From Ruania albidiflava DSM 18029 (GTDB taxonomy: Bacteria > Actinomycetota > Actinomycetes > Actinomycetales > Beutenbergiaceae): a stretch of DNA of 64,000 nucleotides. Of the stretch, positions 1 to 64,000 are shown one piece after another. The DNA lies in contig NZ_ATWL01000004.1 in assembly GCF_000421225.1 (NCBI RefSeq), forward strand, positions 124,001-188,000, written 5' to 3'. The position numbers were made by a program, and so were the translations under genes. The stretch's first letter is position 1, and the number at the start of each line of letters is the position of its first letter. The notes below the pieces were generated by a model. It did not search any database, was not told the DNA's origin, and was given only the letters and a program-made list of their open reading frames with translations.

Positions 1-307
1 GGTGCTGCTCGGCGCCACCGGCGGCTACCTGGTGGGCTTCGTGCTCGCTGCGGCTGTGATGGGCTGGGCGGCCGAACGCGGCTGGGACCGCACCCCGTTG
101 CGTACCCTGCTGCTCGGTCTGGTCGGGCAGGGCCTCATCTTCGGGGTGGGCGTGCCGTGGCTGGCGTTCGCTGCCGGTCTAGACTTCGCTGGCGCCATGT
201 CGGCCGGCGTCACCCCGTTCCTGGTCGGTGGGGTCATCAAGGGGCTGGTGGCTGCTGCGCTGCTACCCGCTGCCTGGCGGTTGGTCCGCGGCAAGCAGCG
301 GCGCTGA
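1..307 (+). CDS. bioY: BioY-type biotin transporter S-component, C-terminal part (5' end outside window)
   Basis: This is the last ~100 residues of an integral membrane protein; the gene begins before the window. It reads GATGGYLVGFVLAA, then GVPWLA, then a final segment ending in PAAWRLVRG, which is the usual C-terminal half of BioY with three hydrophobic segments. BioY is the substrate-binding S-component of the biotin ECF transporter and works in the membrane with EcfAA'T or alone. No ATPase or T-component is visible downstream. The first GTG at position 2 is internal and should not be taken as the start. Family assignment rests on motif recall; the N-terminal half cannot be checked here. 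Confidence 0.82.
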   Translation, partial: VLLGATGGYLVGFVLAAAVMGWAAERGWDRTPLRTLLLGLVGQGLIFGVGVPWLAFAAGLDFAGAMSAGVTPFLVGGVIKGLVAAALLPAAWRLVRGKQRR

Positions 308-441
308 GCCTGCCGTCGGACCGAGGGGGCGCGGTGCCGGTCGGCCCGGCCGGACACCGGCGCACGGGCCCGGTCGAGCCCGCTTCCGTGCGCTCGACCA
401 CACCCGCGGTGACCGCCGTGTGAGAACTGGGTAAGGAGCGC

Positions 442-2142
442 GTGATCGCACCGGCCGACGCCCGTTCAGCAGGGCGCCGGAGCCGTAAGATCGGCGGTGT
501 GAACAGGCGAGTGCGACCGGCATCCTCGGCGCGCCGGGACCGGCCCGCGCGGTCGCTGCGGGCGAGGCGCTCCTCCAGCGCCGACCCCACTGCGCGCGTG
601 GGCACCGGCGAGCTCGAGGCCGCCGAGCTGGTCGACACCGACGCCGTGCCCGCCGCCGCCCCGGTACCGCCGCTGCGCGCACCAGCACGCACAGCGGACC
701 TCAAGCCCCGCCGCCCGGACGCCCCCGGCAGATTCCTGCGGGACAAGGCCCGCCGGATGATGGTCGGACAAGGGCCGCCGACCGTGCCGCTGGTGCAGCT
801 GCGCCGGGACAGCGGGCTGGGCGCCGCTGAGGAGCGCTCCGTGCTCGACCTGGTGCTCCGGGTGGGGGAGGCGATGATCGGCACCGGCGCCCCCGTCGCC
901 GACGCCACGATCGACATGCTCCGCCTCGCGGACGGGCTTGGCGTGAAGAACCTCACCGTCGACATCACGTTCACCTCGGTGCACGCCACCATCGACCGGG
1001 ACGACGACCCGGTCACCAAGGTGCGGGTGATCAGGACCCGCACCTCCGACTACAGCCGCCTGACCGAGATCTCCCGCCTCGTCATGGACGTGACCGCAGG
1101 CGGGGTGGACATCCCGACGGCGCACGCCCGGCTGGAGTCCATCCTGTCCGCGCCCCACCCCTACAGCAGGCTGGTGGTCACCGCCGCCCTCGGGCTGATG
1201 GCCGCAGGCGTTGCGGTGCTGCTCGGCGGGGGATGGGCGGTGTCCATCGTGGCGGCGCTGACCACGGTCGTGGTGGACCGGGTGATGCGGTTCCTGCGGC
1301 ACCGCGGCCTGCCCTACCTGTTCCAACAGACGCTCGGCGCGGGAATCGCCACGCTGGTGGCAGTGCTGCTGCTGTGGGGGCAGGAGATCTTCGGCTGGGA
1401 CCGCGCTCTGCTGCCACCCTCCCTGGTGGTCGCCTCCGGGATCATGGTGCTCCTGGCCGGGCTGTCCGTGGTCGGTGCCGCCGAGGACGCGATCGCCGGA
1501 TTTCCGCTGACCTCCGCCGCCCGCGCGTTCGAGGTGGTGCTCTCTACTATCGGGATCATCATCGGCATCGGTGTGATGCTCGCGATCGCACAACGCCTGG
1601 GCGTGACGCTGAGCATCGGCGACCTGGAAGCACGCGGCGGTGTCGCCTCCGTGGTGACCATGGCAGCCAGCGCGATGATCGCCGGAGCCTGGGCGATCGC
1701 CTCCTACACCCGGATGCGGGTGGTCGCACTGATCGCGGCTGTCGGTGCGGTCGCCTCGGCGATGTTCACACTCGTCTCCTACCTGGGCCTCAGCCCGGAG
1801 AGCGGACCGTTCGGCACCACCGTGGCGGCGTTCGTGGCGGCACTGACCGTCGGGCTGATCGCCGGTGGGCTCACCGACCGGCTCCGCATCCCCTCGATGG
1901 TGCTCGCCGTCTGCGGCATCACCCCGTTCCTGCCCGGTCTGGCGATCTACCGGGCGATGTACAACATCGTCGACTCCGGCCACCTCGTGGAAGGGTTGGA
2001 CCTGCTGGTGCGCGCCGTCTCGATCGGGCTGGCGCTGGCCGCGGGGGTCACGCTGGGCGAGTTCCTGGCCCGGCCGCTGTCCGCCGAGGCGGACAAGTGG
2101 CAGCGGCGGATCCGGCGCCAGGCCCGCGGGACCCGGATCTGA
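442..2142 (+). CDS. Threonine/serine exporter, ThrE family (fused ThrE domain and small C-terminal membrane domain)
   Basis: A 566-residue protein with a charged, Arg-rich N-terminal ~120 residues, then a soluble domain containing GEAMIGTGAPVADATIDM and DITFTSVHA. About ten hydrophobic segments follow, including a central RFLRHRGLPYLFQQTLGAG stretch. This is the ThrE layout of Corynebacterium, in which a DUF1212-type domain is followed by the DUF3815-type membrane half. The family exports L-threonine and L-serine using the proton gradient. The GTG at 442 has AAGGAG three bases upstream, which is close; GTG 499 is an alternative that would shorten the basic tail. The gene stands alone with no visible regulator. 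Substrate is inferred from family. Confidence 0.85.
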   Translation: MIAPADARSAGRRSRKIGGVNRRVRPASSARRDRPARSLRARRSSSADPTARVGTGELEAAELVDTDAVPAAAPVPPLRAPARTADLKPRRPDAPGRFLRDKARRMMVGQGPPTVPLVQLRRDSGLGAAEERSVLDLVLRVGEAMIGTGAPVADATIDMLRLADGLGVKNLTVDITFTSVHATIDRDDDPVTKVRVIRTRTSDYSRLTEISRLVMDVTAGGVDIPTAHARLESILSAPHPYSRLVVTAALGLMAAGVAVLLGGGWAVSIVAALTTVVVDRVMRFLRHRGLPYLFQQTLGAGIATLVAVLLLWGQEIFGWDRALLPPSLVVASGIMVLLAGLSVVGAAEDAIAGFPLTSAARAFEVVLSTIGIIIGIGVMLAIAQRLGVTLSIGDLEARGGVASVVTMAASAMIAGAWAIASYTRMRVVALIAAVGAVASAMFTLVSYLGLSPESGPFGTTVAAFVAALTVGLIAGGLTDRLRIPSMVLAVCGITPFLPGLAIYRAMYNIVDSGHLVEGLDLLVRAVSIGLALAAGVTLGEFLARPLSAEADKWQRRIRRQARGTRI

Positions 2143-2265
2143 CCGCTGCACGACTGGTCGCCGGTGTGCACACCGGCGAGTTGACCCTCCTGTGGGCGCG
2201 CCCACTTTCGTCACCCGGACAACGGGCGCATGATGGAGAGGACAACCGACGACGAGGAGTTGTCC

Positions 2266-3027
2266 GTGCGGATCGTGGTCACCGGTGGTTCCGGGGGATT
2301 GGGCAGCAAGGTAGTTGCCCGGGTGCGCGAGCTGGGACACGTGGCGATCCCGGCAAGTCGGCGCTGGGGCGTGGACCTGACCACAGGCCAAGGCCTGGGC
2401 GCAGCGCTCGTGGGTGCGGACGCCGTCGTGCACTGCGCGAGCAACCCGGTGCGGCCCGGGCGCACCGACGTAGAAGGCACAGTGCAGCTGCTCGGCGCGA
2501 TCGCAACGATGCCGCAGCCAGCGCACCTCGTGCACGTCTCCATCGTCGGCTGCGACGCGAACCCGCTGCCGTACTACCGGGCGAAGGTGCGCGCCGAGGA
2601 GGCCGTCCTCGCCAGTGGGCTGCCAGCCACTGTGGTCCGCGCCACGCAGTTCCACACCCTGGTGGACACGATCGCGCGGATGGCCACGATCGGGCGCACC
2701 CGCCTCGACCTGGACTTCTCCGCCCAGCCGGTGGACGTGTCCTGGTTCGCCCGGGAGCTGGTGGACCACGCGCTCGGAACTCCGCCGGGCGGTGCAGTGC
2801 GCGCCCGGGACATCGCCGGCCCGGAGCTGCTCACCGTCGCCGACGCGGCCGAGGCCGTGCGCGCACATGAGGGCCGCCCCGCCACCCGCGGGCTGCGCGT
2901 GCCGACGGTGGGCCGCACGCTGCGAGCGTTCGCCGACCGGTCCAACCTGCCCGGACCGGACGCCCGCATCGGCGGCGTCGGGTTCTCCGACTGGATCGCC
3001 CGGCAGCCAGCACGAGCCGCCTCCTGA
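2266..3027 (+). CDS. NAD(P)-binding atypical SDR / NmrA-like protein
   Basis: A 253-residue protein starting VRIVVTGGSGGLGSKVV, a Rossmann dinucleotide-binding loop (GGSGGLG) at the very N-terminus. It carries HCASNP after the third strand and a YYRAKVRAEEAV segment where the SDR Tyr/Lys pair would lie. The C-terminal half looks like the substrate-binding region of NmrA/YwnB-type proteins. GTG 2266 is chosen because GAGGAG lies six bases upstream; an ATG at 2230 in the same frame has no good ribosome-binding site and would add 12 non-conserved residues. It probably acts as a cytoplasmic NAD(P)H oxidoreductase or redox sensor. The substrate is not predictable. It converges with the next gene at a distance of 8 bp. 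Confidence 0.78.
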   Translation: MRIVVTGGSGGLGSKVVARVRELGHVAIPASRRWGVDLTTGQGLGAALVGADAVVHCASNPVRPGRTDVEGTVQLLGAIATMPQPAHLVHVSIVGCDANPLPYYRAKVRAEEAVLASGLPATVVRATQFHTLVDTIARMATIGRTRLDLDFSAQPVDVSWFARELVDHALGTPPGGAVRARDIAGPELLTVADAAEAVRAHEGRPATRGLRVPTVGRTLRAFADRSNLPGPDARIGGVGFSDWIARQPARAAS

Positions 3028-3035
3028 CCCGCTGC

Positions 3036-3428
3036 TCAGCCGGTGGCGACGACCTGGTCGCCGGCCTGCAGCTGCTGCCGCTCCTCGGTCTGGAGCAACA
3101 GACCCACCGTGTTCCCCGGCTCACCGGCCTCCAGCCGCTCGCCGGATGCGCCCACGACGCCGATGATCGCGGCTGCTGCCACCAGCTGACTGCCGCGATA
3201 CACAGCAGCCCGCTGCCCCACGCGCACGGTACCTCCGGTCACCACACCAGTGGCCACCACACCGGACCCGGTGATCGTGAACGCCTTCTCGACGGTGACT
3301 CCCGGCCCCCCTGGTGCGCCCCCGGACATGGCGCTCACAGGCGCCTGTGTCGGGCTGGACGCCGCGCTGGCGGGTCCGAACCGGGGGTCGTCGGGGGGCT
3401 CGGAGGTCTTCTTCTTGCGCCAGAACAC
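3036..3428 (-). CDS. Free-standing EF-Tu domain 2-like (beta-barrel) protein
   Basis: A 130-residue protein with a Lys-rich start (MFWRKKK), a ~40-residue Pro/Ala/Ser-rich linker, and one ~80-residue domain. That domain contains VEKAFTITGSGVVATGVVTGG, resembling domain 2 of EF-Tu and SelB-type GTPases, followed by VRVGQRAAVY and LEAGEPGNTVGLLLQ. No G-domain (no GKT or DxxG motif) is present. Domain 2 binds the aminoacyl end of tRNA in translation factors; a solitary copy has no assigned function. It lies 9 bp downstream of the APH-type kinase on the same strand and may be co-transcribed with it. The role is unknown. Confidence 0.72.
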   Translation of the reverse strand: MFWRKKKTSEPPDDPRFGPASAASSPTQAPVSAMSGGAPGGPGVTVEKAFTITGSGVVATGVVTGGTVRVGQRAAVYRGSQLVAAAAIIGVVGASGERLEAGEPGNTVGLLLQTEERQQLQAGDQVVATG

Positions 3429-3437
3429 GCGCTCACG

Positions 3438-4349
3438 CTACCAATCCGCCGACGGCGGAGCCTCGCCCTGGTCCAAGAGCTCACCGCGGGCGTGCGCCCC
3501 GATGGCAGCCAGACCGGCATGGTTGTCGCTGCTGCCGAGCAGCACAGCCGCGTAGTTGGTCGCCCAGGCCCGTGCGCGGGCCCAGGTGGCGTCGCCTGCG
3601 CCGGTGGCGGTGGTGTACCGGTCGATGAACTCCGCCCGACCGGCTGAGGTGAACGTCAGCCAGGCGGTGGCCAGGTCGGTCGCCGGGTCGCCGGCGGTGG
3701 TGTCACCGAAGTCGATCACTGCCGTCAGACGGTCCCCGTTGGCGAGCAGGTTGAGCGGGTGCGGGTCGCCGTGCAACCACAACGGTGGGCCGCTGTGGGC
3801 GGGGGAGTCGACCAGCTGGTCGAACAGGTGCAGCAGGTCGGCGGCACCGGCGAAGGCGGCAGTCTGAAGCCGTGCTCGGATCACGCCGGCCCGGTCCGCC
3901 AGGGGCACGCCGCGTACCGGGTTGGCCGGAGCATCTGCATCGGCGGGTCGGTGCAGCGCGGCGAAGAAGTCCGCCAGCTGACCCGCCCAGACGTCCCGCT
4001 GGGTCGGGTCCTGGTCGGCCGCGGGGGTGCCCGGTAGCCAGGGTGCCACGGTCCAGCACCACGGGTAGTAGTCGGTGGGTGTTCCGGTACGCACCGGGAC
4101 CGGGACCGCTACCGGTAGGTGGGCGGCGAGCCGGGGCAGCACCTGCTGTTCGTGCTGCACCAGCTCAGCGGCAACGGCCCGCCGGGGCAGACGGACCACC
4201 AGGTCCTCGCCGAGCCGGACCATCGCGTTGTCCCACCCGTTGGTCGCCAGCCGCAACGGCAGGTGCGCCAGGTCGGGGTGCTGGTCGGTGAGCAGCCGGC
4301 GCACCAGCGGTACGTCGACGATCACCTCGGCAGCAGGCATCCGGACCAT
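3438..4349 (-). CDS. Aminoglycoside/choline-kinase-type phosphotransferase (APH fold)
   Basis: A 303-residue kinase-like protein. It has RLATNGWDNAMVRLGEDLVV and VRLPRR (nucleotide loop and Lys region), the catalytic loop WLHGDPHPLNLLAN, and the metal-binding segment AVIDFGDTTAGDPATDLA. These are the APH/HSK2 kinase signatures (HGDxxxxN and IDFGD). The family phosphorylates small hydroxyl compounds with ATP; the true substrate could be an antibiotic, a sugar or a metabolite. ATG 4349 is chosen because GGAGGTG lies about seven bases upstream, giving a normal family length; the open frame extends upstream through low-complexity Arg/Pro codons that are not convincing. Resistance is not implied by the fold alone. 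Confidence 0.83.
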   Translation of the reverse strand: MVRMPAAEVIVDVPLVRRLLTDQHPDLAHLPLRLATNGWDNAMVRLGEDLVVRLPRRAVAAELVQHEQQVLPRLAAHLPVAVPVPVRTGTPTDYYPWCWTVAPWLPGTPAADQDPTQRDVWAGQLADFFAALHRPADADAPANPVRGVPLADRAGVIRARLQTAAFAGAADLLHLFDQLVDSPAHSGPPLWLHGDPHPLNLLANGDRLTAVIDFGDTTAGDPATDLATAWLTFTSAGRAEFIDRYTTATGAGDATWARARAWATNYAAVLLGSSDNHAGLAAIGAHARGELLDQGEAPPSADW

Positions 4350-4542
4350 CGACAGCACCTCCAAGTGGGGTGGTTTTCGCGGGGTGCACGATACATCGAG
4401 CGTGGCACGGGGTGGCCTCGAGCGTGGCGGGTTGCGGCGACCGTGGCGGGCGGCGACGGGCGTGGCGGGCGCGGCGGGCCTGGCACGGATTCGATACCTG
4501 CTGCACGGGGGCGGCACCCAGGAGCACGACCCCGCGGGCCAG

Positions 4543-4577
4543 GTATCGCATGATTCGATTCAACGGCGGAGGGGGAG
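4543..4577. repeat. 35-bp intergenic element, copy A (copy B at 48238-48272)
   Basis: This 35-bp stretch matches 48238-48272 at 29 of 35 positions in the same orientation. Both contain GTATCGC, then a TGAnTnnATTCA core, then AACnGnGGAGGG. The core is an inverted repeat (perfect in copy B, one mismatch here) typical of a protein-binding site. The element lies between the phosphoribosyltransferase stop and the APH gene start, about 190 bp upstream of the APH start codon. Function is unknown; an operator or a conserved promoter-proximal element is the simplest reading. Confidence 0.5.
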
Positions 4578-4606
4578 CGGCGGAGGGGAGCGGCGAAGGG
4601 GCTGGG

Positions 4607-5176
4607 TCAGGCCTCGGTGTTCGCCGCCGCGGTCACCGGCGGCTGGGCCGACCACGGGAAGGAGATCCACCGGTCGGTGTGCCGCCAGGTGTAGTCCGGT
4701 TCGATGATCGAACGCGGCTTGGTGTACAGCACTGCGGAGCGGGCCTCGCTGGGCAGGTGCGCCACTCGCAACGGCGTCGGCCGCTCGGGGTCGGCACCGT
4801 CCTCCGGCTCCGGGGAGGCGGTCCCTTCCCGGAGCAGGTTCATCACCACCTGCAAGGTGCGCCCGGAGTCGGCGACATCGTCCACCACCAGCACCTTCGC
4901 CCCGGCCAGCACGCTGGTGTCCAGGAGCGGCGGCAGCACCACCGGGTCGGGCAACGTCTCCTCGATGTCGGTGTAGAACTCCACGTTCATCGTGCCCATC
5001 GCCTTCACCCCGAGCGCGTAGGCGATCGACCCGGCCGGCACCAAGCCGCCGCGGGCCACGGCGATCACTAGGTCGGGCATCCAGGTGCTGGCATGCACTG
5101 TGCGGGCCAGGTCTCGGACCGCCTCCCCGAACCGTTGCCAGGGGAGCACTTCCATCGCGGGCGGGGGCGTCGTCAT
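4607..5176 (-). CDS. Xanthine/hypoxanthine-type purine phosphoribosyltransferase
   Basis: A 189-residue type I phosphoribosyltransferase. The PRPP-binding signature is VLVVDDVADSGRTL, with the hydrophobic run and two acidic residues that bind the ribose hydroxyls. An earlier LVIAVARGGLVPAG is the PPi loop. ALGVKAMGTMNVEFYTD matches the Gpt/Hpt-like actinobacterial group that salvages xanthine, guanine or hypoxanthine to the nucleotides. The ATG at 5176 is separated by 36 bp from the divergent HAD gene, so the two share a compact promoter region. The exact base specificity cannot be read from the sequence. Confidence 0.82.
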   Translation of the reverse strand: MTTPPPAMEVLPWQRFGEAVRDLARTVHASTWMPDLVIAVARGGLVPAGSIAYALGVKAMGTMNVEFYTDIEETLPDPVVLPPLLDTSVLAGAKVLVVDDVADSGRTLQVVMNLLREGTASPEPEDGADPERPTPLRVAHLPSEARSAVLYTKPRSIIEPDYTWRHTDRWISFPWSAQPPVTAAANTEA

Positions 5177-5212
5177 GGGAAGACTTTACCTGCCGCGGGC
5201 TACGGTGCTGGG

Positions 5213-6040
5213 GTGACTATCCGGCTGATCGCGACCGACCTTGACGGCACTCTTCTCGCCGACCCGACCACGATCTCCGAGCGCAACCGGGCCGCCCTGG
5301 ACGCGGCCCGGGCGATGGGCGTGGAGGTGGTGCCAGTGACCGCCCGCCAGCCCCGGGCGCTGCGCCCGATCGCCGAGATCGGCGGCTTCACCGGCTGGGC
5401 ACTGTGCGGCAACGGCGGGCACGGCTTGCACCTGACCACCGGGGAGCGGCTGTTCGAGGCGCACCTGGAGGCGGCCACTGCGCAGGCGCTCGCAGCCGCC
5501 CTGCTGCGCAGCCTGCCCGAGGTGATGTTCGCCTCCGTCCGCGACGGCGGTGAGGTGTTCGTGGCCCAGGACGCCTACGCCCGGTCGGCCGCGTTCAGCG
5601 ACCACAAGCGCGACCCTGCGGACATGGTGGTGGCACCGCTGGCAGACGTGCTCGCCGAACCCAGCCTGAAGCTGATCGTGCGCCATCCCCAGCTCAGCAA
5701 CGACGACCTGGTCGCCCGCGTGGGCGCTCTCGGGCTGGACGGCTTCGAGGTGACGCACTCCGGTGCACCGTTCGTGGAGGTGCTGGCTCCGGGGGTGTCG
5801 AAGGCCTGGGGGCTGCAGCAGCTGTGCACCCACCTCGGCATCGAGGCCCGCGAGGTGCTCGCCTTCGGGGACGCGCCGAACGATGCCGAGATGCTCGCCT
5901 GGGCCGGGCGCGGGGTGGCGATGGCGAACGCGGCGCCGGTCACCCTGGCTGCTGCCGACGAGGTCACCGTGAGCAACCTCGACGACGGCGTCGCCCAGGT
6001 GATCGAGGCGGAGCTCGCCTCGGACCGGGCCGGCCGCTGA
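5213..6040 (+). CDS. Cof-type HAD family phosphatase (subclass IIB)
   Basis: A 275-residue protein with HAD motif I DLDGTL at residues 9-14 (nucleophile Asp9, general acid Asp11), motif II in VPVTARQP, a Lys in the GVSKAWGL segment and motif IV FGDAPNDAEML. A 90-residue C2B cap lies between motifs II and III. Cof-type enzymes dephosphorylate sugar phosphates, FMN or similar small phosphates in the cytoplasm, and specificity varies widely. The GTG at 5213 puts the motif at the expected distance from the N-terminus; the upstream in-frame codons overlap the divergent gene and look non-coding. Confidence 0.88.
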   Translation: MTIRLIATDLDGTLLADPTTISERNRAALDAARAMGVEVVPVTARQPRALRPIAEIGGFTGWALCGNGGHGLHLTTGERLFEAHLEAATAQALAAALLRSLPEVMFASVRDGGEVFVAQDAYARSAAFSDHKRDPADMVVAPLADVLAEPSLKLIVRHPQLSNDDLVARVGALGLDGFEVTHSGAPFVEVLAPGVSKAWGLQQLCTHLGIEAREVLAFGDAPNDAEMLAWAGRGVAMANAAPVTLAAADEVTVSNLDDGVAQVIEAELASDRAGR

Positions 6041-6062
6041 ACGGCCGACCCGGCCCACCGGT

Positions 6063-6236
6063 TCACCGGTCGAAGGCGTCCTTGATCTTGTCGCCCGCCT
6101 TCTTCACGTCGGACGCCACCTGGTCCTTGCGACCCTCGGCCTCCAGTCGCTCGTCGTCGGTGACCTTCCCGGCTGCTTCCTTCGCCTTGCCTGCGGCGCC
6201 CTCGGCCGCGTGCTCGATCTTGTCGTCAGTTCCCAT
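6063..6236 (-). CDS. CsbD-like stress-response protein
   Basis: A 57-residue hydrophilic protein beginning MGTDDKIEHAAEGAAGKAKE. It is rich in Ala, Lys, Asp and Glu, with repeated heptad-like AAGK/KAGDK motifs and no hydrophobic core, as is usual for CsbD (general stress protein of Bacillus and many actinobacteria). The biochemical role is unknown. The ATG at 6236 has AGGAGGA about five bases upstream, which rules out the longer open frame reaching 6320. It is divergent from ptsH with a 192-bp shared upstream region. Confidence 0.88.
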   Translation of the reverse strand: MGTDDKIEHAAEGAAGKAKEAAGKVTDDERLEAEGRKDQVASDVKKAGDKIKDAFDR

Positions 6237-6428
6237 GGTGTCCTCCTGGTGTCGCAGTGTGCGGACGAGCCAAGCGTGCGGTGGCTGGCGCGGTGCCGCA
6301 ACCGGAGCGGCGGTGCACACGACGCTCCGCCGTCGCCTTGGTCACATCGGGCCGCTGGTCCCAGGGAACTCCCAGCGGCACCGGGTAGGTTGGGATGTAC
6401 ACGCACCAGCGCTGATGAAGGACTGAGG

Positions 6429-6695
6429 ATGGCCACCCGGACAGTCACGATCGGATCCCCTGTGGGCCTGCACGCGCGGCCCGCCGCGGTGTTCACCCGT
6501 GCGGTGGAGGACACCGGGGTGAACGTGCGGATCTCCAAGGACGGCTCGGTCCCCCAGGACGCTGCGAGCATCCTCGGGGTGATGACGCTCGCTGTGGAGC
6601 AGGGCGACACTGTCACCCTGCACGCGGAAGGTCCGCGCGTCGACGAGGTGCTCGACCACCTGGCCGACCTGCTCTCGCAGGACCTGACCGCCTGA
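6429..6695 (+). CDS. ptsH: HPr phosphocarrier protein of the PTS
   Basis: An 88-residue HPr. The active-site His15 lies in GLHARPA, and the regulatory-serine region appears as QDAASILGVMTL with Ser47. HPr accepts phosphate from enzyme I on His15 and passes it to sugar-specific EIIA proteins. No EI or EII gene is in the window, so this is a detached general component. The ATG at 6429 follows GAAGGACTGAGG, which supplies a ribosome-binding site. It ends 23 bp before the TetR gene and may be read together with it, though their roles appear unrelated. Confidence 0.95.
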   Translation: MATRTVTIGSPVGLHARPAAVFTRAVEDTGVNVRISKDGSVPQDAASILGVMTLAVEQGDTVTLHAEGPRVDEVLDHLADLLSQDLTA

Positions 6696-6718
6696 CCGAA
6701 CCGACCCGGGAGACAACT

Positions 6719-7288
6719 GTGGCACGTGGTGAACAGGTCGACCGGCGGATCCACGAGGCTGCGATGGCCCTGCTGCGCGCCCACGGACCCGCAGCGGTGA
6801 CCGTCGAGGCTGTCGCCGCACAGTCCGGTGTGGCCCGCACCACCATCTACCGCCGGCACAAGGACCGCGGCGAGGTGCTGGAGTCGGCGCTGAAGGAGAT
6901 GGCCGCTACGAACCCGTTCGTCCCCACTGAGGACGTCTGGGTGGACATGCGGACCGCGATCGAGATCACCATCGCCACCTTCCTGCAGAACAGGGGGGTG
7001 GGGGTGTTCCTGGGGCTAGTGCAGAGCGGCGACCCGGAGCTGGTCGAGCTCATCCGGGAGAAGCTGCTGCGGCCGCGGATGGAGCTGGGGGTGGCGCGGC
7101 TGCGCGCCGGGATCGCCACCGGTCAGGTGCGCGCGGACGCCGACGTGGACACAGTGGCCGACCTGGTGCTGGGCGCCGTGGCGGCCCGGTTCGCCCACGC
7201 GGGCACCTTCCCGCCGGAGTGGATCGACTCGGTGGTCGCCTTGATGCGTCGGTCGCTCGAGCCCGACGGCGGAGCCAGCGCGCCGTAG
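6719..7288 (+). CDS. TetR/AcrR family transcriptional regulator
   Basis: A 189-residue protein with an N-terminal TetR helix-turn-helix (VTVEAVAAQSGVARTTIYRR, about residues 27-46) and an all-helical ligand-binding C-terminal half. GTG 6719 follows GGGAGA. It is co-directional with, and 156 bp upstream of, the diiron/acyl-CoA reductase/AGPS gene block. The strong inverted repeat at 7366-7393 sits in that gap, so this is the likely local repressor. TetR proteins beside lipid genes often sense acyl-CoA or fatty acids; the ligand here is inferred only from the neighbours. Confidence 0.88.
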   Translation: MARGEQVDRRIHEAAMALLRAHGPAAVTVEAVAAQSGVARTTIYRRHKDRGEVLESALKEMAATNPFVPTEDVWVDMRTAIEITIATFLQNRGVGVFLGLVQSGDPELVELIREKLLRPRMELGVARLRAGIATGQVRADADVDTVADLVLGAVAARFAHAGTFPPEWIDSVVALMRRSLEPDGGASAP

Positions 7289-7362
7289 GTCCCTCGCCGA
7301 GCGGTTCTGCTCTGGGCGGTATTGGGTTTGGTGCACCCTGGCTGACGGCGTACCCTGGGACC

Positions 7363-7396
7363 AGCGATCGCTACAGTGCATGTAGCGTATCGATAC
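7363..7396. promoter_or_regulatory. Nested inverted repeats upstream of the lipid gene block, candidate TetR operator
   Basis: The left arm CGATCGCTACA (7366-7376) and right arm TGTAGCGTATCG (7381-7392) are reverse complements apart from one inserted base, separated by GTGC. Two perfect 10-bp palindromes overlap the ends: AGCGATCGCT (7363-7372) and GTATCGATAC (7387-7396). The site lies 49-82 bp before the ATG of the diiron gene and 75 bp after the TetR stop. Symmetry and position fit a TetR operator. Binding is inferred. Confidence 0.6.
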
Positions 7397-7444
7397 CGGC
7401 TCTGGTTGACACCACCACCAACACTCGCAGCGAGGGCGGACCGT

Positions 7445-8239
7445 ATGGCATTCGACATCGACCGGTTCGCACGAGACTCCGTGCGCGTCGGCTGGGAGGA
7501 CCTCGACCTGGAGGTGTTCCGCACCGACCCGCTGCCCCCGGAGTCGCTGCGCACGCTGCGCTACATGTGCGATGTGGAGTACCACACCGTCTGCTACCTG
7601 CGGGACATGCTGGTCACCCGGTCCCGCCGGGAGACCGAGGTGAACGCCTTCATGACGATGTGGAACCGGGAGGAGTTCTGGCACGGCGAGGCGCTCGCGC
7701 ACGTGCTCTCGCTGCACGGGATCACCGTCTCCTACGACGAGCTGAAGGCCAAGCGGGTCAAGCTCGGCTGGAAGGACCGGTTGGCACCGTTGAAGCAGTC
7801 GGTGCTGTCCAACCTGGTGGGCAAGGACTTCGTGGCCGTGCACATGATCTGGGGAGCGGTCAACGAGTGGTCCGCCTCGGCCGCCTACAAGCGGCTCGCC
7901 GTGCTCGAGGGGCACCCGGGTCTGGCGGTGCTGGTGCGCCGGATCGCCGCTCAGGAGGCTCGGCACGTCGCGTTCTACGCCACCCAGGCCCGCACCCGCC
8001 TCACCGACAACGCCAGGGCGCAGAAGCTCGCCCGGCTCGCGCTGTCCACAGCCTGGCGCCCGGTCGGTTCCGGGATCGCCTCGGACGACGAGGTTACCCA
8101 TGTGATGGGGCACCTGTTCGGCGGCGCCGCCGGACGCAAGGAGATCGACGCCATCGACCGACACATCTCCAAGCTGCCCGGGATGGACGGTCTGACGATC
8201 GTGGGCGACGCGCTCGACGCCCGCGGGATCGCCGCATGA
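7445..8239 (+). CDS. Ferritin-like diiron protein, acyl-ACP desaturase-like (complete ligand set)
   Basis: A 264-residue all-helical protein. It has Glu45 (CDVEYHT), Glu77-x-x-His80 (EEFWH), Glu141 (AVNEWSA) and Glu171-x-x-His174 (QEARH). That E / ExxH / E / ExxH pattern, with ~30-residue spacing within each helix pair, is the ligand set of soluble acyl-ACP desaturases and related diiron oxygenases. The protein is shorter than plant or mycobacterial desaturases, so it is a distant relative. It would need an electron donor, and none is visible nearby. ATG 7445 is chosen because it aligns with the start of the next gene, a paralogue; an upstream in-frame ATG at 7376 lies inside the inverted repeat. 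Substrate is inferred from context: an acyl or alkyl chain of the ether-lipid block. Confidence 0.75.
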   Translation: MAFDIDRFARDSVRVGWEDLDLEVFRTDPLPPESLRTLRYMCDVEYHTVCYLRDMLVTRSRRETEVNAFMTMWNREEFWHGEALAHVLSLHGITVSYDELKAKRVKLGWKDRLAPLKQSVLSNLVGKDFVAVHMIWGAVNEWSASAAYKRLAVLEGHPGLAVLVRRIAAQEARHVAFYATQARTRLTDNARAQKLARLALSTAWRPVGSGIASDDEVTHVMGHLFGGAAGRKEIDAIDRHISKLPGMDGLTIVGDALDARGIAA

Positions 8240-8288
8240 GCCCCCACCGAGGTGCGCCGAGGACCCCGGCGTGCCGGAGCGAGGCGCA

Positions 8289-9062
8289 GTGACCTTCGAC
8301 GTCAAGGCCTACACCCGTACGCCGATCGACCTGCGCCCGGACAACCTCGACCTGTCCGCCCTGGCAGACCTGGACGGCCCCACGTTGGCCGTCCTGGACT
8401 ATCTGTGGCAGGTCGAGCACGGTGTGCTCGACCTGATGCGGGACGTGCTGGTCACCCCCACCCACGCCGAGTCGGAGGTGACCGCCTTCCTGGTGACCTG
8501 GGGCTATGAGCAGTACTGGCTCGCCCGCTCCTTGCACGAGGTGCTCACTGCCCACGGTGGGCCGAGCGACGCAGGCCGGGACTCCGCCGTCGGTGTGGTG
8601 CTGCGTGCCTGGGACGAGCGCGCCCGCCCGATGCTGCACTCGGTGCGGACCAACCTGCTCGGTGAACAGGTGGTGGCCGGTCACCTGGCCGCAGGCTGGC
8701 TGGACACCGCCGCACTCGCGCTGTGCTACCGGCGCCTGGGCAGCCTGGTCCCAGCATGCACGGCCCTGACCGAGGCGGTGCTGCCGATGAAGGATCGGCA
8801 TCTGGACTTCTACACCGCACAGCTGCGGGAGCGGATCGGCGAGCCTGCCGCCGCCCGGCACGCCCGCCGCGCCGCCAGCTCCTGGCGCTGGCCGGGCACC
8901 CGGTACACCGGGCACGACGCAGTGCTGCCGGTGGTGGAGACCCTGCTGGCCGACCCGGCCGCACGAACCGACGTGACCACCGTGGACACCCGGCTGCAAC
9001 AGCTGCTGGACGTGGCACCGCTCACAGCTGTGCGCTCGGCACTGGGCCGATTCGTCCGCTGA
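8289..9062 (+). CDS. Degenerate paralogue of the upstream diiron protein (metal ligands mostly lost)
   Basis: A 257-residue protein alignable end to end with its neighbour (start VTFDVKAYTR against MAFDIDRFAR; VEHGV against VEYHT; WGYEQYW against WNREEFW; KDRHLDFY against EARHVAFY). Of the six diiron ligands, only the first Glu and the last His remain. Glu77 is Gln, His80 is Leu, Glu141 is Thr and Glu171 is Lys. It is therefore unlikely to bind a diiron centre itself and may be a partner or scaffold for the active copy. GTG 8289 is chosen because it aligns with the paralogue's start and has AGGCG upstream; GTG 8271 is an alternative. It lies 49 bp after the active copy. Confidence 0.72.
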   Translation: MTFDVKAYTRTPIDLRPDNLDLSALADLDGPTLAVLDYLWQVEHGVLDLMRDVLVTPTHAESEVTAFLVTWGYEQYWLARSLHEVLTAHGGPSDAGRDSAVGVVLRAWDERARPMLHSVRTNLLGEQVVAGHLAAGWLDTAALALCYRRLGSLVPACTALTEAVLPMKDRHLDFYTAQLRERIGEPAAARHARRAASSWRWPGTRYTGHDAVLPVVETLLADPAARTDVTTVDTRLQQLLDVAPLTAVRSALGRFVR

Positions 9063-9100
9063 GGCAACGATCGGCCCCGCTTCCGCGTACAGTAACCGGA

Positions 9101-11368
9101 GTGTCGGAGGATTTGAAGAACGCCCACGTCCTGGTGACGGGTGCGACCGGATTCGTCGGACAGGCTGTCGTCGAGAAGCTCCTGTCCGCGTATCCGTCGA
9201 CCCGGATCACCGTGCTGGTCCGCCCCCGCGGCGCCCTCAGCGCGCAGGCGCGAGTGGATAAGCTGCTCCGCAAGCCGGTGTTCGAGCCCTGGCGCGAACG
9301 CGTCGGGGCCGAGCAGGCCGAGGCTGAGGCGGCACAGCGGCTGACGGTGCTGGCGGGCGACCTCGAGGACGTCCCACCGTTGCCCGGGGACCTGGACGTG
9401 GTGATCCACTCCGCCTCCACCGTCTCCTTCGACCTGCCGATCGACGAGGCGTTCGCCTCGAACGTCGGCGGACCGGTGAACCTGTACCAGGCGATCGCCG
9501 CCTCCGGCTCCGACCCGCACGTCGTGCACGTGTCCACCTGCTACGTGGCTGGTCTGCGCAAGGGTCTGGCCGAGGAGCGCAGCCTGGAGCACGACGTGGA
9601 CCGCGAGGCGGAGATGGCCCGGGCGCTGGCTGCGCGCACCGGCGCCGAGTCCGCCTCCCGCCGCCCGCAGCCGCTCGGCCGGATGGTCGCCAAGGCACGC
9701 GCCCAGCACCGCCGTGCCGGTGCCCAGGCGGTGGCCCAGGCCGCCGAGCAGGCCCGCCGCGCCTGGGTGCACGACCAGCTGGTGGAGGCCGGCCGCACCC
9801 GTGCCACCTCGCTGGGGTGGCCGGACGTGTACACGTTCACCAAGGCGCTCGGCGAGCGGGTCGCCGAGGACCTCTGGGGCGCCAGCCGGCGGCTGTCTGT
9901 GGTCCGCCCGACGATCATCGAGAGCTCGTTGCAGCACCCGTTCCCGGGGTGGATCGACGGGTTCAAGGTGGCCGACCCGCTGATCGCTGCCTACGGGCGG
10001 GGCATGCTGCCGGAGTTCCCGGCGCTGGCGGACACCATCTTGGACGTGATCCCGGTGGACCACGTGGTGAACGCGATCCTCGCAGCAGCCGCGAGCCCGC
10101 CGCCGGTGGCGGAGCCGCAGTACTTCCAGGTCTCCTCCGGGTCGCGGAACCCGCTGCGGTTCGGCACGCTGCTGCGGCTGATCCGGGGCTACTTCCGCAA
10201 GCACCCGCTCACCGACGCCCAGGGTTCGTTCGTGCAGGTGCCGAACTGGACCTTCCCGAACGGTCCGGCGGTGCAGCGTTCGCTGCGCCGCCGGGAGATT
10301 GCCGTGGATACCGCGGACAAGCTGGTCGGGCGGCTGCCGGCGAACGACACCACCCGGCAGTGGATCTCCACGATCTACAAGGCCAAGCGGGACCTGGGCA
10401 CGCTGCGCAAGTTCACCGACCTGTACCAGGCCTACACCCAGACCGAGGTGGTCTTCGACGACACCAACACCCGTGCGCTGCACGAGGCGGTCGCCGACGA
10501 CCGCAAGGCCGAGCACGGATTCGACGTCACGGCGATCGACTGGGCGCACTACCTGCAGGAGGTGCACGTCCCGAAGGTCCCGGGCCTGATGCGCGAGCGC
10601 CGCTCGCGGCCCAAGCCGTCCATCGACGCCGAGAACCTGCCCGCGCGCGAGGACGTGCTTGCCGTCTTCGACCTGCACGGCACCGTGGCTGCCGCGAGCC
10701 TGATCGAGCACTACGTCTGGGTGGAGCTGGCTGCCAAGGGGGCGCTGCCCGCGCTGCGCGAGCTCGGCGGCATGGTGGCCTCCTCCGGCACCTATCTGCA
10801 GGCCGAGCGGCGGGACCGGGGAGACTTCATCCGTTCCTTCATGCGCCGCTACGCCGGGATCAGCGAGGAGGAGCTGCGGGAGGTGATCGCCACGAAGGTG
10901 ACCCCCTCGTTGCGTGCCCGGGTGCACGCTGAGGCCACCGAACGGATCGCTCGGCACCGGGCCGCCGGGCACCGCACCGTGCTGGTCACCGGCCAGATCG
11001 ACGTGTTCGTGGAACCGCTGGCGGACATGTTCGACGTGATCGTGGCCGGGGAGATGGAGAAGGACGCCCGTGGGCGCTGGACCGGGCACCTGGCCACCTC
11101 CCCGCTGGTGGACGAGGCACGTGCCGCCTGGCTGGTGCGCTACGCCCGCGAGGAGGGCGTGGACCTTGCCGCCTCCTACGCCTACGGCGACACCTACTCC
11201 GACCGGCCGTGGCTGGACGTCGTCGGTCACGCCAGCGTGGTGAACCCTGATTCCAGCCTGTACCGCTACGCCCGGGAGAAGCGCTGGCCGGTGCACTCCT
11301 GGACCACGACGGCGGAGGGTCGCCTCTCCCCGGTGGTCCGCTCGATCACAGGGCCGGCCGGGCGATGA
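9101..11368 (+). CDS. Fatty acyl-CoA reductase (SDR type) fused to a C-terminal HAD-IB domain
   Basis: A 755-residue two-domain protein. Residues ~8-500 form an extended SDR/fatty acyl reductase with the NADPH loop TGATGFVG (13-20), VIHSAS, VHVSTCYVAG and the catalytic YTFTK. A FAR-C-like helical region follows. From ~520 a HAD-IB domain begins with FDLHGT (Asp524; the usual second Asp is His526), then LVTGQ and GDTYSDRPWLD. FAR enzymes reduce acyl-CoA to a fatty alcohol, the alkyl donor that AGPS needs. The His in motif I suggests the HAD half has altered or lost phosphatase activity. GTG 9101 gives the expected N-terminus. The stop overlaps the next ATG by 4 nt, so the two are translationally coupled. 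Confidence 0.8.
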   Translation: MSEDLKNAHVLVTGATGFVGQAVVEKLLSAYPSTRITVLVRPRGALSAQARVDKLLRKPVFEPWRERVGAEQAEAEAAQRLTVLAGDLEDVPPLPGDLDVVIHSASTVSFDLPIDEAFASNVGGPVNLYQAIAASGSDPHVVHVSTCYVAGLRKGLAEERSLEHDVDREAEMARALAARTGAESASRRPQPLGRMVAKARAQHRRAGAQAVAQAAEQARRAWVHDQLVEAGRTRATSLGWPDVYTFTKALGERVAEDLWGASRRLSVVRPTIIESSLQHPFPGWIDGFKVADPLIAAYGRGMLPEFPALADTILDVIPVDHVVNAILAAAASPPPVAEPQYFQVSSGSRNPLRFGTLLRLIRGYFRKHPLTDAQGSFVQVPNWTFPNGPAVQRSLRRREIAVDTADKLVGRLPANDTTRQWISTIYKAKRDLGTLRKFTDLYQAYTQTEVVFDDTNTRALHEAVADDRKAEHGFDVTAIDWAHYLQEVHVPKVPGLMRERRSRPKPSIDAENLPAREDVLAVFDLHGTVAAASLIEHYVWVELAAKGALPALRELGGMVASSGTYLQAERRDRGDFIRSFMRRYAGISEEELREVIATKVTPSLRARVHAEATERIARHRAAGHRTVLVTGQIDVFVEPLADMFDVIVAGEMEKDARGRWTGHLATSPLVDEARAAWLVRYAREEGVDLAASYAYGDTYSDRPWLDVVGHASVVNPDSSLYRYAREKRWPVHSWTTTAEGRLSPVVRSITGPAGR

Positions 11369-12165
11369 GGGGCAGGACGCGGACCACGCCGGTGCCGATC
11401 ATCGGGACCGCGATGGTCACCGGCGGCACCTCCGGGATCGGCCTTGCCTTCGCCCGTGCGCTGGCCGCCCGCGGCTGCGACCTGGTGCTGGTCGCCCGGA
11501 ACCGACAGCGGCTGGACGAGACCGCCGAAGAGCTGCGCGCCGCGCACGGTATCGCCGTGCACACGATCGTGGCTGACCTGACCGACCGGGCCGATGCCGA
11601 CACGGTGGCGCGCCGGCTGGAGGACACCAGCGCCCCGGTGGACATCCTGGTGAACAACGCCGGGCACGGGGTGCACACACCGCTCACCGAGCAGATCGAC
11701 GTGCACGACGCCGCGATCGACCTGATGATCCGCGGTGTGCTCGTGCTCGGGGCCGCCGCCGGCCGGACGATGCAGGCCCGCGGCAACGGGCTGATCATCA
11801 ACGTCGGTTCGGTGGCCGGACTGGTGGCCATGGGCACCTACTCCGCGATCAAGTCGTGGGTGAACACCTACTCTGAGAGCCTGAGCCTGGAGCTGGAGGG
11901 CAGCGGAGTGCAGGTGATGACGTTGATCCCCGGATGGGTGCGCACCGAGTTCCACGGCCGGGCGAAGATCCGCACTTCGGCGATACCGTCGTTCCTGTGG
12001 CTGGAAGCCGACCGGCTGGTGGCCGACTGCCTCACTGATGTGGAAGCGGGGCGGACCAGGTCGGTACCATCACGACGGTTCAAGGTGATCGCCTGGTTGG
12101 CGCAACGGATGCCCCGAGCACTGGTCCGGCGAGCAACGGCGCTGATCCGGAAGGGACGCAGATGA
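11365..12165 (+). CDS. Classical short-chain dehydrogenase/reductase, candidate acyl/alkyl-DHAP reductase
   Basis: A 266-residue SDR with the cofactor loop GGTSGIG (20-26), VARNRQRL after the second strand (Arg suggests NADPH), NNAG, and catalytic Tyr159/Lys163 in TYSAIK. C-terminal helices rich in Arg and Leu (WLAQRMPRALVRR) could associate with membrane. ATG 11365 overlaps the acyl-CoA reductase stop by 4 nt. In ether-lipid synthesis an NADPH-dependent SDR reduces 1-alkyl-DHAP to 1-alkyl-glycerol-3-phosphate; context makes that the leading hypothesis. A generic ketoacyl or alcohol dehydrogenase role cannot be excluded. Confidence 0.85.
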   Translation: MRGRTRTTPVPIIGTAMVTGGTSGIGLAFARALAARGCDLVLVARNRQRLDETAEELRAAHGIAVHTIVADLTDRADADTVARRLEDTSAPVDILVNNAGHGVHTPLTEQIDVHDAAIDLMIRGVLVLGAAAGRTMQARGNGLIINVGSVAGLVAMGTYSAIKSWVNTYSESLSLELEGSGVQVMTLIPGWVRTEFHGRAKIRTSAIPSFLWLEADRLVADCLTDVEAGRTRSVPSRRFKVIAWLAQRMPRALVRRATALIRKGRR

Positions 12166-12325
12166 GGACGAGGAGCCCCCGCGGAGTCGGCGTGAGGGAC
12201 GAGCGCCGGCGGAGCGAGGCACCGCAGTGCTCAGACCACAGAGCGCTGTTGAGGACGAGGAGCCCCCGCGGAGTCGGCGTGAGGGACGAGCGCCGGCGGA
12301 GCGAGGCACCGCAGTGCTCAGACCA
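12163..12325 (+). repeat. Perfect 76-bp direct duplication (period 87 bp) between SDR and acyltransferase genes
   Basis: Positions 12163-12238 and 12250-12325 are identical over 76 bp, separated by 11 bp. The first copy begins with the stop codon of the SDR gene; the second ends at the ribosome-binding site of the acyltransferase. The unit contains CGCCGGCG and a CAGTGCTC arm. A degenerate relative may lie at 8250-8291 (shared GGAGCGAGGC...GCAGTG). The 60-residue open frame through the repeat is not convincing as a gene. Confidence 0.9.
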
Positions 12326-12336
12326 GAGGAGCACTG
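12312..12336 (+). promoter_or_regulatory. Hairpin that overlaps the ribosome-binding site of the acyltransferase gene
   Basis: CAGTGCTC (12312-12319) and GAGCACTG (12329-12336) form a perfect 8-bp stem with a 9-base loop. The GAGGAG ribosome-binding site (12326-12331) lies partly in the loop and partly in the 3' arm, and the ATG starts at 12337. Pairing would hide part of the site. The 5' arm is supplied by the second copy of the 76-bp repeat; the first copy also carries this arm. Confidence 0.5.
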
Positions 12337-13089
12337 ATGAGTGAGCGGCGCAAGACCGGCAGGTACCACTCCCGGCTGCACCGGTGGGCCAGGTACGTCG
12401 CGCAGCGGGGCATCCTCAAGACCGTGCTGAGCACCAACCTCCGGATCACTGTGGAGGGGGAGCGCAACTTGGCCGGGCTGGACGGTCCGTTCATCATGGT
12501 CGCGAACCACTCCTCGCACCTGGACGCTCCGCTCTGCCTGACCGCGCTGCCCTACCGGGTGACCAAGAACGTGGCCACCGCTGCTGGCGCGGACTACTTC
12601 TACAACGCGAAGTGGCGCAGCATGCTCACCTCGCTGTTCTTCAACACCTACCCGGTGGAACGCGGCAAGACCCGCGGCAAGTCGGCCGGACTGTCGGTCA
12701 CCCTGCTGCGGCAGGGGGTGCCGCTGCTGATCTTCCCGGAGGGCACCCGCTCGCGCACCGGCGAGATGGCTGAGTTCACCCCCGGTGCCGCGGCCCTGGC
12801 CCGGGCGCTGCGGCTCCCGCTGGTGCCGGTGGCGCTGGTCGGGGCGCACGATGCGATGCCGGTGGGCACATTCTGGCCCAAGCCCGGCCGGATGCCGGTG
12901 AAGGTGCTGATCGGCAAACCGCTACGGGTCCGGCCCGGGGAGAAGCTGCCCGAGTTCAACACCCGCGCCGAGGCGCGGGTGCGGGCGATGCACACGATGC
13001 AGACGTCCTACGTGCTCGTCCCCGAGGACAACGCTGCCCCGCAGCCGGAGCACAAGGACCTGCCGGACGCTCAGGAAGGGATCTCATGA
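12337..13089 (+). CDS. 1-acyl-glycerol-3-phosphate acyltransferase family (PlsC-like)
   Basis: A 250-residue acyltransferase with motif I NHSSHLD (His/Asp catalytic pair, HX4D), motif III FPEGTRSRTGEM and a VPVALVGAHDAM segment. It lacks the long N-terminal membrane anchor of some PlsC proteins. The family transfers an acyl group from acyl-CoA or acyl-ACP to a glycerophosphate at the membrane surface. Here it could act as a DHAP acyltransferase supplying acyl-DHAP to AGPS, or acylate the alkyl-glycerol-3-phosphate at sn-2. The start has GAGGAG upstream. The stop overlaps the AGPS ATG by 4 nt, so the two genes are translationally coupled. Confidence 0.88.
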   Translation: MSERRKTGRYHSRLHRWARYVAQRGILKTVLSTNLRITVEGERNLAGLDGPFIMVANHSSHLDAPLCLTALPYRVTKNVATAAGADYFYNAKWRSMLTSLFFNTYPVERGKTRGKSAGLSVTLLRQGVPLLIFPEGTRSRTGEMAEFTPGAAALARALRLPLVPVALVGAHDAMPVGTFWPKPGRMPVKVLIGKPLRVRPGEKLPEFNTRAEARVRAMHTMQTSYVLVPEDNAAPQPEHKDLPDAQEGIS

Positions 13090-14768
13090 CCGACGTCGTC
13101 CACCAGAAGTGGTGGGGCTGGGGAGTGGAGGGCATCGCCTTCCACCACGAGGACAAGCCAGAGTTCGCCCCGTTCGTGCGGAAGGCCATCGGACTGGACC
13201 TGCACGGCCCCGCCGGACGACCGCCGTCGTTCGAGGACCTGGAGGTGCCGGCCTCGATCCTGGACGAGGACCTCGGTGCGCGCCTGCGGGAGATCGTCGG
13301 TGACCACCACGTGTCGCTCGGGGACATGAACCGTGTGGTGCACACCTACGGCAAAGGGCTGCGTGACCTGGTGCGAGTGCGCGCCGGGGACCTGCCCCGG
13401 GTACCGGACGTGGTGGTCTACCCCGCGAACTCCGACGAGGTGCAGGCCGTGGTGGACGCCGTGGTCGAGGCCGACGGTGTGCTCATCCCGTTCGGTGGCG
13501 GGTCGAACATCTCTGGGTCACTGACCCCGCCGGCCGGTGAGCAGCGCGTGGTCGTCTCCCTGGACATGGGCCGGATGAACCGCGTGCTGCAGATCGACGC
13601 CGACGCCGGTCTGGCGCTCATCCAGGCTGGTGGTCTGGGCCCGGACCTGGAGGAGCAGCTGAATGCCGAGGGCTGGACTATGGGGCACCAGCCGGACTCG
13701 TTCAAGCACTCCACGCTCGGCGGCTGGATCGCCACCCGGTCCTCCGGTATGCAGTCGGACAAGTATGGCGACATCGCCGACATCACCCGCGGGTTCACCG
13801 TGGTGCTGCCCGGGAAGGTGGTCGAGCTGCGGCCGCTGCCGAGCACCTCCACCGGCCCCAGCGTGCGGGAGATGATCATCGGCAGCGAGGGCCGGCTCGG
13901 CGTGATCACCCAGGCGTGGGTGCACGTGCACCGGCTGCCGGAGAACCGCGAGGTGATCGCCTACCTGTTCCCGAACTGGGCAGCCGGGCTGGCGGCGATG
14001 CAGGAGGTGTCCACCTCGGACGCCTCCCCGAGCATCACCCGCGTGTCGGACGCCGCCGAGACGGCGTTCTCCTTGGCCACCCGGAAAGCCTCGAACAGCC
14101 TGTCCTCGAAGGTGGGGGAGGGGCTGTTCGAGCTGCTCCGCCGCCGCGGCTGGGACCTGGACAAGGTCGCCATCTCCTACATCGGCTACGAGGGCGGTTC
14201 AGCGAAGGTCCGGGCCGACAAGTCGGTGGTCGGCAAGATCATCGGCAAGCACGGCGGCATCAAGCTCGGCAAGGGCCCGGGCTCGATGTACGACCAGAAG
14301 AAGTTCGACACCCCCTACCTGCGCGACTTCCTCCTGGACCGTGGCGCGCTGGGTGACGTGTCCGAGACGGCAGCGCCCTGGTCCCGCCTCGGTGAGGTGT
14401 ACACCTCCACGGTGCGGGCGGCTCGCGCGGCGTACGCCGAGCTGGGCGTGCAGGGCTTCATCATGTGCCACCTGTCGCACTCCTACCACTCCGGTGCGTG
14501 CCTGTACTTCACCTTCGCGTTCCCGCCGAAGGAGGGTGTGGACCAGCTGGAGCAGTACGACGTGGTGAAGTCGGCGATCCAGCAGTCGTTCGTGGACCAT
14601 GGCGGCACGCTGAGCCACCACCACGGAGTGGGCAACGACCACTCGCCGTGGCTGGAGGAGGACATCTCCTCCGCCGGCACCGACCTGATGGTGGGGCTGC
14701 TGTCCTCGGCGGACCCGGGGCGCAACCTCAATCCGGGCACGCTGATCCCCAGCCACCGCGAGTGGTGA
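13086..14768 (+). CDS. Alkyl-dihydroxyacetonephosphate synthase (AGPS-like FAD enzyme)
   Basis: A 560-residue FAD-binding protein of the VAO/PCMH fold. The N-terminus has QKWWGWGVEG (the K-W-GWG start of AGPS). The FAD-binding half has IPFGGGSNISG, TMGHQPDSFKHSTLGGWIA, RSSGM and IGSEGRLGVITQ. The catalytic half has PYLRD (the Arg of AGPS), ETAAPWSRL, SHSYHSGACLYFTFAF and the triple-His GGTLSHHHGVG. These track eukaryotic AGPS closely, including the His triplet and Tyr region that bind substrate, and differ from lactate/glycolate oxidases. The enzyme swaps the acyl of acyl-DHAP for a fatty alcohol, forming the ether bond. The coupled PlsC and nearby acyl-CoA reductase support that role. Confidence 0.87.
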   Translation: MTDVVHQKWWGWGVEGIAFHHEDKPEFAPFVRKAIGLDLHGPAGRPPSFEDLEVPASILDEDLGARLREIVGDHHVSLGDMNRVVHTYGKGLRDLVRVRAGDLPRVPDVVVYPANSDEVQAVVDAVVEADGVLIPFGGGSNISGSLTPPAGEQRVVVSLDMGRMNRVLQIDADAGLALIQAGGLGPDLEEQLNAEGWTMGHQPDSFKHSTLGGWIATRSSGMQSDKYGDIADITRGFTVVLPGKVVELRPLPSTSTGPSVREMIIGSEGRLGVITQAWVHVHRLPENREVIAYLFPNWAAGLAAMQEVSTSDASPSITRVSDAAETAFSLATRKASNSLSSKVGEGLFELLRRRGWDLDKVAISYIGYEGGSAKVRADKSVVGKIIGKHGGIKLGKGPGSMYDQKKFDTPYLRDFLLDRGALGDVSETAAPWSRLGEVYTSTVRAARAAYAELGVQGFIMCHLSHSYHSGACLYFTFAFPPKEGVDQLEQYDVVKSAIQQSFVDHGGTLSHHHGVGNDHSPWLEEDISSAGTDLMVGLLSSADPGRNLNPGTLIPSHREW

Positions 14769-14775
14769 CCCCGGT

Positions 14776-14841
14776 GTTCGCGAACGCTCTGGTTCGCGGC
14801 CGCTGAACCGATTCACGTCGCGGAAGCGGGCGTTCGCGAAC
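14776..14841. repeat. 66-bp inverted-repeat element at a convergent junction, copy A (copy B at 59992-60057)
   Basis: The outer arms GTTCGCGAACGC (14776-14787) and GCGTTCGCGAAC (14830-14841) are perfect reverse complements. The inner sequence (GGTTCGCGGC...CGTCGCGGAAGC) pairs partly. Copy B is also 66 bp and matches when reverse-complemented, with nearly identical arms and a divergent centre. Both lie between a plus-strand gene end and a minus-strand gene end, so a bidirectional terminator or a dispersed REP-like element is likely. Confidence 0.75.
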
Positions 14842-14854
14842 TGTGGGGAGGGGG

Positions 14855-15034
14855 TCAGTCGCCGTGCACGACCGGTGAGCCGTCCGGGTTCACCAGCACG
14901 GTGACCCCACCCCCGCTCATCGTCCAGACGTAGAGATAGCAGACTCCGGTCTCGGTGTCACGCAGGATCCGCGTGAACTCCCCGATCTGCTTCTCCTCGT
15001 GGACGACCTGGAACCGCTTGGTGCTCTCCGTCAT
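14855..15034 (-). CDS. Small DUF6440-like protein
   Basis: A 59-residue protein that starts MTESTKRFQVVHEEKQ, continues RILRDTETGVCYLYV and ends GGVTVLVNPDGSPVV. This matches the short DUF6440 pattern (KxxxDxxTGVxYL ... GGxTxLxxxDGxPV) found across Gram-positives. It is probably cytoplasmic, of unknown function. The upstream region has no strong ribosome-binding site, but the codon pattern and family resemblance support the call. It faces the AGPS gene across the 66-bp inverted repeat. Confidence 0.7.
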   Translation of the reverse strand: MTESTKRFQVVHEEKQIGEFTRILRDTETGVCYLYVWTMSGGGVTVLVNPDGSPVVHGD

Positions 15035-15104
15035 CCGGTCAGGCTACTGGTGCCAGGGCCACCGAGCAGGCAACCACACCCCCACGGTCGGTGGACTCGA
15101 GGTG

Positions 15105-15326
15105 TCAGAGCGCGTGCAGGTTGCGTGAGGCCACGGTGACCCGCACCTTGCGGTCGCCGAAGTCGACGATGCTGGCGACGTCACCCTCCAGCGCCACCAC
15201 GCGGCCCAGGCCGTGCCGGTCGTGGGTGACTCGCTGGCCCACGACGAACGGCTCCGGCGGCGGGGGCGGCACGCGCAGGTTGTTGAAGGGGCTGGTGGCG
15301 AGCGGACGTCCTCGGTTGGTGGCCAT
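15105..15326 (-). CDS. Stand-alone Tudor-like domain protein resembling the UvrD/PcrA helicase C-terminus
   Basis: A 73-residue protein. After a Pro-rich segment (VPPPPPEPF) it has VGQRVTHDRHGLGRVVALEG and VASIVDFGDRKVRV. This resembles the small Tudor-like module at the C-terminus of PcrA/UvrD helicases (GxxVxHxxFGxGxVxxxxG...xxVxFG), which contacts RNA polymerase in those proteins. No helicase domain is present. ATG 15326 is chosen because it gives the compact domain; the longer frame upstream is made of unlikely codons and overlaps the DnaA-box region. Function is unknown. Confidence 0.68.
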   Translation of the reverse strand: MATNRGRPLATSPFNNLRVPPPPPEPFVVGQRVTHDRHGLGRVVALEGDVASIVDFGDRKVRVTVASRNLHAL

Positions 15327-15412
15327 CACCCCAGCATCCACCACTTCGCGGAGAAAGGCGCTATCGGATCGGGGTCTGACCCGTGATCGGGTGCTGTCCG
15401 CCTGGGGACGGC

Positions 15413-15605
15413 GGTGGACAACGCGGTGGAATGCTGCCCGGGTACGAGCGCTTCGAGAAGGCTGAGCTGTGTACAACTTGCCGCTTGCTGTGGACAGGAG
15501 CTGCGCCGTCCGGAGGTTGCCCACAGGGTTACCCACAGTTTCCCGGCGCGACTACACACCGAAGGCTTAGAAGTCCACAGCAACACGCCGTCTAGCTGTG
15601 GATGA
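15413..15605. promoter_or_regulatory. Cluster of six DnaA-box-like sites upstream of nrdH
   Basis: In a 470-bp gene-free stretch I see nonamers close to TTGTCCACA/TTATCCACA. They are TTGTCCACC (reverse, 15413-15421), CTGTCCACA (reverse, 15489-15497), TTGCCCACA (15517-15525), TTACCCACA (15529-15537), AAGTCCACA (15571-15579) and TCATCCACA (reverse, 15597-15605). Five match the consensus at 8 of 9 positions and one at 7 of 9. They lie 190-385 bp before nrdH. DnaA control of nrd genes is known in other bacteria; binding here is inferred. Confidence 0.6.
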
Positions 15606-15625
15606 CACGCCCGTAACCCGACACG

Positions 15626-15675
15626 CCAACACAAAGTGTTGGGGTCTGCCCATCTACGCACCACAAGGTGTAGTG
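15626..15675 (+). promoter_or_regulatory. Two NrdR-box-like palindromes spaced 33 bp apart
   Basis: CCAACAC-AAA-GTGTTGG (15626-15642) is a perfect palindrome. CACCACA-AGG-TGTAGTG (15659-15675) pairs at 6 of 7 positions. Their centres are 33 bp apart, about three helical turns, which is the usual spacing of paired NrdR boxes. The right half TGTAGTGT resembles the NrdR half-site. They lie 122-171 bp upstream of the nrdH start. NrdR binds such pairs and represses nrd genes when deoxynucleotides are plentiful. No nrdR gene is in the window. Confidence 0.6.
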
Positions 15676-15796
15676 TCTAGGGAGTCAGGGGTTGCCGGGG
15701 CACCAGCAGCGGCTCCTATGAATGACATGAATGTAGTTACACCGCGGGAACTCAAGGGCGGGACCCGCACGACGAAGCATTGGAAGGACGCCGATC

Positions 15797-16051
15797 ATGA
15801 CCATCACCGTCTTCAGCAAGCCGGCCTGTGTGCAGTGCGACGCCACCTACCGGGCGCTGAAGAAGCACGGCCTGGAGTACGAGGTGGTGGACATCTCCAC
15901 CGACGCCGAGGCACTGGAGTCGGTCAAGGCGCTCGGCTACCAGCAGGCCCCGGTGGTGTTCGCCGGCGGTGACCACTGGTCCGGTTTCCGCCCCGACAAG
16001 ATCAAGGCGCTCGCGGCCGTCGCCGCCGACTCCCAGGCCGCACTGGCCTGA
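15797..16051 (+). CDS. nrdH: Glutaredoxin-like NrdH, electron donor for class Ib ribonucleotide reductase
   Basis: An 84-residue redoxin with the active-site pair Cys11-Val-Gln-Cys14 and the C-terminal WSGFRPDKI typical of NrdH. It is reduced by thioredoxin reductase and passes electrons to NrdE. GGAAGGA lies nine bases before the ATG. It is the first gene of nrdHIEF and sits directly behind the DnaA- and NrdR-like sites. The gap to nrdI is 131 bp, longer than elsewhere in the operon, and I see no terminator in it. Confidence 0.96.
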   Translation: MTITVFSKPACVQCDATYRALKKHGLEYEVVDISTDAEALESVKALGYQQAPVVFAGGDHWSGFRPDKIKALAAVAADSQAALA

Positions 16052-16182
16052 CCCTCCGGCGCCGGAGCGGGCACCAGCTCACGACGGCGTCACTCCAGTT
16101 CCATACCGCTCTCACCCCCGTCCGGCGCCAGCAGGGCGGGGCGTGAGCGCACCCACATCGTTTCGTGAAGGCGTGATCGATC

Positions 16183-16584
16183 GTGACCGGCATCGTGTAC
16201 TTCTCCTCCGTCTCGGAGAACACGCGCCGTTTCGTGGAGCGGCTGGACCTGCCGGCCGAGCGCATCCCGCTGCGACCCAAGGACGGGCACCTGCGGGTGG
16301 ACCACCCGTATGTGCTGTTCACCCCCACCTACGGGGGCGGGAACGGCCAGGGGGCCGTCCCCAAGCAGGTGATCAAGTTCCTCAACGACGTCCACAACCG
16401 GTCCCTGATCAAGGGTGTGGTGGCGGCGGGGAACACCAACTTCGGTGCGGCCTACTGCCTGGCCGGGCGGATCATCGCCCGCAAGTGCAAGGTGCCGCAC
16501 CTGTACGACTTCGAGTTACTAGGAACCGCTGAGGACGTCATGCACGTCCGCCAAGGATTGGGGCACACGTGGCTGCAACACTGA
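16183..16584 (+). CDS. nrdI: NrdI flavodoxin, activator of the class Ib metal cofactor
   Basis: A 133-residue flavodoxin-like protein starting [17 protein letters not shown] (phosphate-binding loop SSVSEN for FMN), with FTPTYGGG and [17 protein letters not shown]. NrdI supplies the oxidant that assembles the dimanganese-tyrosyl radical in NrdF. GTG 16183 aligns with known NrdI starts. The 3' end overlaps nrdE by 16 nt, so translation of the two is likely coupled. Confidence 0.95.
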
Positions 16585-18722
16585 CCGAGGGTGGCATCGA
16601 GACCAGCGCGCCGGAGATGGACTACCACGCGCTGAACGCCATGCTGAACCTGTACGGGCCGAACGGGGAGATCCAGTTCGACAAGGACCGAGAGGCCGCC
16701 CGGCAGTACTTCCTGCAGCATGTGAACCAGAACACGGTCTTCTTCCACAACCTCGCCGAGAAGCTCGACTACCTGGTGGAGAACGGCTACTACGAGACCG
16801 AGGTGCTGGACAAGTACTCCCGGGAGTTCGTCCACCAGCTCTTCGACCACGCCTATGCGAAGAAGTTCCGGTTCCAGACCTTCCTCGGCGCGTTCAAGTA
16901 CTACACCTCGTACACGCTGAAGACGTTCGACGGCAAGCGGTACCTGGAGCGCTTCGAGGACCGGGTCTGCATGGTCGCGCTCACCCTGGCCGACGGGGAC
17001 GAGCAGTTCGCTCTGGACATGGTCGACGAGATCATCTCCGGCCGGTTCCAGCCGGCCACGCCGACGTTCCTGAACTCGGGCAAGAAGCAGCGCGGGGAGC
17101 CGGTCTCCTGCTTCCTGCTGCGCATCGAGGACAACATGGAGTCGATCTCCCGGGCGATCAACTCCTCGCTGCAGCTGTCCAAGCGCGGCGGTGGCGTGGC
17201 GCTGCTGCTGAGCAACATCCGCGAGTACGGGGCGCCGATCAAGCGGATCGAGAACCAGTCGTCGGGGGTGATCCCGGTGATGAAGCTGCTCGAGGACTCC
17301 TTCTCCTACGCCAATCAGCTCGGTGCCCGCCAGGGCGCCGGCGCGGTGTACCTGCATGCCCACCACCCGGACATCCTGCGGTTCCTGGACACCAAGCGGG
17401 AGAACGCCGACGAGAAGATCCGGATCAAGACCCTGTCCCTGGGCGTGGTGATCCCGGACATCACCTTCGAGCTGGCGAAGAAGAACGAGGACATGTACCT
17501 GTTCTCCCCCTACGACGTGGAGCGCGTCTACGGGGTGCCGTTCGCCGAGATCAACGTCTCGGAGAAGTACCGCGAGCTGGTGGACGACGGCCGGATCAAG
17601 AAGAAGAAGATCAAGGCCCGCGAGTTCTTCCAGATCCTCGCGGAGGTGCAGTTCGAGTCCGGCTACCCGTACATCATGTTCGAGGACACGGTGAACCGGG
17701 CGAACCCGATCGAGGGCAAGATCACCCACTCCAACCTGTGCTCGGAGATCCTGCAGGTCTCCACCGCATCCACCTACAACGACGACCTGTCGTATGCGCA
17801 CGTGGGTAAGGACATCTCCTGCAACCTGGGCTCGATGAACATCGCGGCCACGATGGACTCCCCGGACTTCGGCAAGAGCATCGGTGCTGCGATCCGGTCC
17901 CTGACGGCGGTCTCGGACCAGACGCACATCTACTCGGTGCCTTCCATCGAGCAGGGCAACAACGACTCCCACGCCATCGGCCTGGGGCAGATGAACCTGC
18001 ACGGCTACCTCGCCCGGGAGCGGATCTTCTACGGCTCCGAAGAGGGCATCGACTTCACCAACATGTACTTCTACACGGTGCTGTTCCACGCCCTGAGCGA
18101 GTCGAACAAGATCGCCATCGAGCGCGGCAAGGCGTTCAAGGGCTTCGCGGAGTCCAGCTACGCCAGCGGGGAGTACTTCGACAAGTACACCGACCAGACC
18201 TGGGAACCGGCCACCGACCGGGTCCGGCAGCTGTTCGCCGACGCCGGGGTGCACATCCCCACCCAGGAAGACTGGCGCGAGCTGAAGGCCTCGGTACAGG
18301 CGCACGGCATCTACAACCAGAACCTGCAGGCTGTCCCGCCGACGGGGTCGATCTCCTACATCAACAACTCCACCTCCTCGATCCACCCTGTGCCGGCGAA
18401 GATCGAGATCCGCAAGGAAGGCAAGATCGGCCGCGTCTACTACCCGGCGCCGTACCTGAGCAACGACAACATCGACTACTTCCAGGACGCCTACGAGATC
18501 GGCTACGAGAAGATCATCGACACCTACGCGGCGGCCACCCAGCACGTGGACCAGGGGCTGAGCCTCACCCTGTTCTTCAAGGACACGGTGACCACCCGCG
18601 AGGTGAACAAGGCGCAGATCTACGCCTGGCGCAAGGGCATCAAGACCCTGTACTACATCCGGCTCCGTCAGCTTGCCCTGGAAGGCACTGAGGTGGAGGG
18701 CTGTGTCAGCTGCATGTTGTGA
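16569..18722 (+). CDS. nrdE: Class Ib ribonucleoside-diphosphate reductase, large subunit
   Basis: A 717-residue catalytic subunit. It has the redox cysteine in PVSCFLLR, the active-site SNLCSEI (Asn, thiyl Cys, Glu), the second redox Cys in [10 protein letters not shown], and the C-terminal electron relay CVSCML. The N-terminus lacks the ATP-cone of class Ia, consistent with NrdE. It reduces ribonucleoside diphosphates to the deoxy forms with NrdF and NrdH. GTG 16569 overlaps nrdI by 16 nt and starts VAATLTEGG. It is full length with no frame disruption. Confidence 0.97.
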
Positions 18723-18768
18723 CGCCGCCTCCCTGCTGTACCCACCCCATCTGTATCTGAAGGACTAG

Positions 18769-19752
<984 letters not shown>

Positions 19753-19813
19753 GCCGGTCCCCATCCAGCTGACCTGGACCGTGCCCCGGTCGGGTCTGCA
19801 GAAGCACCAGCAC

Positions 19814-19861
19814 GACGGCGGAGCCCGGGTGACGTACCTGCGTCACCCGGGCTCCGCCGTC
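19814..19861 (+). terminator. 21-bp stem terminator after nrdF
   Basis: GACGGCGGAGCCCGGGTGACG (19814-19834) and its exact reverse complement (19841-19861) enclose a six-base loop, TACCTG. The stem is perfect over 21 bp. No long U-run follows, as is common in high-GC actinobacteria. It isolates nrdHIEF from the CarD gene. Confidence 0.88.
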
Positions 19862-19922
19862 TGTGTGACGTGCGCAGCTCTGCAGCACCAGATTTACGCA
19901 ACAATAACTAGCACAATTGAAG

Positions 19923-19939
19923 CAATTATGACATAATTG
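19923..19939. promoter_or_regulatory. Perfect 17-bp AT-rich palindrome upstream of the carD-like gene
   Basis: CAATTATG-A-CATAATTG is a perfect inverted repeat (8-bp arms, one central base) 27 bp before the TTG start. It sits in a ~50-bp AT-rich island (19890-19940), unusual in this GC-rich window. A second half-site-like CAATTG lies just upstream at 19914-19919. Position suggests overlap with the promoter and a transcription-factor binding site. The regulator is unknown; autoregulation is one option. Confidence 0.55.
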
Positions 19940-19965
19940 GAGCGTCGTCTGAGAAGGGAATAGCG

Positions 19966-20493
19966 TTGCAGTTCGCCAAGGGCCAGATTGTCGTCCACCC
20001 CCACCACGGGCCGGCAACGGTCACGAAACTGGCACTTCGAACCGTCGGCGATCAGCGCACCCGCTACCTCACGCTGCGCATCCGCCGGGACGACCTGGAG
20101 GTCTCCCTTCCGGTCGAGCGCGCCGAGGAGATCGGCGTGCGCTCCGTGCTCGACACCGAAGGGCTCGAGCGGCTCTTCGAGATCCTCACCGGCCCCGGCC
20201 AGGCATTCGACAAGGTCTGGTCGCGACGGATCAAGGACTACACCGAACGGCTGCGGTCCACCGACATCTACACTGTGGCCGCCCTGGTCCGTGACATCAT
20301 CCGCCAGAACGCGGAGAAGAAGGTCTCCTACGGGGAGATGAACCTGCTCCTGGAGGCCAGGCGGCTGGTCGGCGCGGAGGTGGAGGTCGCCCTGGGCGCC
20401 GCCGAAGAGGCGGCCGTGGAGATGATCGAAGCCGCCGTGCTGGAGGGGACCCAGCCCGCCCTGACCGGCGGGGAGCTGGCCCGCGCCAGCTGA
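19966..20493 (+). CDS. CarD-family RNA polymerase-binding transcription regulator
   Basis: A 175-residue protein collinear with mycobacterial CarD. An N-terminal RNA-polymerase-interaction domain (MQFAKGQIVVHPHHGPATV... YLTLRIRRDDLEVSLP) is followed by a helical DNA-binding domain with KVWSRRIKDYTERL, including the Trp that wedges the -10 region in CarD, and VRDIIRQNAEKKVSYGE. CarD binds the RNAP beta subunit and stabilises open complexes at many promoters. The start is TTG at 19966; it gives the family N-terminus, and no other start fits. A CarD paralogue elsewhere in the genome is possible, so I leave the symbol blank. Confidence 0.88.
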   Translation: MQFAKGQIVVHPHHGPATVTKLALRTVGDQRTRYLTLRIRRDDLEVSLPVERAEEIGVRSVLDTEGLERLFEILTGPGQAFDKVWSRRIKDYTERLRSTDIYTVAALVRDIIRQNAEKKVSYGEMNLLLEARRLVGAEVEVALGAAEEAAVEMIEAAVLEGTQPALTGGELARAS

Positions 20494-20520
20494 TCCCGAG
20501 CAGGTCGCAAGAATCGGTGC

Positions 20521-20556
20521 GGCACGTCCGGGCGCGTCAGTGCGCCCGGACGTGCC
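20521..20556. terminator. 15-bp stem terminator after the carD-like gene
   Basis: GGCACGTCCGGGCGC (20521-20535) and GCGCCCGGACGTGCC (20542-20556) are perfect reverse complements around a six-base loop. It lies 28 bp past the stop. Being symmetric, it could also serve the minus-strand gene that ends at 20647. Confidence 0.8.
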
Positions 20557-20646
20557 CACGAGCGCCGGCCCGCACATCTGCCGTGGACCCGACGACCGTA
20601 CCCGCGAGGCGCGCGAGCTCCTGTCCGCAGCGCACGTTGCGGGCCA

Positions 20647-21597
20647 TCAGGCCTTCTCCTGCCGGATCGGGCTGGTGACTCCGCGGTCGCGGAACCAGCG
20701 GATCGGGTCGCCGTCGCCCAGGTCCAGCCCGGCCTGGCGGAGCAGCTGCCGGGCGAGCTGGCGCCGATGGGCCCCGTAGGTGATCACGTGCGTGACCACA
20801 CTGCTGAGCACGAAGCTCTGCGGCGGGTCGCACAAGGCGTCGATCAACCGGTCGCCCCAGGCGCCCTCCCGGTCGATGCGGCGCACCGCGTCCACCCACC
20901 GCGGGCCCACCCTGCTCTGCCGGACCAGGACCGTGGCCGGGTCGTCGCCGTGCTGCTCGGGGAACGGGGCACCCTCGATGGCTGCCAGCCAGACCTCCTT
21001 CGTCCGCACGTGATGATCCAGCACCGCGGCGATGGATTCCTCCGGCCCGTCCCACGCGAGCACCCGGAACCCAGGGAGCCGCACCCGCCGGTACTCGACC
21101 TCCGGAAGCTCACCGGCGCGGTGGACCAGCGCCGTGGTCTCGTCCAGGTCGTGCTGCACCAGCTGGGCCACCACCTGCAGGCTCGCCCCGGCCGGCTCAT
21201 GCTCGCTGACCCACAGGTGCATCGGCGGATGGAAGTGGATCCCGTTCGGTGCCGGCAACCAGTGCGCCCGCGCGTTGACCTCCCCAGTCCGCACGCCGCT
21301 CGGCGGATACCCGTAGGCGCGCGCGAACGCCCGGGAGAATCCCTCCACCGACTCATAACCAGCGCCGAATGCGACGTCGGTGACCGAGGCGCCCTGCCGC
21401 AGCTGCCAGGCGGCCCGCTCCAGCCCCACGCGCCGCCGCAGCGCCACCGGTGGTTCACCGGCCCCATGCCTCAGCTGCCGGCTGAAGTGCCAGGGGGTGG
21501 CGAAGGCACCGGCTGCCATGTCGGGCAGGTCGGTGTGCTCCTCATCGAGCACAGCGTCGAGGAGCTCGCGGAGGCGGTCGCGGCCGGGTGTGGTCAT
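20647..21597 (-). CDS. AraC-type DNA-binding domain fused to a DinB-like domain
   Basis: A 316-residue two-domain protein. Residues ~1-110 form two AraC helix-turn-helix motifs (QGASVTDVAFGAGYESVEGF then SRAFARAYGYPPSG). The C-terminal ~170 residues resemble the DinB four-helix fold, with a His late in the domain and HVITYGAHRRQLARQ as the metal-site His motif. Such fusions are common in actinobacteria and are presumed stress or small-molecule responsive regulators. ATG 21597 is selected; the extra open frame upstream lies within the neighbouring gene's end region. It is the last gene of the long minus-strand run. Confidence 0.8.
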   Translation of the reverse strand: MTTPGRDRLRELLDAVLDEEHTDLPDMAAGAFATPWHFSRQLRHGAGEPPVALRRRVGLERAAWQLRQGASVTDVAFGAGYESVEGFSRAFARAYGYPPSGVRTGEVNARAHWLPAPNGIHFHPPMHLWVSEHEPAGASLQVVAQLVQHDLDETTALVHRAGELPEVEYRRVRLPGFRVLAWDGPEESIAAVLDHHVRTKEVWLAAIEGAPFPEQHGDDPATVLVRQSRVGPRWVDAVRRIDREGAWGDRLIDALCDPPQSFVLSSVVTHVITYGAHRRQLARQLLRQAGLDLGDGDPIRWFRDRGVTSPIRQEKA

Positions 21598-21646
21598 GGG
21601 CACCAGTGTGACAAGCGGCAGGCCGGGTGCGCCCGACAGTTCTTGC

Positions 21647-22720
21647 TCAGCTGCGGCCGGCGTGGTCCTCATGCCGGGGCTGCCGCGTATCAACCAGGTG
21701 CTGGCCGCTGACCAGCCCGGGCAGCCCTCGCCCGGCTGTGGTCAGCAGCATGAGCAGCACGCTGACCACGGCGAACAGCGAGCCCAGCCACGCCGCACCC
21801 GGAATGGCCGTCAACACCCCATAGCCGCCGATCCCGCCGAGAAGGCGCAGCACCCGGGCGACCGGCTGGGGCAGCGGCCCGCTCTGGTACCGCAGCTCCA
21901 CGGCGAGGTCGCCGATCGTCTGGCCGGTGGCCAGCACGACGACCGCCCACACCACCAGCGCCAGCCCCGCGCCCACCAGCGAGGCCACCCGCCCCTCGCC
22001 CATGAGCGCCTCGTTCCCGGTGACGCTCAGCAGGATCTGCACCAGGACGGCCACTCCGGCGACCGTGACGGTGAAGCCCAGCCAGTCGCAGACCATGGCC
22101 AACCCTCGGCGACTGCGGGTGACCGGCCGCGGCTGGTCGGCACCGACCACGCGCGCCATCCCGCGGTGCCGGCGCGGCACGATCAGCGCCAGCCCGGACC
22201 CGATGATCGCGCCGAGCGTGTTCGTCAGCAGGTCATCGACGTCGAACACCCGGTATGCGCAGGAATACACCCCCCACACGCCGGTCAGCTGGGTGAGCTC
22301 GATCAGCAGCGAGGTGCCCAGGCCGGTCAGCAGCGCCACCACGATGCCGCGGCCGCCGAGCACGCGCACGAAGAAGCCGAGCGGCAGGAACAGCACGACG
22401 TTCAGCGCCAGCTGCAGCACCGCAGGGTCGGTGAGCAGACTCCCGGGGCCGCCCGCCGCCTCCCGCAGGGTGCCGACGAGCTCGAGCACGTCGAGGTTCG
22501 TCCCCGCGCACTGCACCTCCGTGCGGCTCGGCAACGGGAGCAGCGTGTAGGCCCAGAGCGCCCAGAAGTACACCAGAGCAGCGGCCCAGAGGAGCAGGCG
22601 TCCGGCACTGAGCCGCCCCCGCCGCCGGTAGCTGAGGGCTACGAACGGTACGAACAGACCCAACCCGACCGCCACACCGGTCACGATCGCGATCACCGCG
22701 GGTAGCACCGGACCGGACAT
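21647..22720 (-). CDS. VanZ-like membrane protein with C-terminal RDD-like domain
   Basis: A 357-residue integral membrane protein. The first ~200 residues show the VanZ pattern: LNVVLFLPLGFF, SLLIELTQ, and FDVDDLLTNTLGAIIG (the DxDD region). After a charged linker with RPVTRSRRGLAMVCDWL comes a second membrane block with GQTIGDLAVELRY, typical of RDD proteins. VanZ proteins confer low-level teicoplanin resistance in enterococci, but most homologues are uncharacterised. The ATG is 20 bp from the upstream NUDIX stop, suggesting one transcript. Confidence 0.82.
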   Translation of the reverse strand: MSGPVLPAVIAIVTGVAVGLGLFVPFVALSYRRRGRLSAGRLLLWAAALVYFWALWAYTLLPLPSRTEVQCAGTNLDVLELVGTLREAAGGPGSLLTDPAVLQLALNVVLFLPLGFFVRVLGGRGIVVALLTGLGTSLLIELTQLTGVWGVYSCAYRVFDVDDLLTNTLGAIIGSGLALIVPRRHRGMARVVGADQPRPVTRSRRGLAMVCDWLGFTVTVAGVAVLVQILLSVTGNEALMGEGRVASLVGAGLALVVWAVVVLATGQTIGDLAVELRYQSGPLPQPVARVLRLLGGIGGYGVLTAIPGAAWLGSLFAVVSVLLMLLTTAGRGLPGLVSGQHLVDTRQPRHEDHAGRS

Positions 22721-22740
22721 GGGTCGAGGTTATCTCCCGC

Positions 22741-23268
22741 TCAGACCAGCCCGCGGTCGATGGCTTCGGCGAGCACGTCAGCGTGCAGCGCATCGTGCTT
22801 GGCCAGCTCGGTGACCGCCTCCGGCGGCGATAGGGGGGTGACCGCCACGACCTGCTCGCCGTCATCCGGGTTCGTGGGCGGGCCGGTCAGCTCCACCTGC
22901 GCGACGGCGTAGGCCCAGTAGGCGCGCGGGTGCGGCAGGTGCGGACGGTACGGGGCAGCCAGTCGGCTGATCGCCTCGTGCGCGCCGAACAGCCGGATCT
23001 CGCTGCGGAGCTCTGCCCCAGCCTCCTCGGTCAGCTCGCGTGCGGCCAGGTGCGGCACCGGCTCGTCCGGCTCGCGCGTGCCGCCCGGCAGGAACCGCCA
23101 GCCCTCCACGCTGCGGCACACCACCACCAGGCCCTCGTCGGTGCGCGCCACCAGGTGCAACCGGGAGACCAGATCCGGCGGCGGCGGTGCGCGGTGGTAC
23201 TGGATGTCGCAACCGGCGTAGGCCACGTAGGCCGGTCGCATCAATCGCGTCTGCCAGAGCGTCTGCAC
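22741..23268 (-). CDS. NUDIX hydrolase
   Basis: A 175-residue protein with a recognisable Nudix box, starting FLPGGTREPDE and continuing AARELTEEAGAEL (pattern GxxxxxExxxxxxxREUxEExGU). It hydrolyses a nucleoside diphosphate linked to another group and needs a divalent metal. Specificity is not evident; the N-terminal HLVARTDEGLVVVCRSVEG is the usual first strand pair. The start is GTG 23268; ATG 23241, nine codons in, is a plausible alternative. It is followed closely by the VanZ-RDD gene. Confidence 0.85.
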   Translation of the reverse strand: MQTLWQTRLMRPAYVAYAGCDIQYHRAPPPPDLVSRLHLVARTDEGLVVVCRSVEGWRFLPGGTREPDEPVPHLAARELTEEAGAELRSEIRLFGAHEAISRLAAPYRPHLPHPRAYWAYAVAQVELTGPPTNPDDGEQVVAVTPLSPPEAVTELAKHDALHADVLAEAIDRGLV

Positions 23269-23326
23269 CCATGCAGCCTATGCCCGCGCACCGGCGGTAC
23301 TGGCAGCCGCACCTGGTGACGCCCGT

Positions 23327-23370
23327 CTGAGGTACAGGAAGGGGACGGAGGCACTCCTCAGGTACCTCAG
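23327..23370. promoter_or_regulatory. Inverted repeat CTGAGGTAC ... GTACCTCAG between the glyoxalase and NUDIX genes
   Basis: The 9-bp arms at 23327-23335 and 23362-23370 are perfect reverse complements with a 26-bp spacer; the right side also contains the palindrome GGTACC. It lies 59 bp upstream of the NUDIX start on the minus strand and 36 bp after the glyoxalase stop. It may be a terminator-like fold or a binding site for a dimeric regulator of the NUDIX-VanZ pair. Confidence 0.4.
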
Positions 23371-23405
23371 ACCGCTCCGACAACCTCCGACGGCGGGGCA
23401 GCCGG

Positions 23406-24116
23406 TCAGCGCAGCTCCACCGGGCCGTCCGGTCCTTGCACCGTGGCCACGATCGCCACCTGCGTGGCGGGCACCACCTCGAGCTCCACCTCCAGTGCGG
23501 CGTACTTGGCCGCCAGCGCCGCCGGCTCCGGGTGCTCGATCCGCAGCCCGAGTAGCTCCACGGTCGGCAGGTCGCCCAGACCAGGCTGGGTGGTGGCGCC
23601 CCAGTCGATGAGGAACGGCACTGCCGGGTCCGGATCCCGGTCCTCGCCACGGGTGAGCCGCCACTGGAGCAGCTCACCGGCAGGCGTGCGCCGAGACAGC
23701 GGGCGGATCTCGCCCAGGGACACGCCTGCCTGGGCGGCCCGCGCCGCCGCGGCTACGAAGTCGCCGGGGTGGATGGCGAAGGTGGCCACTGCCGGGGTGG
23801 TGCGGCTGGCGATGCCGAACGTGCTGATCGCGCTGGCCGGAGTGTCGCCGTGCGGGTCCGGGCCGATCACCTCCAGGTAGTGCGGGACCCGTTGCCCGCC
23901 GCGGGTGAAGGCGATCAGCGCGTTCGCAGTCCCGGTCGGGTGCGTGCCGCCCGGGGCCGCGCGCACCCCAGTGCCTACCTCGACAGCGTCGACCGCCTCG
24001 GCCAGGTCCGGTCCGGCGAAGATGATGTGGTCGAGCACGTCTGGCACGCTGGTGCTGGTGCTGGTGCTGGTGCTGGTGCTGGTGCTGGTGCTGGTGCTGG
24101 TGCTGGTGCTGGTCAT
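23406..24116 (-). CDS. Glyoxalase-like (VOC) domain protein with N-terminal (Thr-Ser) repeat
   Basis: A 236-residue protein. After Met come 11 Thr-Ser pairs encoded by a hexanucleotide repeat, then VPDVLDHIIFAGPDLAEAV, the first strand of a Glyoxalase_3-type domain, with GQRVPHYLEVIGPDP and FLIDWGATTQPG further on. The fold usually binds a metal and a small organic substrate; no function is established for this group. The repeat tail is likely disordered. ATG 24116 is immediately upstream of the repeat and 24 bp after the M20 gene stop, so the two are probably co-transcribed. If translation began inside the repeat the domain would be unaffected. Confidence 0.78.
   Translation of the reverse strand: MTSTSTSTSTSTSTSTSTSTSTSVPDVLDHIIFAGPDLAEAVDAVEVGTGVRAAPGGTHPTGTANALIAFTRGGQRVPHYLEVIGPDPHGDTPASAISTFGIASRTTPAVATFAIHPGDFVAAAARAAQAGVSLGEIRPLSRRTPAGELLQWRLTRGEDRDPDPAVPFLIDWGATTQPGLGDLPTVELLGLRIEHPEPAALAAKYAALEVELEVVPATQVAIVATVQGPDGPVELR
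24048..24113. repeat. Hexanucleotide microsatellite, 11 copies of GCTGGT, within the glyoxalase-like gene
   Basis: Eleven perfect tandem copies of GCTGGT (plus strand) fill 24048-24113, directly after the start codon of the minus-strand gene. They encode Thr-Ser pairs. Because the unit is six bases, copy-number change adds or removes residues without shifting the frame. Confidence 0.97.
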
Positions 24117-24140
24117 GGCAGGGGTCCTCAGTTCTCATCC

Positions 24141-25445
24141 TCAGTTCTCGACGGCGGAACCCCGGTGGGCAGCAGCAGGCCCAAGAGGCGGGGTGGGGAA
24201 GTCGGGCCAGGGGGCCAACGGCACCAGGTCCCCGACCCGCACCGGCGCGCCGGCCTGCGTGAACGCCGCCCAGGCGGTGGCGCGCAGCTCCTCGTCGGTG
24301 AGCACATCGGCGACAGTGCGCGCCAGACCGATGGCAGAGTCCACGATCCCGCGCCGGCCTTCCGGGGTCAGGGTGGAGTCGGCCCGCTCCCGGGAGTGCC
24401 CGGGGATGTCCGGGTCGCCGATCGCCACCGTCGGCTGGATGGTGGGGACGAGGTGGGAGAGGTTGCCGATGTCGCTCGAGCCTGGGCTGTCTGCCTCCCA
24501 GCGCACAGGCAGCACCTCGCGCCGGTCGGCTAGGTTCTGCGCGTACCGCTGCGCGAGCGGTTCGTTGATCCGGTGCGGCAGGTAGATCGGCTCGGCGTCC
24601 CAGGTCACGTCCACTGCCACCCCGGCGGTCAGCGCCGCTCCCCGGAACGCCGCCTCGACCCGCTCGGAGAGCGCCAGCAGGCCGTCGATGCTGCGCGAGC
24701 GCAGGAAGAACTCCAGCACCGCCCGTTCGGGCACGATGTTCGGCCGGGTGCCGCCCTCCAGGGACACCCCGTGCACCCGGTCCGTGGTCGGGATGTGCTG
24801 GCGCAGCTGGGCAATGGCCTGGTAGGCGGTGACCACACCATCCAAGGCATTGCGCCCCAGGTGCGGGTTGGCAGCAGCGTGCGCGGTGCGCCCGGTGAAC
24901 GTGGCCACCGCCTGGCGCTTTGCAGCGGACGGCCCTGCCGCGACGTCGAGTGCACCCGGGTGCACCATCACCGCGGCGTCGAAGCCCTCGAGCACACCGG
25001 CCTGGATGAGCAGCTCCTTGCCGCCGCCACCCTCCTCTGCCGGAGTGCCGACCAAGGTGACGCCCCCCGGCAGGTGAGCATCGCCGTCGAACAGGGGAGC
25101 CAGGGCGAGGAACGCGCCCAGCGAGGACGCTGCGATCACGTTGTGCCCACAGCCGTGCCCCACCCCGGGCAGGGCGTCGTACTCGGCGGTGATCACCGCT
25201 TGCGGCCCGGACTTCCGGGTGCCTAGCTGGGCGGTGAAGGCGGTGGGGATGCCACCGGCGCCCCGCTCGGTCGTGATGCCGGCCTCGGCTAGTGCGGCTG
25301 TGAACGCCTCCAGGGCGTAGAACTCCTGGTAGCCGAGCTCAGGGTGAGCGTGCAGGTCCCGGGAGAATGCGTCCAGCTGCTCGGCGAGGAGCTCGACGCG
25401 CTCGCGGATGCGTTCGGCGCGGGCGACCGCAGGGGTGGTGGTCAT
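24141..25445 (-). CDS. M20 family amidohydrolase (AbgB / ACY1L2-like)
   Basis: A 434-residue metallo-amidohydrolase. It has RDLHAHPELGYQEF at the start, the metal-site GVGHGCGHNVIA, TPAEEGGGGKELL (catalytic Glu pair), a dimerisation domain beginning GRTAHAA, and SSDIGNLSHLVPT near the end. This is the AbgB / peptidase M20D-type group, which cleaves amide bonds in N-acyl amino acids or p-aminobenzoyl-glutamate. ATG 25445 gives the conserved start; the open frame upstream overlaps the next gene and is not coding. Its place between a hexosaminidase and a glyoxalase-like protein does not define a pathway. Confidence 0.86.
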   Translation of the reverse strand: MTTTPAVARAERIRERVELLAEQLDAFSRDLHAHPELGYQEFYALEAFTAALAEAGITTERGAGGIPTAFTAQLGTRKSGPQAVITAEYDALPGVGHGCGHNVIAASSLGAFLALAPLFDGDAHLPGGVTLVGTPAEEGGGGKELLIQAGVLEGFDAAVMVHPGALDVAAGPSAAKRQAVATFTGRTAHAAANPHLGRNALDGVVTAYQAIAQLRQHIPTTDRVHGVSLEGGTRPNIVPERAVLEFFLRSRSIDGLLALSERVEAAFRGAALTAGVAVDVTWDAEPIYLPHRINEPLAQRYAQNLADRREVLPVRWEADSPGSSDIGNLSHLVPTIQPTVAIGDPDIPGHSRERADSTLTPEGRRGIVDSAIGLARTVADVLTDEELRATAWAAFTQAGAPVRVGDLVPLAPWPDFPTPPLGPAAAHRGSAVEN

Positions 25446-25569
25446 GCTGCGACCGTAGGAGCCCGTCGACCACGGTGCCGGAGTTGGACTGCCAGTCCCA
25501 ACCCGTGAGATCAGCGATGGTCCGCGCGCCCGCGCGGACGCACAGCGCAGAGTCGGCCCGCGCCGGTAG

Positions 25570-27006
25570 TCAGTCCAGCTGGCGGTAGCCGATACCGCGT
25601 GCCGCCAGCCGGGGCAGGTGCTGCTGCAACCGCTGGCGGAAGTCCTCCCAGCTGGTGCGGTGCCCCCACGCGACCTCGCTGAGGGCGCACAGGCGTGGGA
25701 ACAGCATGTACTCCAGGTGCTCGCTGGTGGGCACGTACTCCCGCCACAGCTGTCCCTGCACGCCGAGCAGCAGGTCGCGTTGCTCCTGGCTGGCGCCGGC
25801 GGGCAGCTCCTGGGTGCGGTACACGTCCTCGAGCGTGGACCGACCCCCGAGCGCCAGCGGCTCGTGCTCGGGGTCGGCCTGGTAGTGGTCCAGGTACAGC
25901 GTGTCCGAGCAGGCGTACACGCAGCGCAGTCCATGCTGCTCGGCGTCGGTGACGTCCTTACCACGTCGCCACAGCATCGTGATGGCGTCTGCTGGCGGTT
26001 CCGCCTCGAGGATCTCGTCCCAGCCGACCAGGGTGCGCCCCGCAGCCGAGAGCACCTCGCGAGCCACCTTCAGGAACTCCCGCTGGATCTGCCGCTCGGT
26101 GGACAGCCCGTGGGCGGCCATGAACTCCTGCGCCACCGGCGAGCTGCGCCACTCCACGGTCGGGCACTCGTCCCCGCCGACGTGGATCCACTCGCTGGGG
26201 AAGATGTCCACCACCTGGGTGAGCACGTCCCGCACGAAGCGGAACGCCGTCTCGGTCGGTGCCAGCACATGCTCGGAGATGCCCCAGGTCTCGCGGACCC
26301 GGACCGGCTGGTCGAGGTTGCCGAGCTCGGGGTAGGCGGCGACTGCCGCCTGCATGTGCCCCGGCAGGTCGATCTCGGGCACCAGGGTCACACCGCGGTC
26401 CGCGCCGTAGCGCACCAGTGCCCGCAGCTCCTCCTGGGTGTAGTGCCCGCTGTGCGGCTCGGTGGTCCACTGCGGCTCGCCACCGGAGTTCTCGGCGCTG
26501 CGGTGGTGCCCGGCGAGCGTGCGCGGGCGGGTGGAGCCCACCTCGGTCAGCCGCGGCCAGCCGTCGATCTCCACCCGCCAGCCCTGGTCGTCGGTCAGGT
26601 GCAGGTGCAGCCGGTTCATCCGGTGCAGGGCGAGCGCGTCGATGAGCTTCTCCAGCTCGGCCACCGGGGTGAAGTACCGGGCGCAGTCCACCATCAGACC
26701 GCGCCAGGCATGGCGCGGCTCGTCCTCGACGACGACGCCGGGCACCGTGGTGCGCCCGTCCTCGTCGGTCGTGGCGTGGTCGAGCAGCTGGGTCCAGGTC
26801 GCGCGTCCGTTGCGCAGCCCGGCCTCGCTGCCCGCCGCGAGCGTGGCGCCCTCAGCAGTCACAGTCAACCGGTAGGCCTCCGGCGCGAGGGCGGTGGTGA
26901 GCTGTTCGCTCAGCGCCGTGGCGACGTCGCTGGTGGTCAGGGCGGAGTCGGAGGGGTGGAGCAGGCGGGGCTGCGGCACGATAGCGGGCAGAGCGGTGTC
27001 GGACAC
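25570..27006 (-). CDS. Beta-N-acetylhexosaminidase, glycoside hydrolase family 20
   Basis: A 478-residue GH20 enzyme. An N-terminal GH20b-like domain (residues 1-~90) precedes the TIM barrel starting AWRGLMVDCARYF. It has HLHLTDDQGWR, VPEIDLPGH and the catalytic HVGGDECP (Asp279-Glu280, the substrate-assisted pair). There is no signal peptide, so it should act in the cytoplasm on imported N-acetylhexosaminides such as chitobiose or peptidoglycan fragments. The MFS transporter 110 bp upstream is on the same strand and could import substrate. The nagA gene at 40 kb could use the products after phosphorylation. Confidence 0.92.
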   Translation of the reverse strand: MSDTALPAIVPQPRLLHPSDSALTTSDVATALSEQLTTALAPEAYRLTVTAEGATLAAGSEAGLRNGRATWTQLLDHATTDEDGRTTVPGVVVEDEPRHAWRGLMVDCARYFTPVAELEKLIDALALHRMNRLHLHLTDDQGWRVEIDGWPRLTEVGSTRPRTLAGHHRSAENSGGEPQWTTEPHSGHYTQEELRALVRYGADRGVTLVPEIDLPGHMQAAVAAYPELGNLDQPVRVRETWGISEHVLAPTETAFRFVRDVLTQVVDIFPSEWIHVGGDECPTVEWRSSPVAQEFMAAHGLSTERQIQREFLKVAREVLSAAGRTLVGWDEILEAEPPADAITMLWRRGKDVTDAEQHGLRCVYACSDTLYLDHYQADPEHEPLALGGRSTLEDVYRTQELPAGASQEQRDLLLGVQGQLWREYVPTSEHLEYMLFPRLCALSEVAWGHRTSWEDFRQRLQQHLPRLAARGIGYRQLD

Positions 27007-27115
27007 GGGTCTCCTTGGTTGCGACGGCGCTGGATGCCTGGCCGCTCAGTATGCCGGAGCGGGCTGCGGGCACTGTGCCCCTCCCGTGGCCGTGTCGGGG
27101 ATCCCTGTCGCGTGG

Positions 27116-28540
27116 TCAGCCCTCCTCGAGGGCAGTCCCGGTGAGCTCAGGCAACGCCAGCGCCGCCCCGCAGGCCAGTGCGAACGCGATCGCGAACACC
27201 ACGAACGCGAACGCGGTGCCGCCCACCCCGAGCAGCAGCGGCACGCTCAACGGCGCCACGATCGAGGCGATCCGCCCGAAGGCTGCGGCGCTGCCCGCAC
27301 CGGTGCCGCGCAGCGGGGTGGGGTAGAGCTCCGGGGTGACAGCGTAGAGCGCACCCCAGGCCCCCAGGTTGAACGCCGAGAGGGTCATCCCCGCGGCGAT
27401 GATCATCCCCACCGAGTCCGCCTGCCCGAACCAGATCGCCGCCACCGCCGAGCCGGCCAGGAATGTGGCCAGCGTGGGCCGACGGCCCCATTTCTCGATC
27501 AGGAACGCCGCTGCGGCGTACCCGGGCAGCTGGGCCAGGGTGATGATCAGCGTGTACCCGAAGGAGTGCACGAGGTCGAATCCCTTGGCCACCAGCAGCG
27601 ACGGCAACCAGATGAACGCCCCGTAGTAGGCGAAGTTCACGCCGAACCAGGCCAGCCAGATCGCCGTGGTGCGGCGGCGCAGCCGTGGCTGCCACAGGTC
27701 CCGCCAGCCGGCCCTCTGCCCCGGTGCACCGGCCCCGGCAACGGAGGCTGCGCCGTCATCGGCCCCGGTCGTCTCGACAGGTGAGGCAACCTCCTCAGGT
27801 GAACTTGCTCGTTGATCGGGTTGCCCCGCGGGGCCGGATCGACGAGCAACTTCGGGGGAGGACTCGAAGCTGCGGACCACCGCCTCCGCCTCGTCGTGCC
27901 GGCCGGCCCGTTCCAGGAACCGCACCGACTCCGGCATCCGCCAGCGCACCACGAGGGCCCACAGCGCCGGTACGGTGCCCAGCAGCAGCGCCCACCGCCA
28001 CCCGTTCGCGGCCGGCACCACCAGGTAGCCGATCAGGGCCGCCGCGATCCAGCCGAAGGCCCAGAACGCCTCCAGGATCACCACCACCCGGCCGCGGATC
28101 TTGCGGGGTGCGAACTCGCTCATCAGCGTGGAGGCGACCGGCAGCTCGGCACCGAGGCCGAGCCCCACCACGAACCGCAGCGTCAGCAGCATCGCCAGCC
28201 CCATCGACGCGGCGGAGAGCCCGGTGGCCAGCCCGTACACCAGTAGCGTGAGTGCGAAGACCTGCCGGCGGCCGAACCGGTCGGCGAGCAACCCGCCCAC
28301 GCTGGCACCGATCGCCATCCCGACGAACCCGATCGACCCGATCCAGGACTTCTCCGCATCGGTGAGCATCCACTCGGCACCCAGAGCGGCCATGATGAAC
28401 GAGATCAGCCCGACGTCCATCGCATCCAGCGCCCAGCCCACACCGGATGCACCGAGCAGCTTGCCGTGCGCGCGGGTGAACGGAAGCCGGTCGAGACGCT
28501 CGGTGCGAGTGAGGCGGGTGGTCGGACCTGGGTCAGTCAT
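27116..28540 (-). CDS. MFS transporter of the sugar/aromatic-acid porter type
   Basis: A 474-residue, 12-segment transporter. It has DAMDVGLISF in segment 1, the loop-2 motif GGLLADRFGRRQVF, RFVVGLGLGAELP (segment 4-5) and the repeat motif EKWGRRPTL after segment 8. The cytoplasmic central loop is enlarged and rich in Ser, Pro and Gly. These features fit the aromatic-acid/niacin or sugar porter groups. ATG 28540 is chosen; further upstream codons are Arg/Ser-rich and face a divergent gene. It probably forms an operon with the GH20 gene. The substrate is unknown. Confidence 0.82.
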   Translation of the reverse strand: MTDPGPTTRLTRTERLDRLPFTRAHGKLLGASGVGWALDAMDVGLISFIMAALGAEWMLTDAEKSWIGSIGFVGMAIGASVGGLLADRFGRRQVFALTLLVYGLATGLSAASMGLAMLLTLRFVVGLGLGAELPVASTLMSEFAPRKIRGRVVVILEAFWAFGWIAAALIGYLVVPAANGWRWALLLGTVPALWALVVRWRMPESVRFLERAGRHDEAEAVVRSFESSPEVARRSGPAGQPDQRASSPEEVASPVETTGADDGAASVAGAGAPGQRAGWRDLWQPRLRRRTTAIWLAWFGVNFAYYGAFIWLPSLLVAKGFDLVHSFGYTLIITLAQLPGYAAAAFLIEKWGRRPTLATFLAGSAVAAIWFGQADSVGMIIAAGMTLSAFNLGAWGALYAVTPELYPTPLRGTGAGSAAAFGRIASIVAPLSVPLLLGVGGTAFAFVVFAIAFALACGAALALPELTGTALEEG

Positions 28541-28707
28541 CAGACCTCGATCAGAGGTGGGTGGGAAGGGACTGATCCGAACTCTAGTGCTGGCGGACAG
28601 CCGGAGGGCCGCAGTCGGGCGAGCCTGCGCAGCTGCTCGGCTGGTGCGCACGCCCACGACGCCGATATTCGCTCGGCCGGATGGCGCTGGACTGCGACGA
28701 TGACCCC

Positions 28708-29683
28708 ATGACATCCCGTCCGGAGGAGATCACCACGCTCGCCGCACGCCACGGGTTGGAGCTGGACCCAGCAAGCGTGCACCTGAACGAGAGCGGTCTG
28801 GACTACCGGGTCGCCTATGCCCGCGATGCCACCGGAGCGAACTGGGTGCTGCGCATCCCGCGCCGGGCCGACCTGGCCACCGGGGCGCGGGCCGAGGCGC
28901 TGCTGCTGGACCTCGTGCGCGACCGGATCTCACCGGCCGTGCCGCAGTGGCGGGTGCACACCGAGGAACTCATCGCCTACCCGCTGCTTCCCGGGTCAGC
29001 CGGGCCTGACCATCGACGACGGCGAGGTCACCTGGCACGTGGACGTCGCCTCCCAGCCGTTCGCCCAGGCGTACGGCCACCTGGTCGGCCAGCTGCATCA
29101 GGTGCCCCGCGAGGAGGTCGCGGCGGCCGGGCTGCCCACGCCGACGATCGCCGAGGTCCGCGATGCACGTGCGGCCGACCTGGCCCGCGTGGCCGAGGCG
29201 TTCACCATCGACCCGGCGCTGCGCGAGCGGTGGGACGCCTGGCTCGCCGATGACACCGGCTGGCCCGAGCGCACAGTGTTCACGCACGGGGAGCTGTACC
29301 ACGCACACCTCCTGGTCAGCGACGAGGCCACGATCACCGGGGTGCTGGACTGGACCACTGCCGGGATCGGCGACCCGGGCAAGGATCTGATGTTCCAGGC
29401 CGGGTTCGCCCCGCCCGAGGCCTTCTCCACGTTCCTGGCCGCCTACGCCGAGGCTGGTGGGCAGACCTGGCCTGGGCTGGCGGCCCACTGCGCTGAGCTG
29501 CTCGCCTTCGGCCCGGTCGACTACGGCCTGTTCGCGCTGCACACCGGTGAGGAGGAGCACCGAGCGGTCAGCTCGACCCCACCTGATGCCCTCCACGCAG
29601 GTCGTCCTCGCTCGCGTAGTAGTAGTGCACCGTCGCGAGCGCTGCGGCGGGGGATGCGGCTGATCACCTTCAGCCCCGGCTGA
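28708..29683 (+). pseudogene. Macrolide 2'-phosphotransferase-like gene broken by a frameshift
   Basis: The first ~95 codons from ATG 28708 encode VHLNESGLDYRVA, NWVLRIPRRADL and EELIAYPLLPG, the Mph N-lobe. Near 28991-28996 the frame is lost. The following sequence in the +1 frame continues the same family: QPGLTIDDGEVTWHVD, FTHGELYHAHLLV, GVLDWTTAGIGDPGKD. One extra base in CCCGGGTCAG explains the break. The catalytic motif reads HGE where most kinases of this fold have HGD. The C-terminus may carry a second shift near 29565, since another frame there reads QLDPT then stop at 29584-29586. Either a decayed gene or sequencing error; no intact product is predicted. Confidence 0.8.
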
Positions 29684-29685
29684 GG

Positions 29686-30717
29686 TCAGCCGCGCAGTGC
29701 GGTCACGAGCGGGGCGAGCATCCGCGGGTCGGTCTGCAGGATCAGCGTGGTCACGCAGCTCGCCTGCCAGCGGGCCAGCTGGCCAGCCAGGTCCGACGGC
29801 GTCCCGACCAGGGCCACGTCCGTCACCAGCTCCGTGGGAACGGCTGCCGCTGCGGCCGCCTTGTCCCCGGCGGCGTACTTGGTCTGGACCTCCTCGCACA
29901 CCTGCGCGTAGCCCAGCCGGGCGATCGCCTCCCGGTGGAAGTTCGCAGCTGCCGAGCCCATCCCGCCGATGTACAGCGCCAGATGCGGGCGCACCGCATC
30001 GGCCGCCGATTCCAGATCGGTGCCGATCACCGCCGGCACGGCCGCGCTGACCTCGAAGTCGGCGACCGGCGTCCGTGCCCGATCGCGCCGGGCGAAGCCG
30101 TCGGCCAGGTTCTGCCGGTACTCGGCATCCAAGGCCGGGGAGATGAACGCGGGCAACCAGCCGTCGGCGATCTCGGCGGCCAGCGCCGTGTTCCGCGGGC
30201 CCTGCGCCGCCAGGTGGATCGGCAGGTCCGCTCGCAACGGATGCACAGTGGACCGCAGCGGCTTTCCCTGGTGAGCTCCGCCGTCGTACGGGAGCGAGAA
30301 ATGCTTCCCGGAGAACGTGACGGGCGCCTCCCGGGCGAGCACCTCACGAACGATCTGCACGTACTCCCGGGTGCGCTCCAACGGCCGGGGGTAGGGCTGG
30401 CCGTACCACCCCTCCACCACCTGCGGACCGGAGGCCCCCAGACCGAGCACGAACCGGCCACCGGAGAGGTGGTCCAGGGTGAGCGCGGTCATCGCCGTGG
30501 CCGCCGGGGTGCGCGCGGAGAGCTGCGCGATCCCGGTGCCCAACCGAACCCGGGAGGTGCCCGCGCCCCACCAGGCCAACGGGGTGAACGCATCCGAACC
30601 GTAGGACTCGGCCGTCCACACCGAGTCCAGTCCCAGCTCGTCCGCTGCGGCCACGGCCTCGGCAGCTCCTGGTGGCGGGCCAGCAGCCCAGTATCCGGTG
30701 TGAAATCCGATCCGCAT
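29686..30717 (-). CDS. LLM-class F420-dependent oxidoreductase
   Basis: A 343-residue luciferase-like TIM-barrel protein. It begins MRIGFHTGYW, with LGLDSVWTAESYGSDAFTP, LDHLSGGRFVLGLGASGP and LPIHLAAQGPRNTALAAEIADGW. The pattern is that of actinobacterial F420-dependent enzymes (MSMEG-type); F420 use is inferred from family. ATG 30717 is preferred over the in-frame ATGs at 30726 and 30729 because the family starts here; GGGCAGG lies just upstream but very close. The substrate is unknown. It is one of three LLM proteins in this 8-kb stretch. Confidence 0.85.
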   Translation of the reverse strand: MRIGFHTGYWAAGPPPGAAEAVAAADELGLDSVWTAESYGSDAFTPLAWWGAGTSRVRLGTGIAQLSARTPAATAMTALTLDHLSGGRFVLGLGASGPQVVEGWYGQPYPRPLERTREYVQIVREVLAREAPVTFSGKHFSLPYDGGAHQGKPLRSTVHPLRADLPIHLAAQGPRNTALAAEIADGWLPAFISPALDAEYRQNLADGFARRDRARTPVADFEVSAAVPAVIGTDLESAADAVRPHLALYIGGMGSAAANFHREAIARLGYAQVCEEVQTKYAAGDKAAAAAAVPTELVTDVALVGTPSDLAGQLARWQASCVTTLILQTDPRMLAPLVTALRG

Positions 30718-30745
30718 CCTGCCCATCATGCCGTAGCGGGGCCGG

Positions 30746-31486
30746 TCAGAACCCGAAGATCTCGGTACCGGCGCGCAGCGCGAGGATCGCGCCGGCGATG
30801 CCGATCAGCCAGCCGATCGTCTCCCCGGCCTCCCGCTCCAGGAAGTCACCGATCTTGCGCAGGGCGCCGTCCAACCGGGTTCCGACGGCGAGGCGCACCA
30901 CGAGCAGCACCGCCGCCGGGGCAATCATCACCAGACAGTAGCCCCACAGCACACCCGCCTGCGCCGCGCCACCCAGGTCTGCGGCACTGAGCAGCCCGAT
31001 CCCCGCCAGGTACGGCAGCATCGTGGGGATCTCTGCCGAGGCGGCAAGCACCGCGAACGCGGCCAGGGCGACTACACTCCTGCTGGAGCTGCGCTGGGTC
31101 ATCGCCTGCTCCCGCCACCGGTCCAGCCGGCCCCGAGGAACGTCCTCGCCTCGTTTGCGGGCCTCCTGCCGAGCCACCGCCGCCTTCTTCCCGGGGATCT
31201 TCCAGGAGACGGCGAACAGCGCCAGTCCGACGAGCAGGCGCACCCACGCTCCGGCCGGGGTGTCCAAGAAGGTGATGAGCTGGTCGCCGAAGGTGAGCGC
31301 CCCGGCGAGCAGTGCCAGCCCCATCGCCCAGTAGAACAGGGCCACCACCAGCAGGAAGGCGCCGATCCGGCCGGCGAGCAGCCGGCCACGCTGCAGCATC
31401 AGCCAGATCGGCAGCACCAGGGTGCCGATGCTGGTGGAGTCGATGAGCGCGAGCACGGTCAGGCCGCCGACGAGGGAGAGGGACAT
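30746..31486 (-). CDS. GAP family (Sap-like) membrane protein
   Basis: A 246-residue protein with six predicted membrane segments. It starts MSLSLVGGLTVLALIDSTSIGT, has a cytoplasmic Lys/Arg loop (KKAAVARQEARKRGEDV), EIPTMLPYLAGIGLL and a C-terminal FLEREAGETIGWLIG. This matches the GAP/SfLAP family of actinobacteria, related to the LysE exporters; the mycobacterial member Sap is linked to sulfolipid-1 transport. What this one moves is unknown. ATG 31486 is chosen because the upstream frame is non-conserved. It lies 28 bp before the LLM gene on the same strand. Confidence 0.78.
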   Translation of the reverse strand: MSLSLVGGLTVLALIDSTSIGTLVLPIWLMLQRGRLLAGRIGAFLLVVALFYWAMGLALLAGALTFGDQLITFLDTPAGAWVRLLVGLALFAVSWKIPGKKAAVARQEARKRGEDVPRGRLDRWREQAMTQRSSSRSVVALAAFAVLAASAEIPTMLPYLAGIGLLSAADLGGAAQAGVLWGYCLVMIAPAAVLLVVRLAVGTRLDGALRKIGDFLEREAGETIGWLIGIAGAILALRAGTEIFGF

Positions 31487-31538
31487 GGAACCAGCCTGGT
31501 GACCGCGGTGCGCCGGTACATCAGCAGGGTGGCTCATC

Positions 31539-31577
31539 TGTGCGCACGCTGTGTACATCCTTCGTCGGATGCGCACA
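31539..31577. promoter_or_regulatory. Inverted repeat TGTGCGCA ... TGCGCACA in a divergent promoter region
   Basis: Perfect 8-bp arms at 31539-31546 and 31570-31577 with a 23-bp spacer lie between the divergent GAP gene (start 31486) and the membrane-protein gene starting at 31637. A short direct repeat GTACATC (31516 and 31553) overlaps it. Candidate operator for one or both genes; no regulator gene is adjacent. Confidence 0.4.
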
Positions 31578-31636
31578 CCGGAAGAGGGCTCCTTCGGCCG
31601 ATGTTCGCTCAGCGACCGGCGCCGAGGATAGCCGGT

Positions 31637-32334
31637 ATGGACTCGAGCTCGACGATCTTGGTCGGCGGCATCATCGCCTCCGAAGTGCTGTTCTGGGTGC
31701 TGCTGTTCGGCGGCCTCGCGGCGGGTACCTGCTGCGCGCACCGCGGTTGAGCACGGTGCTGCTGCTCGGAGTGCCGCTGGCCGACCTGGTGCTGGTCACG
31801 CTCACCCTGGTGGACCTGGCCGGTGGTTCCCAGCCGGGGAACGTGCACGGCCTGGCCGCCATCTACCTGGGCGTGAGCGTGGCCTTCGGGCACTACATCG
31901 TGCGCCGAGTGGACGGCTGGTTCGCGCACCGGTACGCCGGCGGGCCGAAGCCGGCCAAGCTGCCGACCGCTGGCCCCGAGCGGATGCGGCACGAGTGGCA
32001 CAGCTTCAAGCGGATGGCGATCGCGTGGGCGCTGGCCGTGCCGTTGCTGCTGGCGATGGTGGTCGTCTCCGGCTGGTATGTGCCCACCTCGCTGCCCGAG
32101 CTGTTCGGCAGTGACCCGATGTGGGCGTGGATCGGGCGGGCCAGCGCGGTGCTGGTGCTCTGGTTCGCCACCGGGCCGGTCTACTACGGGCTCTACAAGA
32201 GCGAACCCGAGGAAGGTGCACAGACCGGCTCGTCGGTACCGACCGCGATCACCCCCGCCGAACCGGAGGAGGGCGAGGTCGTAGGTCAGGCCCCCGCTGG
32301 AGCGCCCGCGTCCTCGCGGCGCCTGACCGGCTGA
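31637..32334 (+). pseudogene. Uncharacterised multi-pass membrane protein gene with a frameshift
   Basis: From ATG 31637 the frame reads MDSSSTILVGGIIASEVLFW and LLFGGLAA, then stops at 31748-31750. The second frame continues without a gap from about 31727 with RLSTVLLLGVPLADLVLVTL, HYIVRRVDGWFAHRY, RMRHEWHSFKRM and three more membrane segments. A one-base deletion in GCGGCGGGTACC would account for the break (restoring A-R-Y-L-L). A TTG at 31747 overlaps the stop as TTGA, so restart translation is conceivable. Function is unknown. Its 3' end overlaps the convergent NhaC-type gene by 49 bp. Confidence 0.7.
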
Positions 32335-33737
32335 CCACCCTCCCCCTCGAACCGGCGCCCCCACCCGGTGGCCACTGCCGCGATCAGCACCACGGTGAGC
32401 AGCAAGGGGTAGAAGGTCGCCCCGAACAGCTCCGTGGTGGCCAGCTCCGGTGCCTGCTCGTGCCCGGCGGTGAGCATCGCACCGATGAACAGGAACGCGC
32501 TGAACACCGGCACCACACAGGCGAGGCCCATCGCGAAGCAGTCCATCACGTTGGTGCGCCGGTACGGGTGCAGCCCGTGCCGGGCACCGATCTCGTCCGC
32601 CACCGGTCCGAAGATGAGCATCGAGGCGGAGTTCACCCCACCGAAGAGCACCGTGGTGGCGCTCACCCCGAGCCCGATCGCCGCCTCGGCACCGCGAGGC
32701 GTGCCGGCGAGGCGCCCTTCGGTGAGGGCGGCGACGATCCGTTCCAGCACACCGGCCGCGCGGAGCACGCCCATGATCCCGAACACCGCGACCACCAGCG
32801 CCACAGTCGGGAGCATCGCGGTCACTCCGGTCACCAGGTATCCCGTCGGAGCTCCCTCGGCCACGCCGAGCACCCCGGACGGTTCCAGGAGCCCGGCGAG
32901 CAACGCCGTCGCCGTGCCGAGAACGAGACCGACGGTCACGGCCAGATAGATGTTCCGGGAGAGGAACGCCGTCAGCAGCAGTGCGGCGATCGGCGCCAGC
33001 ATGATCAGCCCGCGCGGGTCGGAGTGCTCGGTCAGATCCACACCTGCTGCGCCGGATGCACCGGATCTGCCGAAGGTGAGGTAGCCGATCGCGGCAAGCG
33101 CGGCCGCCACGAGCGCGTACCGGGCCCGGCTGGTGACCACCCCTCCGATATCGGCTGCGCCGTCCTTGCGGCGGAACCGCTGGGTGGAGGCGGAGATGAT
33201 CGTGGTGTCCGAGATCGGTGCGAGGTTGTCCCCGAAGATGGCTCCGGAGACGATCGCCCCGGCCAGCATTGCCGGGTCCGCGCCGAGTAGGACTCCCGCC
33301 GGGTAGAAGATCGGGAACGCCGTGAACATCGTGCCGATCGAGGACCCGGTGGCCATCGCGATCAGACAGCAGGCGAGGAAGACGAACAGCGTCAGGACAG
33401 CGCCGTGTAGGCCGGCCTGCTCGGCGATCCAGACGAAACCGGCGGAGACGTCGGAGTCCTTGATCAGCTGCCCGAGCATGCCGACGAGCACCAGGATCAT
33501 CACGATGGACACCGAGGTCGCACTGCCGACGCCGGCGATCACGGCATCCCAGAACCTGGTGTAGCCGCGCGCCAGCAACGCGCCCAGCAGCAGCGCGATG
33601 AACCCGCCCGCCGCCAGCACGGTCATGTCGAAGGCGTCCAGCACCACGAAGTAGACGACGCAGAAGACCACGAAGATCGCCACGGGGATGAACGCCATCG
33701 CCCAGCCACCGCGGAACGTCAGGGTGTCGGAACTCAT
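32286..33737 (-). CDS. NhaC-family Na+/H+ antiporter-like protein
   Basis: A 483-residue membrane protein with about 12 segments. Diagnostic stretches are AMATGSSIGTMFTAFPIFYP and AIFGDNLAPISDTTIISAST, in which the conserved GDN..SPxSDTT-like loop of NhaC/ArsB-type antiporters is clear. The C-terminal region repeats similar loops (ATTVLFGGVNSASMLIFGPV). Members exchange Na+ for H+ or carry malate/lactate or arginine/ornithine. ATG 33737 gives the family start. Its tail overlaps the convergent broken gene; the overlap may itself reflect the damage to that gene. Confidence 0.85.
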   Translation of the reverse strand: MSSDTLTFRGGWAMAFIPVAIFVVFCVVYFVVLDAFDMTVLAAGGFIALLLGALLARGYTRFWDAVIAGVGSATSVSIVMILVLVGMLGQLIKDSDVSAGFVWIAEQAGLHGAVLTLFVFLACCLIAMATGSSIGTMFTAFPIFYPAGVLLGADPAMLAGAIVSGAIFGDNLAPISDTTIISASTQRFRRKDGAADIGGVVTSRARYALVAAALAAIGYLTFGRSGASGAAGVDLTEHSDPRGLIMLAPIAALLLTAFLSRNIYLAVTVGLVLGTATALLAGLLEPSGVLGVAEGAPTGYLVTGVTAMLPTVALVVAVFGIMGVLRAAGVLERIVAALTEGRLAGTPRGAEAAIGLGVSATTVLFGGVNSASMLIFGPVADEIGARHGLHPYRRTNVMDCFAMGLACVVPVFSAFLFIGAMLTAGHEQAPELATTELFGATFYPLLLTVVLIAAVATGWGRRFEGEGGQPVRRREDAGAPAGA

Positions 33738-33886
33738 CGCAGGTCCTCTTCTCGCGGACGGTACAGCTGGGCGGCTTGGCCGGGAGGGTACACGGGCCAG
33801 CGGGTGCGGTGAGTGGGGTGTCCACGCTTCGGGGCGACTGTGCCCGAGCCCGGGGGAGGAGGCGATACTGGGGCGAGGAGGATGTG

Positions 33887-34243
33887 ATGAGCGAAGACCG
33901 GGACATGGCTGCCGATACCCGCGCTGAGCAGCGGCGCACCGAGCTGTACGACCTGCGGGTGGTGGTGGACCGGATCGAGGGCCGGTCGGTGTGTGGACTG
34001 CGGCCGGGCGATCACTTCGACCTGACCTGCTCCAGCCGGATCTCGCTACCCGAGGGTCGGCACTTCTGCCTGTACGCGCTCTCGGCGGTGCTCCCGCTGC
34101 TGCCCGCCGCCCAGCGGGCCGTGGCTGCGGGTGACTGGCTCGCCACCGACAACGAGGTGGCCTGCCCGGATCCGGAGGAACGGCTGATCATGCGGATCGA
34201 GCGCACCGGCACTGCCAGCATCCCCACCGAGGAGCTGACATGA
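33887..34243 (+). CDS. TIGR04076 family protein
   Basis: A 118-residue protein reading DLRVVVDRIEGRSVCGLRPG, GRHFCLYALSAVLPLLPAAQ and CPDPEERLIMRIER. This is the TIGR04076 pattern, a small protein of unknown function often next to oxidoreductases; the Cys residues around the RSVCG and VACPDPE motifs are typical. AGGAGG lies five bases upstream of ATG 33887. The stop overlaps the next ATG by 4 nt, tying it to the LLM oxidoreductase downstream. Confidence 0.8.
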   Translation: MSEDRDMAADTRAEQRRTELYDLRVVVDRIEGRSVCGLRPGDHFDLTCSSRISLPEGRHFCLYALSAVLPLLPAAQRAVAAGDWLATDNEVACPDPEERLIMRIERTGTASIPTEELT

Positions 34244-35253
34244 GCCTGGCACTGACGATCGCGCTGCAGTCGGACAAGACCACCGCGGAGTACACCCGGC
34301 TCACACGGCAGGTGCAGGAGCACGGGTTCGACGGTCTGTCGGTGTACTCCGACCTCGGTTTCCAGCCGCCGCTGGCTGCGCTGCTGGCCGCGGCCGGGGC
34401 GAGCCGCAGCCTCCGCCTGGGGCCCTCCTGCCTGAACCCCTACCTGCTGCACCCGGTGGAGATCGCCGGGCAGCACGCGGTGCTGGACGAGGCCAGCGGC
34501 GGGCGCGCCTACCTCGGTCTGGCGCGTGGCTCCTGGCTGCAGCAGGTCGGCACCGCCCAGGACCGGCCGTTGGCGCACCTGGAGGACACTGTGCAGATCG
34601 TGCGCCGGTTCGTGGCCGGGGACGACGGCGGCTACCAGGGGCGGGCGTTCTCCGTCGAACCCGGTTTCCGCCTGCAGTACCCACCGGTGCGGCCGGAGGT
34701 GGACGTGCTGCTCGGCGTCTGGGGTCCGCGCGGGGCCGACCTGGCCGGGCGGATCGCCGACGAGGTGAAGATCGGCGGGTCCGCCAACCCGGACATGGTC
34801 CAGCAGATGCGCACCTGGTTGGAGACGTCTGCCACTGCAGCGGGTCGGGGCGCCGGGGCGGTGCGGGTGTGTGCCGGTGCGGTCACCGTGGTGGACGAGG
34901 ACGGCGCACGGGCCCGCGCGCTCGCGCGCCGGGAGGTGGCCATGTACGTCGACGTCGTCGCTCGCCTGGATCCGACCGTGCAGGTGGAGGAGGAGCTGCT
35001 GGTGCAGTTGCGGGCGCTGCTGGCCGAAGGGCGGGCCGAGGACGCCGGCGGGCTGCTCAGCGACGACCTGCTGGACCGGTTCTGCCTGGCCGGCACGCCC
35101 AGCCAGGTGGTGGAGCACACGCTCCGGCTGGCCGCTGCCGGTGCCGACCGGGTGGAGTTCGGCACACCGCACGGCCTCACCGGGGCGGGCGGCATCCAGC
35201 TCCTCGGGTCGGCCGTGCTGCCGGCCGTGCGGGCAGAGCTGGCGGCGGCCTGA
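34240..35253 (+). CDS. LLM-class F420-dependent oxidoreductase (translationally coupled to TIGR04076)
   Basis: A 337-residue luciferase-like protein beginning MSLALTIALQSDKTTAEY, with HGFDGLSVYSDLGFQPP, RLGPSCLNPYLLHPVEIAGQ, GRAYLGLARGSW and WGPRGADLAGRIADEVKIGG. The last resembles methylenetetrahydromethanopterin reductase-type (Mer-like) members of the family; F420 use is inferred. The start overlaps the upstream stop as ATGA. The stop codon (35251-35253) falls in the first of three tandem 16-bp copies, so the C-terminus AELAAA may be a product of that expansion. Confidence 0.85.
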   Translation: MSLALTIALQSDKTTAEYTRLTRQVQEHGFDGLSVYSDLGFQPPLAALLAAAGASRSLRLGPSCLNPYLLHPVEIAGQHAVLDEASGGRAYLGLARGSWLQQVGTAQDRPLAHLEDTVQIVRRFVAGDDGGYQGRAFSVEPGFRLQYPPVRPEVDVLLGVWGPRGADLAGRIADEVKIGGSANPDMVQQMRTWLETSATAAGRGAGAVRVCAGAVTVVDEDGARARALARREVAMYVDVVARLDPTVQVEEELLVQLRALLAEGRAEDAGGLLSDDLLDRFCLAGTPSQVVEHTLRLAAAGADRVEFGTPHGLTGAGGIQLLGSAVLPAVRAELAAA

Positions 35254-35284
35254 GCTGGCGGCGGCCTGAGCTGGCGGCGGCCTG
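35237..35284 (+). repeat. Three perfect tandem copies of a 16-bp unit spanning a stop codon
   Basis: AGCTGGCGGCGGCCTG occurs three times in a row at 35237-35252, 35253-35268 and 35269-35284. The LLM gene ends in the first copy (TGA 35251-35253). The unit is not a multiple of three, so a copy change would move downstream in-frame sequence but not the gene itself. It ends 17 bp before the next ATG and may alter spacing of the esterase promoter or ribosome-binding site. Confidence 0.97.
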
Positions 35285-35301
35285 AGCGCAGAGAGGGTCT
35301 G

Positions 35302-36384
35302 ATGGCAGAAGGAGAAGAGGTACCTGCGGGCGAGGCTCAGCCGACGGGTGCGGAGGTTGACGACTCCGGCCTGCCCCGGCGGTGGCCCCGTCGGCTGCTG
35401 AAGGTGGGGATCGGCCTGCTGACCAGCATCCTGGCGCTCGCCCTGGTGGTGGTGATCGCGTTCCAGGTGAGCTACTGGCCCACCACGCTGCTGCTGCGCA
35501 ACCTGCCCGCCTTCAACGGGGATGACCCGGCCGCCGGGCAGGTCGCCGCCCCAGCAGGTGTGAGCTCGAGCTTCGACGTCGTCTACCGTCCCGGTGACGA
35601 GGACGGCCGGATGGACGTGTTCTGGCCCGAAGGAGAAGAGGGGCCGTTGCCCACAGTGGTGTGGGTGCACGGCGGTGCATTCGTCGCCGGCACCAAGGAC
35701 GGCACCACGACCTACCTGCAGACGATCGCCGCTCGCGGCTACACCACCATCTCCGTGGAGTACACCAAGGCACCGGAGGAGCAGTACCCCTACCAGCTGG
35801 GCCAGGTGGCTGACGCGCTCGCCTACGTGGACGCGCACGCCGAGGAGCTGCACGTGGACCCCAGCCGCATCGTGCTCGGCGGGGACTCCGCCGGCGGGCA
35901 CATCGCCGCCCAGACCGCGATGGCCATCTCCCAGCCCGGTTACGCCGAGGCAGCCGGGCTGCAGCGGCCGCTGGATGCCGAGCAGCTGGTCGGCACCGTG
36001 CTGATGTGCGGTGCCTACGACCTGCACCTGCCGGACTACGACGACGGGATCACGGGCAGGTTCCAGCGCGACATCATCTGGGCCTACACCGGGCAGAAGG
36101 AATTCCTGGACGACCCCGCCCTGGCGTACGCCTCCCTGCCGCAGCACGTGACCGGCGAGCTCCCGCCCACGTTCATCTCCGCCGGCAACGGCGACCCGCT
36201 CGAGGCGCACTCGCACTCGATGGCTCAGGCGCTGGCCGCCGCGGGAGCGGACGTGGACGCGCTGTTCTTCCCGGCCGACACCGACCCGCCGGTGCCGCAC
36301 GAGTACCAGGTGGCCCTGCACACCGAACCGGCGCAGCTGGCGCTGACGCGGGTGCTGGACTTCCTGCAGGCACAGGTGCAGTAG
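35302..36384 (+). CDS. Membrane-anchored alpha/beta hydrolase (esterase/lipase, HSL/BD-FAE type)
   Basis: A 360-residue protein. A hydrophilic ~30-residue start is followed by one membrane segment (VGIGLLTSILALALVVVIAF, ~37-56) that anchors the catalytic domain outside. Oxyanion motif HGGAF and nucleophile GGDSAGG are clear, with a downstream Asp (GNGDPLEA) and His (VPHEYQV). It hydrolyses carboxylic esters of unknown identity. ATG 35302 follows AGAGAGGG. The tandem 16-bp repeat lies immediately upstream. Confidence 0.85.
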   Translation: MAEGEEVPAGEAQPTGAEVDDSGLPRRWPRRLLKVGIGLLTSILALALVVVIAFQVSYWPTTLLLRNLPAFNGDDPAAGQVAAPAGVSSSFDVVYRPGDEDGRMDVFWPEGEEGPLPTVVWVHGGAFVAGTKDGTTTYLQTIAARGYTTISVEYTKAPEEQYPYQLGQVADALAYVDAHAEELHVDPSRIVLGGDSAGGHIAAQTAMAISQPGYAEAAGLQRPLDAEQLVGTVLMCGAYDLHLPDYDDGITGRFQRDIIWAYTGQKEFLDDPALAYASLPQHVTGELPPTFISAGNGDPLEAHSHSMAQALAAAGADVDALFFPADTDPPVPHEYQVALHTEPAQLALTRVLDFLQAQVQ

Positions 36385-36434
36385 CCGGCGCGCAGGCAGG
36401 TCACGCTGCTCCGGGCGGGCGCCGGCGCGCACGG

Positions 36435-37355
36435 TCAGCTCAGCTGCGGGGCCACCTCACGGGCGATCAGGTCCAGGTGGTCCAGGTCCGCCAGGTCGAG
36501 GATCTGCAGGTACACCCGCTCCGCGCCCATCTCCTGCACCTCTCGGATCCGGGCCGCCGCCTCCGCCGGGGTGCCGGCCACCCCGTTCTCCCGTAGCTCC
36601 GCCGGCTCCCGACCGATCGCGGCCGCCCGCCGGCCCACCTCCGCCTCGTCAGCACCCACGCAGGCCACCAGTGCCACCGAGTAGGTGAGGTCGGCCGGAT
36701 CGCGACCGATGTCTTGGCACGCCTGGTGCACCCGGGCGAAACCGGCGGGGATGTCGCCCAGCTGTGGGAAGGCGATGTTGAACTCGCTGGCGAACCTCGC
36801 GGCCAGCGCCGGGGTGCGGCGCTTGCCGTGCCCGCCGACCAGCACTGGCACCTGCGGCTGCGCTGGTTTGGGTAGTGCGGGGGAGTCGGTCAGCTGGTAG
36901 TGCTCGCCGGTGAAGGAGAACGTCTGCCCGGCCGGTGTGTGCCAGAGGCCGGTGACCACCTCCAGCTGTTCTTCCAGCATCCCGAACCGCTTGGCCGGGA
37001 ACGGGATACCGTAGGCGGCGTGCTCCTCGGCGTACCAGCCGGTGCCCAGGCCGAGCTCGACCCGGCCGCCGGACATCTGGTCCACCTGTGCCACCTGGAT
37101 CGCCAGCACGCCGGGATGGCGGAACGTGGCCGAGGAGACCAGCGTGCCCAGGCGGATGCGCGAGGTCTCTCGCGCCAACCCGGCGAGCGTGGTCCAGGCG
37201 TCGGTCGGTCCGGGCAGCCCGTCGGTGCCCATGGCCAGGTAGTGGTCGGAACGGAAGAATGCGTCGAAGCCGAGCTCCTCGGTCGCCTTGGCGACGGCGA
37301 GCAGGTCGTCGTAGGAGGCGCCCTGCTGAGGTTCGGTGAAGATCCGTAGCTGCAT
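36435..37355 (-). CDS. LLM-class F420-dependent oxidoreductase
   Basis: A 306-residue protein starting MQLRIFTEPQQGASYDDLL. It has LGFDAFFRSDHYLAMG, LARETSRIRLGTLVSSATF, QMSGGRVELGLGTGWYAEEH, PVLVGGHGKRRTPALAARFA and AAARIREVQEMGAERV. This is the common actinobacterial TIGR03560-like group. The window's third F420-type oxidoreductase; substrate unknown. ATG 37355 gives the family N-terminus; the frame continues far upstream across the toxin-antitoxin genes but that part is only a shadow. It is divergent from hipB with a 145-bp shared region. Confidence 0.87.
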   Translation of the reverse strand: MQLRIFTEPQQGASYDDLLAVAKATEELGFDAFFRSDHYLAMGTDGLPGPTDAWTTLAGLARETSRIRLGTLVSSATFRHPGVLAIQVAQVDQMSGGRVELGLGTGWYAEEHAAYGIPFPAKRFGMLEEQLEVVTGLWHTPAGQTFSFTGEHYQLTDSPALPKPAQPQVPVLVGGHGKRRTPALAARFASEFNIAFPQLGDIPAGFARVHQACQDIGRDPADLTYSVALVACVGADEAEVGRRAAAIGREPAELRENGVAGTPAEAAARIREVQEMGAERVYLQILDLADLDHLDLIAREVAPQLS

Positions 37356-37450
37356 GGCTCCAGCCTGCCATGAGCTCGATCTCGGACAGCCGGCCTGATG
37401 GACATGACCGCGCCCTACGGCACCGATGTCGTCGTACGCAGACGTTGCGG

Positions 37451-37502
37451 CAATGTCGTCGCTCATCGACATTGTCGTAGTGTCGCCGTATGATGACATC
37501 AT
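37451..37502. promoter_or_regulatory. Operator-like repeats in front of the hipBA pair
   Basis: CAATGTCG (37451-37458) and CGACATTG (37467-37474) are perfect 8-bp inverted arms with an 8-bp spacer. ATGATG-A-CATCAT (37490-37502) is a perfect 13-bp palindrome overlapping the hipB start codon. More GTCGTCG/GTCGTAG half-sites lie at 37424-37435 and 37474-37480. HipB dimers typically bind such repeats and repress the operon. Confidence 0.55.
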
Positions 37503-37740
37503 GTCCGGTTCTCCTGCGCTGACCAACGTGAGATCTCTGCCCCGGCTGGGTACCGCCGTCCGGATGCTCCGGATGCGACGCGGACTGACCCAGGCCGAGC
37601 TCGCCCGGCTCGCCGACGTGTCCCGGCAATGGTTGATCAAGCTCGAGGCCGGCAAGACCGCAGGGTTGGAGATCGGTCTGGTCCTGCACGTGCTGGACGC
37701 GCTGGACGCCAGCCTGATGATCCGGGACGAGGCGCCGTGA
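37501..37740 (+). CDS. HipB-like XRE antitoxin
   Basis: A 79-residue Xre-type helix-turn-helix protein: LPRLGTAVRMLRMRRGLTQA, then ELARLADVSRQWLIKLEAGK. It closes with a short C-terminal strand (SLMIRDEAP), as in HipB. It would bind and silence the partner kinase and repress its own promoter. ATG 37501 is chosen over 37426 because it gives the compact XRE domain and the palindrome overlaps it. The stop overlaps the toxin start as GTGA. Confidence 0.85.
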   Translation: MSGSPALTNVRSLPRLGTAVRMLRMRRGLTQAELARLADVSRQWLIKLEAGKTAGLEIGLVLHVLDALDASLMIRDEAP

Positions 37741-38996
37741 GGCCGCCCCGACAGCTGGCGGTGCTGCTCGGCGGTGAGCACGTCGCGATGGTGGAGCGCA
37801 CGCGCTCGACGCTGCGGCTGACCTATCTGGAGCACGTGCGGCGCCCGGACGTGACACCACTCTCCCTTGCCCTTGCGCCGGTGCTCGGCACACACTCGGG
37901 AGCGGCGGTCGAGTCCTACCTCGATGGTCTGGTCCCGGACAGCGACGGTGCGCTGACGGCCTTGAAGAACCAGTACGGGGTGGACACCAAGGACCAGCTG
38001 AGCATCTTGGCGGCCATCGGCAAAGACTGCGCCGGCGCCGTGCAGTTCTGCCTCCCGGAGGAGATCGCGCAGGTGCAGGCACGCCACGGGGAGCTGGTCC
38101 CCGTCGCGGACGCCGAGATCGAGCAGCGGCTGGCCGAGATGGATGTGGACGAGGAGGCTTCCTGGATCCTGCCCGGCGAGCACTGGTCGCTGGGCGGCAC
38201 CCAGCAGAAGTTTGCGCTGCGCTGGCAGGACGGCTGGCACACCGCGCACGGGGCAGAGCCCACCACCCACATCGTCAAGCCAGGTGTGCGCGCCCTCAAG
38301 GCCCAGGCGCTTGCCGAGCACGTCAGCATGCGCGCCGCCACCGCGCTCGGCCTGCCGGCGGCGCACACCGAGTTCACCGAGTTCAAGTCACAGCTCGCGA
38401 TCGTGATCACCCGCTTCGACCGGGTGATCGACGAGCGAGGTCTCCTGGTGCGCCGGCACCAGGAGGACCTGTGCCAGGCCCTGGGCCTGTCAGAGAAGTA
38501 CGAGGAGTACGGCGGCCCGTCGGCCGCCGATGTGGTCGACCTGCTGCGCGCTGCCTCGGAGACTCCCCGAGCGGCCCGCGCGAACGTGGACGCCTTCGTG
38601 GACGGGCTGATCTTCAACACGGTGATCGGTGCGCCTGATGCGCACGCGCGCAACTACGCAGTGCTGCTCGAGGGGGACCAGGTGCACCTTGCGCCGCTCT
38701 ACGACGTCGCCTCCGGTCTGGGCTACGGTGCCGGCGGCGCAGCGCGCAAGCTCTCGATGAGCATCGGCGGTACCTTCCTGCTCACCGAGGTGACCCGCGA
38801 GGCATGGCGACGCTTCGCCCAGAGTGCACGACTGGACGACGAACGCCTGCTTGTTCGTCTGGCCGAGATCGCCGAGCAAGCCCCGGCGGCGTTCGAGGCT
38901 GCGCTGGCAGAGGTGGACGACTGGCATGGTCAGGCTCGGGATCTCTCCGCACGCCTGCTGCCTGAGCTGCGCCGTCACGCAGCGCGCTATACCTGA
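37737..38996 (+). CDS. HipA-like serine/threonine kinase toxin
   Basis: A 419-residue HipA-family protein. It has the N-terminal HipA_N region (LLGGEHVAMVER), a Gly-rich loop with WSLGGTQQKFAL, THIVKP (ATP Lys), VITRFDRVIDE, HQEDLCQALG, the catalytic PDAHARNYAVLL and the metal-binding LAPLYDVASGLGYG. HipA phosphorylates a tRNA synthetase in E. coli and stalls translation; the target here is unknown. GTG 37737 overlaps the antitoxin stop by 4 nt, giving translational coupling. Full length; no broken motif seen. Confidence 0.86.
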   Translation: MRPPRQLAVLLGGEHVAMVERTRSTLRLTYLEHVRRPDVTPLSLALAPVLGTHSGAAVESYLDGLVPDSDGALTALKNQYGVDTKDQLSILAAIGKDCAGAVQFCLPEEIAQVQARHGELVPVADAEIEQRLAEMDVDEEASWILPGEHWSLGGTQQKFALRWQDGWHTAHGAEPTTHIVKPGVRALKAQALAEHVSMRAATALGLPAAHTEFTEFKSQLAIVITRFDRVIDERGLLVRRHQEDLCQALGLSEKYEEYGGPSAADVVDLLRAASETPRAARANVDAFVDGLIFNTVIGAPDAHARNYAVLLEGDQVHLAPLYDVASGLGYGAGGAARKLSMSIGGTFLLTEVTREAWRRFAQSARLDDERLLVRLAEIAEQAPAAFEAALAEVDDWHGQARDLSARLLPELRRHAARYT

Positions 38997-39056
38997 GCGG
39001 CGACCGGTGCGCATCCGCGCGGGCGGGCCGGTCCCCTCTGGGCGCGCTCCCGGTCA

Positions 39057-40020
39057 TCAGCCCTGCTGCGGGCGTTGCTCCGTGAGCGGTAGCCGCGGCA
39101 CCCAGCAGGGCACGTTCTCCTGGTAGGCGGTGAACTCGGCGCCGAAACGAGCCTGCAGGTCAGCTTCCTCCGCCGGGCGGATCAGCGTGTTCCACACGAT
39201 CGACCCGCACAACGCATAGAGGGTGACGATCCACGAACTGAGCAGGATGCCCACGGCCACGCCCTGGGTGATCCCGGCGATCGCCATCGGGTTGCGGACC
39301 AGGCGGTAGGGGCCGGTGACCACCAGGCGGCGCGCCGTCACCGCAGGCAACGGTGTGCCCGCGCCACGGCGGGACATCGACCACGCCGACCACACGCCCA
39401 GCCCACTGGCCAGCACGAGCAGGCCGGCACCGGCCAGCCGCACCCCGCCCGGGGCCGCCAGCTGCAGTCCCCAACGCCGTTCGAGCGCGGCGAGCCCGAG
39501 CGGGAGCAGCACGAGAAAGGCTCCCCAGAAGCCCAGCATCTGCACCCCGGTGCGCCGCACGTGCACCCGCGCCGGTGCCGGCTCAGCAGGTCGGAAGGCG
39601 AACGGCCCGACGAGCAGCCACTCCCCGGGCAGCCGGCCGAGCACCACCAGCAGGCCGGCAGCCACGCTGCCCAGGCTGGCGACGACCATGAGCAGCGCGC
39701 CCCCACCGGCCTCGCCAGTGATCGTCGCGTACCCGGCCATCCCCGCTGCGACCAGCAGCGTCCACGGCACCACGACCCACACCGCCCACCGCCCACCGCC
39801 GACCGAGCGCGACCAACGCGGAGGCAGCCACGAACAACGGAAGGTCCAGCGCCGCCACCAGCACCGGGTCCAGCGTCCCGAGCGTCGCCTGGCGCACGGC
39901 GGGCAGCAGCGCCACGGCGAGCCACCAGAGCGCGCCGGCCGCCGCCTGCAGCGCGAAGTAGCCGCGCCCGTGCCGGTCGGTCAGGCGGCTCGTGCCCTCG
40001 CGCGCCTCGGACGGCCCCAT
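39057..40020 (-). pseudogene. Isoprenylcysteine carboxyl methyltransferase-like membrane protein gene broken by a 7-bp duplication
   Basis: The start (ATG 40020) encodes YFALQAAAGALWWLAVALLP, DPVLVAALDLPLFVAASAL and LGRRWAV. The frame then breaks, and the 3' frame continues with WVVVPWTLLVAAG, an N-terminal-like membrane segment, and the ICMT/PEMT signature RRLVVTGPYRLVRNPMAIAG. At 39781-39794 ACCGCCC is doubled; removing one copy joins the two parts exactly as LGRRWAVWVVVPW. The family methylates small or prenylated substrates at the membrane. Possible slipped-strand event; the 3' part alone could start at GTG 39782. Confidence 0.83.
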
Positions 40021-40107
40021 GGCCGCATTCTACGAGCGACCGACGCGCGGACCGCTCAGCGCATCGCCGGTCGTCCGGTCAGCCCACCACTGCGGCACAA
40101 TGACCAG

Positions 40108-41289
40108 ATGCCACCTCTGAGCAGCCGCAGTGCCGAGAACCCCCTGGTCCTGACCGGAGGGCGGGTGCTCATCGATGACGGCGTCGTGGAGACCAGCGTG
40201 GTCGTCCGCGATGGGCAGATCGCGGCGCTCGTCGACGACCCGCCGGCCGGCCGCGTGCTCGACGTCGGGGGCCGGCTCATCGGTCCTGGCCTGGTGGACA
40301 TCCACATCCACGGGGCCGCCGGGCACAGCTTCGAGCAGGCCGAAGATGACGACGGCGTAGCGGCCATCGTGGGCCACCTCGCCTCCCGAGGGGTCACCAC
40401 GGTGCTCGCGGCGCTCGCCTCGGACCAGGTGGAGACCATGGTCAGCACCGTTCACGCACTGCACCGGTATCGGGACGATCCGCTGCCTGGGACGGCCGAG
40501 GTGGCCGGGGTGCACCTGGAAGGACCGTTCCTCACACCGGCGCAGGCGGGTGCGCACTCCCCGGCGGTGCTGCGCGATCCCGACGCGGACGCCGTGGCCA
40601 GGTTGGCCTCGCTCCGTCCTGCGATGATCACCCTGGCGCCGGAGCTGCCCGGGGGAGTCTCCGCCGTCGAGCAGTTCCGTGCCGCCGGCACGGTGGTGGC
40701 GGCCGGGCACAGCGAGGCCCGCGTGCCGGACCTGCAGGCGGCCCAGGCTGCCGGACTGACCCACCTGACCCACCTGTGGAGCGGGCAGTCCGCGCTGGTG
40801 CGCGAGGGACCGTGGCGGGTACCCGGTCTGCTCGAGGCTTCTCTGGCCTCCACCGGGCTCACCGCCGAGGTGATCGCCGACGGCAAGCACCTACCACCAG
40901 CCCTGCTGGAGATCGCCCGCCGCTGCCTGGGTGAGGACCTGATCGTGGTCTCGGACGCCACCTCCGGTGCCGGTCTGCCGGAGGGGAGCCGGTACGCGCT
41001 GGCCGATGTGGTCTGCGAGGTGCGCGACGGTGTGGGTGTGGTGGTCGGTGCGGACGCGTTCGGCGGCAGCACGACCACGCTCGAGGCGATGCTCGCCTAC
41101 CTGCATGCCGATCTCGGCTGGCCGGTGGCCGAGCTGTTTGCGATGGGCAGCACCCGACCCGCTCAGATCGTCGGCCTCGGCGACCGCAAGGGCCGGATCA
41201 TGCCCGGCTATGACGCCGACCTGCTCGTCGTCGAGGACGACCTCTCCCCGTGGGCGACCGTGGTGCGCGGCCGCCTCGTGCGACCGTAG
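40108..41289 (+). CDS. nagA: N-acetylglucosamine-6-phosphate deacetylase
   Basis: A 393-residue amidohydrolase-superfamily enzyme with VDIHIHGAAG (metal His pair), HLEGPFLT (metal Glu), VAAGHSEA, LTHLWSG and VSDATSG (catalytic Asp). It removes acetate from GlcNAc-6-phosphate, giving glucosamine-6-phosphate. The ATG at 40108 was selected by family length; the open frame extends upstream through shadow sequence. It is followed, 151 bp on, by a ROK regulator and a sugar ABC transporter. No nagB is in the window. Confidence 0.9.
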   Translation: MPPLSSRSAENPLVLTGGRVLIDDGVVETSVVVRDGQIAALVDDPPAGRVLDVGGRLIGPGLVDIHIHGAAGHSFEQAEDDDGVAAIVGHLASRGVTTVLAALASDQVETMVSTVHALHRYRDDPLPGTAEVAGVHLEGPFLTPAQAGAHSPAVLRDPDADAVARLASLRPAMITLAPELPGGVSAVEQFRAAGTVVAAGHSEARVPDLQAAQAAGLTHLTHLWSGQSALVREGPWRVPGLLEASLASTGLTAEVIADGKHLPPALLEIARRCLGEDLIVVSDATSGAGLPEGSRYALADVVCEVRDGVGVVVGADAFGGSTTTLEAMLAYLHADLGWPVAELFAMGSTRPAQIVGLGDRKGRIMPGYDADLLVVEDDLSPWATVVRGRLVRP

Positions 41290-41404
41290 CGACCCTGGCG
41301 GCCCACCGACCGGGCCCGGCCCTGGTCGACCACAACCGAGATCATCGCCTCCTCGGCCGTAGCTTCCCGAGATGCCCTGCGGCTGACTCTGCCACCGCTA
41401 TTAC

Positions 41405-41435
41405 TTGACATGGTGAACGAAAAAGGGCATCGTTC
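41405..41435 (+). promoter_or_regulatory. Promoter and operator-like inverted repeat upstream of the ROK gene
   Basis: TTGACA (41405-41410) looks like a -35 element. It overlaps an inverted repeat, GAACGA (41415-41420) and TCGTTC (41430-41435), with a 9-bp spacer, that ends five bases before the GTG start. A GAACGA..TCGTTC site fits ROK-type operators with a symmetric half-site. This suggests autoregulation. Confidence 0.55.
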
Positions 41436-41440
41436 TGGCT

Positions 41441-42622
41441 GTGCAACGAAGCCCAGACATCGACGACGCGCCATCCTTGGCCACGTTGGGGCCAGCGGCC
41501 CGCGGGGTGGTGCGGGCGCTGCTGCTCGGCGGTCCGCTCACCCGGGCCGAGCTCGCCCGCCGCCTTGGCCTGTCGCCGGCAAGCCTGACGAAGACCGCTC
41601 GACCGTTGCTTGTTTCTGGCTTGATCTCTGAGGGAGCTGCACTTGTCTCGGAGCAACGCGGTCGTCCCGGTGCGCCGTTGGTGCTCGATGCGGCCCGGCA
41701 TCAGTTCATCGGCGTGAAGCTCACTGCCGACGAGGTCTTCGCGGTCCGGGCCGATGCGCGCGGCCGTGTCGACGTGAGCCAGAGCGTTCAGATCGAGAGC
41801 ACCGAGGTGACCGCCGTCGTCGCCGAGATTGTTGCAATCGTAAACGAAATAGGTGGTGACCATCGGATCCAGGCGCTCGGGATCGGGCTTGCGGGCGAGC
41901 AGACCCGGTTCGACGACACGGTCCGCCGGAACCACTACCTCGGCTGGGACCAGGTGCCTCTTGCCCAGCTGGTCGAGGAGGCGACCGGGATTCCCACCGT
42001 GCTCAGCGGAGACGCCCGCGCACTCACCGCCGGGGTGCAGTGGTCGGGACCTGGTAAGGGAATGAGCGAGCTCGCCGTCCTGACCGTGGGCGTGGGCATC
42101 GGCCTGGGCATCGTGCTCGAGGACAAGGTGCTCTCCGGACCGAGCGGCCTGGTCGGCATGATCGGGCACCATCGCATCTCGGACTCGGGCCCCCTCTGCG
42201 AGCTGGGCCACCGCGGCTGCGCCTCGAGCTACCTCACCACTGCCGCGATCACCGCCGCCATCGGTGTGCCGCACGGTCGCGTCGACATCGACCTGGCGCA
42301 GGGCTGTGCGCTGGCTGCCGACGGCGATCCGGTGGCACGGCGCGTGCTTGCGGACGCCGGGCGCGCGCTCGGCGTGATCATCGCCCAGCTGGTGAACATC
42401 CTCGGCCTGCCCGCAGTCATCCTCGCCGGTGACGGTCTGGAGCTGCTCAGCTACGCCGAGGACAGCATGCAGGCCGCGCTTGCCGAGCACCTCGATCCGG
42501 TGGCGCGTCGCCCGAAGGTGGTGGCATTCACCTCCGGGTTCGACGAGTGGGCCCGCGGGGCGGCCGTGGTCGCGTGCCAATGGCTGCTCGATCCGCCACG
42601 ACACCGGTATACCCGACCATGA
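41441..42622 (+). CDS. ROK family transcriptional regulator
   Basis: A 393-residue protein. The N-terminal winged helix is LTRAELARRLGLSPASLTK, followed by a ROK kinase-like domain with ALGIGLAGEQT, GDARALTAG, LTVGVGIGLGIVLE and LCELGHRGCAS. The last is the zinc motif region but has only two of the three usual cysteines in the CxCGxxGC pattern, so zinc binding may differ. Such proteins repress sugar operons and release on binding sugar or sugar phosphate. It starts the block of Gfo/Idh/MocA, permease and binding-protein genes. Confidence 0.88.
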   Translation: MQRSPDIDDAPSLATLGPAARGVVRALLLGGPLTRAELARRLGLSPASLTKTARPLLVSGLISEGAALVSEQRGRPGAPLVLDAARHQFIGVKLTADEVFAVRADARGRVDVSQSVQIESTEVTAVVAEIVAIVNEIGGDHRIQALGIGLAGEQTRFDDTVRRNHYLGWDQVPLAQLVEEATGIPTVLSGDARALTAGVQWSGPGKGMSELAVLTVGVGIGLGIVLEDKVLSGPSGLVGMIGHHRISDSGPLCELGHRGCASSYLTTAAITAAIGVPHGRVDIDLAQGCALAADGDPVARRVLADAGRALGVIIAQLVNILGLPAVILAGDGLELLSYAEDSMQAALAEHLDPVARRPKVVAFTSGFDEWARGAAVVACQWLLDPPRHRYTRP

Positions 42623-42663
42623 CCTGTCCAGACGACCGAGACGACCCCCAGGAGGAGAACACC

Positions 42664-43905
42664 ATGCCCGAGCTGCCCCCCGAACCGACTGAGCCGCTGA
42701 ACCCCGAGGCCGGCACGATCAGCATCGGCATCGTCGGTGCCGGACAGTTCTCCCGGAGCTTCGCCACGCTGTGGGACCGGCACCCCAACGTCAGCCGGAT
42801 CGAGATCACCGATCTGCTGCCCGAGCGTGCCCACGCGCTCGCGGAGCGCTATGAGCACGCCAGTGTGGCCGACAGCTTCGAGCAGATGCTGGACTCAGAC
42901 CTGGATGCCGTAGCGATCTTCACCCAGCGGTGGACCCACGCTCCGCTGGTGCTGGCTGCCCTCGAGGCCGGCAAGCATGTCTACTCGGCGGTCCCGATGG
43001 CCACCGAGCTCACCGACATCGAGGCGATCATCGCCGCTGTCGAACGCACCGGCCTGACCTACATGATGGGCGAGACCAGCTACTACAACCCCGCCACAGT
43101 CTTCCTGCGCCGCAAGATCGCCGAGGGCGCGCTCGGCCGGGTGTTCTACTCCGAGGGCGACTACGTGCACGACATGGACCTCGGCTTCTACGACGCCTAC
43201 GCCTACAGCGGCGGGGAGAACTGGAAGGCGACGGCCAGCTATCCACCGATGCTCTACCCCACCCACGCGATCGGCGGGGTGCTCGGAGCACTCCCCGCCC
43301 GGGCGGTCAGCGTCAGCTGCCTCGGCGTGGAGGACGACCGCGACGACGGCGTCTTCGACCGGGAGATCAGCCAGTTCGACAACAACTTCTCCAACGCTAG
43401 CGCTCTGTTCGAGCTCTCCGACGGCGGGGCGATGCGCACCAACGAGATGCGCCGGGTCGGCTATCCCTCGCCCATCCGCGAGTCCCGGTTCCGGTTCTTC
43501 GGTACCGAGGCCAGCTTCGAGCAGCTGGCGCACCAGAGCGTGTGGCACGACAAGGAGAGCTCCCGCGACATCTCGGCAGACTTCGTCCCGATCCGCAGCA
43601 CCGACAGCAGCGACCTCGACGATGTCGCACCCGCGCTGCGAGAGGCGTTCACCTCCGGCTCGGCGCCGGTGCACGACCGGACCCGGCTGCCCGCCTGCTA
43701 TGCCGATGCCCCCAACGGCCACGAAGGATCGCACCACTTCCTCGCCGACGACTTCGTCCGCGCCGTGGTCACCGGGCAGCACCCGCCGGTGCACGCCTGG
43801 CGCGCAGCGCACTTCACCGCACCCGGGATCGTGGCGCACGCCTCCGCCCGAGCAGGAGGTGAACGGCTGACCATCCCGGACTTCGGCGACGGTCCGCGGC
43901 ACTGA
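42664..43905 (+). CDS. Gfo/Idh/MocA family oxidoreductase (lacks the EKP lysine)
   Basis: A 413-residue protein with an N-terminal Rossmann fold (SIGIVGAGQFSRSFATLW), DAVAIFTQRWTHAPLVLAAL and GKHVYSAVPMATEL. In most members this last segment is GKHVxxEKPxA; here the EKP Lys is replaced, so the standard dehydrogenase mechanism is doubtful. Later GETSYYNPATVF and AIGGVLGALPARAVSV are usual for the family. GGAGGA lies upstream of ATG 42664. It sits between the ROK regulator and the permease genes, so it probably acts on the transported sugar. GH109-like hydrolytic use of NAD is one alternative. Confidence 0.83.
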   Translation: MPELPPEPTEPLNPEAGTISIGIVGAGQFSRSFATLWDRHPNVSRIEITDLLPERAHALAERYEHASVADSFEQMLDSDLDAVAIFTQRWTHAPLVLAALEAGKHVYSAVPMATELTDIEAIIAAVERTGLTYMMGETSYYNPATVFLRRKIAEGALGRVFYSEGDYVHDMDLGFYDAYAYSGGENWKATASYPPMLYPTHAIGGVLGALPARAVSVSCLGVEDDRDDGVFDREISQFDNNFSNASALFELSDGGAMRTNEMRRVGYPSPIRESRFRFFGTEASFEQLAHQSVWHDKESSRDISADFVPIRSTDSSDLDDVAPALREAFTSGSAPVHDRTRLPACYADAPNGHEGSHHFLADDFVRAVVTGQHPPVHAWRAAHFTAPGIVAHASARAGGERLTIPDFGDGPRH

Positions 43906-43952
43906 CCGACCCGCCGCCGAGCACCCACCTGCAACGACGCAAGGAGGATCCC

Positions 43953-44855
43953 ATGAGCGCCCCACCGCTACGCGCACGACGAGCCACCCGTCGCGACGAC
44001 ACCAGGCTCGCCCTGCTGTTCATCCTGCCGGCCACGGTCGGCCTGGTCACCTTCTACTTCTGGCCGATGATCCGTGGCCTCTGGCTCAGCCTCACCTCCT
44101 GGGACCTGCTCAGCCCGGCAGAGTTCGTCGGCCTGCAGAACTATCGGGACATGGCCGCAGACCCGGTGTTCTGGAACGCCTTGCGGGTGACCGCGCTGTA
44201 CGTGGTGATCAACATCGGTGTGCAGACCGTGGCCGCACTGCTGCTGGCGGTGCTGATGCAGCGGCTCAGCCAGTCGACTCTGCTCCGCTCGCTGGTGCTG
44301 GCGCCGTACCTGGTGTCCAACGTGGTGGCCGCCCTGGTGTTCCTGTGGATCCTGGACTTCCAGCTCGGCATCGGCAACCAGCTGCTGACCTGGCTGGGCC
44401 TGGACCGCATCGGCTTCTTCACCAGCCAGACGTGGGCGATCCCCACCATCGCACTGGTGAACGTGTGGCGACACATGGGGTACACGGCGCTGCTGATCTT
44501 CGCCGGGCTGCAGACCATCCCGCACACGGTGTACGAAGCCGCCCGGATGGACGGAGCCTCCGAGACCCGGACCTTCTTCCGGATCACCGTGCCGCTGCTG
44601 CGCCCCATCCTCGGCCTGGTGCTGATCATCTCGGTGATCGGCTCCTTCCAGGTGTTCGACACGGTGGCCGTGACCACCAACGGTGGACCGGTCGATGCGT
44701 CCCGGGTGCTGCAGCTCTACATCTATGACAAGGCCTTCGCCCAGTTCGACTTCGGCTACGCCTCCGCGTTGAGCGTCGCCCTGCTGGTGCTGCTGATGGT
44801 CGTCACCTTCGTGCAGTACCGCATCACCCGCGCCGGCCAGACGGACCTGAACTAG
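43953..44855 (+). CDS. Sugar ABC transporter permease (MalF/UgpA type)
   Basis: A 300-residue inner-membrane protein with six segments and the cytoplasmic EAA loop EAARMDGASETRTFFRITVP, which contacts the ATPase. It begins in an Arg-rich tail (RARRATRRDDTRLALLFI). AAGGAGG precedes the ATG. It forms the channel together with the next gene. The ATPase is not encoded here; many actinobacteria use a shared MsiK-type ATPase for such systems. Confidence 0.92.
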   Translation: MSAPPLRARRATRRDDTRLALLFILPATVGLVTFYFWPMIRGLWLSLTSWDLLSPAEFVGLQNYRDMAADPVFWNALRVTALYVVINIGVQTVAALLLAVLMQRLSQSTLLRSLVLAPYLVSNVVAALVFLWILDFQLGIGNQLLTWLGLDRIGFFTSQTWAIPTIALVNVWRHMGYTALLIFAGLQTIPHTVYEAARMDGASETRTFFRITVPLLRPILGLVLIISVIGSFQVFDTVAVTTNGGPVDASRVLQLYIYDKAFAQFDFGYASALSVALLVLLMVVTFVQYRITRAGQTDLN

Positions 44856-44867
44856 GAGGCGGGAACG

Positions 44868-45821
44868 ATGACTGACACCACAGCAGTCCCTGGGCTGGCA
44901 CCGGCCGGCGCTACCACCGGTGACCAAGTGCCACGCCAGCGGCGCCGACGGATGAGTCCGGGCAGGATCGTCGCCTGGGTGGTGATGATCGTGCTCCTGA
45001 TCATCACCCTGTTCCCGTTCTACTGGATGCTGCGTACCGCACTCTCCAGCAACAGCGCGTTGTACGCCAACGCGACCTCGTGGCTGCCGGTGGACTTCAG
45101 CTGGGGCGGGTTCGAACGCGTCTTCGGGATGCAGAGCACCGAGGAGGCGATCGCTCAGGGCGGCTCCGGAGCCTCGATCGACTTCTGGCGCTACCTCGGC
45201 AACTCCGTGGTCGTGGCCACGGGCATCACGGTGTGCCAGGTGTTCTTCTCCGCGATGGCCGCCTATGCGTTCTCCCGGCTGCACTGGAAGGCCCGTGACC
45301 GGGTGTTCGGCATCTTCCTGCTCTCCCTGATGGTGCCGGTGATCTTCACCCTGCTGCCGAACTTCCTGCTGATCCGAGAGCTGGGTCTGGTCGACACGCT
45401 GCTCGGCATCATGCTGCCGGGACTGTTCATGACCCCCTTCGCGATCTTCTTCCTGCGACAGTTCTTCATGAACGTCTCCACCGAGGTGGAGGAAGCGGCA
45501 CTGATCGACGGTGCGAGCAAGGTGCGGGTGTTCTTCGCCCTGATCATCCCGATGTCGGTGGGACCGATCGCTACCATCTCGATCCTGACCTACATCACGG
45601 CCTGGAACGACTACTTCTGGCCACTGATGGTCTCCTACAGCGACGAGTCCCGGGTGCTCACCGTGGCGCTGGGGAACTTCACCGAACAGAGCCCGCAGAC
45701 CGGGCCGGACTGGTCCGGGCTGATGGCGGCGACCCTCGTGGCCGCGCTGCCGATGATCCTGCTCTTCCTGGTGTTCGCGAAGCGGATCGTCAACTCCATC
45801 GGATTCTCCGGGATCAAGTGA
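44868..45821 (+). CDS. Sugar ABC transporter permease (MalG/UgpE type)
   Basis: A 317-residue six-segment permease. It has PFYWMLRTALSSNSALY, the EAA loop EEAALIDGASKVRVFFALII and a C-terminal KRIVNSIGFSGIK. AGGAGG precedes ATG 44868, 12 bp after the first permease. It pairs with the MalF-type permease as the second half of the channel. The end KRIVNSI... is typical of the partner that contacts the binding protein. Confidence 0.92.
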   Translation: MTDTTAVPGLAPAGATTGDQVPRQRRRRMSPGRIVAWVVMIVLLIITLFPFYWMLRTALSSNSALYANATSWLPVDFSWGGFERVFGMQSTEEAIAQGGSGASIDFWRYLGNSVVVATGITVCQVFFSAMAAYAFSRLHWKARDRVFGIFLLSLMVPVIFTLLPNFLLIRELGLVDTLLGIMLPGLFMTPFAIFFLRQFFMNVSTEVEEAALIDGASKVRVFFALIIPMSVGPIATISILTYITAWNDYFWPLMVSYSDESRVLTVALGNFTEQSPQTGPDWSGLMAATLVAALPMILLFLVFAKRIVNSIGFSGIK

Positions 45822-45828
45822 GGCCGAC

Positions 45829-47202
45829 ATGAGGACGACGACACTTCGACCGAGTCCCACCCGCCGCCGCGCGGCAGCCATCGCCGCCACTGCTGCAGCA
45901 GCAGTCGCACTGGCCGGGTGTGCCGGCAGCAGCACCGGGCAGCAGCAGGTGACCCTGGACTACTGGCTCTGGGACGCCAACCAGCTTCCGGCCTACCAGA
46001 CCTGCGTGGATGCGTTCGAGGAGCAGAATCCCGACCTGCACGTACGGATCAGCCAGTATGGCTGGGACGACTACTGGCGCAAGCTCACCGCGAGCTTCGT
46101 GGCCGGAGCCGGCCCGGACGTGTTCACCGACCACCTCACCCGGTATCCCGAGCTCGCCGACCGTGGCCTGGTGCTCGACCTGTCCACGCTGGAGGCCACC
46201 GCCGGGGTGGACGCCGGTGAGTTCCAGGAAGGCCTAGCCGACCTGTGGACCGGTCAGGGCGGCGAGCTGTATGGCATGCCGAAGGACTTCGACACGATCG
46301 CGTTGTTCTACGATGCCGCGCTGATCGAGGAGGCCGGGCTCAGTCCCGAGGATCTGGAGACTCTGGACTGGAACCCCGACGACGGTGGCTCCTTCGAGGA
46401 GGTGATCGCGCACCTGTCCGTGGACGCGAACGGGGTGCGTGGCGACGAGGACGGTTTCGATGCGGACAACGTCGAGGTCTACGGCCTCGCCTCGAACGGG
46501 TCGGGCGGTGTCGACGGTCAGACGCAGTGGTCCTGGCTCGCCGGCTCCACCGGCTGGACGTTCACCAACGCAGACGTGTGGGGCACCGAGTACAACTTCG
46601 ACGACCCGCGCCTGCAGGACTCGTTGGAATGGCTGTTCGGCCTGGTGGACAAGGGCTTCATGGCGCCCTACGAGGAGGTCGGTACCGAGCCCAACCCACA
46701 GCAGGCACTCGGCTCGGGTCGGGCAGCGATCTCAGCGAACGGCTCCTGGATGCTCCCCAGCTACGCCAGCCTCGAAGGCATCGACCTGGGCATCGCCTCC
46801 TTGCCGAGCGGTCCCGTGGGGCACCCGGTCTCCATGTACAACGGGCTGGGCGACTCGATCAGCTCCCAGTCCGAACATCCGCAGGAGGCAGCTCGGTTGG
46901 TGCGCTTCCTCGGCTCAGACGACTGCCAGGTGCTGGTCGGGCAGGCCGGTGTGGTCTTCCCGGCCCGCCCTGCAGGTACAGAGGCGGCCCGGGAGGCATT
47001 CGCAGACCAGGGCCTGGATGTCTCCCCGTTCCTCGATCGGGTGGAGAACCAGGACACCCTGTTCTTCCCGGTGACGCGGTCCTACGGGTCGATCACTGCT
47101 CTGGTGACGCCGATCATGGACGAGATCTACATCGGCAGCCGGGATGTCGCGACCCTGACCGAAGTCAACGCGCAGGTCAACGACATGCTGGCCGGAGGGT
47201 AG
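45829..47202 (+). CDS. Sugar-binding lipoprotein of the ABC transporter
   Basis: A 457-residue extracellular solute-binding protein (family 1). The signal peptide has an Arg-rich start, a hydrophobic core and the lipobox LAGC, with lipidation at Cys31. Later DYWLWDANQLPAY, VFTDHLTRYPELADRG, LYGMPKDFDTIALFYD and NGSWMLPSYAS are family features. It delivers the sugar to the permeases. The start is 7 bp after the permease stop. With nagA and ROK nearby, an amino sugar or oligosaccharide is the likely ligand, but this is inference. Confidence 0.93.
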   Translation: MRTTTLRPSPTRRRAAAIAATAAAAVALAGCAGSSTGQQQVTLDYWLWDANQLPAYQTCVDAFEEQNPDLHVRISQYGWDDYWRKLTASFVAGAGPDVFTDHLTRYPELADRGLVLDLSTLEATAGVDAGEFQEGLADLWTGQGGELYGMPKDFDTIALFYDAALIEEAGLSPEDLETLDWNPDDGGSFEEVIAHLSVDANGVRGDEDGFDADNVEVYGLASNGSGGVDGQTQWSWLAGSTGWTFTNADVWGTEYNFDDPRLQDSLEWLFGLVDKGFMAPYEEVGTEPNPQQALGSGRAAISANGSWMLPSYASLEGIDLGIASLPSGPVGHPVSMYNGLGDSISSQSEHPQEAARLVRFLGSDDCQVLVGQAGVVFPARPAGTEAAREAFADQGLDVSPFLDRVENQDTLFFPVTRSYGSITALVTPIMDEIYIGSRDVATLTEVNAQVNDMLAGG

Positions 47203-47216
47203 GACGCCTCGGTCGC

Positions 47217-48098
47217 TCAGCGGCGACGCTGGCACCGTCCGCACCAGTACAGCGTGCGGCCGGCCAGTGGCGCTGAGCGCACCCGGGAACCGCATTGGCG
47301 GCACGGCTCCCCGGTGCGCTGGTACACGAAGAAGCGCCGCTCGAAGTGCTCACCGAGACGTTCACCGGTCAAGGAGGCGGTGTACGTAGCCACGCCACCG
47401 GCGGCGATCTCCGCCCGGGCGTGGGTGACCTGGTCGTCCATGGTGAGGATCTGCCCGAACGCCACGCCCAGCGGCAGCAGCGTCACCAGGTCCTGCCAGA
47501 GGGCCCACCACGTGGACTCCCGCAGCTCTCGTCCGGGACGGTAGGGGTCCACCCGGTTGCGGAACAGTACCTCGCAGCGGTAGACGTTGCCCACCCCGGC
47601 CAGCACCCGCTGGTCCAGCAGCAGCTCGGCCACCGGCTTGCGGCTCCGCCGCACCCGCTGCCACCCGGTGCCCGGGTCCGCCTCGGGACGCAGCGGGTCC
47701 GGTCCCAGGCGGGCCTCCACAGTGGCGACCTCCTCGGGTGTGCGCACCGCGCAGGTCATCGGCCCGCGCAGGTCGGCCACATGCGTCTGGTTCAGGAGCC
47801 GGAGCCGCACCGTGCCAGTCACCGGCACTCGGCCCGGGTCCGCGCCGCGCAGCTCAGCGGCCAGCGGCACGACCGGGAACACTCCGATCAGCCCCAGGTG
47901 TACGTGCAGCCAGTGGTCTGCCTCGAGCTCGCAGAACAGGTGCTTGCCCCATGCCTGCGAGCCGCGCAGTTCCTTCCCGTCCAGTAGCGCAGCACCCGCG
48001 GCGAACCGCCCCTGCGGGCTGCTCGCGCGGACCGGACCACCGGCGAACGCCCGGTCCAGCCGCGCAGCGAGCGCGTGGATCGTGTGCCCCTCCGGCAT
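47217..48098 (-). CDS. Formamidopyrimidine-DNA glycosylase / endonuclease VIII family (Nei1-like)
   Basis: A 293-residue bifunctional DNA glycosylase. The N-terminus MPEGHTIHALA supplies the catalytic Pro2 and Glu3; SSPQGRFAAGA, AWGKHLFCE and HVHLGLIG are conserved. A helix-two-turn-helix (VAELLLDQRVLAGVGNVYRC) and a C-terminal zinc finger (CRQCG...YWCGRC) complete the fold. The MPEGHT start and order resemble mycobacterial Nei1. It removes oxidised pyrimidines and nicks the strand. The gene is convergent with the binding-protein gene. Confidence 0.88.
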   Translation of the reverse strand: MPEGHTIHALAARLDRAFAGGPVRASSPQGRFAAGAALLDGKELRGSQAWGKHLFCELEADHWLHVHLGLIGVFPVVPLAAELRGADPGRVPVTGTVRLRLLNQTHVADLRGPMTCAVRTPEEVATVEARLGPDPLRPEADPGTGWQRVRRSRKPVAELLLDQRVLAGVGNVYRCEVLFRNRVDPYRPGRELRESTWWALWQDLVTLLPLGVAFGQILTMDDQVTHARAEIAAGGVATYTASLTGERLGEHFERRFFVYQRTGEPCRQCGSRVRSAPLAGRTLYWCGRCQRRR

Positions 48099-48237
48099 GA
48101 CTGCACTCTATCGATGCCAGGCGTGTGCGAGAGAGCCAGGTGCGTGCGGTGTGACGGCCGGTGCGTTCGGCCGAGGCCCATGCGGTCGATACGTCCTGCG
48201 CCGCGGCGATACCGCAGGGCACGTTCGCACGTCGGAA

Positions 48238-48272
48238 GTATCGCCTGAATAGATTCAACCGGGGAGGGAGAG
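48238..48272. repeat. 35-bp intergenic element, copy B (copy A at 4543-4577)
   Basis: It shares 29 of 35 positions with copy A. Here the core is the perfect inverted repeat TGAAT-AG-ATTCA (48245-48256), followed by AACCGGGGAGGGAGAG. It lies in the 225-bp gap between the divergent Nei-type gene (start 48098) and the plus-strand gene at 48324, about 52 bp before the latter. A regulator of one or both genes could bind here. Confidence 0.5.
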
Positions 48273-48323
48273 GTGAGTGGGGAGCAGATATTCTTGCCGC
48301 AGACTGCCAGTTGAGGAGAACTC

Positions 48324-48815
48324 ATGACCATGCCCAGCACCGGCCCGCAGACCGTCAAGCTCAACGTGGAGCGGAGCACCGGCATCACCCTGTTCCAGAC
48401 CAAGCCCGCCCGCATCGAGTGGACCGCACAGGACCGGATCCGGGTGCTAGACCTGGACCCGACCGGCAACCCCGCCGGCGACCAGGTGGTCTTCGATGCC
48501 GCCGCCGGCCAGATCACCAAGGCCCGGTACTGGCCGGGCAACCCCGGCCGGCTCACCCTCTGGGCCGGACAGACGAAGGTGGCTGTGAACCCGGACGCCG
48601 CCATCCCCAGCCCGGAGCCCTGGGAGTCCGTGGCGCAGTACAACGAGCGGATGGCGACAGCGGCCGTGCCGGCGCCGCTGTGGTGGACCGAACGGCTGAA
48701 GTCCTACGGTGTGGACGCCAAGGGCTGGACCTATGGCCGCGTCTTCGGTATCACTGCGATCGCCACAGTGGCAGTGGTCGGGCTGATCGTGGTGCTGTTC
48801 GTGCTCTTCAGCTGA
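48324..48815 (+). CDS. Protein of unknown function with a C-terminal membrane anchor
   Basis: A 163-residue protein of a type I do not recognise. The first ~110 residues are soluble and beta-rich (VKLNVERSTGITLFQTKPAR, IRVLDLDPTGNPAGDQVVFD). A linker with WESVAQYNERMATAA precedes a single C-terminal membrane segment (TAIATVAVVGLIVVLFVLFS, ending the protein), as in tail-anchored proteins. GAGGAG precedes the ATG. The 35-bp element lies just upstream. A GC-rich hairpin around 48822-48843 follows the stop and could be a terminator. Confidence 0.65.
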   Translation: MTMPSTGPQTVKLNVERSTGITLFQTKPARIEWTAQDRIRVLDLDPTGNPAGDQVVFDAAAGQITKARYWPGNPGRLTLWAGQTKVAVNPDAAIPSPEPWESVAQYNERMATAAVPAPLWWTERLKSYGVDAKGWTYGRVFGITAIATVAVVGLIVVLFVLFS

Positions 48816-49215
48816 CCGTTACCCCGGGCCTGCGGCCCCCGGGCACGGGTGAGCCCGCGGGCGTTCGGCCTGGGCCGAGCAGCGCAGTGGACGAGGGGCG
48901 CATCCCGCGGGCTCTGCGGTGACTGCCGGGTTCTCGCTGGTGCCCTGCACCCTCGAGACGGCGGTCCGTCCGTGGTACTGACGGGCGACTAGCGGACAGT
49001 CACCTCACGCGTCCGAAAAGAATTCACTCTCGGATCACCTCCTTTCCCGTGTACCTGCCACCGTAGATCCGTGCGGCCCTCCTGCCCAGGCATTTTCTGC
49101 CCGGCCCGAGCACCTGGTTGCCGGGACTGGGTGGCAGCGTGCCGCACACCCGGTGCCCGCCGGGTGTGCATGTGGACCCATCGGCGCGACGCCGCCGCTT
49201 CGATACGCTCGAACT
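48816..49215. other. 400-bp spacer with one short translated-looking ORF and a GC-rich hairpin
   Basis: No gene of ordinary size is convincing here. A GC-rich hairpin at 48822-48843 may end the preceding gene. On the minus strand a very strong ribosome-binding site precedes a 12-codon frame (see 48989-49027). The right end (~49196-49212) holds a CGATACGCT-like -10 sequence just before the endonuclease IV ATG, compatible with a leaderless or near-leaderless transcript. Other parts show no clear feature. Confidence 0.45.
48989..49027 (-). CDS. 12-codon ORF preceded by a full-length Shine-Dalgarno sequence
   Basis: On the minus strand AAAGGAGGTGATCC (49045-49032) is complementary to the 3' tail of 16S rRNA over 14 bases, far longer than needed. 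Ten bases past the AGGAGG a GTG opens a short frame (NSFRTREVTVR after the start) ending at TAG. Random occurrence of such a match in 64 kb is very unlikely. It may be a leader peptide, a ribosome-recruiting site for a longer untranslated RNA, or an unannotated small protein. No downstream minus-strand gene lies within 170 bp, so the role is unclear. Confidence 0.35.
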   Translation of the reverse strand: MNSFRTREVTVR

Positions 49216-50010
49216 ATGGCAGTGATCGGAGCCCACGTGGACCAGTCCGACCCGATCGCGCAGGCGCGCGAGCGGGGCGCGGACGCAGCGCAGATCTTCC
49301 TCGGCGACCCGCAGGGGTGGAAAGGGCCGGAGGTGCGCTACCCGGGCGGTGCCCAGGCATTGAAGGAGGCGGCCGCCGAGGCCGGCATCACCCTGGTGGT
49401 GCACGCCCCCTACGTACTGAACGTGGCCACCACGAACAACCGGATCCGCATCCCCAGTCGCAAGCTGTTGCAGAAGCAGGTCGACGCCGCGGCCGAGATC
49501 GGTGCCATCGGCGTGGTGGTGCACGGTGGACACGTGCTCGCCACGGACGACGAAGAGGTCGGCTTCGACAACTGGCGCAAGGCAGTGGACCAGCTCGAGG
49601 CGGCAGTACCGATCTTCATCGAGAACACCGCGGGCGGGAAGAAGGCGATGGCCCGAGGGGTGGCCAAGCTGACCCGACTCTGGGAGGCGGTGCGCAGCGC
49701 CGACGGTGGAGACGCCGTCGGCTTCTGCCTGGACACCTGCCACGCCTACGCCGGCGGAGAACCCCTGGCAGGACTGGTATCGCGGGTGCTGGAGGCGACC
49801 GGACGGATCGACCTGGTCCACGCCAACGACTCCCGGGACGCCTTCGACTCCGGGGCGGACCGGCACGCGAACCTGGGAACTGGCTCGCTACCTGCCGACG
49901 AGCTCGCGACGCTGATCCGCGAGGCGGGTGCTCCAGTGATCGTGGAGACCCCTGGCGGAGCGGCGGAGCACGCCGCCGACATCGCCTGGATCCGGGAGAG
50001 CTGTGACTGA
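49216..50010 (+). CDS. nfo: Deoxyribonuclease IV (AP endonuclease, Nfo/End type)
   Basis: A 264-residue TIM-barrel endonuclease. It begins MAVIGAHVDQSDPI, with LVVHAPYVLNVAT, VVVHGGHV (metal His), FIENTAGG (metal Glu), GFCLDTCHAYAGG (Asp/His), LVHANDSRDAF, DRHANLGTGSLP and PVIVETPGG. All match the metal ligand set of endonuclease IV, which cuts 5' to abasic sites. It is close to the Nei-type glycosylase (47.2 kb), giving two steps of base-excision repair. ATG 49216 is chosen. Its end overlaps the next gene by 8 bp. Confidence 0.9.
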   Translation: MAVIGAHVDQSDPIAQARERGADAAQIFLGDPQGWKGPEVRYPGGAQALKEAAAEAGITLVVHAPYVLNVATTNNRIRIPSRKLLQKQVDAAAEIGAIGVVVHGGHVLATDDEEVGFDNWRKAVDQLEAAVPIFIENTAGGKKAMARGVAKLTRLWEAVRSADGGDAVGFCLDTCHAYAGGEPLAGLVSRVLEATGRIDLVHANDSRDAFDSGADRHANLGTGSLPADELATLIREAGAPVIVETPGGAAEHAADIAWIRESCD

Positions 50011-51562
50011 CGCGCGCTGGCAGATCTACCCCACCGGCGCTGCGGGCCCGGTGCGGGCGATCGGTTCGATGCTGCTCGGCCTCCCGCTGATCGCTGCCCT
50101 GATGATCCTGCCGTTCCTGGCTGCCCGGCACATCGCTCGCCTGGGTGGCTTCGGCGCCGGGCCGACCGGGCAGGTGTGGACGCTCTGGGCGGAGTACGGT
50201 CTCGGTCTGACCCTGCTCGTGTTCGCCCTGTCCCCGCTGGCGGTGGCGCTGGTGCACCTGGTGCGCACGATACTGATGCTCGGCGCCCTCCGACGCGCAG
50301 TCCGCGGTGGGGCCACGGCCGTACCTCATCCGGACGAATGGGGAGCGGGCTGCGGGTGGAGCGGGCGCAGCCTGGTGGTGGCCGGGCTGCTCGCCGGGAT
50401 CGTGCTTGCCTTCCCAGGTGTGCTCACCGACCCGGTAGGCACCTGGGTGCAGTCCTGGCCGGTCGCCCAGGACTGGCGCATGGTCGGGATCCCGGTGGCG
50501 GGGATCGGCCTGGCCAGCATCTTCCAGCGATACCGGAAGCGAGCGCTGGGTGAGATCGAACGGCGCTGGCCGGAGTCGGCGCGGGAGGAACCTGAGGCCG
50601 CGGCCAAGGAGCGGGTCACGCAGCCGGTGCTGGACTCTGACGGCGACGCGGCGGACCCCACGCAGCTCCACCGCACGCCGTTGGACCAGCTCGGCGACAA
50701 GGTCGGCACTGCTGCGCTCGTTCTCACCGGGATCGCGGCGCTCACCGCCGTCATCACCATCATCGCGGCTGCTGCCGCGCTCGAGGCCCGTTCTGTCCTC
50801 AGTCGCGGCGAGACGCTCATGCTGAGCTCCTCGATGCTGCTGCTGGCGGGCGCCATCGTGCTGTACGTGATCAGCGCCGTCATGCAGAACATCGCCCGGA
50901 CCGGCGAGCTGCGCGCGCTGTTGGCTTCCGCACGCAACCCCGCTGCTGGCCCACCCCCGCTGGGTGTGCTCGCGCGGCACTGGTCCACGGTCGACCCGCT
51001 GTGGTCCAACTTCGCCGGTCTGCTCGGCGCGCTGGTGCTGCTGCTTGCCCTTCCGGCTCGGCCCATCGCGTCGGGTACGGCGCAGGACTGGGGCAGCATC
51101 GGCTTGGTAGCGGCGGTGCTGCTGCTGGTACTCGGTGCAGTGCTGGACATCGTGTCTCGACAGCGCACCCGAGAATCGCGGAACCTGGTGCTGCAGCGCT
51201 GGCCGATCCTGAAGCCGCGCGACCTGACCAAGTGGTACGAGGAGCTGATGTCCCGGGGTGCGGCCGGGAACGCCCAGAGCTATGGCGCCATGGCCGCAGC
51301 GGCTCTCGAGCACCCGACTCCGCCGGGTGCCACCGAGTACGGGGGTGGGGCGCAGCCCTCCGGCGGCCATGCACCGCCGGGGGCGACCAGCGCGCCGGTG
51401 CCACCGGCGCCGGAGAGCGCGCCCTATCCGCCACCGCCTGGTGGCACGCCCTATCCGAGTGGTGCTCCGTACCCGCCGGCTGCTGGCACCGGCAGCGCCG
51501 TACGACCCCGCGGCCTGCGGAAGAAGCTGCGCCAGCGCGGGCTGGGCAACCTGTACCGCTGA
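50003..51562 (+). CDS. Multi-pass membrane protein of unknown function with a Pro/Gly-rich tail
   Basis: A 519-residue protein with about nine membrane segments in two blocks (residues ~15-180 and ~230-390), a charged cytoplasmic loop (EIERRWPESAREEPEAAAKE), and a C-terminal ~110-residue tail rich in Pro, Gly and Tyr (APYPPPPGGTPYPSGAPYPP) ending in a basic patch (RPRGLRKKLRQRGLGNLYR). I do not recognise the family. The GTG start overlaps the endonuclease IV stop by 8 bp. The tail could serve protein-protein contacts in the cytoplasm. Confidence 0.72.
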   Translation: MTDARWQIYPTGAAGPVRAIGSMLLGLPLIAALMILPFLAARHIARLGGFGAGPTGQVWTLWAEYGLGLTLLVFALSPLAVALVHLVRTILMLGALRRAVRGGATAVPHPDEWGAGCGWSGRSLVVAGLLAGIVLAFPGVLTDPVGTWVQSWPVAQDWRMVGIPVAGIGLASIFQRYRKRALGEIERRWPESAREEPEAAAKERVTQPVLDSDGDAADPTQLHRTPLDQLGDKVGTAALVLTGIAALTAVITIIAAAAALEARSVLSRGETLMLSSSMLLLAGAIVLYVISAVMQNIARTGELRALLASARNPAAGPPPLGVLARHWSTVDPLWSNFAGLLGALVLLLALPARPIASGTAQDWGSIGLVAAVLLLVLGAVLDIVSRQRTRESRNLVLQRWPILKPRDLTKWYEELMSRGAAGNAQSYGAMAAAALEHPTPPGATEYGGGAQPSGGHAPPGATSAPVPPAPESAPYPPPPGGTPYPSGAPYPPAAGTGSAVRPRGLRKKLRQRGLGNLYR

Positions 51563-51571
51563 CGGTGTAGC

Positions 51572-52216
51572 TCAGCGGCCGCCGGGAACGTCGCGGACCT
51601 GCGCGGACACGGCGTTCCAGGCGGCCACGATCGTCTCGGCGCGCTCCTGCAGCTGGCCGACGGGCGCGTCCGGGGTGAACAGGGCCGAGCCGATGCCGAA
51701 CCCGCTCGCACCGGCGGCGACCCACTCGGCGAAGCCGGCGGGGCCCACACCACCGACCGGCACGAGCTCCACCTCCGGCGGCAGCACCGCCTGCCAGGCA
51801 CGGACCGCTACCGCACCCACCTGGTCGGCCGGGAAGATCTTCACCGCTCGGGCGCCGTACCGGATCGCGGTGAACGCCTCCGAGACAGTGGCGACACCGG
51901 GGTACACCGGCAACCCGGCGGCCACTGCCTCGGTCACCACGTCCGGGTCCGTGTTCGGGCAGACGATCAGCTGTGCACCTGCCTCCTGCGCAGCAACCAC
52001 AGAGACCGGATCGAGCACCGTTCCCGCCCCCACCCGGGCACGCGCACCCAGCTGTTCTCGCAGGATGGTGATGCTCTGCAGCGGATCCGGAGAGTTCAGC
52101 GGCACCTCCACAGTGGTCAGGCCCGCACTCACCAGGGCCTCACCTACGTCTGCGGCCCGGTCCGGGGTCAGACCCCGCAGGATCGCCACCAGTCCGGTCA
52201 GCCGGTCACTCGTCAT
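51572..52216 (-). CDS. dgoA: 2-dehydro-3-deoxy-6-phosphogalactonate aldolase (KDPGal/KDPG aldolase family)
   Basis: A 214-residue class I aldolase. LVAILRGL begins it; TVEVPLNSPDPLQSI and VGAGTVLDPVSV follow. The active site includes the Schiff-base Lys in AVKIFPADQVGA and a conserved VPVGGVGPAGFAEWVAAG. The VPLNSP segment is typical of the phosphogalactonate group. It cleaves KDPGal to pyruvate and glyceraldehyde-3-phosphate. GGAGGAGC precedes ATG 52216. It overlaps the kinase stop by 4 nt. Confidence 0.88.
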   Translation of the reverse strand: MTSDRLTGLVAILRGLTPDRAADVGEALVSAGLTTVEVPLNSPDPLQSITILREQLGARARVGAGTVLDPVSVVAAQEAGAQLIVCPNTDPDVVTEAVAAGLPVYPGVATVSEAFTAIRYGARAVKIFPADQVGAVAVRAWQAVLPPEVELVPVGGVGPAGFAEWVAAGASGFGIGSALFTPDAPVGQLQERAETIVAAWNAVSAQVRDVPGGR

Positions 52217-53172
52217 CTGCTCCTCCGCCGTGATCCTTGCTCGCTGCCCGGTGCACCGGGCAGCAGACGCAGCTCGCGGGCCAGGTGCACCAGACCGGTG
52301 AGCGCCAAGTCCTCTTCCGGTCGGTGGGCGCTGATACCGGCCAGCCCGAGCACCCGTCGGTACCGCTCGCACAGGTCCTCGCCACCGACCAGCGTGACCT
52401 GTTGCGGGCGCTGCCCCAACCATGCCAGCGCACCCGTGATCTCCGCAGCGATGAGCAGCCCGGAGAGGAAGTCGCGCACCTGCTCCGGCTGCAGGGAACC
52501 CACCAGCACGCGTGAGCGGGCCTCGAACACCAAGGAGAGCAGTCCGTGCGCGGAACGCTCCAGACCACGGCGAGCTCCGCCGTCGAACGCGGCGCGATCC
52601 TGCTCACCCGGCGGGGCCGCCACCTGGGAGACGGTCCCGCGGTCGAGCAGCATGGCGTACAGCTCGCCGGTCATCGCCGTGTGGAAGTCCGTCAGGGTGC
52701 CGCCGGTCAGCTGCGCCCACTTGCTGTGCGTACCGGGCAGCACCACCGGGTCGTCGTCCAGGCCGGTCAGCGCAGCCCCGAGCAGCTGGGTCTCCTCCCC
52801 GCGCATCACCCCGGTGACCGTGCGCACCCCGGGCACCAGGTGCACCGGCCCAACAGGCCCCGGAACGCTCAGCACGCTCGGGCCGGCCAGGTCGGCGAGC
52901 GCGACCGGAGCCTCCCGGTAGCCGGCATCCTGCCAACCGCGCGCGCTGCCGACCATCCCACAGGCCAGCACCGCCGGGGAGTCGTCCAACCAGTCCCCGG
53001 CGATCTCGGCCAGTGCCTGCGGGTAGGCCGCAGGGTCGGCACCGACGGTCAGGATCCCCAGCGGCCGGTTGCGCTGGCCCAGGGGCTGACCGTCGGCATC
53101 GAGCGCATACGCCCGACAAGAGCTGGTGCCCCAGTCCAGGGCGACCAGCGCTACCGGTGTCCGCTGCGCCAT
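52213..53172 (-). CDS. dgoK: 2-dehydro-3-deoxygalactonokinase
   Basis: A 319-residue kinase. It starts VALVALDWGTSSCRAYALD and has VLACGMVGSARGW, VMRGEETQLLGA, VVLPGTHSKWAQL, FHTAMTGELYAMLL and VTLVGGEDLCERYRRVL, the DgoK pattern of the ASKHA kinase fold. It phosphorylates 2-keto-3-deoxygalactonate, the step before dgoA. The stop overlaps the dgoA start as ATGA. No galactonate dehydratase (dgoD) is in the window, so it lies elsewhere or the substrate is another aldonate. Confidence 0.88.
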   Translation of the reverse strand: MAQRTPVALVALDWGTSSCRAYALDADGQPLGQRNRPLGILTVGADPAAYPQALAEIAGDWLDDSPAVLACGMVGSARGWQDAGYREAPVALADLAGPSVLSVPGPVGPVHLVPGVRTVTGVMRGEETQLLGAALTGLDDDPVVLPGTHSKWAQLTGGTLTDFHTAMTGELYAMLLDRGTVSQVAAPPGEQDRAAFDGGARRGLERSAHGLLSLVFEARSRVLVGSLQPEQVRDFLSGLLIAAEITGALAWLGQRPQQVTLVGGEDLCERYRRVLGLAGISAHRPEEDLALTGLVHLARELRLLPGAPGSEQGSRRRSR

Positions 53173-53214
53173 GGCCTCAGCGTACGTGGTACCAGCCTGC
53201 AGAGGCGCTGCGGG

Positions 53215-54549
53215 TCACTCCTCGGCGATCGCCTCGTTCGCCGCCTGCTGCGCCTGCGCGAGGGCCTCCTCGACCGGCAGGGAGCCGGCGAACATCTGCT
53301 CGAAGTACGGCGCCATCGCGTTCGCACCCGCGTTCGCGCGCGGGCCGAGCGGTGCTGCTGCGGTCTCGCGCTCGGCCGCGGCGATGAACTCCGAGGTGTC
53401 CACGCCCTGGTTCTCCCAATAGTCGGTGAACGAGCTCTGCGCCTCCACCGCGGCGGGGAAGGCGGCTCCGGTCGCCCCGAGCGGCACCTGGCCCTCGGCG
53501 CTGCCCAACCAGCGGAGCACCTCCAGCGTGGCCTCCTCGTGCTCGGTGGCGGCATTGCCCACAGCGGCTACACCGTGCACCACACCGATCCGGCCTTCCG
53601 GCCCCTCGACCATCGGCGCGATCGCCCAGTCGAAGTCCGCATCGGCCATTGCCGGCAGCGAGTACTGCCCGGACTGGAACAGCGCCATCTTGCCCTGCAC
53701 GAACAGCTGACGGGACAGGTCCCCGTTGGCGTTCGTCTCCGCTGCGGACGGGCTCACGTGGTAGGTGTTGATCAGGTCCACCAGGTACTGGAAGGCCGCC
53801 ACCCCCTCGGGGGAGTCGAAGGCGTAGGAGTCACCGTCCTGGTACTGCCCGCCGTTGGAGGCGAGGAAGTCGATGTAGATGGCCTGCAGGTCGTTCTGGG
53901 AGTTGAAACCGTAGGTGGCGATGTCCTCGGCGTCGAAGTCGTCCTCGGCCGCGGTCACGCCGCTGGAGTCCACGGTGAGCTGCTGCACGGCGGGGAGGAA
54001 CGTGTCGCCGTCCCCGCTGGGGTCCCAGTGCAGGGTGGCCGGATCGATACCGGCATCCTCGAGCATCTGCACGTTGTAGAACAGCGCGATCGAGTCCGTC
54101 AGCTGCGGCACGCCCCACAGCGACCCGTCCCGGGTGTAGAGGTCCACCACCGACTGGGTCCACTCGTCGTGGTCGTCCCCGATCGCCTCGGAGATGTTGA
54201 TCAGGTTGCCGTTGTCCACGTACAGCCCGAAGTTGGAGGTGTTCGTCCAGAAGATGTCGGCCATCGTGCCCGAGCCAATGTCTTGGGGCAGCCGGTCCCA
54301 GTAGTTCGCCCAGGGGACGGTCTCCACCTCGACCGTGATGTCGGGGTGCTCGTCCTCGAACGCGGCGAACGTCTCCTCGTAGGCAGCGGCCGCAGACTCG
54401 TCCCAGAGCCGGAACGTCACCGTCGTGGCTCCGGAGCCGTCACTGCCGGAGTCGTCATCGGAGCTGCCGGGCGAGCACGCCGCCAGCAGCAGCGCTGAGG
54501 CGCCGAGCACCGCGGCCCCGGTCACCAGCGTGTTCTTCCGAATGGTCAT
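53215..54549 (-). CDS. Sugar-binding lipoprotein, ABC type, without local permease genes
   Basis: A 444-residue family 1 solute-binding protein. A signal peptide ends in the lipobox LAAC (lipidation at Cys25) and is followed by an Asp/Ser-rich linker. Later TVTFRLWDESAAAAYEETFA, SGTMADIFWTNTSNFGLYVD and GVPQLTDSIALFYNVQM are family features. ATG 54549 follows GGAGAGAGAG. It is 42 bp upstream of dgoK on the same strand, so an aldonate or galactose-type ligand is likely. No permease pair follows, so it must rely on permeases elsewhere or be an orphan. Confidence 0.88.
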   Translation of the reverse strand: MTIRKNTLVTGAAVLGASALLLAACSPGSSDDDSGSDGSGATTVTFRLWDESAAAAYEETFAAFEDEHPDITVEVETVPWANYWDRLPQDIGSGTMADIFWTNTSNFGLYVDNGNLINISEAIGDDHDEWTQSVVDLYTRDGSLWGVPQLTDSIALFYNVQMLEDAGIDPATLHWDPSGDGDTFLPAVQQLTVDSSGVTAAEDDFDAEDIATYGFNSQNDLQAIYIDFLASNGGQYQDGDSYAFDSPEGVAAFQYLVDLINTYHVSPSAAETNANGDLSRQLFVQGKMALFQSGQYSLPAMADADFDWAIAPMVEGPEGRIGVVHGVAAVGNAATEHEEATLEVLRWLGSAEGQVPLGATGAAFPAAVEAQSSFTDYWENQGVDTSEFIAAAERETAAAPLGPRANAGANAMAPYFEQMFAGSLPVEEALAQAQQAANEAIAEE

Positions 54550-54647
54550 CGTTCTCTCTCTCCGGGTGGGCTCGGCAGACATGCTCTGCACCGAACCGTA
54601 GCGCTGCCGGGCCGGAGATGGTGGGCGCCGACCCGGTGCGACCGAAT

Positions 54648-54657
54648 CGTGATCACG
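54648..54657. promoter_or_regulatory. CGTGATCACG palindrome upstream of the binding-protein/dgo operon
   Basis: A perfect 10-bp palindrome 99 bp upstream of the binding-protein start on the minus strand. It is flanked by CGAAT and CGG. Such a site could bind a LacI- or GntR-type regulator of the galactonate operon. No such regulator is adjacent. Confidence 0.35.
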
Positions 54658-54700
54658 CGGCCGGTGCCCGTGTCCGCGTCTGGCGCGCCCCTGACGGCAC

Positions 54701-54775
54701 TGTGACGCCTCTATGACTGCGTCATGACAGCAGAGCTGTTGACAGTGACGCCATTGTGCTGTCACCATGGCGTCA
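54701..54775. promoter_or_regulatory. TGACGC/GCGTCA inverted repeats overlapping the start of the RHH gene
   Basis: TGACGCCAT (54746-54754) and ATGGCGTCA (54767-54775) form a perfect 9-bp inverted repeat whose right end overlaps the ATG at 54775. Inside it TGACAG and CTGTCA form another pair, and TTGACA (54739-54744) may be a -35. A further TGACGC ... GCGTCA pair lies at about 54700-54723. Repeated symmetric half-sites at the start codon are expected for autoregulation by a ribbon-helix-helix protein. Confidence 0.55.
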
Positions 54776-55281
54776 TGGACGTGAACACCTACCTCGGTTC
54801 GTTGCGGCAGGCGCTGGCCAACGCTGCGAGCACCTCCACACCGGAGGTCCAGGATGCCGCCGACCGGCTGGCCCAGTCCCTGGAACCGGCACTGCGGCTC
54901 GCGCTGATGGAGCTCGCCGCTGACCTGGCCGCCGAGGTTACCTCCAGGCTGGACGGAGCGGTCGTGGAAGTACGCCTGCGCGGCGGCTCGCCGGAGCTGG
55001 TGGTCGACCAGCAGGCGGCGACCGAGCAGCTCGCTCCGCCCACCCCCCCTGAACCGCCTGTGCCGCCGGCTGAGCCGGAGGACGCCTCTTTGACCCGCGT
55101 GACGCTCCGGCTGCCGGAGTCCCTCAAGGCCCGTGTCGAGGAGGCGGCCGCCACTGACGGCGTCTCCATCAACTCCTGGCTCGTACGAGCCGTGCAGAAA
55201 ATCCTCACCTCACCCGGCACCACCTCGACCGCCACCGGCCCGGCCGGCGTCGGACGGCGGATGACCGGCTGGGTCCGCTGA
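54775..55281 (+). CDS. Ribbon-helix-helix (HicB/Arc-like) DNA-binding protein
   Basis: A 168-residue protein. The first ~85 residues are helical with no known domain; a Pro-rich linker (PPTPPEPPVPPAEPE) leads to SLTRVTLRLPESLKARVEEA, then DGVSINSWLVRAVQKIL. This is the Arc/HicB-type ribbon-helix-helix, in which the first strand reads the DNA groove. The inverted repeats overlapping the start suggest autoregulation. It is followed by a 46-codon frame and a DUF4097 gene. In other actinobacteria HicB-like genes stand beside DUF4097 genes; the function is unknown. Confidence 0.8.
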   Translation: MDVNTYLGSLRQALANAASTSTPEVQDAADRLAQSLEPALRLALMELAADLAAEVTSRLDGAVVEVRLRGGSPELVVDQQAATEQLAPPTPPEPPVPPAEPEDASLTRVTLRLPESLKARVEEAAATDGVSINSWLVRAVQKILTSPGTTSTATGPAGVGRRMTGWVR

Positions 55282-55291
55282 AAGGAATCCC

Positions 55292-55432
55292 ATGTATGAC
55301 AACGTCTTCGACGCTATCGCCGCCCAGCGCATCGGCGGGCCCCTGGAGGAGCCCGCCAGGCAGTCCCGTCGCCGGCCCGGCACCGTCACGCCCTACGTCC
55401 CGCGCCGGATCCGGCGCCGTCCGGAGCTCTGA
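55292..55432 (+). CDS. 46-residue small protein between the RHH and DUF4097 genes
   Basis: An open frame from ATG 55292 to TGA 55432 preceded by AAAGGAATCCC (AAAGGA). It encodes MYDNVFDAIAAQRIGGP followed by an Arg/Pro-rich basic tail (PYVPRRIRRRPEL). It fits exactly between the two genes, 10 bp after the first and 1 bp before the second start, so it is very likely translated. I recognise no family. The basic tail might bind nucleic acid or acidic protein. Confidence 0.6.
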   Translation: MYDNVFDAIAAQRIGGPLEEPARQSRRRPGTVTPYVPRRIRRRPEL

Positions 55433-55433
55433 G

Positions 55434-56252
55434 ATGACCCAGCACGACTTTCCCGTCAGCGGCCCGGTGCAGGTCGACCTGCACGCCCGCAGCGGCCACG
55501 CCACGATCTCCGCTGAGGACGTGTCCGTGGCCACAGTGCGGCTGACCGGCGCGGACGACCTCGCTGCTCGCTCCCGGGTGGAGATGGTCGGCGAAGTCCT
55601 GGAGATCGACGTGCCGCAGCTGCGCACCAGCCTGTTCGCTGGATTCGGCAGCAGGCTGCGGATCGACGTGGTGGTGCCGACCGGCTCCAGCGTGGCCGCC
55701 AAGAGCGGCAGCGGCGACCTGCAGCTCGTCGGCGAGCTGAACACCCTCGAGCTGCGCACCGGCTCCGGTGACATCACCGTGGCCTCCGCCCACCGGGTGA
55801 GCGCCGGCACTGGATCGGGCAGCACTCGGGTGGAACGTGCCCACGAGGTGGAGGCGACCGCCGGCTCGGGCGATGTCTGGGTCGGTACCGGGGACAACGT
55901 CGGCGTCCGGGTCGGCTCCGGGGAGATCACCATCGACCGGGCTCGCCAGGCCCGCGCCCACACCGGCTCCGGAGGTGCTCGGGTGGGAGAGGTATCGATC
56001 GCCCGCCTCGGCTCCGGCTCTGGCAACCTGCAGGTGCGGCGCGCTGTCGGCGGCGAGGTCGAAGCCACTGCCGCCTCCGGCAACGTCACAGTCGGTGTCG
56101 CCGACGGTGTCGCCGCGCTGCTGGACTGCCGGTCGATCTCCGGGCGGGTACGCAGCGAGCTCGAACCCACCGGTGCGCCCGGCGACGACGAGGCCTCAGT
56201 GCTGCTGCGCCTGCGCACCACCAGCGGGAACATCTCGGTGCACCGGGCCTGA
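55434..56252 (+). CDS. DUF4097 beta-helix-like protein
   Basis: A 272-residue protein with serial GSGD-type turns (GSGDLQLVG, GSGDITVAS, GSGSTRVER, GSGDVWVG, GSGEITID, GSGNLQVRR, ASGNVTVG), one about every 20 residues, giving a right-handed beta-helix pattern typical of DUF4097. No signal peptide or membrane segment is seen, so it should be cytoplasmic. Function is unknown. The start is 1 bp after the 46-aa frame, in an operon with the ribbon-helix-helix gene. Confidence 0.85.
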   Translation: MTQHDFPVSGPVQVDLHARSGHATISAEDVSVATVRLTGADDLAARSRVEMVGEVLEIDVPQLRTSLFAGFGSRLRIDVVVPTGSSVAAKSGSGDLQLVGELNTLELRTGSGDITVASAHRVSAGTGSGSTRVERAHEVEATAGSGDVWVGTGDNVGVRVGSGEITIDRARQARAHTGSGGARVGEVSIARLGSGSGNLQVRRAVGGEVEATAASGNVTVGVADGVAALLDCRSISGRVRSELEPTGAPGDDEASVLLRLRTTSGNISVHRA

Positions 56253-56359
56253 GCCCGCCGGAGGTCGCACCACGGTTCGCCAGTGCCCGAGGCGCCGAAG
56301 AAGCACCTCAGTGTCGACACGAGCACCTCCAGGCAGGTTCGGCGCCCTACGCTGCACGG

Positions 56360-58177
56360 GTGCAGACCTTCACCACCCGCCCTGAGCTGCTCGGCACTGT
56401 CGGCATGGTCGCCTCCACGCACTGGCTCGCCTCCGCGACCGGGATGTCAGTCCTGGAACGCGGCGGCAACGCCTTCGATGCAGCAGTGGCCACCGGTCTG
56501 GTGCTGCACGTGGTCGAACCGCACCTGAACGGTGTCGGCGGCGACCTGCCCGCCCTCGGCCACGACGCCCGCACCGGCCGCACGTTCGTGGTCTGCGGAC
56601 AGGGAGTGTCCCCTGCCGCGGCGACCGCGCAGGCCTGCACCGCACTCGGCATCGAGGACATCCCCGGCACCGGTCTGCTGCCCGCCACGGTGCCGGGCGC
56701 CTTCGGTGCCTGGCTGCTGATGCTGTCCCGGTACGGCACGATGCGCCTGCGGGAGGTGGCCGAGCCGGCGATCGGCTACGCCCGCAACGGCTACCCGTTG
56801 GTTGCACAGGCGGCTGCCACGATCGCGGGAGTCGCGCCGATCTTCACCGAGCACTGGACCAGCTCCGCGGAGATCTACCTGCCCGGCGGTCGCGCACCCG
56901 GCCCGCGGCAACGGTTCGCGAACCCTCGTTTGGCCGACACCCTGGACCGGCTCGTCACCGAGGGCGAGGCCGCCGGCCCGGGGCGGGAGCAGCAGATCGA
57001 GGGCGCCCGGCGCGCGTTCTACTCCGGGTTCGTGGCCGAGGCGATCGACGCGTTCTGTGCCACCGAGCAGGTGGACGGTTCGGTGGTCGGCCCACCGGGG
57101 GTCGACGGTCACTCCCGGCACTGCGGGCTGCTCACCGGTGCGGACCTGGACACCTGGCGGGCGACTGAGGAAGCACCGCTGGCCGTTGACTTCGCAGGCC
57201 ACCAGGTGGTCAAGACCGGACCCTGGGGGCAGGGTCCGGTGCTGCTGCAACAGCTGGCGATGCTGCAGGCGGCTGGGGTGGACAGGCTGGCGCCAGGGTC
57301 GGCGGACCTGGTGCACCTGGTGGTGGAGGTGGCCAAGCTCGCGTTCGCCGACCGGGAGGCCTTCTACGGCGACCCGGACCACGTGCAGGTGCCTGTGGCT
57401 GCACTGCTGTCTCGGAGGTATGCCGCCGAGCGTGCTGCGCTGGTCGGGTCGGTCGCGGATCGCACGCTGCGGCCTGGTTCGCCCGGGGGTAGCTCCCCCC
57501 GCTTGGCGGTGCGGGTCCAGCAGGCGATGGTCGACGGCGGTCCTTGGCCGGATGGGCTCGCCTCACCGGGGCAGGGTGAACCGACTGTCGCCCGCGGGGA
57601 CACCTGCCACCTCGATGTGGTCGACCAGTGGGGGAATGTCGTGGCTGCCACTCCTTCTGGGGGCTGGCTGCAGTCCTCACCGGTGGTGCCGGGCCTGGGT
57701 TTTTCGCTCGGTACGCGGGGGCAGATGTTCTGGGTGGAGCAGGGACTGTCGTCCTCGATCGGCCCCCGCCGGCGGCCCCGCACCACGCTCAGCCCCGGGA
57801 TGGTCCTCCGGGAGGGGAAGCCGTACCTGGCGTTCGGCACCCCGGGCGGAGACCAGCAGGACCAGTGGGTGGTGCCGTTCCTGGTGAACCACCTGGTGCA
57901 CGGTACGGACCTGCAGGCTGCGATCGATGCCCCGAGCTGGCACAGCACGCACTGGCCCAGCTCGTTCGCTCCCCGGGTGGCCGAACCGGCCGGGGTGCGC
58001 GCCGAGGACCGGCTCGGGCAGCAGGTGCTGAACGACCTGGCCGGGCGTGGGCACCGGGTGAGCGCTGCCCCGGCCTGGTCCCTCGGGCGGATCAGCGCTG
58101 CCGGTATCCGTGCTGACGGGATGCTGATGGCTGCCGCGAACCCACGCGGGATGCAGGGTTACGCCGTAGGCCGCTGA
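56360..58177 (+). CDS. Gamma-glutamyltransferase family protein (GGT-like, N-terminal nucleophile hydrolase)
   Basis: A 605-residue protein. It begins with a MVASTHWLASATGMSVLERG core; GGNAFDAAVATGLVLHVVEP and LNGVGGDLPAL are GGT signatures. The autocatalytic Thr lies in GDTCHLDVVDQWGNVVAATP, where cleavage would release the small subunit. Near the C-terminus FGTPGGDQQDQW is conserved. No signal peptide is evident, so it may be cytoplasmic. GGTs hydrolyse or transfer gamma-glutamyl groups; some members process cephalosporin acyl groups instead. The GTG start gives the normal length. Confidence 0.87.
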   Translation: MQTFTTRPELLGTVGMVASTHWLASATGMSVLERGGNAFDAAVATGLVLHVVEPHLNGVGGDLPALGHDARTGRTFVVCGQGVSPAAATAQACTALGIEDIPGTGLLPATVPGAFGAWLLMLSRYGTMRLREVAEPAIGYARNGYPLVAQAAATIAGVAPIFTEHWTSSAEIYLPGGRAPGPRQRFANPRLADTLDRLVTEGEAAGPGREQQIEGARRAFYSGFVAEAIDAFCATEQVDGSVVGPPGVDGHSRHCGLLTGADLDTWRATEEAPLAVDFAGHQVVKTGPWGQGPVLLQQLAMLQAAGVDRLAPGSADLVHLVVEVAKLAFADREAFYGDPDHVQVPVAALLSRRYAAERAALVGSVADRTLRPGSPGGSSPRLAVRVQQAMVDGGPWPDGLASPGQGEPTVARGDTCHLDVVDQWGNVVAATPSGGWLQSSPVVPGLGFSLGTRGQMFWVEQGLSSSIGPRRRPRTTLSPGMVLREGKPYLAFGTPGGDQQDQWVVPFLVNHLVHGTDLQAAIDAPSWHSTHWPSSFAPRVAEPAGVRAEDRLGQQVLNDLAGRGHRVSAAPAWSLGRISAAGIRADGMLMAAANPRGMQGYAVGR

Positions 58178-58188
58178 CTCTCCAGATC

Positions 58189-58238
58189 GGGTCGTCATGT
58201 CCAGCGTGCGCTATGGCGCACTGTGGCCATGACGACCC
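58189..58238. terminator. 50-bp imperfect palindrome between convergent genes
   Basis: GGGTCGTCATG (58189-58199) and CATGACGACCC (58228-58238) are exact reverse complements. The inside continues as CCA...GTGCGC and GCGCAC...TGG with small mismatches. It lies between the gamma-glutamyltransferase stop and the minus-strand XRE-cupin stop, so it likely ends transcription in both directions. Confidence 0.72.
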
Positions 58239-58255
58239 GCCGAGGGGGAGAGGGG

Positions 58256-58819
58256 TCAGCGCTGCTCGCTGACCAGCAGTGCGTCGGCCGGGCCGCCATG
58301 CGCCTCGAAGATGTGCGGCTCGTCGCCCGGGTAGGTGATGAAGTCGCCGGCAGCCAGCTCGACTGCGGCGTCTGCGGGCCCCACCACGGCGCGTCCGCCA
58401 GCCAGGTACACGTGCTCGATCGTGCCCGGAGCATGCGGATCGGAGAGGCGCGCACTGCCCGGCTCGGCGGTGATCCGGTACAGGTCGCGGCGGACTCCCG
58501 GCGGACTGGCACTGAGCAGCGTGGCCACGTACTCCGCCTCCGAGGCGGCCACGGCAGGGCCTTGCCCGGCGCGCAGCACCTGCACCGGGCTCGGGGGCGG
58601 GTCCAGCAGCTGGGAGAACGGCACCCCCAGCGCCACCGCTAGCGCCCACATCGTCTCCAGGCTCGGGTTGCCGGTGCCCGACTCCAGCTGGGACAGCGTG
58701 GACTTGGCCACCCCGGCGCGTCGGGCCAGCTCGGTGAGCGAGATGCCCACCCGGTGCCGCTCTCGCTGGATGCTCGTTGCGATCGCCGCCCGCGGCAGCT
58801 CCGTCTGTCCTGCTGTCAT
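58256..58819 (-). CDS. XRE-cupin transcriptional regulator
   Basis: A 187-residue protein. The XRE helix-turn-helix is GISLTELARRAGVAKSTLSQ (about residues 25-44) followed by LESGTGNPSLETMWALAVAL. A cupin domain (ITAEPGSARLSDPHAPGTIE, then ITYPGDEPHIFEA) fills the second half and may bind an amino acid. It is divergent from azlC with 106 bp between the starts, so it is the likely regulator of branched-chain amino acid export. ATG 58819 is selected. Confidence 0.86.
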   Translation of the reverse strand: MTAGQTELPRAAIATSIQRERHRVGISLTELARRAGVAKSTLSQLESGTGNPSLETMWALAVALGVPFSQLLDPPPSPVQVLRAGQGPAVAASEAEYVATLLSASPPGVRRDLYRITAEPGSARLSDPHAPGTIEHVYLAGGRAVVGPADAAVELAAGDFITYPGDEPHIFEAHGGPADALLVSEQR

Positions 58820-58925
58820 GTCCGCTGCCCTTCGTGACGATGTCTCGCGGCCGGTGTGCCTGCCGACGATGCCTGCGTCGCCGCCGACTTGCTCAATCGG
58901 ACCAGCGGTGTTCATCATAGCGTCC

Positions 58926-59666
58926 ATGCGTTCGTCTCAGCGAACGGAGGCAGTCTCCCTCCGCACCGTCGTGATGATCACCGTGGCCATGGCCCTGGTG
59001 GGCATCGCCTACGGTGCCATGAGCGTCGGCGCCGGGCTGCCGGTGTGGGTGGCGCCGCTGCTCGGGGTGATCGTGCTCGCCGGCTCCTCCGAGATGCTCT
59101 ACGTCGGACTCGCCACGGCAACCTCGCCGTGGGTGGCCCTGCCGGCGGCGCTGCTGGTGAACGTGCGACACGTGCCCTACGGGATGGCGCTACGCACCGC
59201 GCTGGGTCGGGGCGCTGCCCGGGCGTACCGCGCGCACGTGATGAACGATGAGTCGGTGGCGTTCGCGCTGGCCGAGCGGGACCCGCAGCGTGCCCGGGTA
59301 GCGCTGACGCGCATCGGCACCGGCGTGCTGATCGGCTGGCCCAGCGGGGCTCTGGCCGGGAGCCTGCTCGGCCGTGGGATCGACCAGAACACCTTCGGTC
59401 TGGACGCGATCTTCCCGGCGGTCATCCTGGCGCTGGTGCTCCCGGCGCTGAAACGTGCCCGGCTGTGTCCGGCCGTGGTGGCGGCCGCAGCCGTGTCCGT
59501 ACCCGCGGCGCTGTTGCTGCCGCAGGGGCTGGGACCGCTCGCAGGTGTGCTCGCGCTGCCGTTGGCGCTGTGGCGCTCGCGAGAGGTGTTCGACGTTCCG
59601 CAGGAACACGCGGGGGCAGGTGCGGAGCCCGGCATCGCACACGGTGGAGAGGATGACGATGAGTGA
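58926..59666 (+). CDS. azlC: AzlC-family branched-chain amino acid permease (large subunit)
   Basis: A 246-residue membrane protein with about six segments. It has MALVGIAYGAMSVGAGLP, AGSSEMLYVGLATA, NVRHVPYGMALR and MNDESVAFALAE. AzlCD acts as a two-component exporter of branched-chain amino acids or their analogues. Two in-frame starts lie farther upstream but ATG 58926 fits the family and does not run through the XRE-cupin region. The 3' end overlaps azlD by 14 bp. Confidence 0.88.
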   Translation: MRSSQRTEAVSLRTVVMITVAMALVGIAYGAMSVGAGLPVWVAPLLGVIVLAGSSEMLYVGLATATSPWVALPAALLVNVRHVPYGMALRTALGRGAARAYRAHVMNDESVAFALAERDPQRARVALTRIGTGVLIGWPSGALAGSLLGRGIDQNTFGLDAIFPAVILALVLPALKRARLCPAVVAAAAVSVPAALLLPQGLGPLAGVLALPLALWRSREVFDVPQEHAGAGAEPGIAHGGEDDDE

Positions 59667-59982
59667 TCTGACCGTGCTGCTGCTCGGCGGGCTGGTGCTC
59701 GCCGTCGGGACGTATGCGATGCGCGCCGGCGGTGGCGCGATCGGCGACCTGCTCGAGCCCTACCCCCGGCTGCAGCTGGCCGTGGAAGATGCCGCGGTAC
59801 TCATCCTCGGCTCGGTGATGGCCACCAGTGCGATCACCGACGGGCAGTCCTTCGCCGGCTGGGCCCGCCCTGCGGGTGTGGCGCTGTCCGGTCTGCTCGC
59901 CTGGCGCGGGGTGCCCCTGCCGGTCGTGCTGCTGGTGGCGGCAGCCGCTACCGCTGGCCTGCGCGCCCTCGGTGTCGCCTGA
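59653..59982 (+). CDS. azlD: AzlD-family small subunit
   Basis: A 109-residue membrane protein with three to four segments: DLTVLLLGGLVLAVGTYAMR, AVLILGSVMATSAITDGQ and GWARPAGVALSGLLAWRGVP. It is the partner of AzlC. The ATG at 59653 overlaps the azlC stop by 14 bp; a second ATG six bases further is possible. The 66-bp inverted-repeat element follows. Confidence 0.88.
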   Translation: MTMSDLTVLLLGGLVLAVGTYAMRAGGGAIGDLLEPYPRLQLAVEDAAVLILGSVMATSAITDGQSFAGWARPAGVALSGLLAWRGVPLPVVLLVAAAATAGLRALGVA

Positions 59983-59991
59983 CCGCCCCTT

Positions 59992-60057
59992 GATCGCGAA
60001 CGCCCGCCTTCGCGGCGACACGCCGAGCGGGAGCCGCGAACCGGAGCGTTCGCGAAC
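59992..60057. repeat. 66-bp inverted-repeat element, copy B (copy A at 14776-14841)
   Basis: Reverse-complemented, it begins with the same outer arm GTTCGCGAACGCTC as copy A, keeps GGTTCGCGGC and ends GCGGGCGTTCGCGA. It is of equal length and inverted relative to copy A. It lies between azlD and the convergent dienelactone-hydrolase-like gene. The inner 20 bp differ more, as expected for a conserved stem with a variable loop. Confidence 0.72.
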
Positions 60058-60065
60058 AGAGGGGG

Positions 60066-60650
60066 TCAGGCCTGGTCGAAGCTGGCGAGGAACGCGCTGG
60101 CCCGCTCGAGCACCTGGACAGCCGCGGCCTGGTCGTAGTCCGCGCTGCTGGAGTCGGTGAACAGGTGGGCGCTGCCGGGGTACAGGAAGATCTCCAGCTC
60201 CGGGTGCTCGGCCTGCACCGCACGGGCGGCGTCCAGGTCACCGTCGCCGGTGAAGAACGGGTCGTGGTCCATCCCGTGCACCTGCACCGGGTGGCCCGCT
60301 GGCCACGTGCCCTCCAGCTCGGTGGGGTCGATGAACGAGTGCAGAAACAACCCACCCAACGCCTCCGGGGTGGTCTGCAGCAGCTGCTGAGCCGGCATCA
60401 CGCCCACGGAGAACCCACCGAACACTGCCTGCTTCGGCAGCTGTTCGGCGGCCTCGACGCCTCTGCGCATGACCTCGTCGAAGCCGATCGTCCCGGCGTA
60501 CCCGATCCCCTCGTCGATCGACGGGAACGTGCGCCCCTCGAACAGGTCCGGGGTGTGCACCGTGTGGCCCTGGGCGCGGAGCAGGTCAGCAAAGCTACGT
60601 ACGCCGTCGGTCAGGCCGAGGACGTGGTGGAACAGGATGATGTCGGTCAT
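60066..60650 (-). CDS. Dienelactone hydrolase family protein
   Basis: A 194-residue small alpha/beta hydrolase. It has DIILFHHVLGLTDGVRSFAD, HTPDLFEGRTFPSIDEGI, the nucleophile elbow GGFSVGVM (Ser instead of the usual Cys), MDHDPFFTGDGDLDAA (acid Asp) and YPGSAHLFTDSSS (His). It should hydrolyse a small ester or lactone in the cytoplasm. ATG 60650 is preferred. It is the convergent partner of azlD and shows no pathway link. Confidence 0.83.
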   Translation of the reverse strand: MTDIILFHHVLGLTDGVRSFADLLRAQGHTVHTPDLFEGRTFPSIDEGIGYAGTIGFDEVMRRGVEAAEQLPKQAVFGGFSVGVMPAQQLLQTTPEALGGLFLHSFIDPTELEGTWPAGHPVQVHGMDHDPFFTGDGDLDAARAVQAEHPELEIFLYPGSAHLFTDSSSADYDQAAAVQVLERASAFLASFDQA

Positions 60651-60732
60651 CCCGCCACAGTAGGGGGTACGCCGGACAGCACGCCTCCCGAACACCGGTG
60701 CTGCACGGGCAGCAGGCAACTATCCTCAGACC

Positions 60733-61197
60733 ATGCGTCAACGCCTGTGCACTGTGGCCGCCCTCGCCGGGTTGGCCATCGTGCTGCTTGCTGGCTGCGG
60801 CGAGGGTGACGATCCGCAGGACGACGCAACCACCCTGCACCCCACCAGCTCGCCCGCCGAGCCAGGTACAGATCCGTCGGAGCCCGCAGAACAGCCCACT
60901 GACGACGCCAGCCCGCCGGCCGAGGACGTGCAAGCGGCCATCGACGACCTCGCGCAGCGGATCGATGTCCCGGCTGCGGACATCGAGTCCGGAGCGCTGG
61001 AGCCGGTCACCTGGCCGGACGGGTCGCTCGGCTGCCCGTCGCCCGGGCAGGCCTACCCGCAGGTGCTCACGGACGGCTACCGGCTCGTCCTGACCGCCGG
61101 CGGTCAGGAGTACGAGTACCACGCGGGTGCGGACGGTGAGCTCTTCTACTGCGAGGACCCGTCCGAGCCGGCCGACCAGGACGTCGATCGCTCCTGA
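60733..61197 (+). CDS. Secreted lipoprotein of unknown function
   Basis: A 154-residue protein with signal peptide and lipobox LAGC (Cys22), an acidic Pro/Thr/Ser-rich linker, then a small domain with VTWPDGSLGCPSPGQAYPQV and YEYHAG...LFYCED. Such WPDGSLGCP lipoproteins occur widely in actinobacteria and have no known role. Two Cys (CPSP, YCED) may form a disulfide. It is convergent with the next gene 21 bp away. Confidence 0.83.
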   Translation: MRQRLCTVAALAGLAIVLLAGCGEGDDPQDDATTLHPTSSPAEPGTDPSEPAEQPTDDASPPAEDVQAAIDDLAQRIDVPAADIESGALEPVTWPDGSLGCPSPGQAYPQVLTDGYRLVLTAGGQEYEYHAGADGELFYCEDPSEPADQDVDRS

Positions 61198-61218
61198 CCG
61201 GCGTTCACCCGGCCACGG

Positions 61219-61755
61219 TCACAGCGCCGGTGGCTCGTCCGCTCGCCCCGGCTTCGGCTGCTGCTCTGGTAGGTGCCGGCCGTGGGACCGGTCCTCTGCC
61301 GGCGTCTGCGGTGCGGCAGGGGGCCCCGCCGCGGTCGGCCGCTCCCCCGGTGGTCCCGGTTCGCCCTGACCGACGTCCGGGTCGAGCGCGTCCGCATCTG
61401 ACCGGTCCTGCTGCACCTCCGCCCGCACCTGGTCGGCGGCAGCGTTCTGCTCGGCCGCCTCGTGCTCGAGCCGGTCCGCTTCGAGCTGGGCAGCCTCGGC
61501 ATCCAGCTGGGCCCGACCGGCCTGCGCCTCTGCCTCCTTGGCCGCGACATCCTGCTCCCGGGCGGCCAGCTCCTGCTCCTCCGCCTGGGCACGCAGGTCC
61601 GCAGCTGCGGCGCGGTCGCGCTCCTCCTGCTCCCTGCGCAGCTGCGCCTCTTCCTCCAGGCGACGCCGCCGGGCGCCAGTCGCAGCGGTGACCACCGCGA
61701 CGACGATCAGCACGACGATGACGATTCCGATGACGATCCAGATCCAGGTGTCCAT
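61219..61755 (-). CDS. Membrane-anchored coiled-coil protein
   Basis: A 178-residue protein starting MDTWIWIVIGIVIVVLIVVA, a single N-terminal membrane segment. Next comes a long alpha-helical, Glu/Ala/Arg/Gln-rich stretch (residues ~30-115) of coiled-coil composition, then a Pro/Gly-rich disordered tail. ATG 61755 is chosen because it gives the clean anchor; the frame begins 11 codons upstream. No family with a known function is recognised. Confidence 0.72.
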   Translation of the reverse strand: MDTWIWIVIGIVIVVLIVVAVVTAATGARRRRLEEEAQLRREQEERDRAAAADLRAQAEEQELAAREQDVAAKEAEAQAGRAQLDAEAAQLEADRLEHEAAEQNAAADQVRAEVQQDRSDADALDPDVGQGEPGPPGERPTAAGPPAAPQTPAEDRSHGRHLPEQQPKPGRADEPPAL

Positions 61756-61858
61756 GACACGCTCCCGTCGGTTGAAGTCCCCACTCAACGCGAATCCCGC
61801 GCTTCCCGCGACTTGAACGGGCTAGAAAGATGGCGGCGGCTGGCCGTACCGTGGGCGG

Positions 61859-63013
61859 ATGGGACCGCTCACTGCCGAGGAGATCCAGGACCGCCTGCGG
61901 GCGCATGTACCGGCCGAGGCGACCGGACTGACCTGGCTGGTGCGCACCGGTGACCAGGTGCTCTCCGGAGCCCTCGGCACCCGCGACGTCGCTGGCCAGC
62001 AGGCGCTCGAAGCAGACGAGATCTTCCGGATCTCCTCGATGACCAAGCCGGTCACCGCCGTCGCCACGCTCATCCTGGTGGGCGAAGGGGTCTTCGCCCT
62101 GGACGACCCGGTCCACACCTGGTTGCCCGAGCTCGCCGACCGGCAGGTGCTGCGCACCCCCGACGCCGCACTCGACGATACCGTGCCCGCCGAACGGGCC
62201 CCTACGGTCCGCGACCTGCTCACCAGCACCCTCGGCTGGGGCATCGACTTCGCTCACCCGGAGGCCACCCCGCTCACCCGCCGCTGGGTCGAGCTCGGTC
62301 TCGGCGTCGGCGCGCCCGCCCCTGCTGAGCAGGTGCCGGCGCAGGAGTGGCTGGAGCGCGCCGCCGCGCTGCCGCTGCAGCACCAGCCCGGGCACCGGTG
62401 GCTGTACAACACCTCCTCAGTGGTGCTCGGCATCCTCCTCGCCCGCGCCACCGGGACCTCCCTGGCCGAGCTGCTCACCGAGCGGCTGTTCACCCCGCTC
62501 GGGATGAGCGACACCGGCTTCTGGGTCCCGCCGGACTCCAGGCATCGGTTCGGCCCCTGCTACGGCGAGGGCAGCGAGGTGTACGACCCCGCCGACGGGC
62601 AGTGGTCCGCTCCGCCGCCGCTGCAGGGTGGGGACTGCGGTCTGGTCTCCACTGTGGCCGACTACGCCCGATTCGCCCAGCTGCTGCGGGGCCGGGGCAG
62701 CGTCGAAGGCCGCCGCCTGCTGCCCGCCGACCTCGCGCACGCGATGACCACCAACCGGCTCACCGACGCCCAGCTCGCCGCCGTCGGTCCCGGCCCAGGG
62801 ACCGGTTGGGGCTTCGGCGTGGGTGTGCTGACCGAGGCCGCCGAGCACGGCCCGAGCGCCGGTAGCTACGGCTGGTCCGGCGGGCTGGGCTCCACCTGGA
62901 CGAACGACCCCGCGACCTGCCGCACCGGTGTGCTGCTCACGAACCGGAGCTGGTCCTCCCCGGAACGTCCTCCGGTAGTCGGCGCGTTCGAGGAGCTACT
63001 CGGCCGCCGCTGA
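61859..63013 (+). CDS. Class C beta-lactamase-type serine hydrolase
   Basis: A 384-residue penicillin-binding-like hydrolase. It has the SxxK motif Ser60-Met-Thr-Lys63 (SSMTKP), YNTSS (the Y-x-N motif), and a late WSGGLGSTW where the KTG-type motif would be. No signal peptide is visible, so it may act in the cytoplasm. Many such proteins are esterases or D-aminopeptidases rather than drug-degrading enzymes. ATG 61859 fits. Confidence 0.85.
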   Translation: MGPLTAEEIQDRLRAHVPAEATGLTWLVRTGDQVLSGALGTRDVAGQQALEADEIFRISSMTKPVTAVATLILVGEGVFALDDPVHTWLPELADRQVLRTPDAALDDTVPAERAPTVRDLLTSTLGWGIDFAHPEATPLTRRWVELGLGVGAPAPAEQVPAQEWLERAAALPLQHQPGHRWLYNTSSVVLGILLARATGTSLAELLTERLFTPLGMSDTGFWVPPDSRHRFGPCYGEGSEVYDPADGQWSAPPPLQGGDCGLVSTVADYARFAQLLRGRGSVEGRRLLPADLAHAMTTNRLTDAQLAAVGPGPGTGWGFGVGVLTEAAEHGPSAGSYGWSGGLGSTWTNDPATCRTGVLLTNRSWSSPERPPVVGAFEELLGRR

Positions 63014-63065
63014 GCGGCCAACTGCCGAGCCGCCAGCCGCTGAGCGGCCGGTAGCCGAGCCGACT
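63006..63065. repeat. Two imperfect 30-bp tandem repeats spanning a stop codon
   Basis: GCCGCTGAGCGGCC appears at 63006-63019 and 63036-63049; the rest of each unit is similar (…GCCGAGCCG…). The stop codon of the beta-lactamase-type gene is in the first copy. Each core is a small hairpin, and the pair may help end transcription from both directions. Confidence 0.75.
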
Positions 63066-63077
63066 GCACCGGTCCGG

Positions 63078-64000
63078 TCAGTGCTGGTCGGTGACCTCGT
63101 AGCCGAGACTGGCCAGCAGCCGGGCGAGCAGCCGCACCGGCCCACGGTCGTACTCCTGCACACCGGCGCTCAACGCCTGCCAGCTGGTGTTGAACGTGTG
63201 CCGGGCACGGCCGTTCCGGAGCTGGAAGTGCACCCAACGCCGGTGCTCCAGCTCCGCAAGCAGCTCCACCTCGGCGTCGGTGAACTCATACAGCTGCGGC
63301 TCCTCAGCCGGCCGCCAGGTGAGGCCGAGGGCCGCGAGCTTGACCGGGATGTCCACCACCTGGGCGATGCTGGAGCGCTGGTCGGTCTCGGCCAGCTCGT
63401 CCCAGCCGAGCCTGGCAGTGGGGGACTGGGTTGCGTTCTGCGTCGTCGTGGCCGTGCGCAGGTAGTCGTGATGCACCTCCAGCGCCATCTCGCGCACGGC
63501 GGCATCGGTCAGCGGAGCGTCGCCTCCGCCGCGGCGCACCGGGACCAACCCGGCCCGGGCGGCGAGCACCGGCAGCCGGGCCGCCAGCTCGAGGCGGCGC
63601 AGGCGCAGCTCGTCAGCGGGCCGGCGCAGGGCGGACCCACCCCGCCCAGGGTCACGCATCTCCTGGTCGGCTGCGGGCAGCAGCCGCGCCAGGACCGCCT
63701 CGATCTGCGTCAGCTCGCCGGGGGAGAGCACCAGGGTCGGCACCTCCGCCGGGAACCCGGCATCGAGCTCGACGCCAGCGGCCGTGAAGATGTCGGCGAT
63801 GTTCTCGGCGACTGCCCGCACCGCCGCCCGCACTGCTGCGGGCTGTGCGTCCAGCACCGCCTTGCGGTCCGCGTCGCGCAGCACCGACCCGAACACACCG
63901 GGCACGTCCGCCGGCCATCGGCTGGCGTCGGCCACCAGCTCCCCGGCAAGCAGGTCGGTGGCGGACAGGCGCAATGTGGTCGGGTCGCTCAACAGCTGCA
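63078..64000 (-). CDS. RyR-domain protein, C-terminal part (5' end outside window)
   Basis: The frame stays open to the window edge, so the start lies beyond it; TTG 63992 is only an internal candidate. The C-terminal ~130 residues carry an RyR-like domain: GWDELAETDQRSSIAQVVDI, PVKLAALGLTWR, FTDAEVELLAELEHRRW, QEYDRGPVRLLARLLASLGY. The preceding ~170 residues are helical with no domain I recognise. RyR domains in bacteria often sit beside TrkA-N or ATPase modules in larger proteins. Function is unknown. Confidence 0.72.
   Translation of the reverse strand, partial: QLLSDPTTLRLSATDLLAGELVADASRWPADVPGVFGSVLRDADRKAVLDAQPAAVRAAVRAVAENIADIFTAAGVELDAGFPAEVPTLVLSPGELTQIEAVLARLLPAADQEMRDPGRGGSALRRPADELRLRRLELAARLPVLAARAGLVPVRRGGGDAPLTDAAVREMALEVHHDYLRTATTTQNATQSPTARLGWDELAETDQRSSIAQVVDIPVKLAALGLTWRPAEEPQLYEFTDAEVELLAELEHRRWVHFQLRNGRARHTFNTSWQALSAGVQEYDRGPVRLLARLLASLGYEVTDQH

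Follow-up and report, generated by a model that had tools for sequence, protein, structure and literature searches.

A conserved AGPS-type ether-lipid gene cluster in Ruania albidiflava with a candidate soluble diiron desaturase for plasmalogen formation

CarF (TMEM189/PEDS1, PF10520), the plasmanylethanolamine desaturase of animals and myxobacteria, is a membrane enzyme that forms vinyl ethers in an O2-dependent reaction. The anaerobic PlsA/PlsR plasmalogen synthase arrives at the same product class with different enzymes. In addition to CarF, Myxococcus xanthus has the MXAN_1676-1674 operon, which encodes an AGPS, a fusion of FAR1 to a GNPAT-like domain, and an NAD-dependent epimerase/dehydratase, and an elb operon with the HAD protein ElbB, and it makes ether lipids and plasmalogens aerobically (PMC9131029). 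The locus described here lies in a 64-kb stretch of the Ruania albidiflava DSM 18029 genome, analyzed as a whole and referred to as the window. By gene content it is like the M. xanthus system, with an AGPS, a FAR, a GNPAT-like acyltransferase, and an NAD-dependent reductase. However, the Ruania FAR is fused to a HAD domain, whereas in M. xanthus the acyltransferase is the fusion partner; the reductase belongs to the classical SDRs; a soluble diiron pair and a TetR regulator with its operator are attached; and the CarF family was not detected in Ruania-type genomes, in a search that had no positive control over the cut-off. No paper on this cluster turned up in the literature searched, an absence that is weak evidence. 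Seven genes, all on the + strand, span positions 6719 to 14768 of the window, with the following features.

6719..7288, + strand: TetR regulator (Pfam TetR_N and TetR_C_11)
7369..7387, no strand: inverted repeat CGCTACA-GTGCA-TGTAGCG, predicted as a probable TetR operator
7445..8239, + strand: DI1, soluble diiron desaturase-like protein (ligand conservation, AF2 model, VIA match)
8289..9062, + strand: DI2, paralogous to DI1 but with its metal site destroyed (GTG start)
9101..11368, + strand: FAR-HAD, fatty acyl-CoA reductase fused to a HAD-IB domain (GTG start; NAD_binding_4 and HAD)
11365..12165, + strand: classical SDR, probable alkyl(acyl)-DHAP reductase (adh_short)
12337..13089, + strand: PlsC-type acyltransferase, probable DHAP or alkyl-G3P acyltransferase (PF01553, motifs)
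13086..14768, + strand: AGPS, alkyl-DHAP synthase (PDB phmmer, motifs)

The coordinates bear out the single-strand arrangement described in the initial annotation and its two 4-nt overlaps, both real and both ATGA, between FAR-HAD and SDR and between PlsC and AGPS. The 171-bp gap between SDR and PlsC contains a tandem duplication. The gene families assigned earlier were recovered by HMM (TetR_N, NAD_binding_4, HAD, adh_short, and Acyltransferase) and PDB searches. The cluster is not a chance assembly: three genera of the family share the gene set in conserved synteny, and other families have it in rearranged form.

We read the cluster as a regulated, aerobic AGPS-route ether-lipid pathway that ends in plasmalogens, with DI1, probably together with DI2, as the desaturase, and give this reading a probability of roughly 0.6. 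On sequence grounds, an ether-lipid pathway is well supported; the assignment of DI1/DI2 as the desaturase that makes the vinyl ether is a good hypothesis, though unproven. In the proposed pathway, FAR-HAD would reduce acyl-CoA with iso and anteiso chains to a fatty alcohol, PlsC would most likely make acyl-DHAP for the translationally coupled AGPS, and AGPS would exchange the acyl chain for the fatty alcohol. The SDR would reduce alkyl-DHAP to alkyl-G3P, with sn-2 acylation and head-group steps carried out by PlsC or housekeeping enzymes. DI1, as a soluble, O2-dependent enzyme probably paired with a non-catalytic DI2, would dehydrogenate the alkyl chain at C1'-C2' and leave the vinyl ether, and TetR would gate expression via the CGCTACA-N5-TGTAGCG operator. 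The individual catalytic steps are inferred, as are the complex of DI1 with DI2 and the position of desaturation.

Dimethyl acetals are a signature of plasmalogens, with free aldehydes as another possible source. They make up 21 to 29% in Subtercola vilae, S. boreus, and S. lobariae (PMC5945732), all of which carry the cluster (one, three, and one loci, respectively), and according to citations in PMC5945732 and PMC7472656 have been reported for Subtercola since 2000, by Mannisto et al. Because the chains in the PMC5945732 profile are almost all saturated, with unsaturated acids as traces, a desaturase in Subtercola would be without an obvious fatty-acid product. Monounsaturated acids have been reported by routine profiling in some cluster-bearing Herbiconiux and, in another study, in some Subtercola. 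No assignment of genes to the Subtercola dimethyl acetals was found in the literature searched, and the cluster offers a concrete gene set for them in an aerobic actinobacterium.

By way of Subtercola, these lipids lend indirect support to the plasmalogen-type product first suggested as possible from the sequence. Searches were also made for known plasmalogen enzymes. PF10520 gave no match over its cut-off in 248 genomes of the order, and none in the Subtercola genomes, in searches with no positive control over the cut-off; DI1 and DI2 are not members of this family (E up to 1). A PF10520 match in one genome (21 bits, under the cut-off, over 39 positions with stops inside) was discarded as chance. 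DUF2229, which we take to be the marker domain of PlsA, was found in none of 10 genomes from Ruania, Occultella, and Subtercola, with controls detected in 6 of 14.

The initial annotation had described two diiron-like proteins, which holds for DI1 and fails for DI2. The DI1 ligands E45, E77xxH80, E141, and E171xxH174 are unchanged in 112 of 112 homologues (H174 in 111). DI2 carries Q, L, T, and K in place of E77, H80, E141, and E171, and with these metal ligands lost only DI1 is a plausible diiron enzyme. DI2, which has no match in Pfam or NCBIfam, is co-conserved with DI1 and judging from its sequence is a probable non-catalytic partner. DI1 itself falls below the Pfam cut-off for PF03405 (FA_desaturase_2; 16.4 bits versus 22.7), and its matches in a sequence search of the PDB were weak (a designed helix bundle at the top; DesA2 at 0.0028); a structural comparison was therefore made. 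The AF2 model (pLDDT 90.5) predicts a four-helix diiron fold like that of acyl-ACP desaturases, its ligands following the pattern E, ExxH, E, ExxH. The best VIA match of the model (Z 18.7; rmsd 3.4; 240 aligned) is the castor stearoyl-ACP desaturase, with R2lox close behind at a Z of about 16. DI1 is thus predicted to be an acyl-ACP-desaturase-like protein. It shares the predicted fold and the ligand pattern E, EExxH, E, ExxH with the castor enzyme and with Mycobacterium tuberculosis DesA2, but it is only 12 to 18% identical to the plant and mycobacterial enzymes in structural alignments, is paired with a ligand-less paralogue, and stands in another genome context. The same reaction is proposed for DI1 as for CarF, yet DI1, predicted to be a soluble protein of the ferritin-like, carboxylate-bridged diiron type, is unrelated to it. 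We consider it slightly better than an even bet that vinyl-ether formation has a third evolutionary origin in aerobic Actinobacteria, where a heteromeric, soluble diiron desaturase with the fold of acyl-ACP desaturases, consisting of a catalytic DI1 and a ligand-less DI2, would perform the C1'-C2' desaturation that CarF/PEDS1 catalyzes in other organisms and that PlsA/PlsR bypasses. If so, plasmalogen desaturation arose independently on a different fold, and a reaction for which only a membrane protein is known would gain a soluble, tractable enzyme.

The fold also bears on an alternative that we regard as unlikely, namely, that the cluster yields only saturated alkyl ethers while DI1/DI2 desaturates or hydroxylates an acyl or alkyl chain elsewhere, or acts on the FAR aldehyde or alcohol. 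The acyl-ACP desaturases nearest to DI1 act mid-chain, the fold matches include an aldehyde-deformylating oxidase, and the DI genes directly flank FAR-HAD in many genomes. However, the abundance of dimethyl acetals in Subtercola calls for a vinyl ether or an aldehyde source, and the mere traces of unsaturated acids there argue against desaturation elsewhere in the chain.

Co-occurrence of the families, proposed as a check in the initial annotation, was found in the 248-genome sample. Of the 34 genomes with DI1, 31 contain FAR-HAD (Fisher 6e-19) and 29 contain AGPS (p 2e-18), and at the genus level DI1 is accompanied by FAR-HAD in 12 of 12 genera (p 8e-10). Among 80 named DI1 loci, 67 have FAR-HAD nearby, mostly with the whole set, and the linkage extends over several families and at least two gene orders. 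The earlier suggestion that a diiron protein could replace CarF/PEDS1 is supported, short of proof, by the genome context, the predicted fold, the conserved ligands, and a shared operator; Agromyces and a few other genomes that have DI1 but lack AGPS, and Kineococcus without DI1, count against it.

These exceptions are what recommends a slightly less probable alternative, in which another enzyme makes the plasmalogens, while DI1/DI2, as an accessory system, has a separate function and is merely often linked to the cluster. Agromyces and Tamaricihabitans have DI1/DI2 with intact DI1 ligands in the absence of FAR-HAD and this AGPS, as do two genomes of family f5 and Haloactinopolyspora in the absence of this AGPS; in Tamaricihabitans, the DI pair occurs on its own with TetR and the operator. 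Kineococcus, including K. radiotolerans, has FAR-HAD and AGPS, DI1 was not found in 11 Kineococcus species searched, and K. rubinsiae is reported to contain 2.9% anteiso-15:0 dimethyl acetal (PMC7472656). On the other hand, DI1 is almost confined to FAR-HAD genomes in the order sample, and the AGPS-less Agromyces-type DI1 proteins form one clade (support 100/99), compatible with a single later loss of partners. The shared operator counts against this alternative as well. The perfect inverted repeat CGCTACA-N5-TGTAGCG, 76 nt upstream of DI1 and present in a single copy in the window, has an exact copy 50 to 90 nt 5' of DI1 in 14 of 14 sequences examined, including Tamaricihabitans, where a TetR homologue (49%) stands divergent beside DI1/DI2. 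A variant occurs in the divergent SDR/DI2 promoter of the other gene order, which ties the DI genes to the ether genes. From this pattern the repeat is probably the TetR operator, and TetR is likely a local repressor.

The remaining alternative, that AGPS is a D-lactate/glycolate-type oxidase and FAR and PlsC serve wax or storage lipid with no ether lipid made, draws on glcD as the nearest NCBIfam model (under its cut-off) and on FAR-HAD genes found without AGPS near other PlsC genes, but is very improbable given that in the PDB search the protein scores 373 and 310 bits with known AGPS enzymes (Dictyostelium, 1.9e-110; mammalian, 2.5e-91) and 77 bits with D-lactate dehydrogenase, D-lactate/glycolate oxidases matching at only about 1e-20. 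AGPS (FAD_binding_4/FAD-oxidase_C) also keeps the motifs RD (89/89), CLYF (87/89), and SHHH (89/89), of which RD, the CLYF tyrosine, and HHH are presumably catalytic, going by AGPS structures, and its 53 genomes among the 248 all have FAR-HAD. By sequence, then, it is a true alkyl-DHAP-synthase homologue, and with FAR, SDR, and PlsC in a conserved module the pathway coverage claimed at the outset is strongly supported. FAR-HAD (NAD_binding_4, 1.1e-47; HAD, 6e-32, motif DLHGT; TIGR01490, 107 bits, cut-off 98) conserves the TGxxGFxG and YxxxK motifs of the FAR family. An in-frame TGA in FAR-HAD of family f12, considered as readthrough, is the natural C-terminal stop. The SDR (adh_short, 2.5e-40) has a YSAIK motif and is closest to the NCBIfam mycolate reductase model, under its cut-off, and PlsC (PF01553, Acyltransferase, 1.1e-23) has conserved NHSSHLD and FPEGTRSR motifs.

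In one study, anteiso-15:0 dimethyl acetal was miscalled "C14:0 2-OH" (PMC7472656), and a component of that name has been reported in several Microbacteriaceae. The analysis suggests that plasmalogens escape notice in routine MIDI fatty-acid profiles.

Seven genes occupy 6719-14768 of the window, all on the forward strand, at the positions of the initial annotation: a TetR regulator, DI1 (a soluble diiron desaturase-like protein), its paralogue DI2, FAR-HAD (a fatty acyl-CoA reductase fused to a HAD domain), an SDR, PlsC, and an alkyl-DHAP synthase (AGPS). The two 4-nt ATGA overlaps described there are present, at 11365-11368 (FAR-HAD/SDR) and 13086-13089 (PlsC/AGPS). Pfam agrees on TetR, the reductase (NAD_binding_4) with its HAD fusion, the SDR, and PlsC, and finds the FAD_binding_4/FAD-oxidase_C pair in the AGPS product. 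A D-lactate or glycolate oxidase, which the initial annotation had raised against its AGPS call, can be dismissed, since the protein scores 373 bits against Dictyostelium AGPS and 310 against mammalian AGPS in the PDB, only 77 against D-lactate dehydrogenase, and the motifs RD, CLYF, and HHH are retained in essentially all homologues. We consider it very likely (probability about 0.88) that ether lipids are made by the AGPS route. The HAD motif of FAR-HAD (10670-10684) keeps its nucleophile Asp; among homologues the second Asp of DxD is mostly Glu or His (DLEGT, DLHGT), remaining Asp in some others, which suggests that phosphatase activity may be altered or lost. A divergent second AGPS-like protein (32% identical; locus L171, 2161-3750, G000:C40) is encoded in the window's genome, and its relatives elsewhere show no correlation with DI1.

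All seven genes keep one order in Ruania, Occultella, and one relative, whose contig ends inside FAR-HAD. FAR-HAD lies near DI1 in 67 of 80 named loci and the whole set is found in about 64, several contigs ending inside the cluster. The commonest arrangement, AGPS-PlsC-SDR facing DI2-FARHAD-DI1, occurs in Microbacteriaceae, Phytoactinopolyspora, Kocuria, and Streptomyces. Co-occurrence, the check proposed initially, was borne out across 248 genomes of the order: cluster-type AGPS occurs in 53, all with FAR-HAD, and DI1 in 34, of which 31 have FAR-HAD (Fisher, P = 6e-19) and 29 have AGPS (P = 2e-18), values inflated by shared ancestry. The genus-level counts are fairer, with DI1 accompanied by FAR-HAD in 12/12 (P = 8e-10) and by AGPS in 10/12 (P = 5e-8). 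The converse fails. Because 24 AGPS genomes lack DI1, the core ether-lipid genes seem able to work without it, and DI1 appears to be an optional tailoring enzyme.

The perfect inverted repeat CGCTACA-N5-TGTAGCG is found 50 to 90 nt upstream of DI1 in 14/14 sequences checked. One of them comes from Tamaricihabitans, which has from the cluster only DI1, DI2, and a TetR relative (49%). In about 24 divergent-type clusters, the variant CGCTACG-N5-CGTAGCG lies in the DI2-SDR intergenic region, immediately upstream of DI2. Through these sites, one operator type thus connects the diiron pair with the ether-lipid genes, and we infer that the cluster TetR binds the perfect repeat. Separately, the SDR-PlsC gap (12157-12328) holds an 85-bp element in tandem duplicate (spacing 87, 96% identical), and an element of similar look lies in the DI1-DI2 gap (8240-8288).

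The DI1 sequence has weak ties to acyl-ACP desaturases and R2lox. Among structural matches to a model built from a 48-row alignment (pLDDT 90.5), plant acyl-ACP desaturases ranked first (castor: Z 18.7 over 240 residues, rmsd 3.4), followed by DesA2 (16.6) and R2lox (about 16), a modest margin given that any helical bundle scores high by default. The ligand pattern is stronger evidence: E45, E77xxH80, E141, and E171xxH174 are invariant in 112 sequences, with the single exception H174Q. DI2 is predicted to share this fold, but across 99 sequences residue 77 is mostly K/Q/R, 80 mostly I/L, and 171 mostly K/R. The initial description of two diiron-like proteins thus holds for DI1 and fails for DI2, a ligand-less putative partner. 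DI2 is kept in nearly all genomes with DI1 beside the cluster, and the two may form a heteromer.

Dimethyl acetals (DMAs) are the expected methanolysis products of vinyl ethers. Subtercola vilae DB165T contains 17% iso-16:0 DMA plus lesser DMAs, and our sums from Table 2 of that description give 21 to 29% DMA in its four Subtercola species (PMC5945732). The full cluster is present in genomes named S. vilae DB165 (L186), S. boreus (L188/L190/L213, three strains other than the type strain), and S. lobariae (L183). CarF/PEDS1, the known membrane vinyl-ether desaturase, gave no match in Subtercola and none over the cut-off in the order genomes, a cut-off that no control genome exceeded either; DUF2229, marking the anaerobic plasmalogen synthase PlsA, was absent from the genomes searched and detected in controls. 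Organisms rich in DMAs therefore probably lack the known vinyl-ether enzymes, and the predicted desaturase-fold protein of the cluster is the obvious candidate. Plasmalogens are probable in organisms with the cluster and DI1; that DI1/DI2 is the vinyl-ether desaturase we favor only slightly. MIDI profiling of S. vilae gave 15.6% 2OH-C14:0 (PMC9287328), as opposed to the DMAs of the species description, a discrepancy that fits the misassignment described for Kineococcus; many Microbacteriaceae "C14:0 2-OH" records may be hidden plasmalogens.

Several genomes weigh against that role for DI1. Agromyces and Tamaricihabitans keep DI1/DI2 and lack FAR-HAD and cluster-type AGPS; two genomes of family f5 and Haloactinopolyspora have FAR-HAD and lack that AGPS. 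Agromyces-type DI1s form a single clade (support 100/99), compatible with one loss of the partner genes, and their retained active site says that the protein should still have some job. In Kineococcus (including genome G068, identified as K. radiotolerans by a contig identical to plasmid NC_009806.1 over the 6 kb tested) FAR-HAD and AGPS are both present but unlinked, and DI1 was not found in 11 species; 2.9% anteiso-15:0 DMA is reported for K. rubinsiae (PMC7472656). Either the genus has another enzyme, or this small DMA derives from aldehyde, or K. rubinsiae is unlike the 11 species, or the vinyl-ether enzyme is not DI1.

The AGPS-route pathway type is already known from animals and myxobacteria (PMC9131029). 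What is new is that aerobic Actinobacteria carry it as a cluster that includes a soluble desaturase-like pair, with CarF not detected; the openly licensed literature searched held no description of it. The Subtercola cluster has two genes inserted between FAR-HAD and DI1, one LarA-like (nickel-dependent lactate racemase-type) and one for a second PlsC-type acyltransferase, and in S. lobariae a diacylglycerol-kinase-like gene, by eye from its translation, follows DI1.

Genes of S. lobariae locus L183, by eye from translations
7596-9131, also in L186
9131-9859, also in L186
10844-11941

Downstream of the window cluster, at 16183-19752, lie class Ib ribonucleotide reductase genes (NrdI, NrdE, and NrdF, by eye), unrelated to it.
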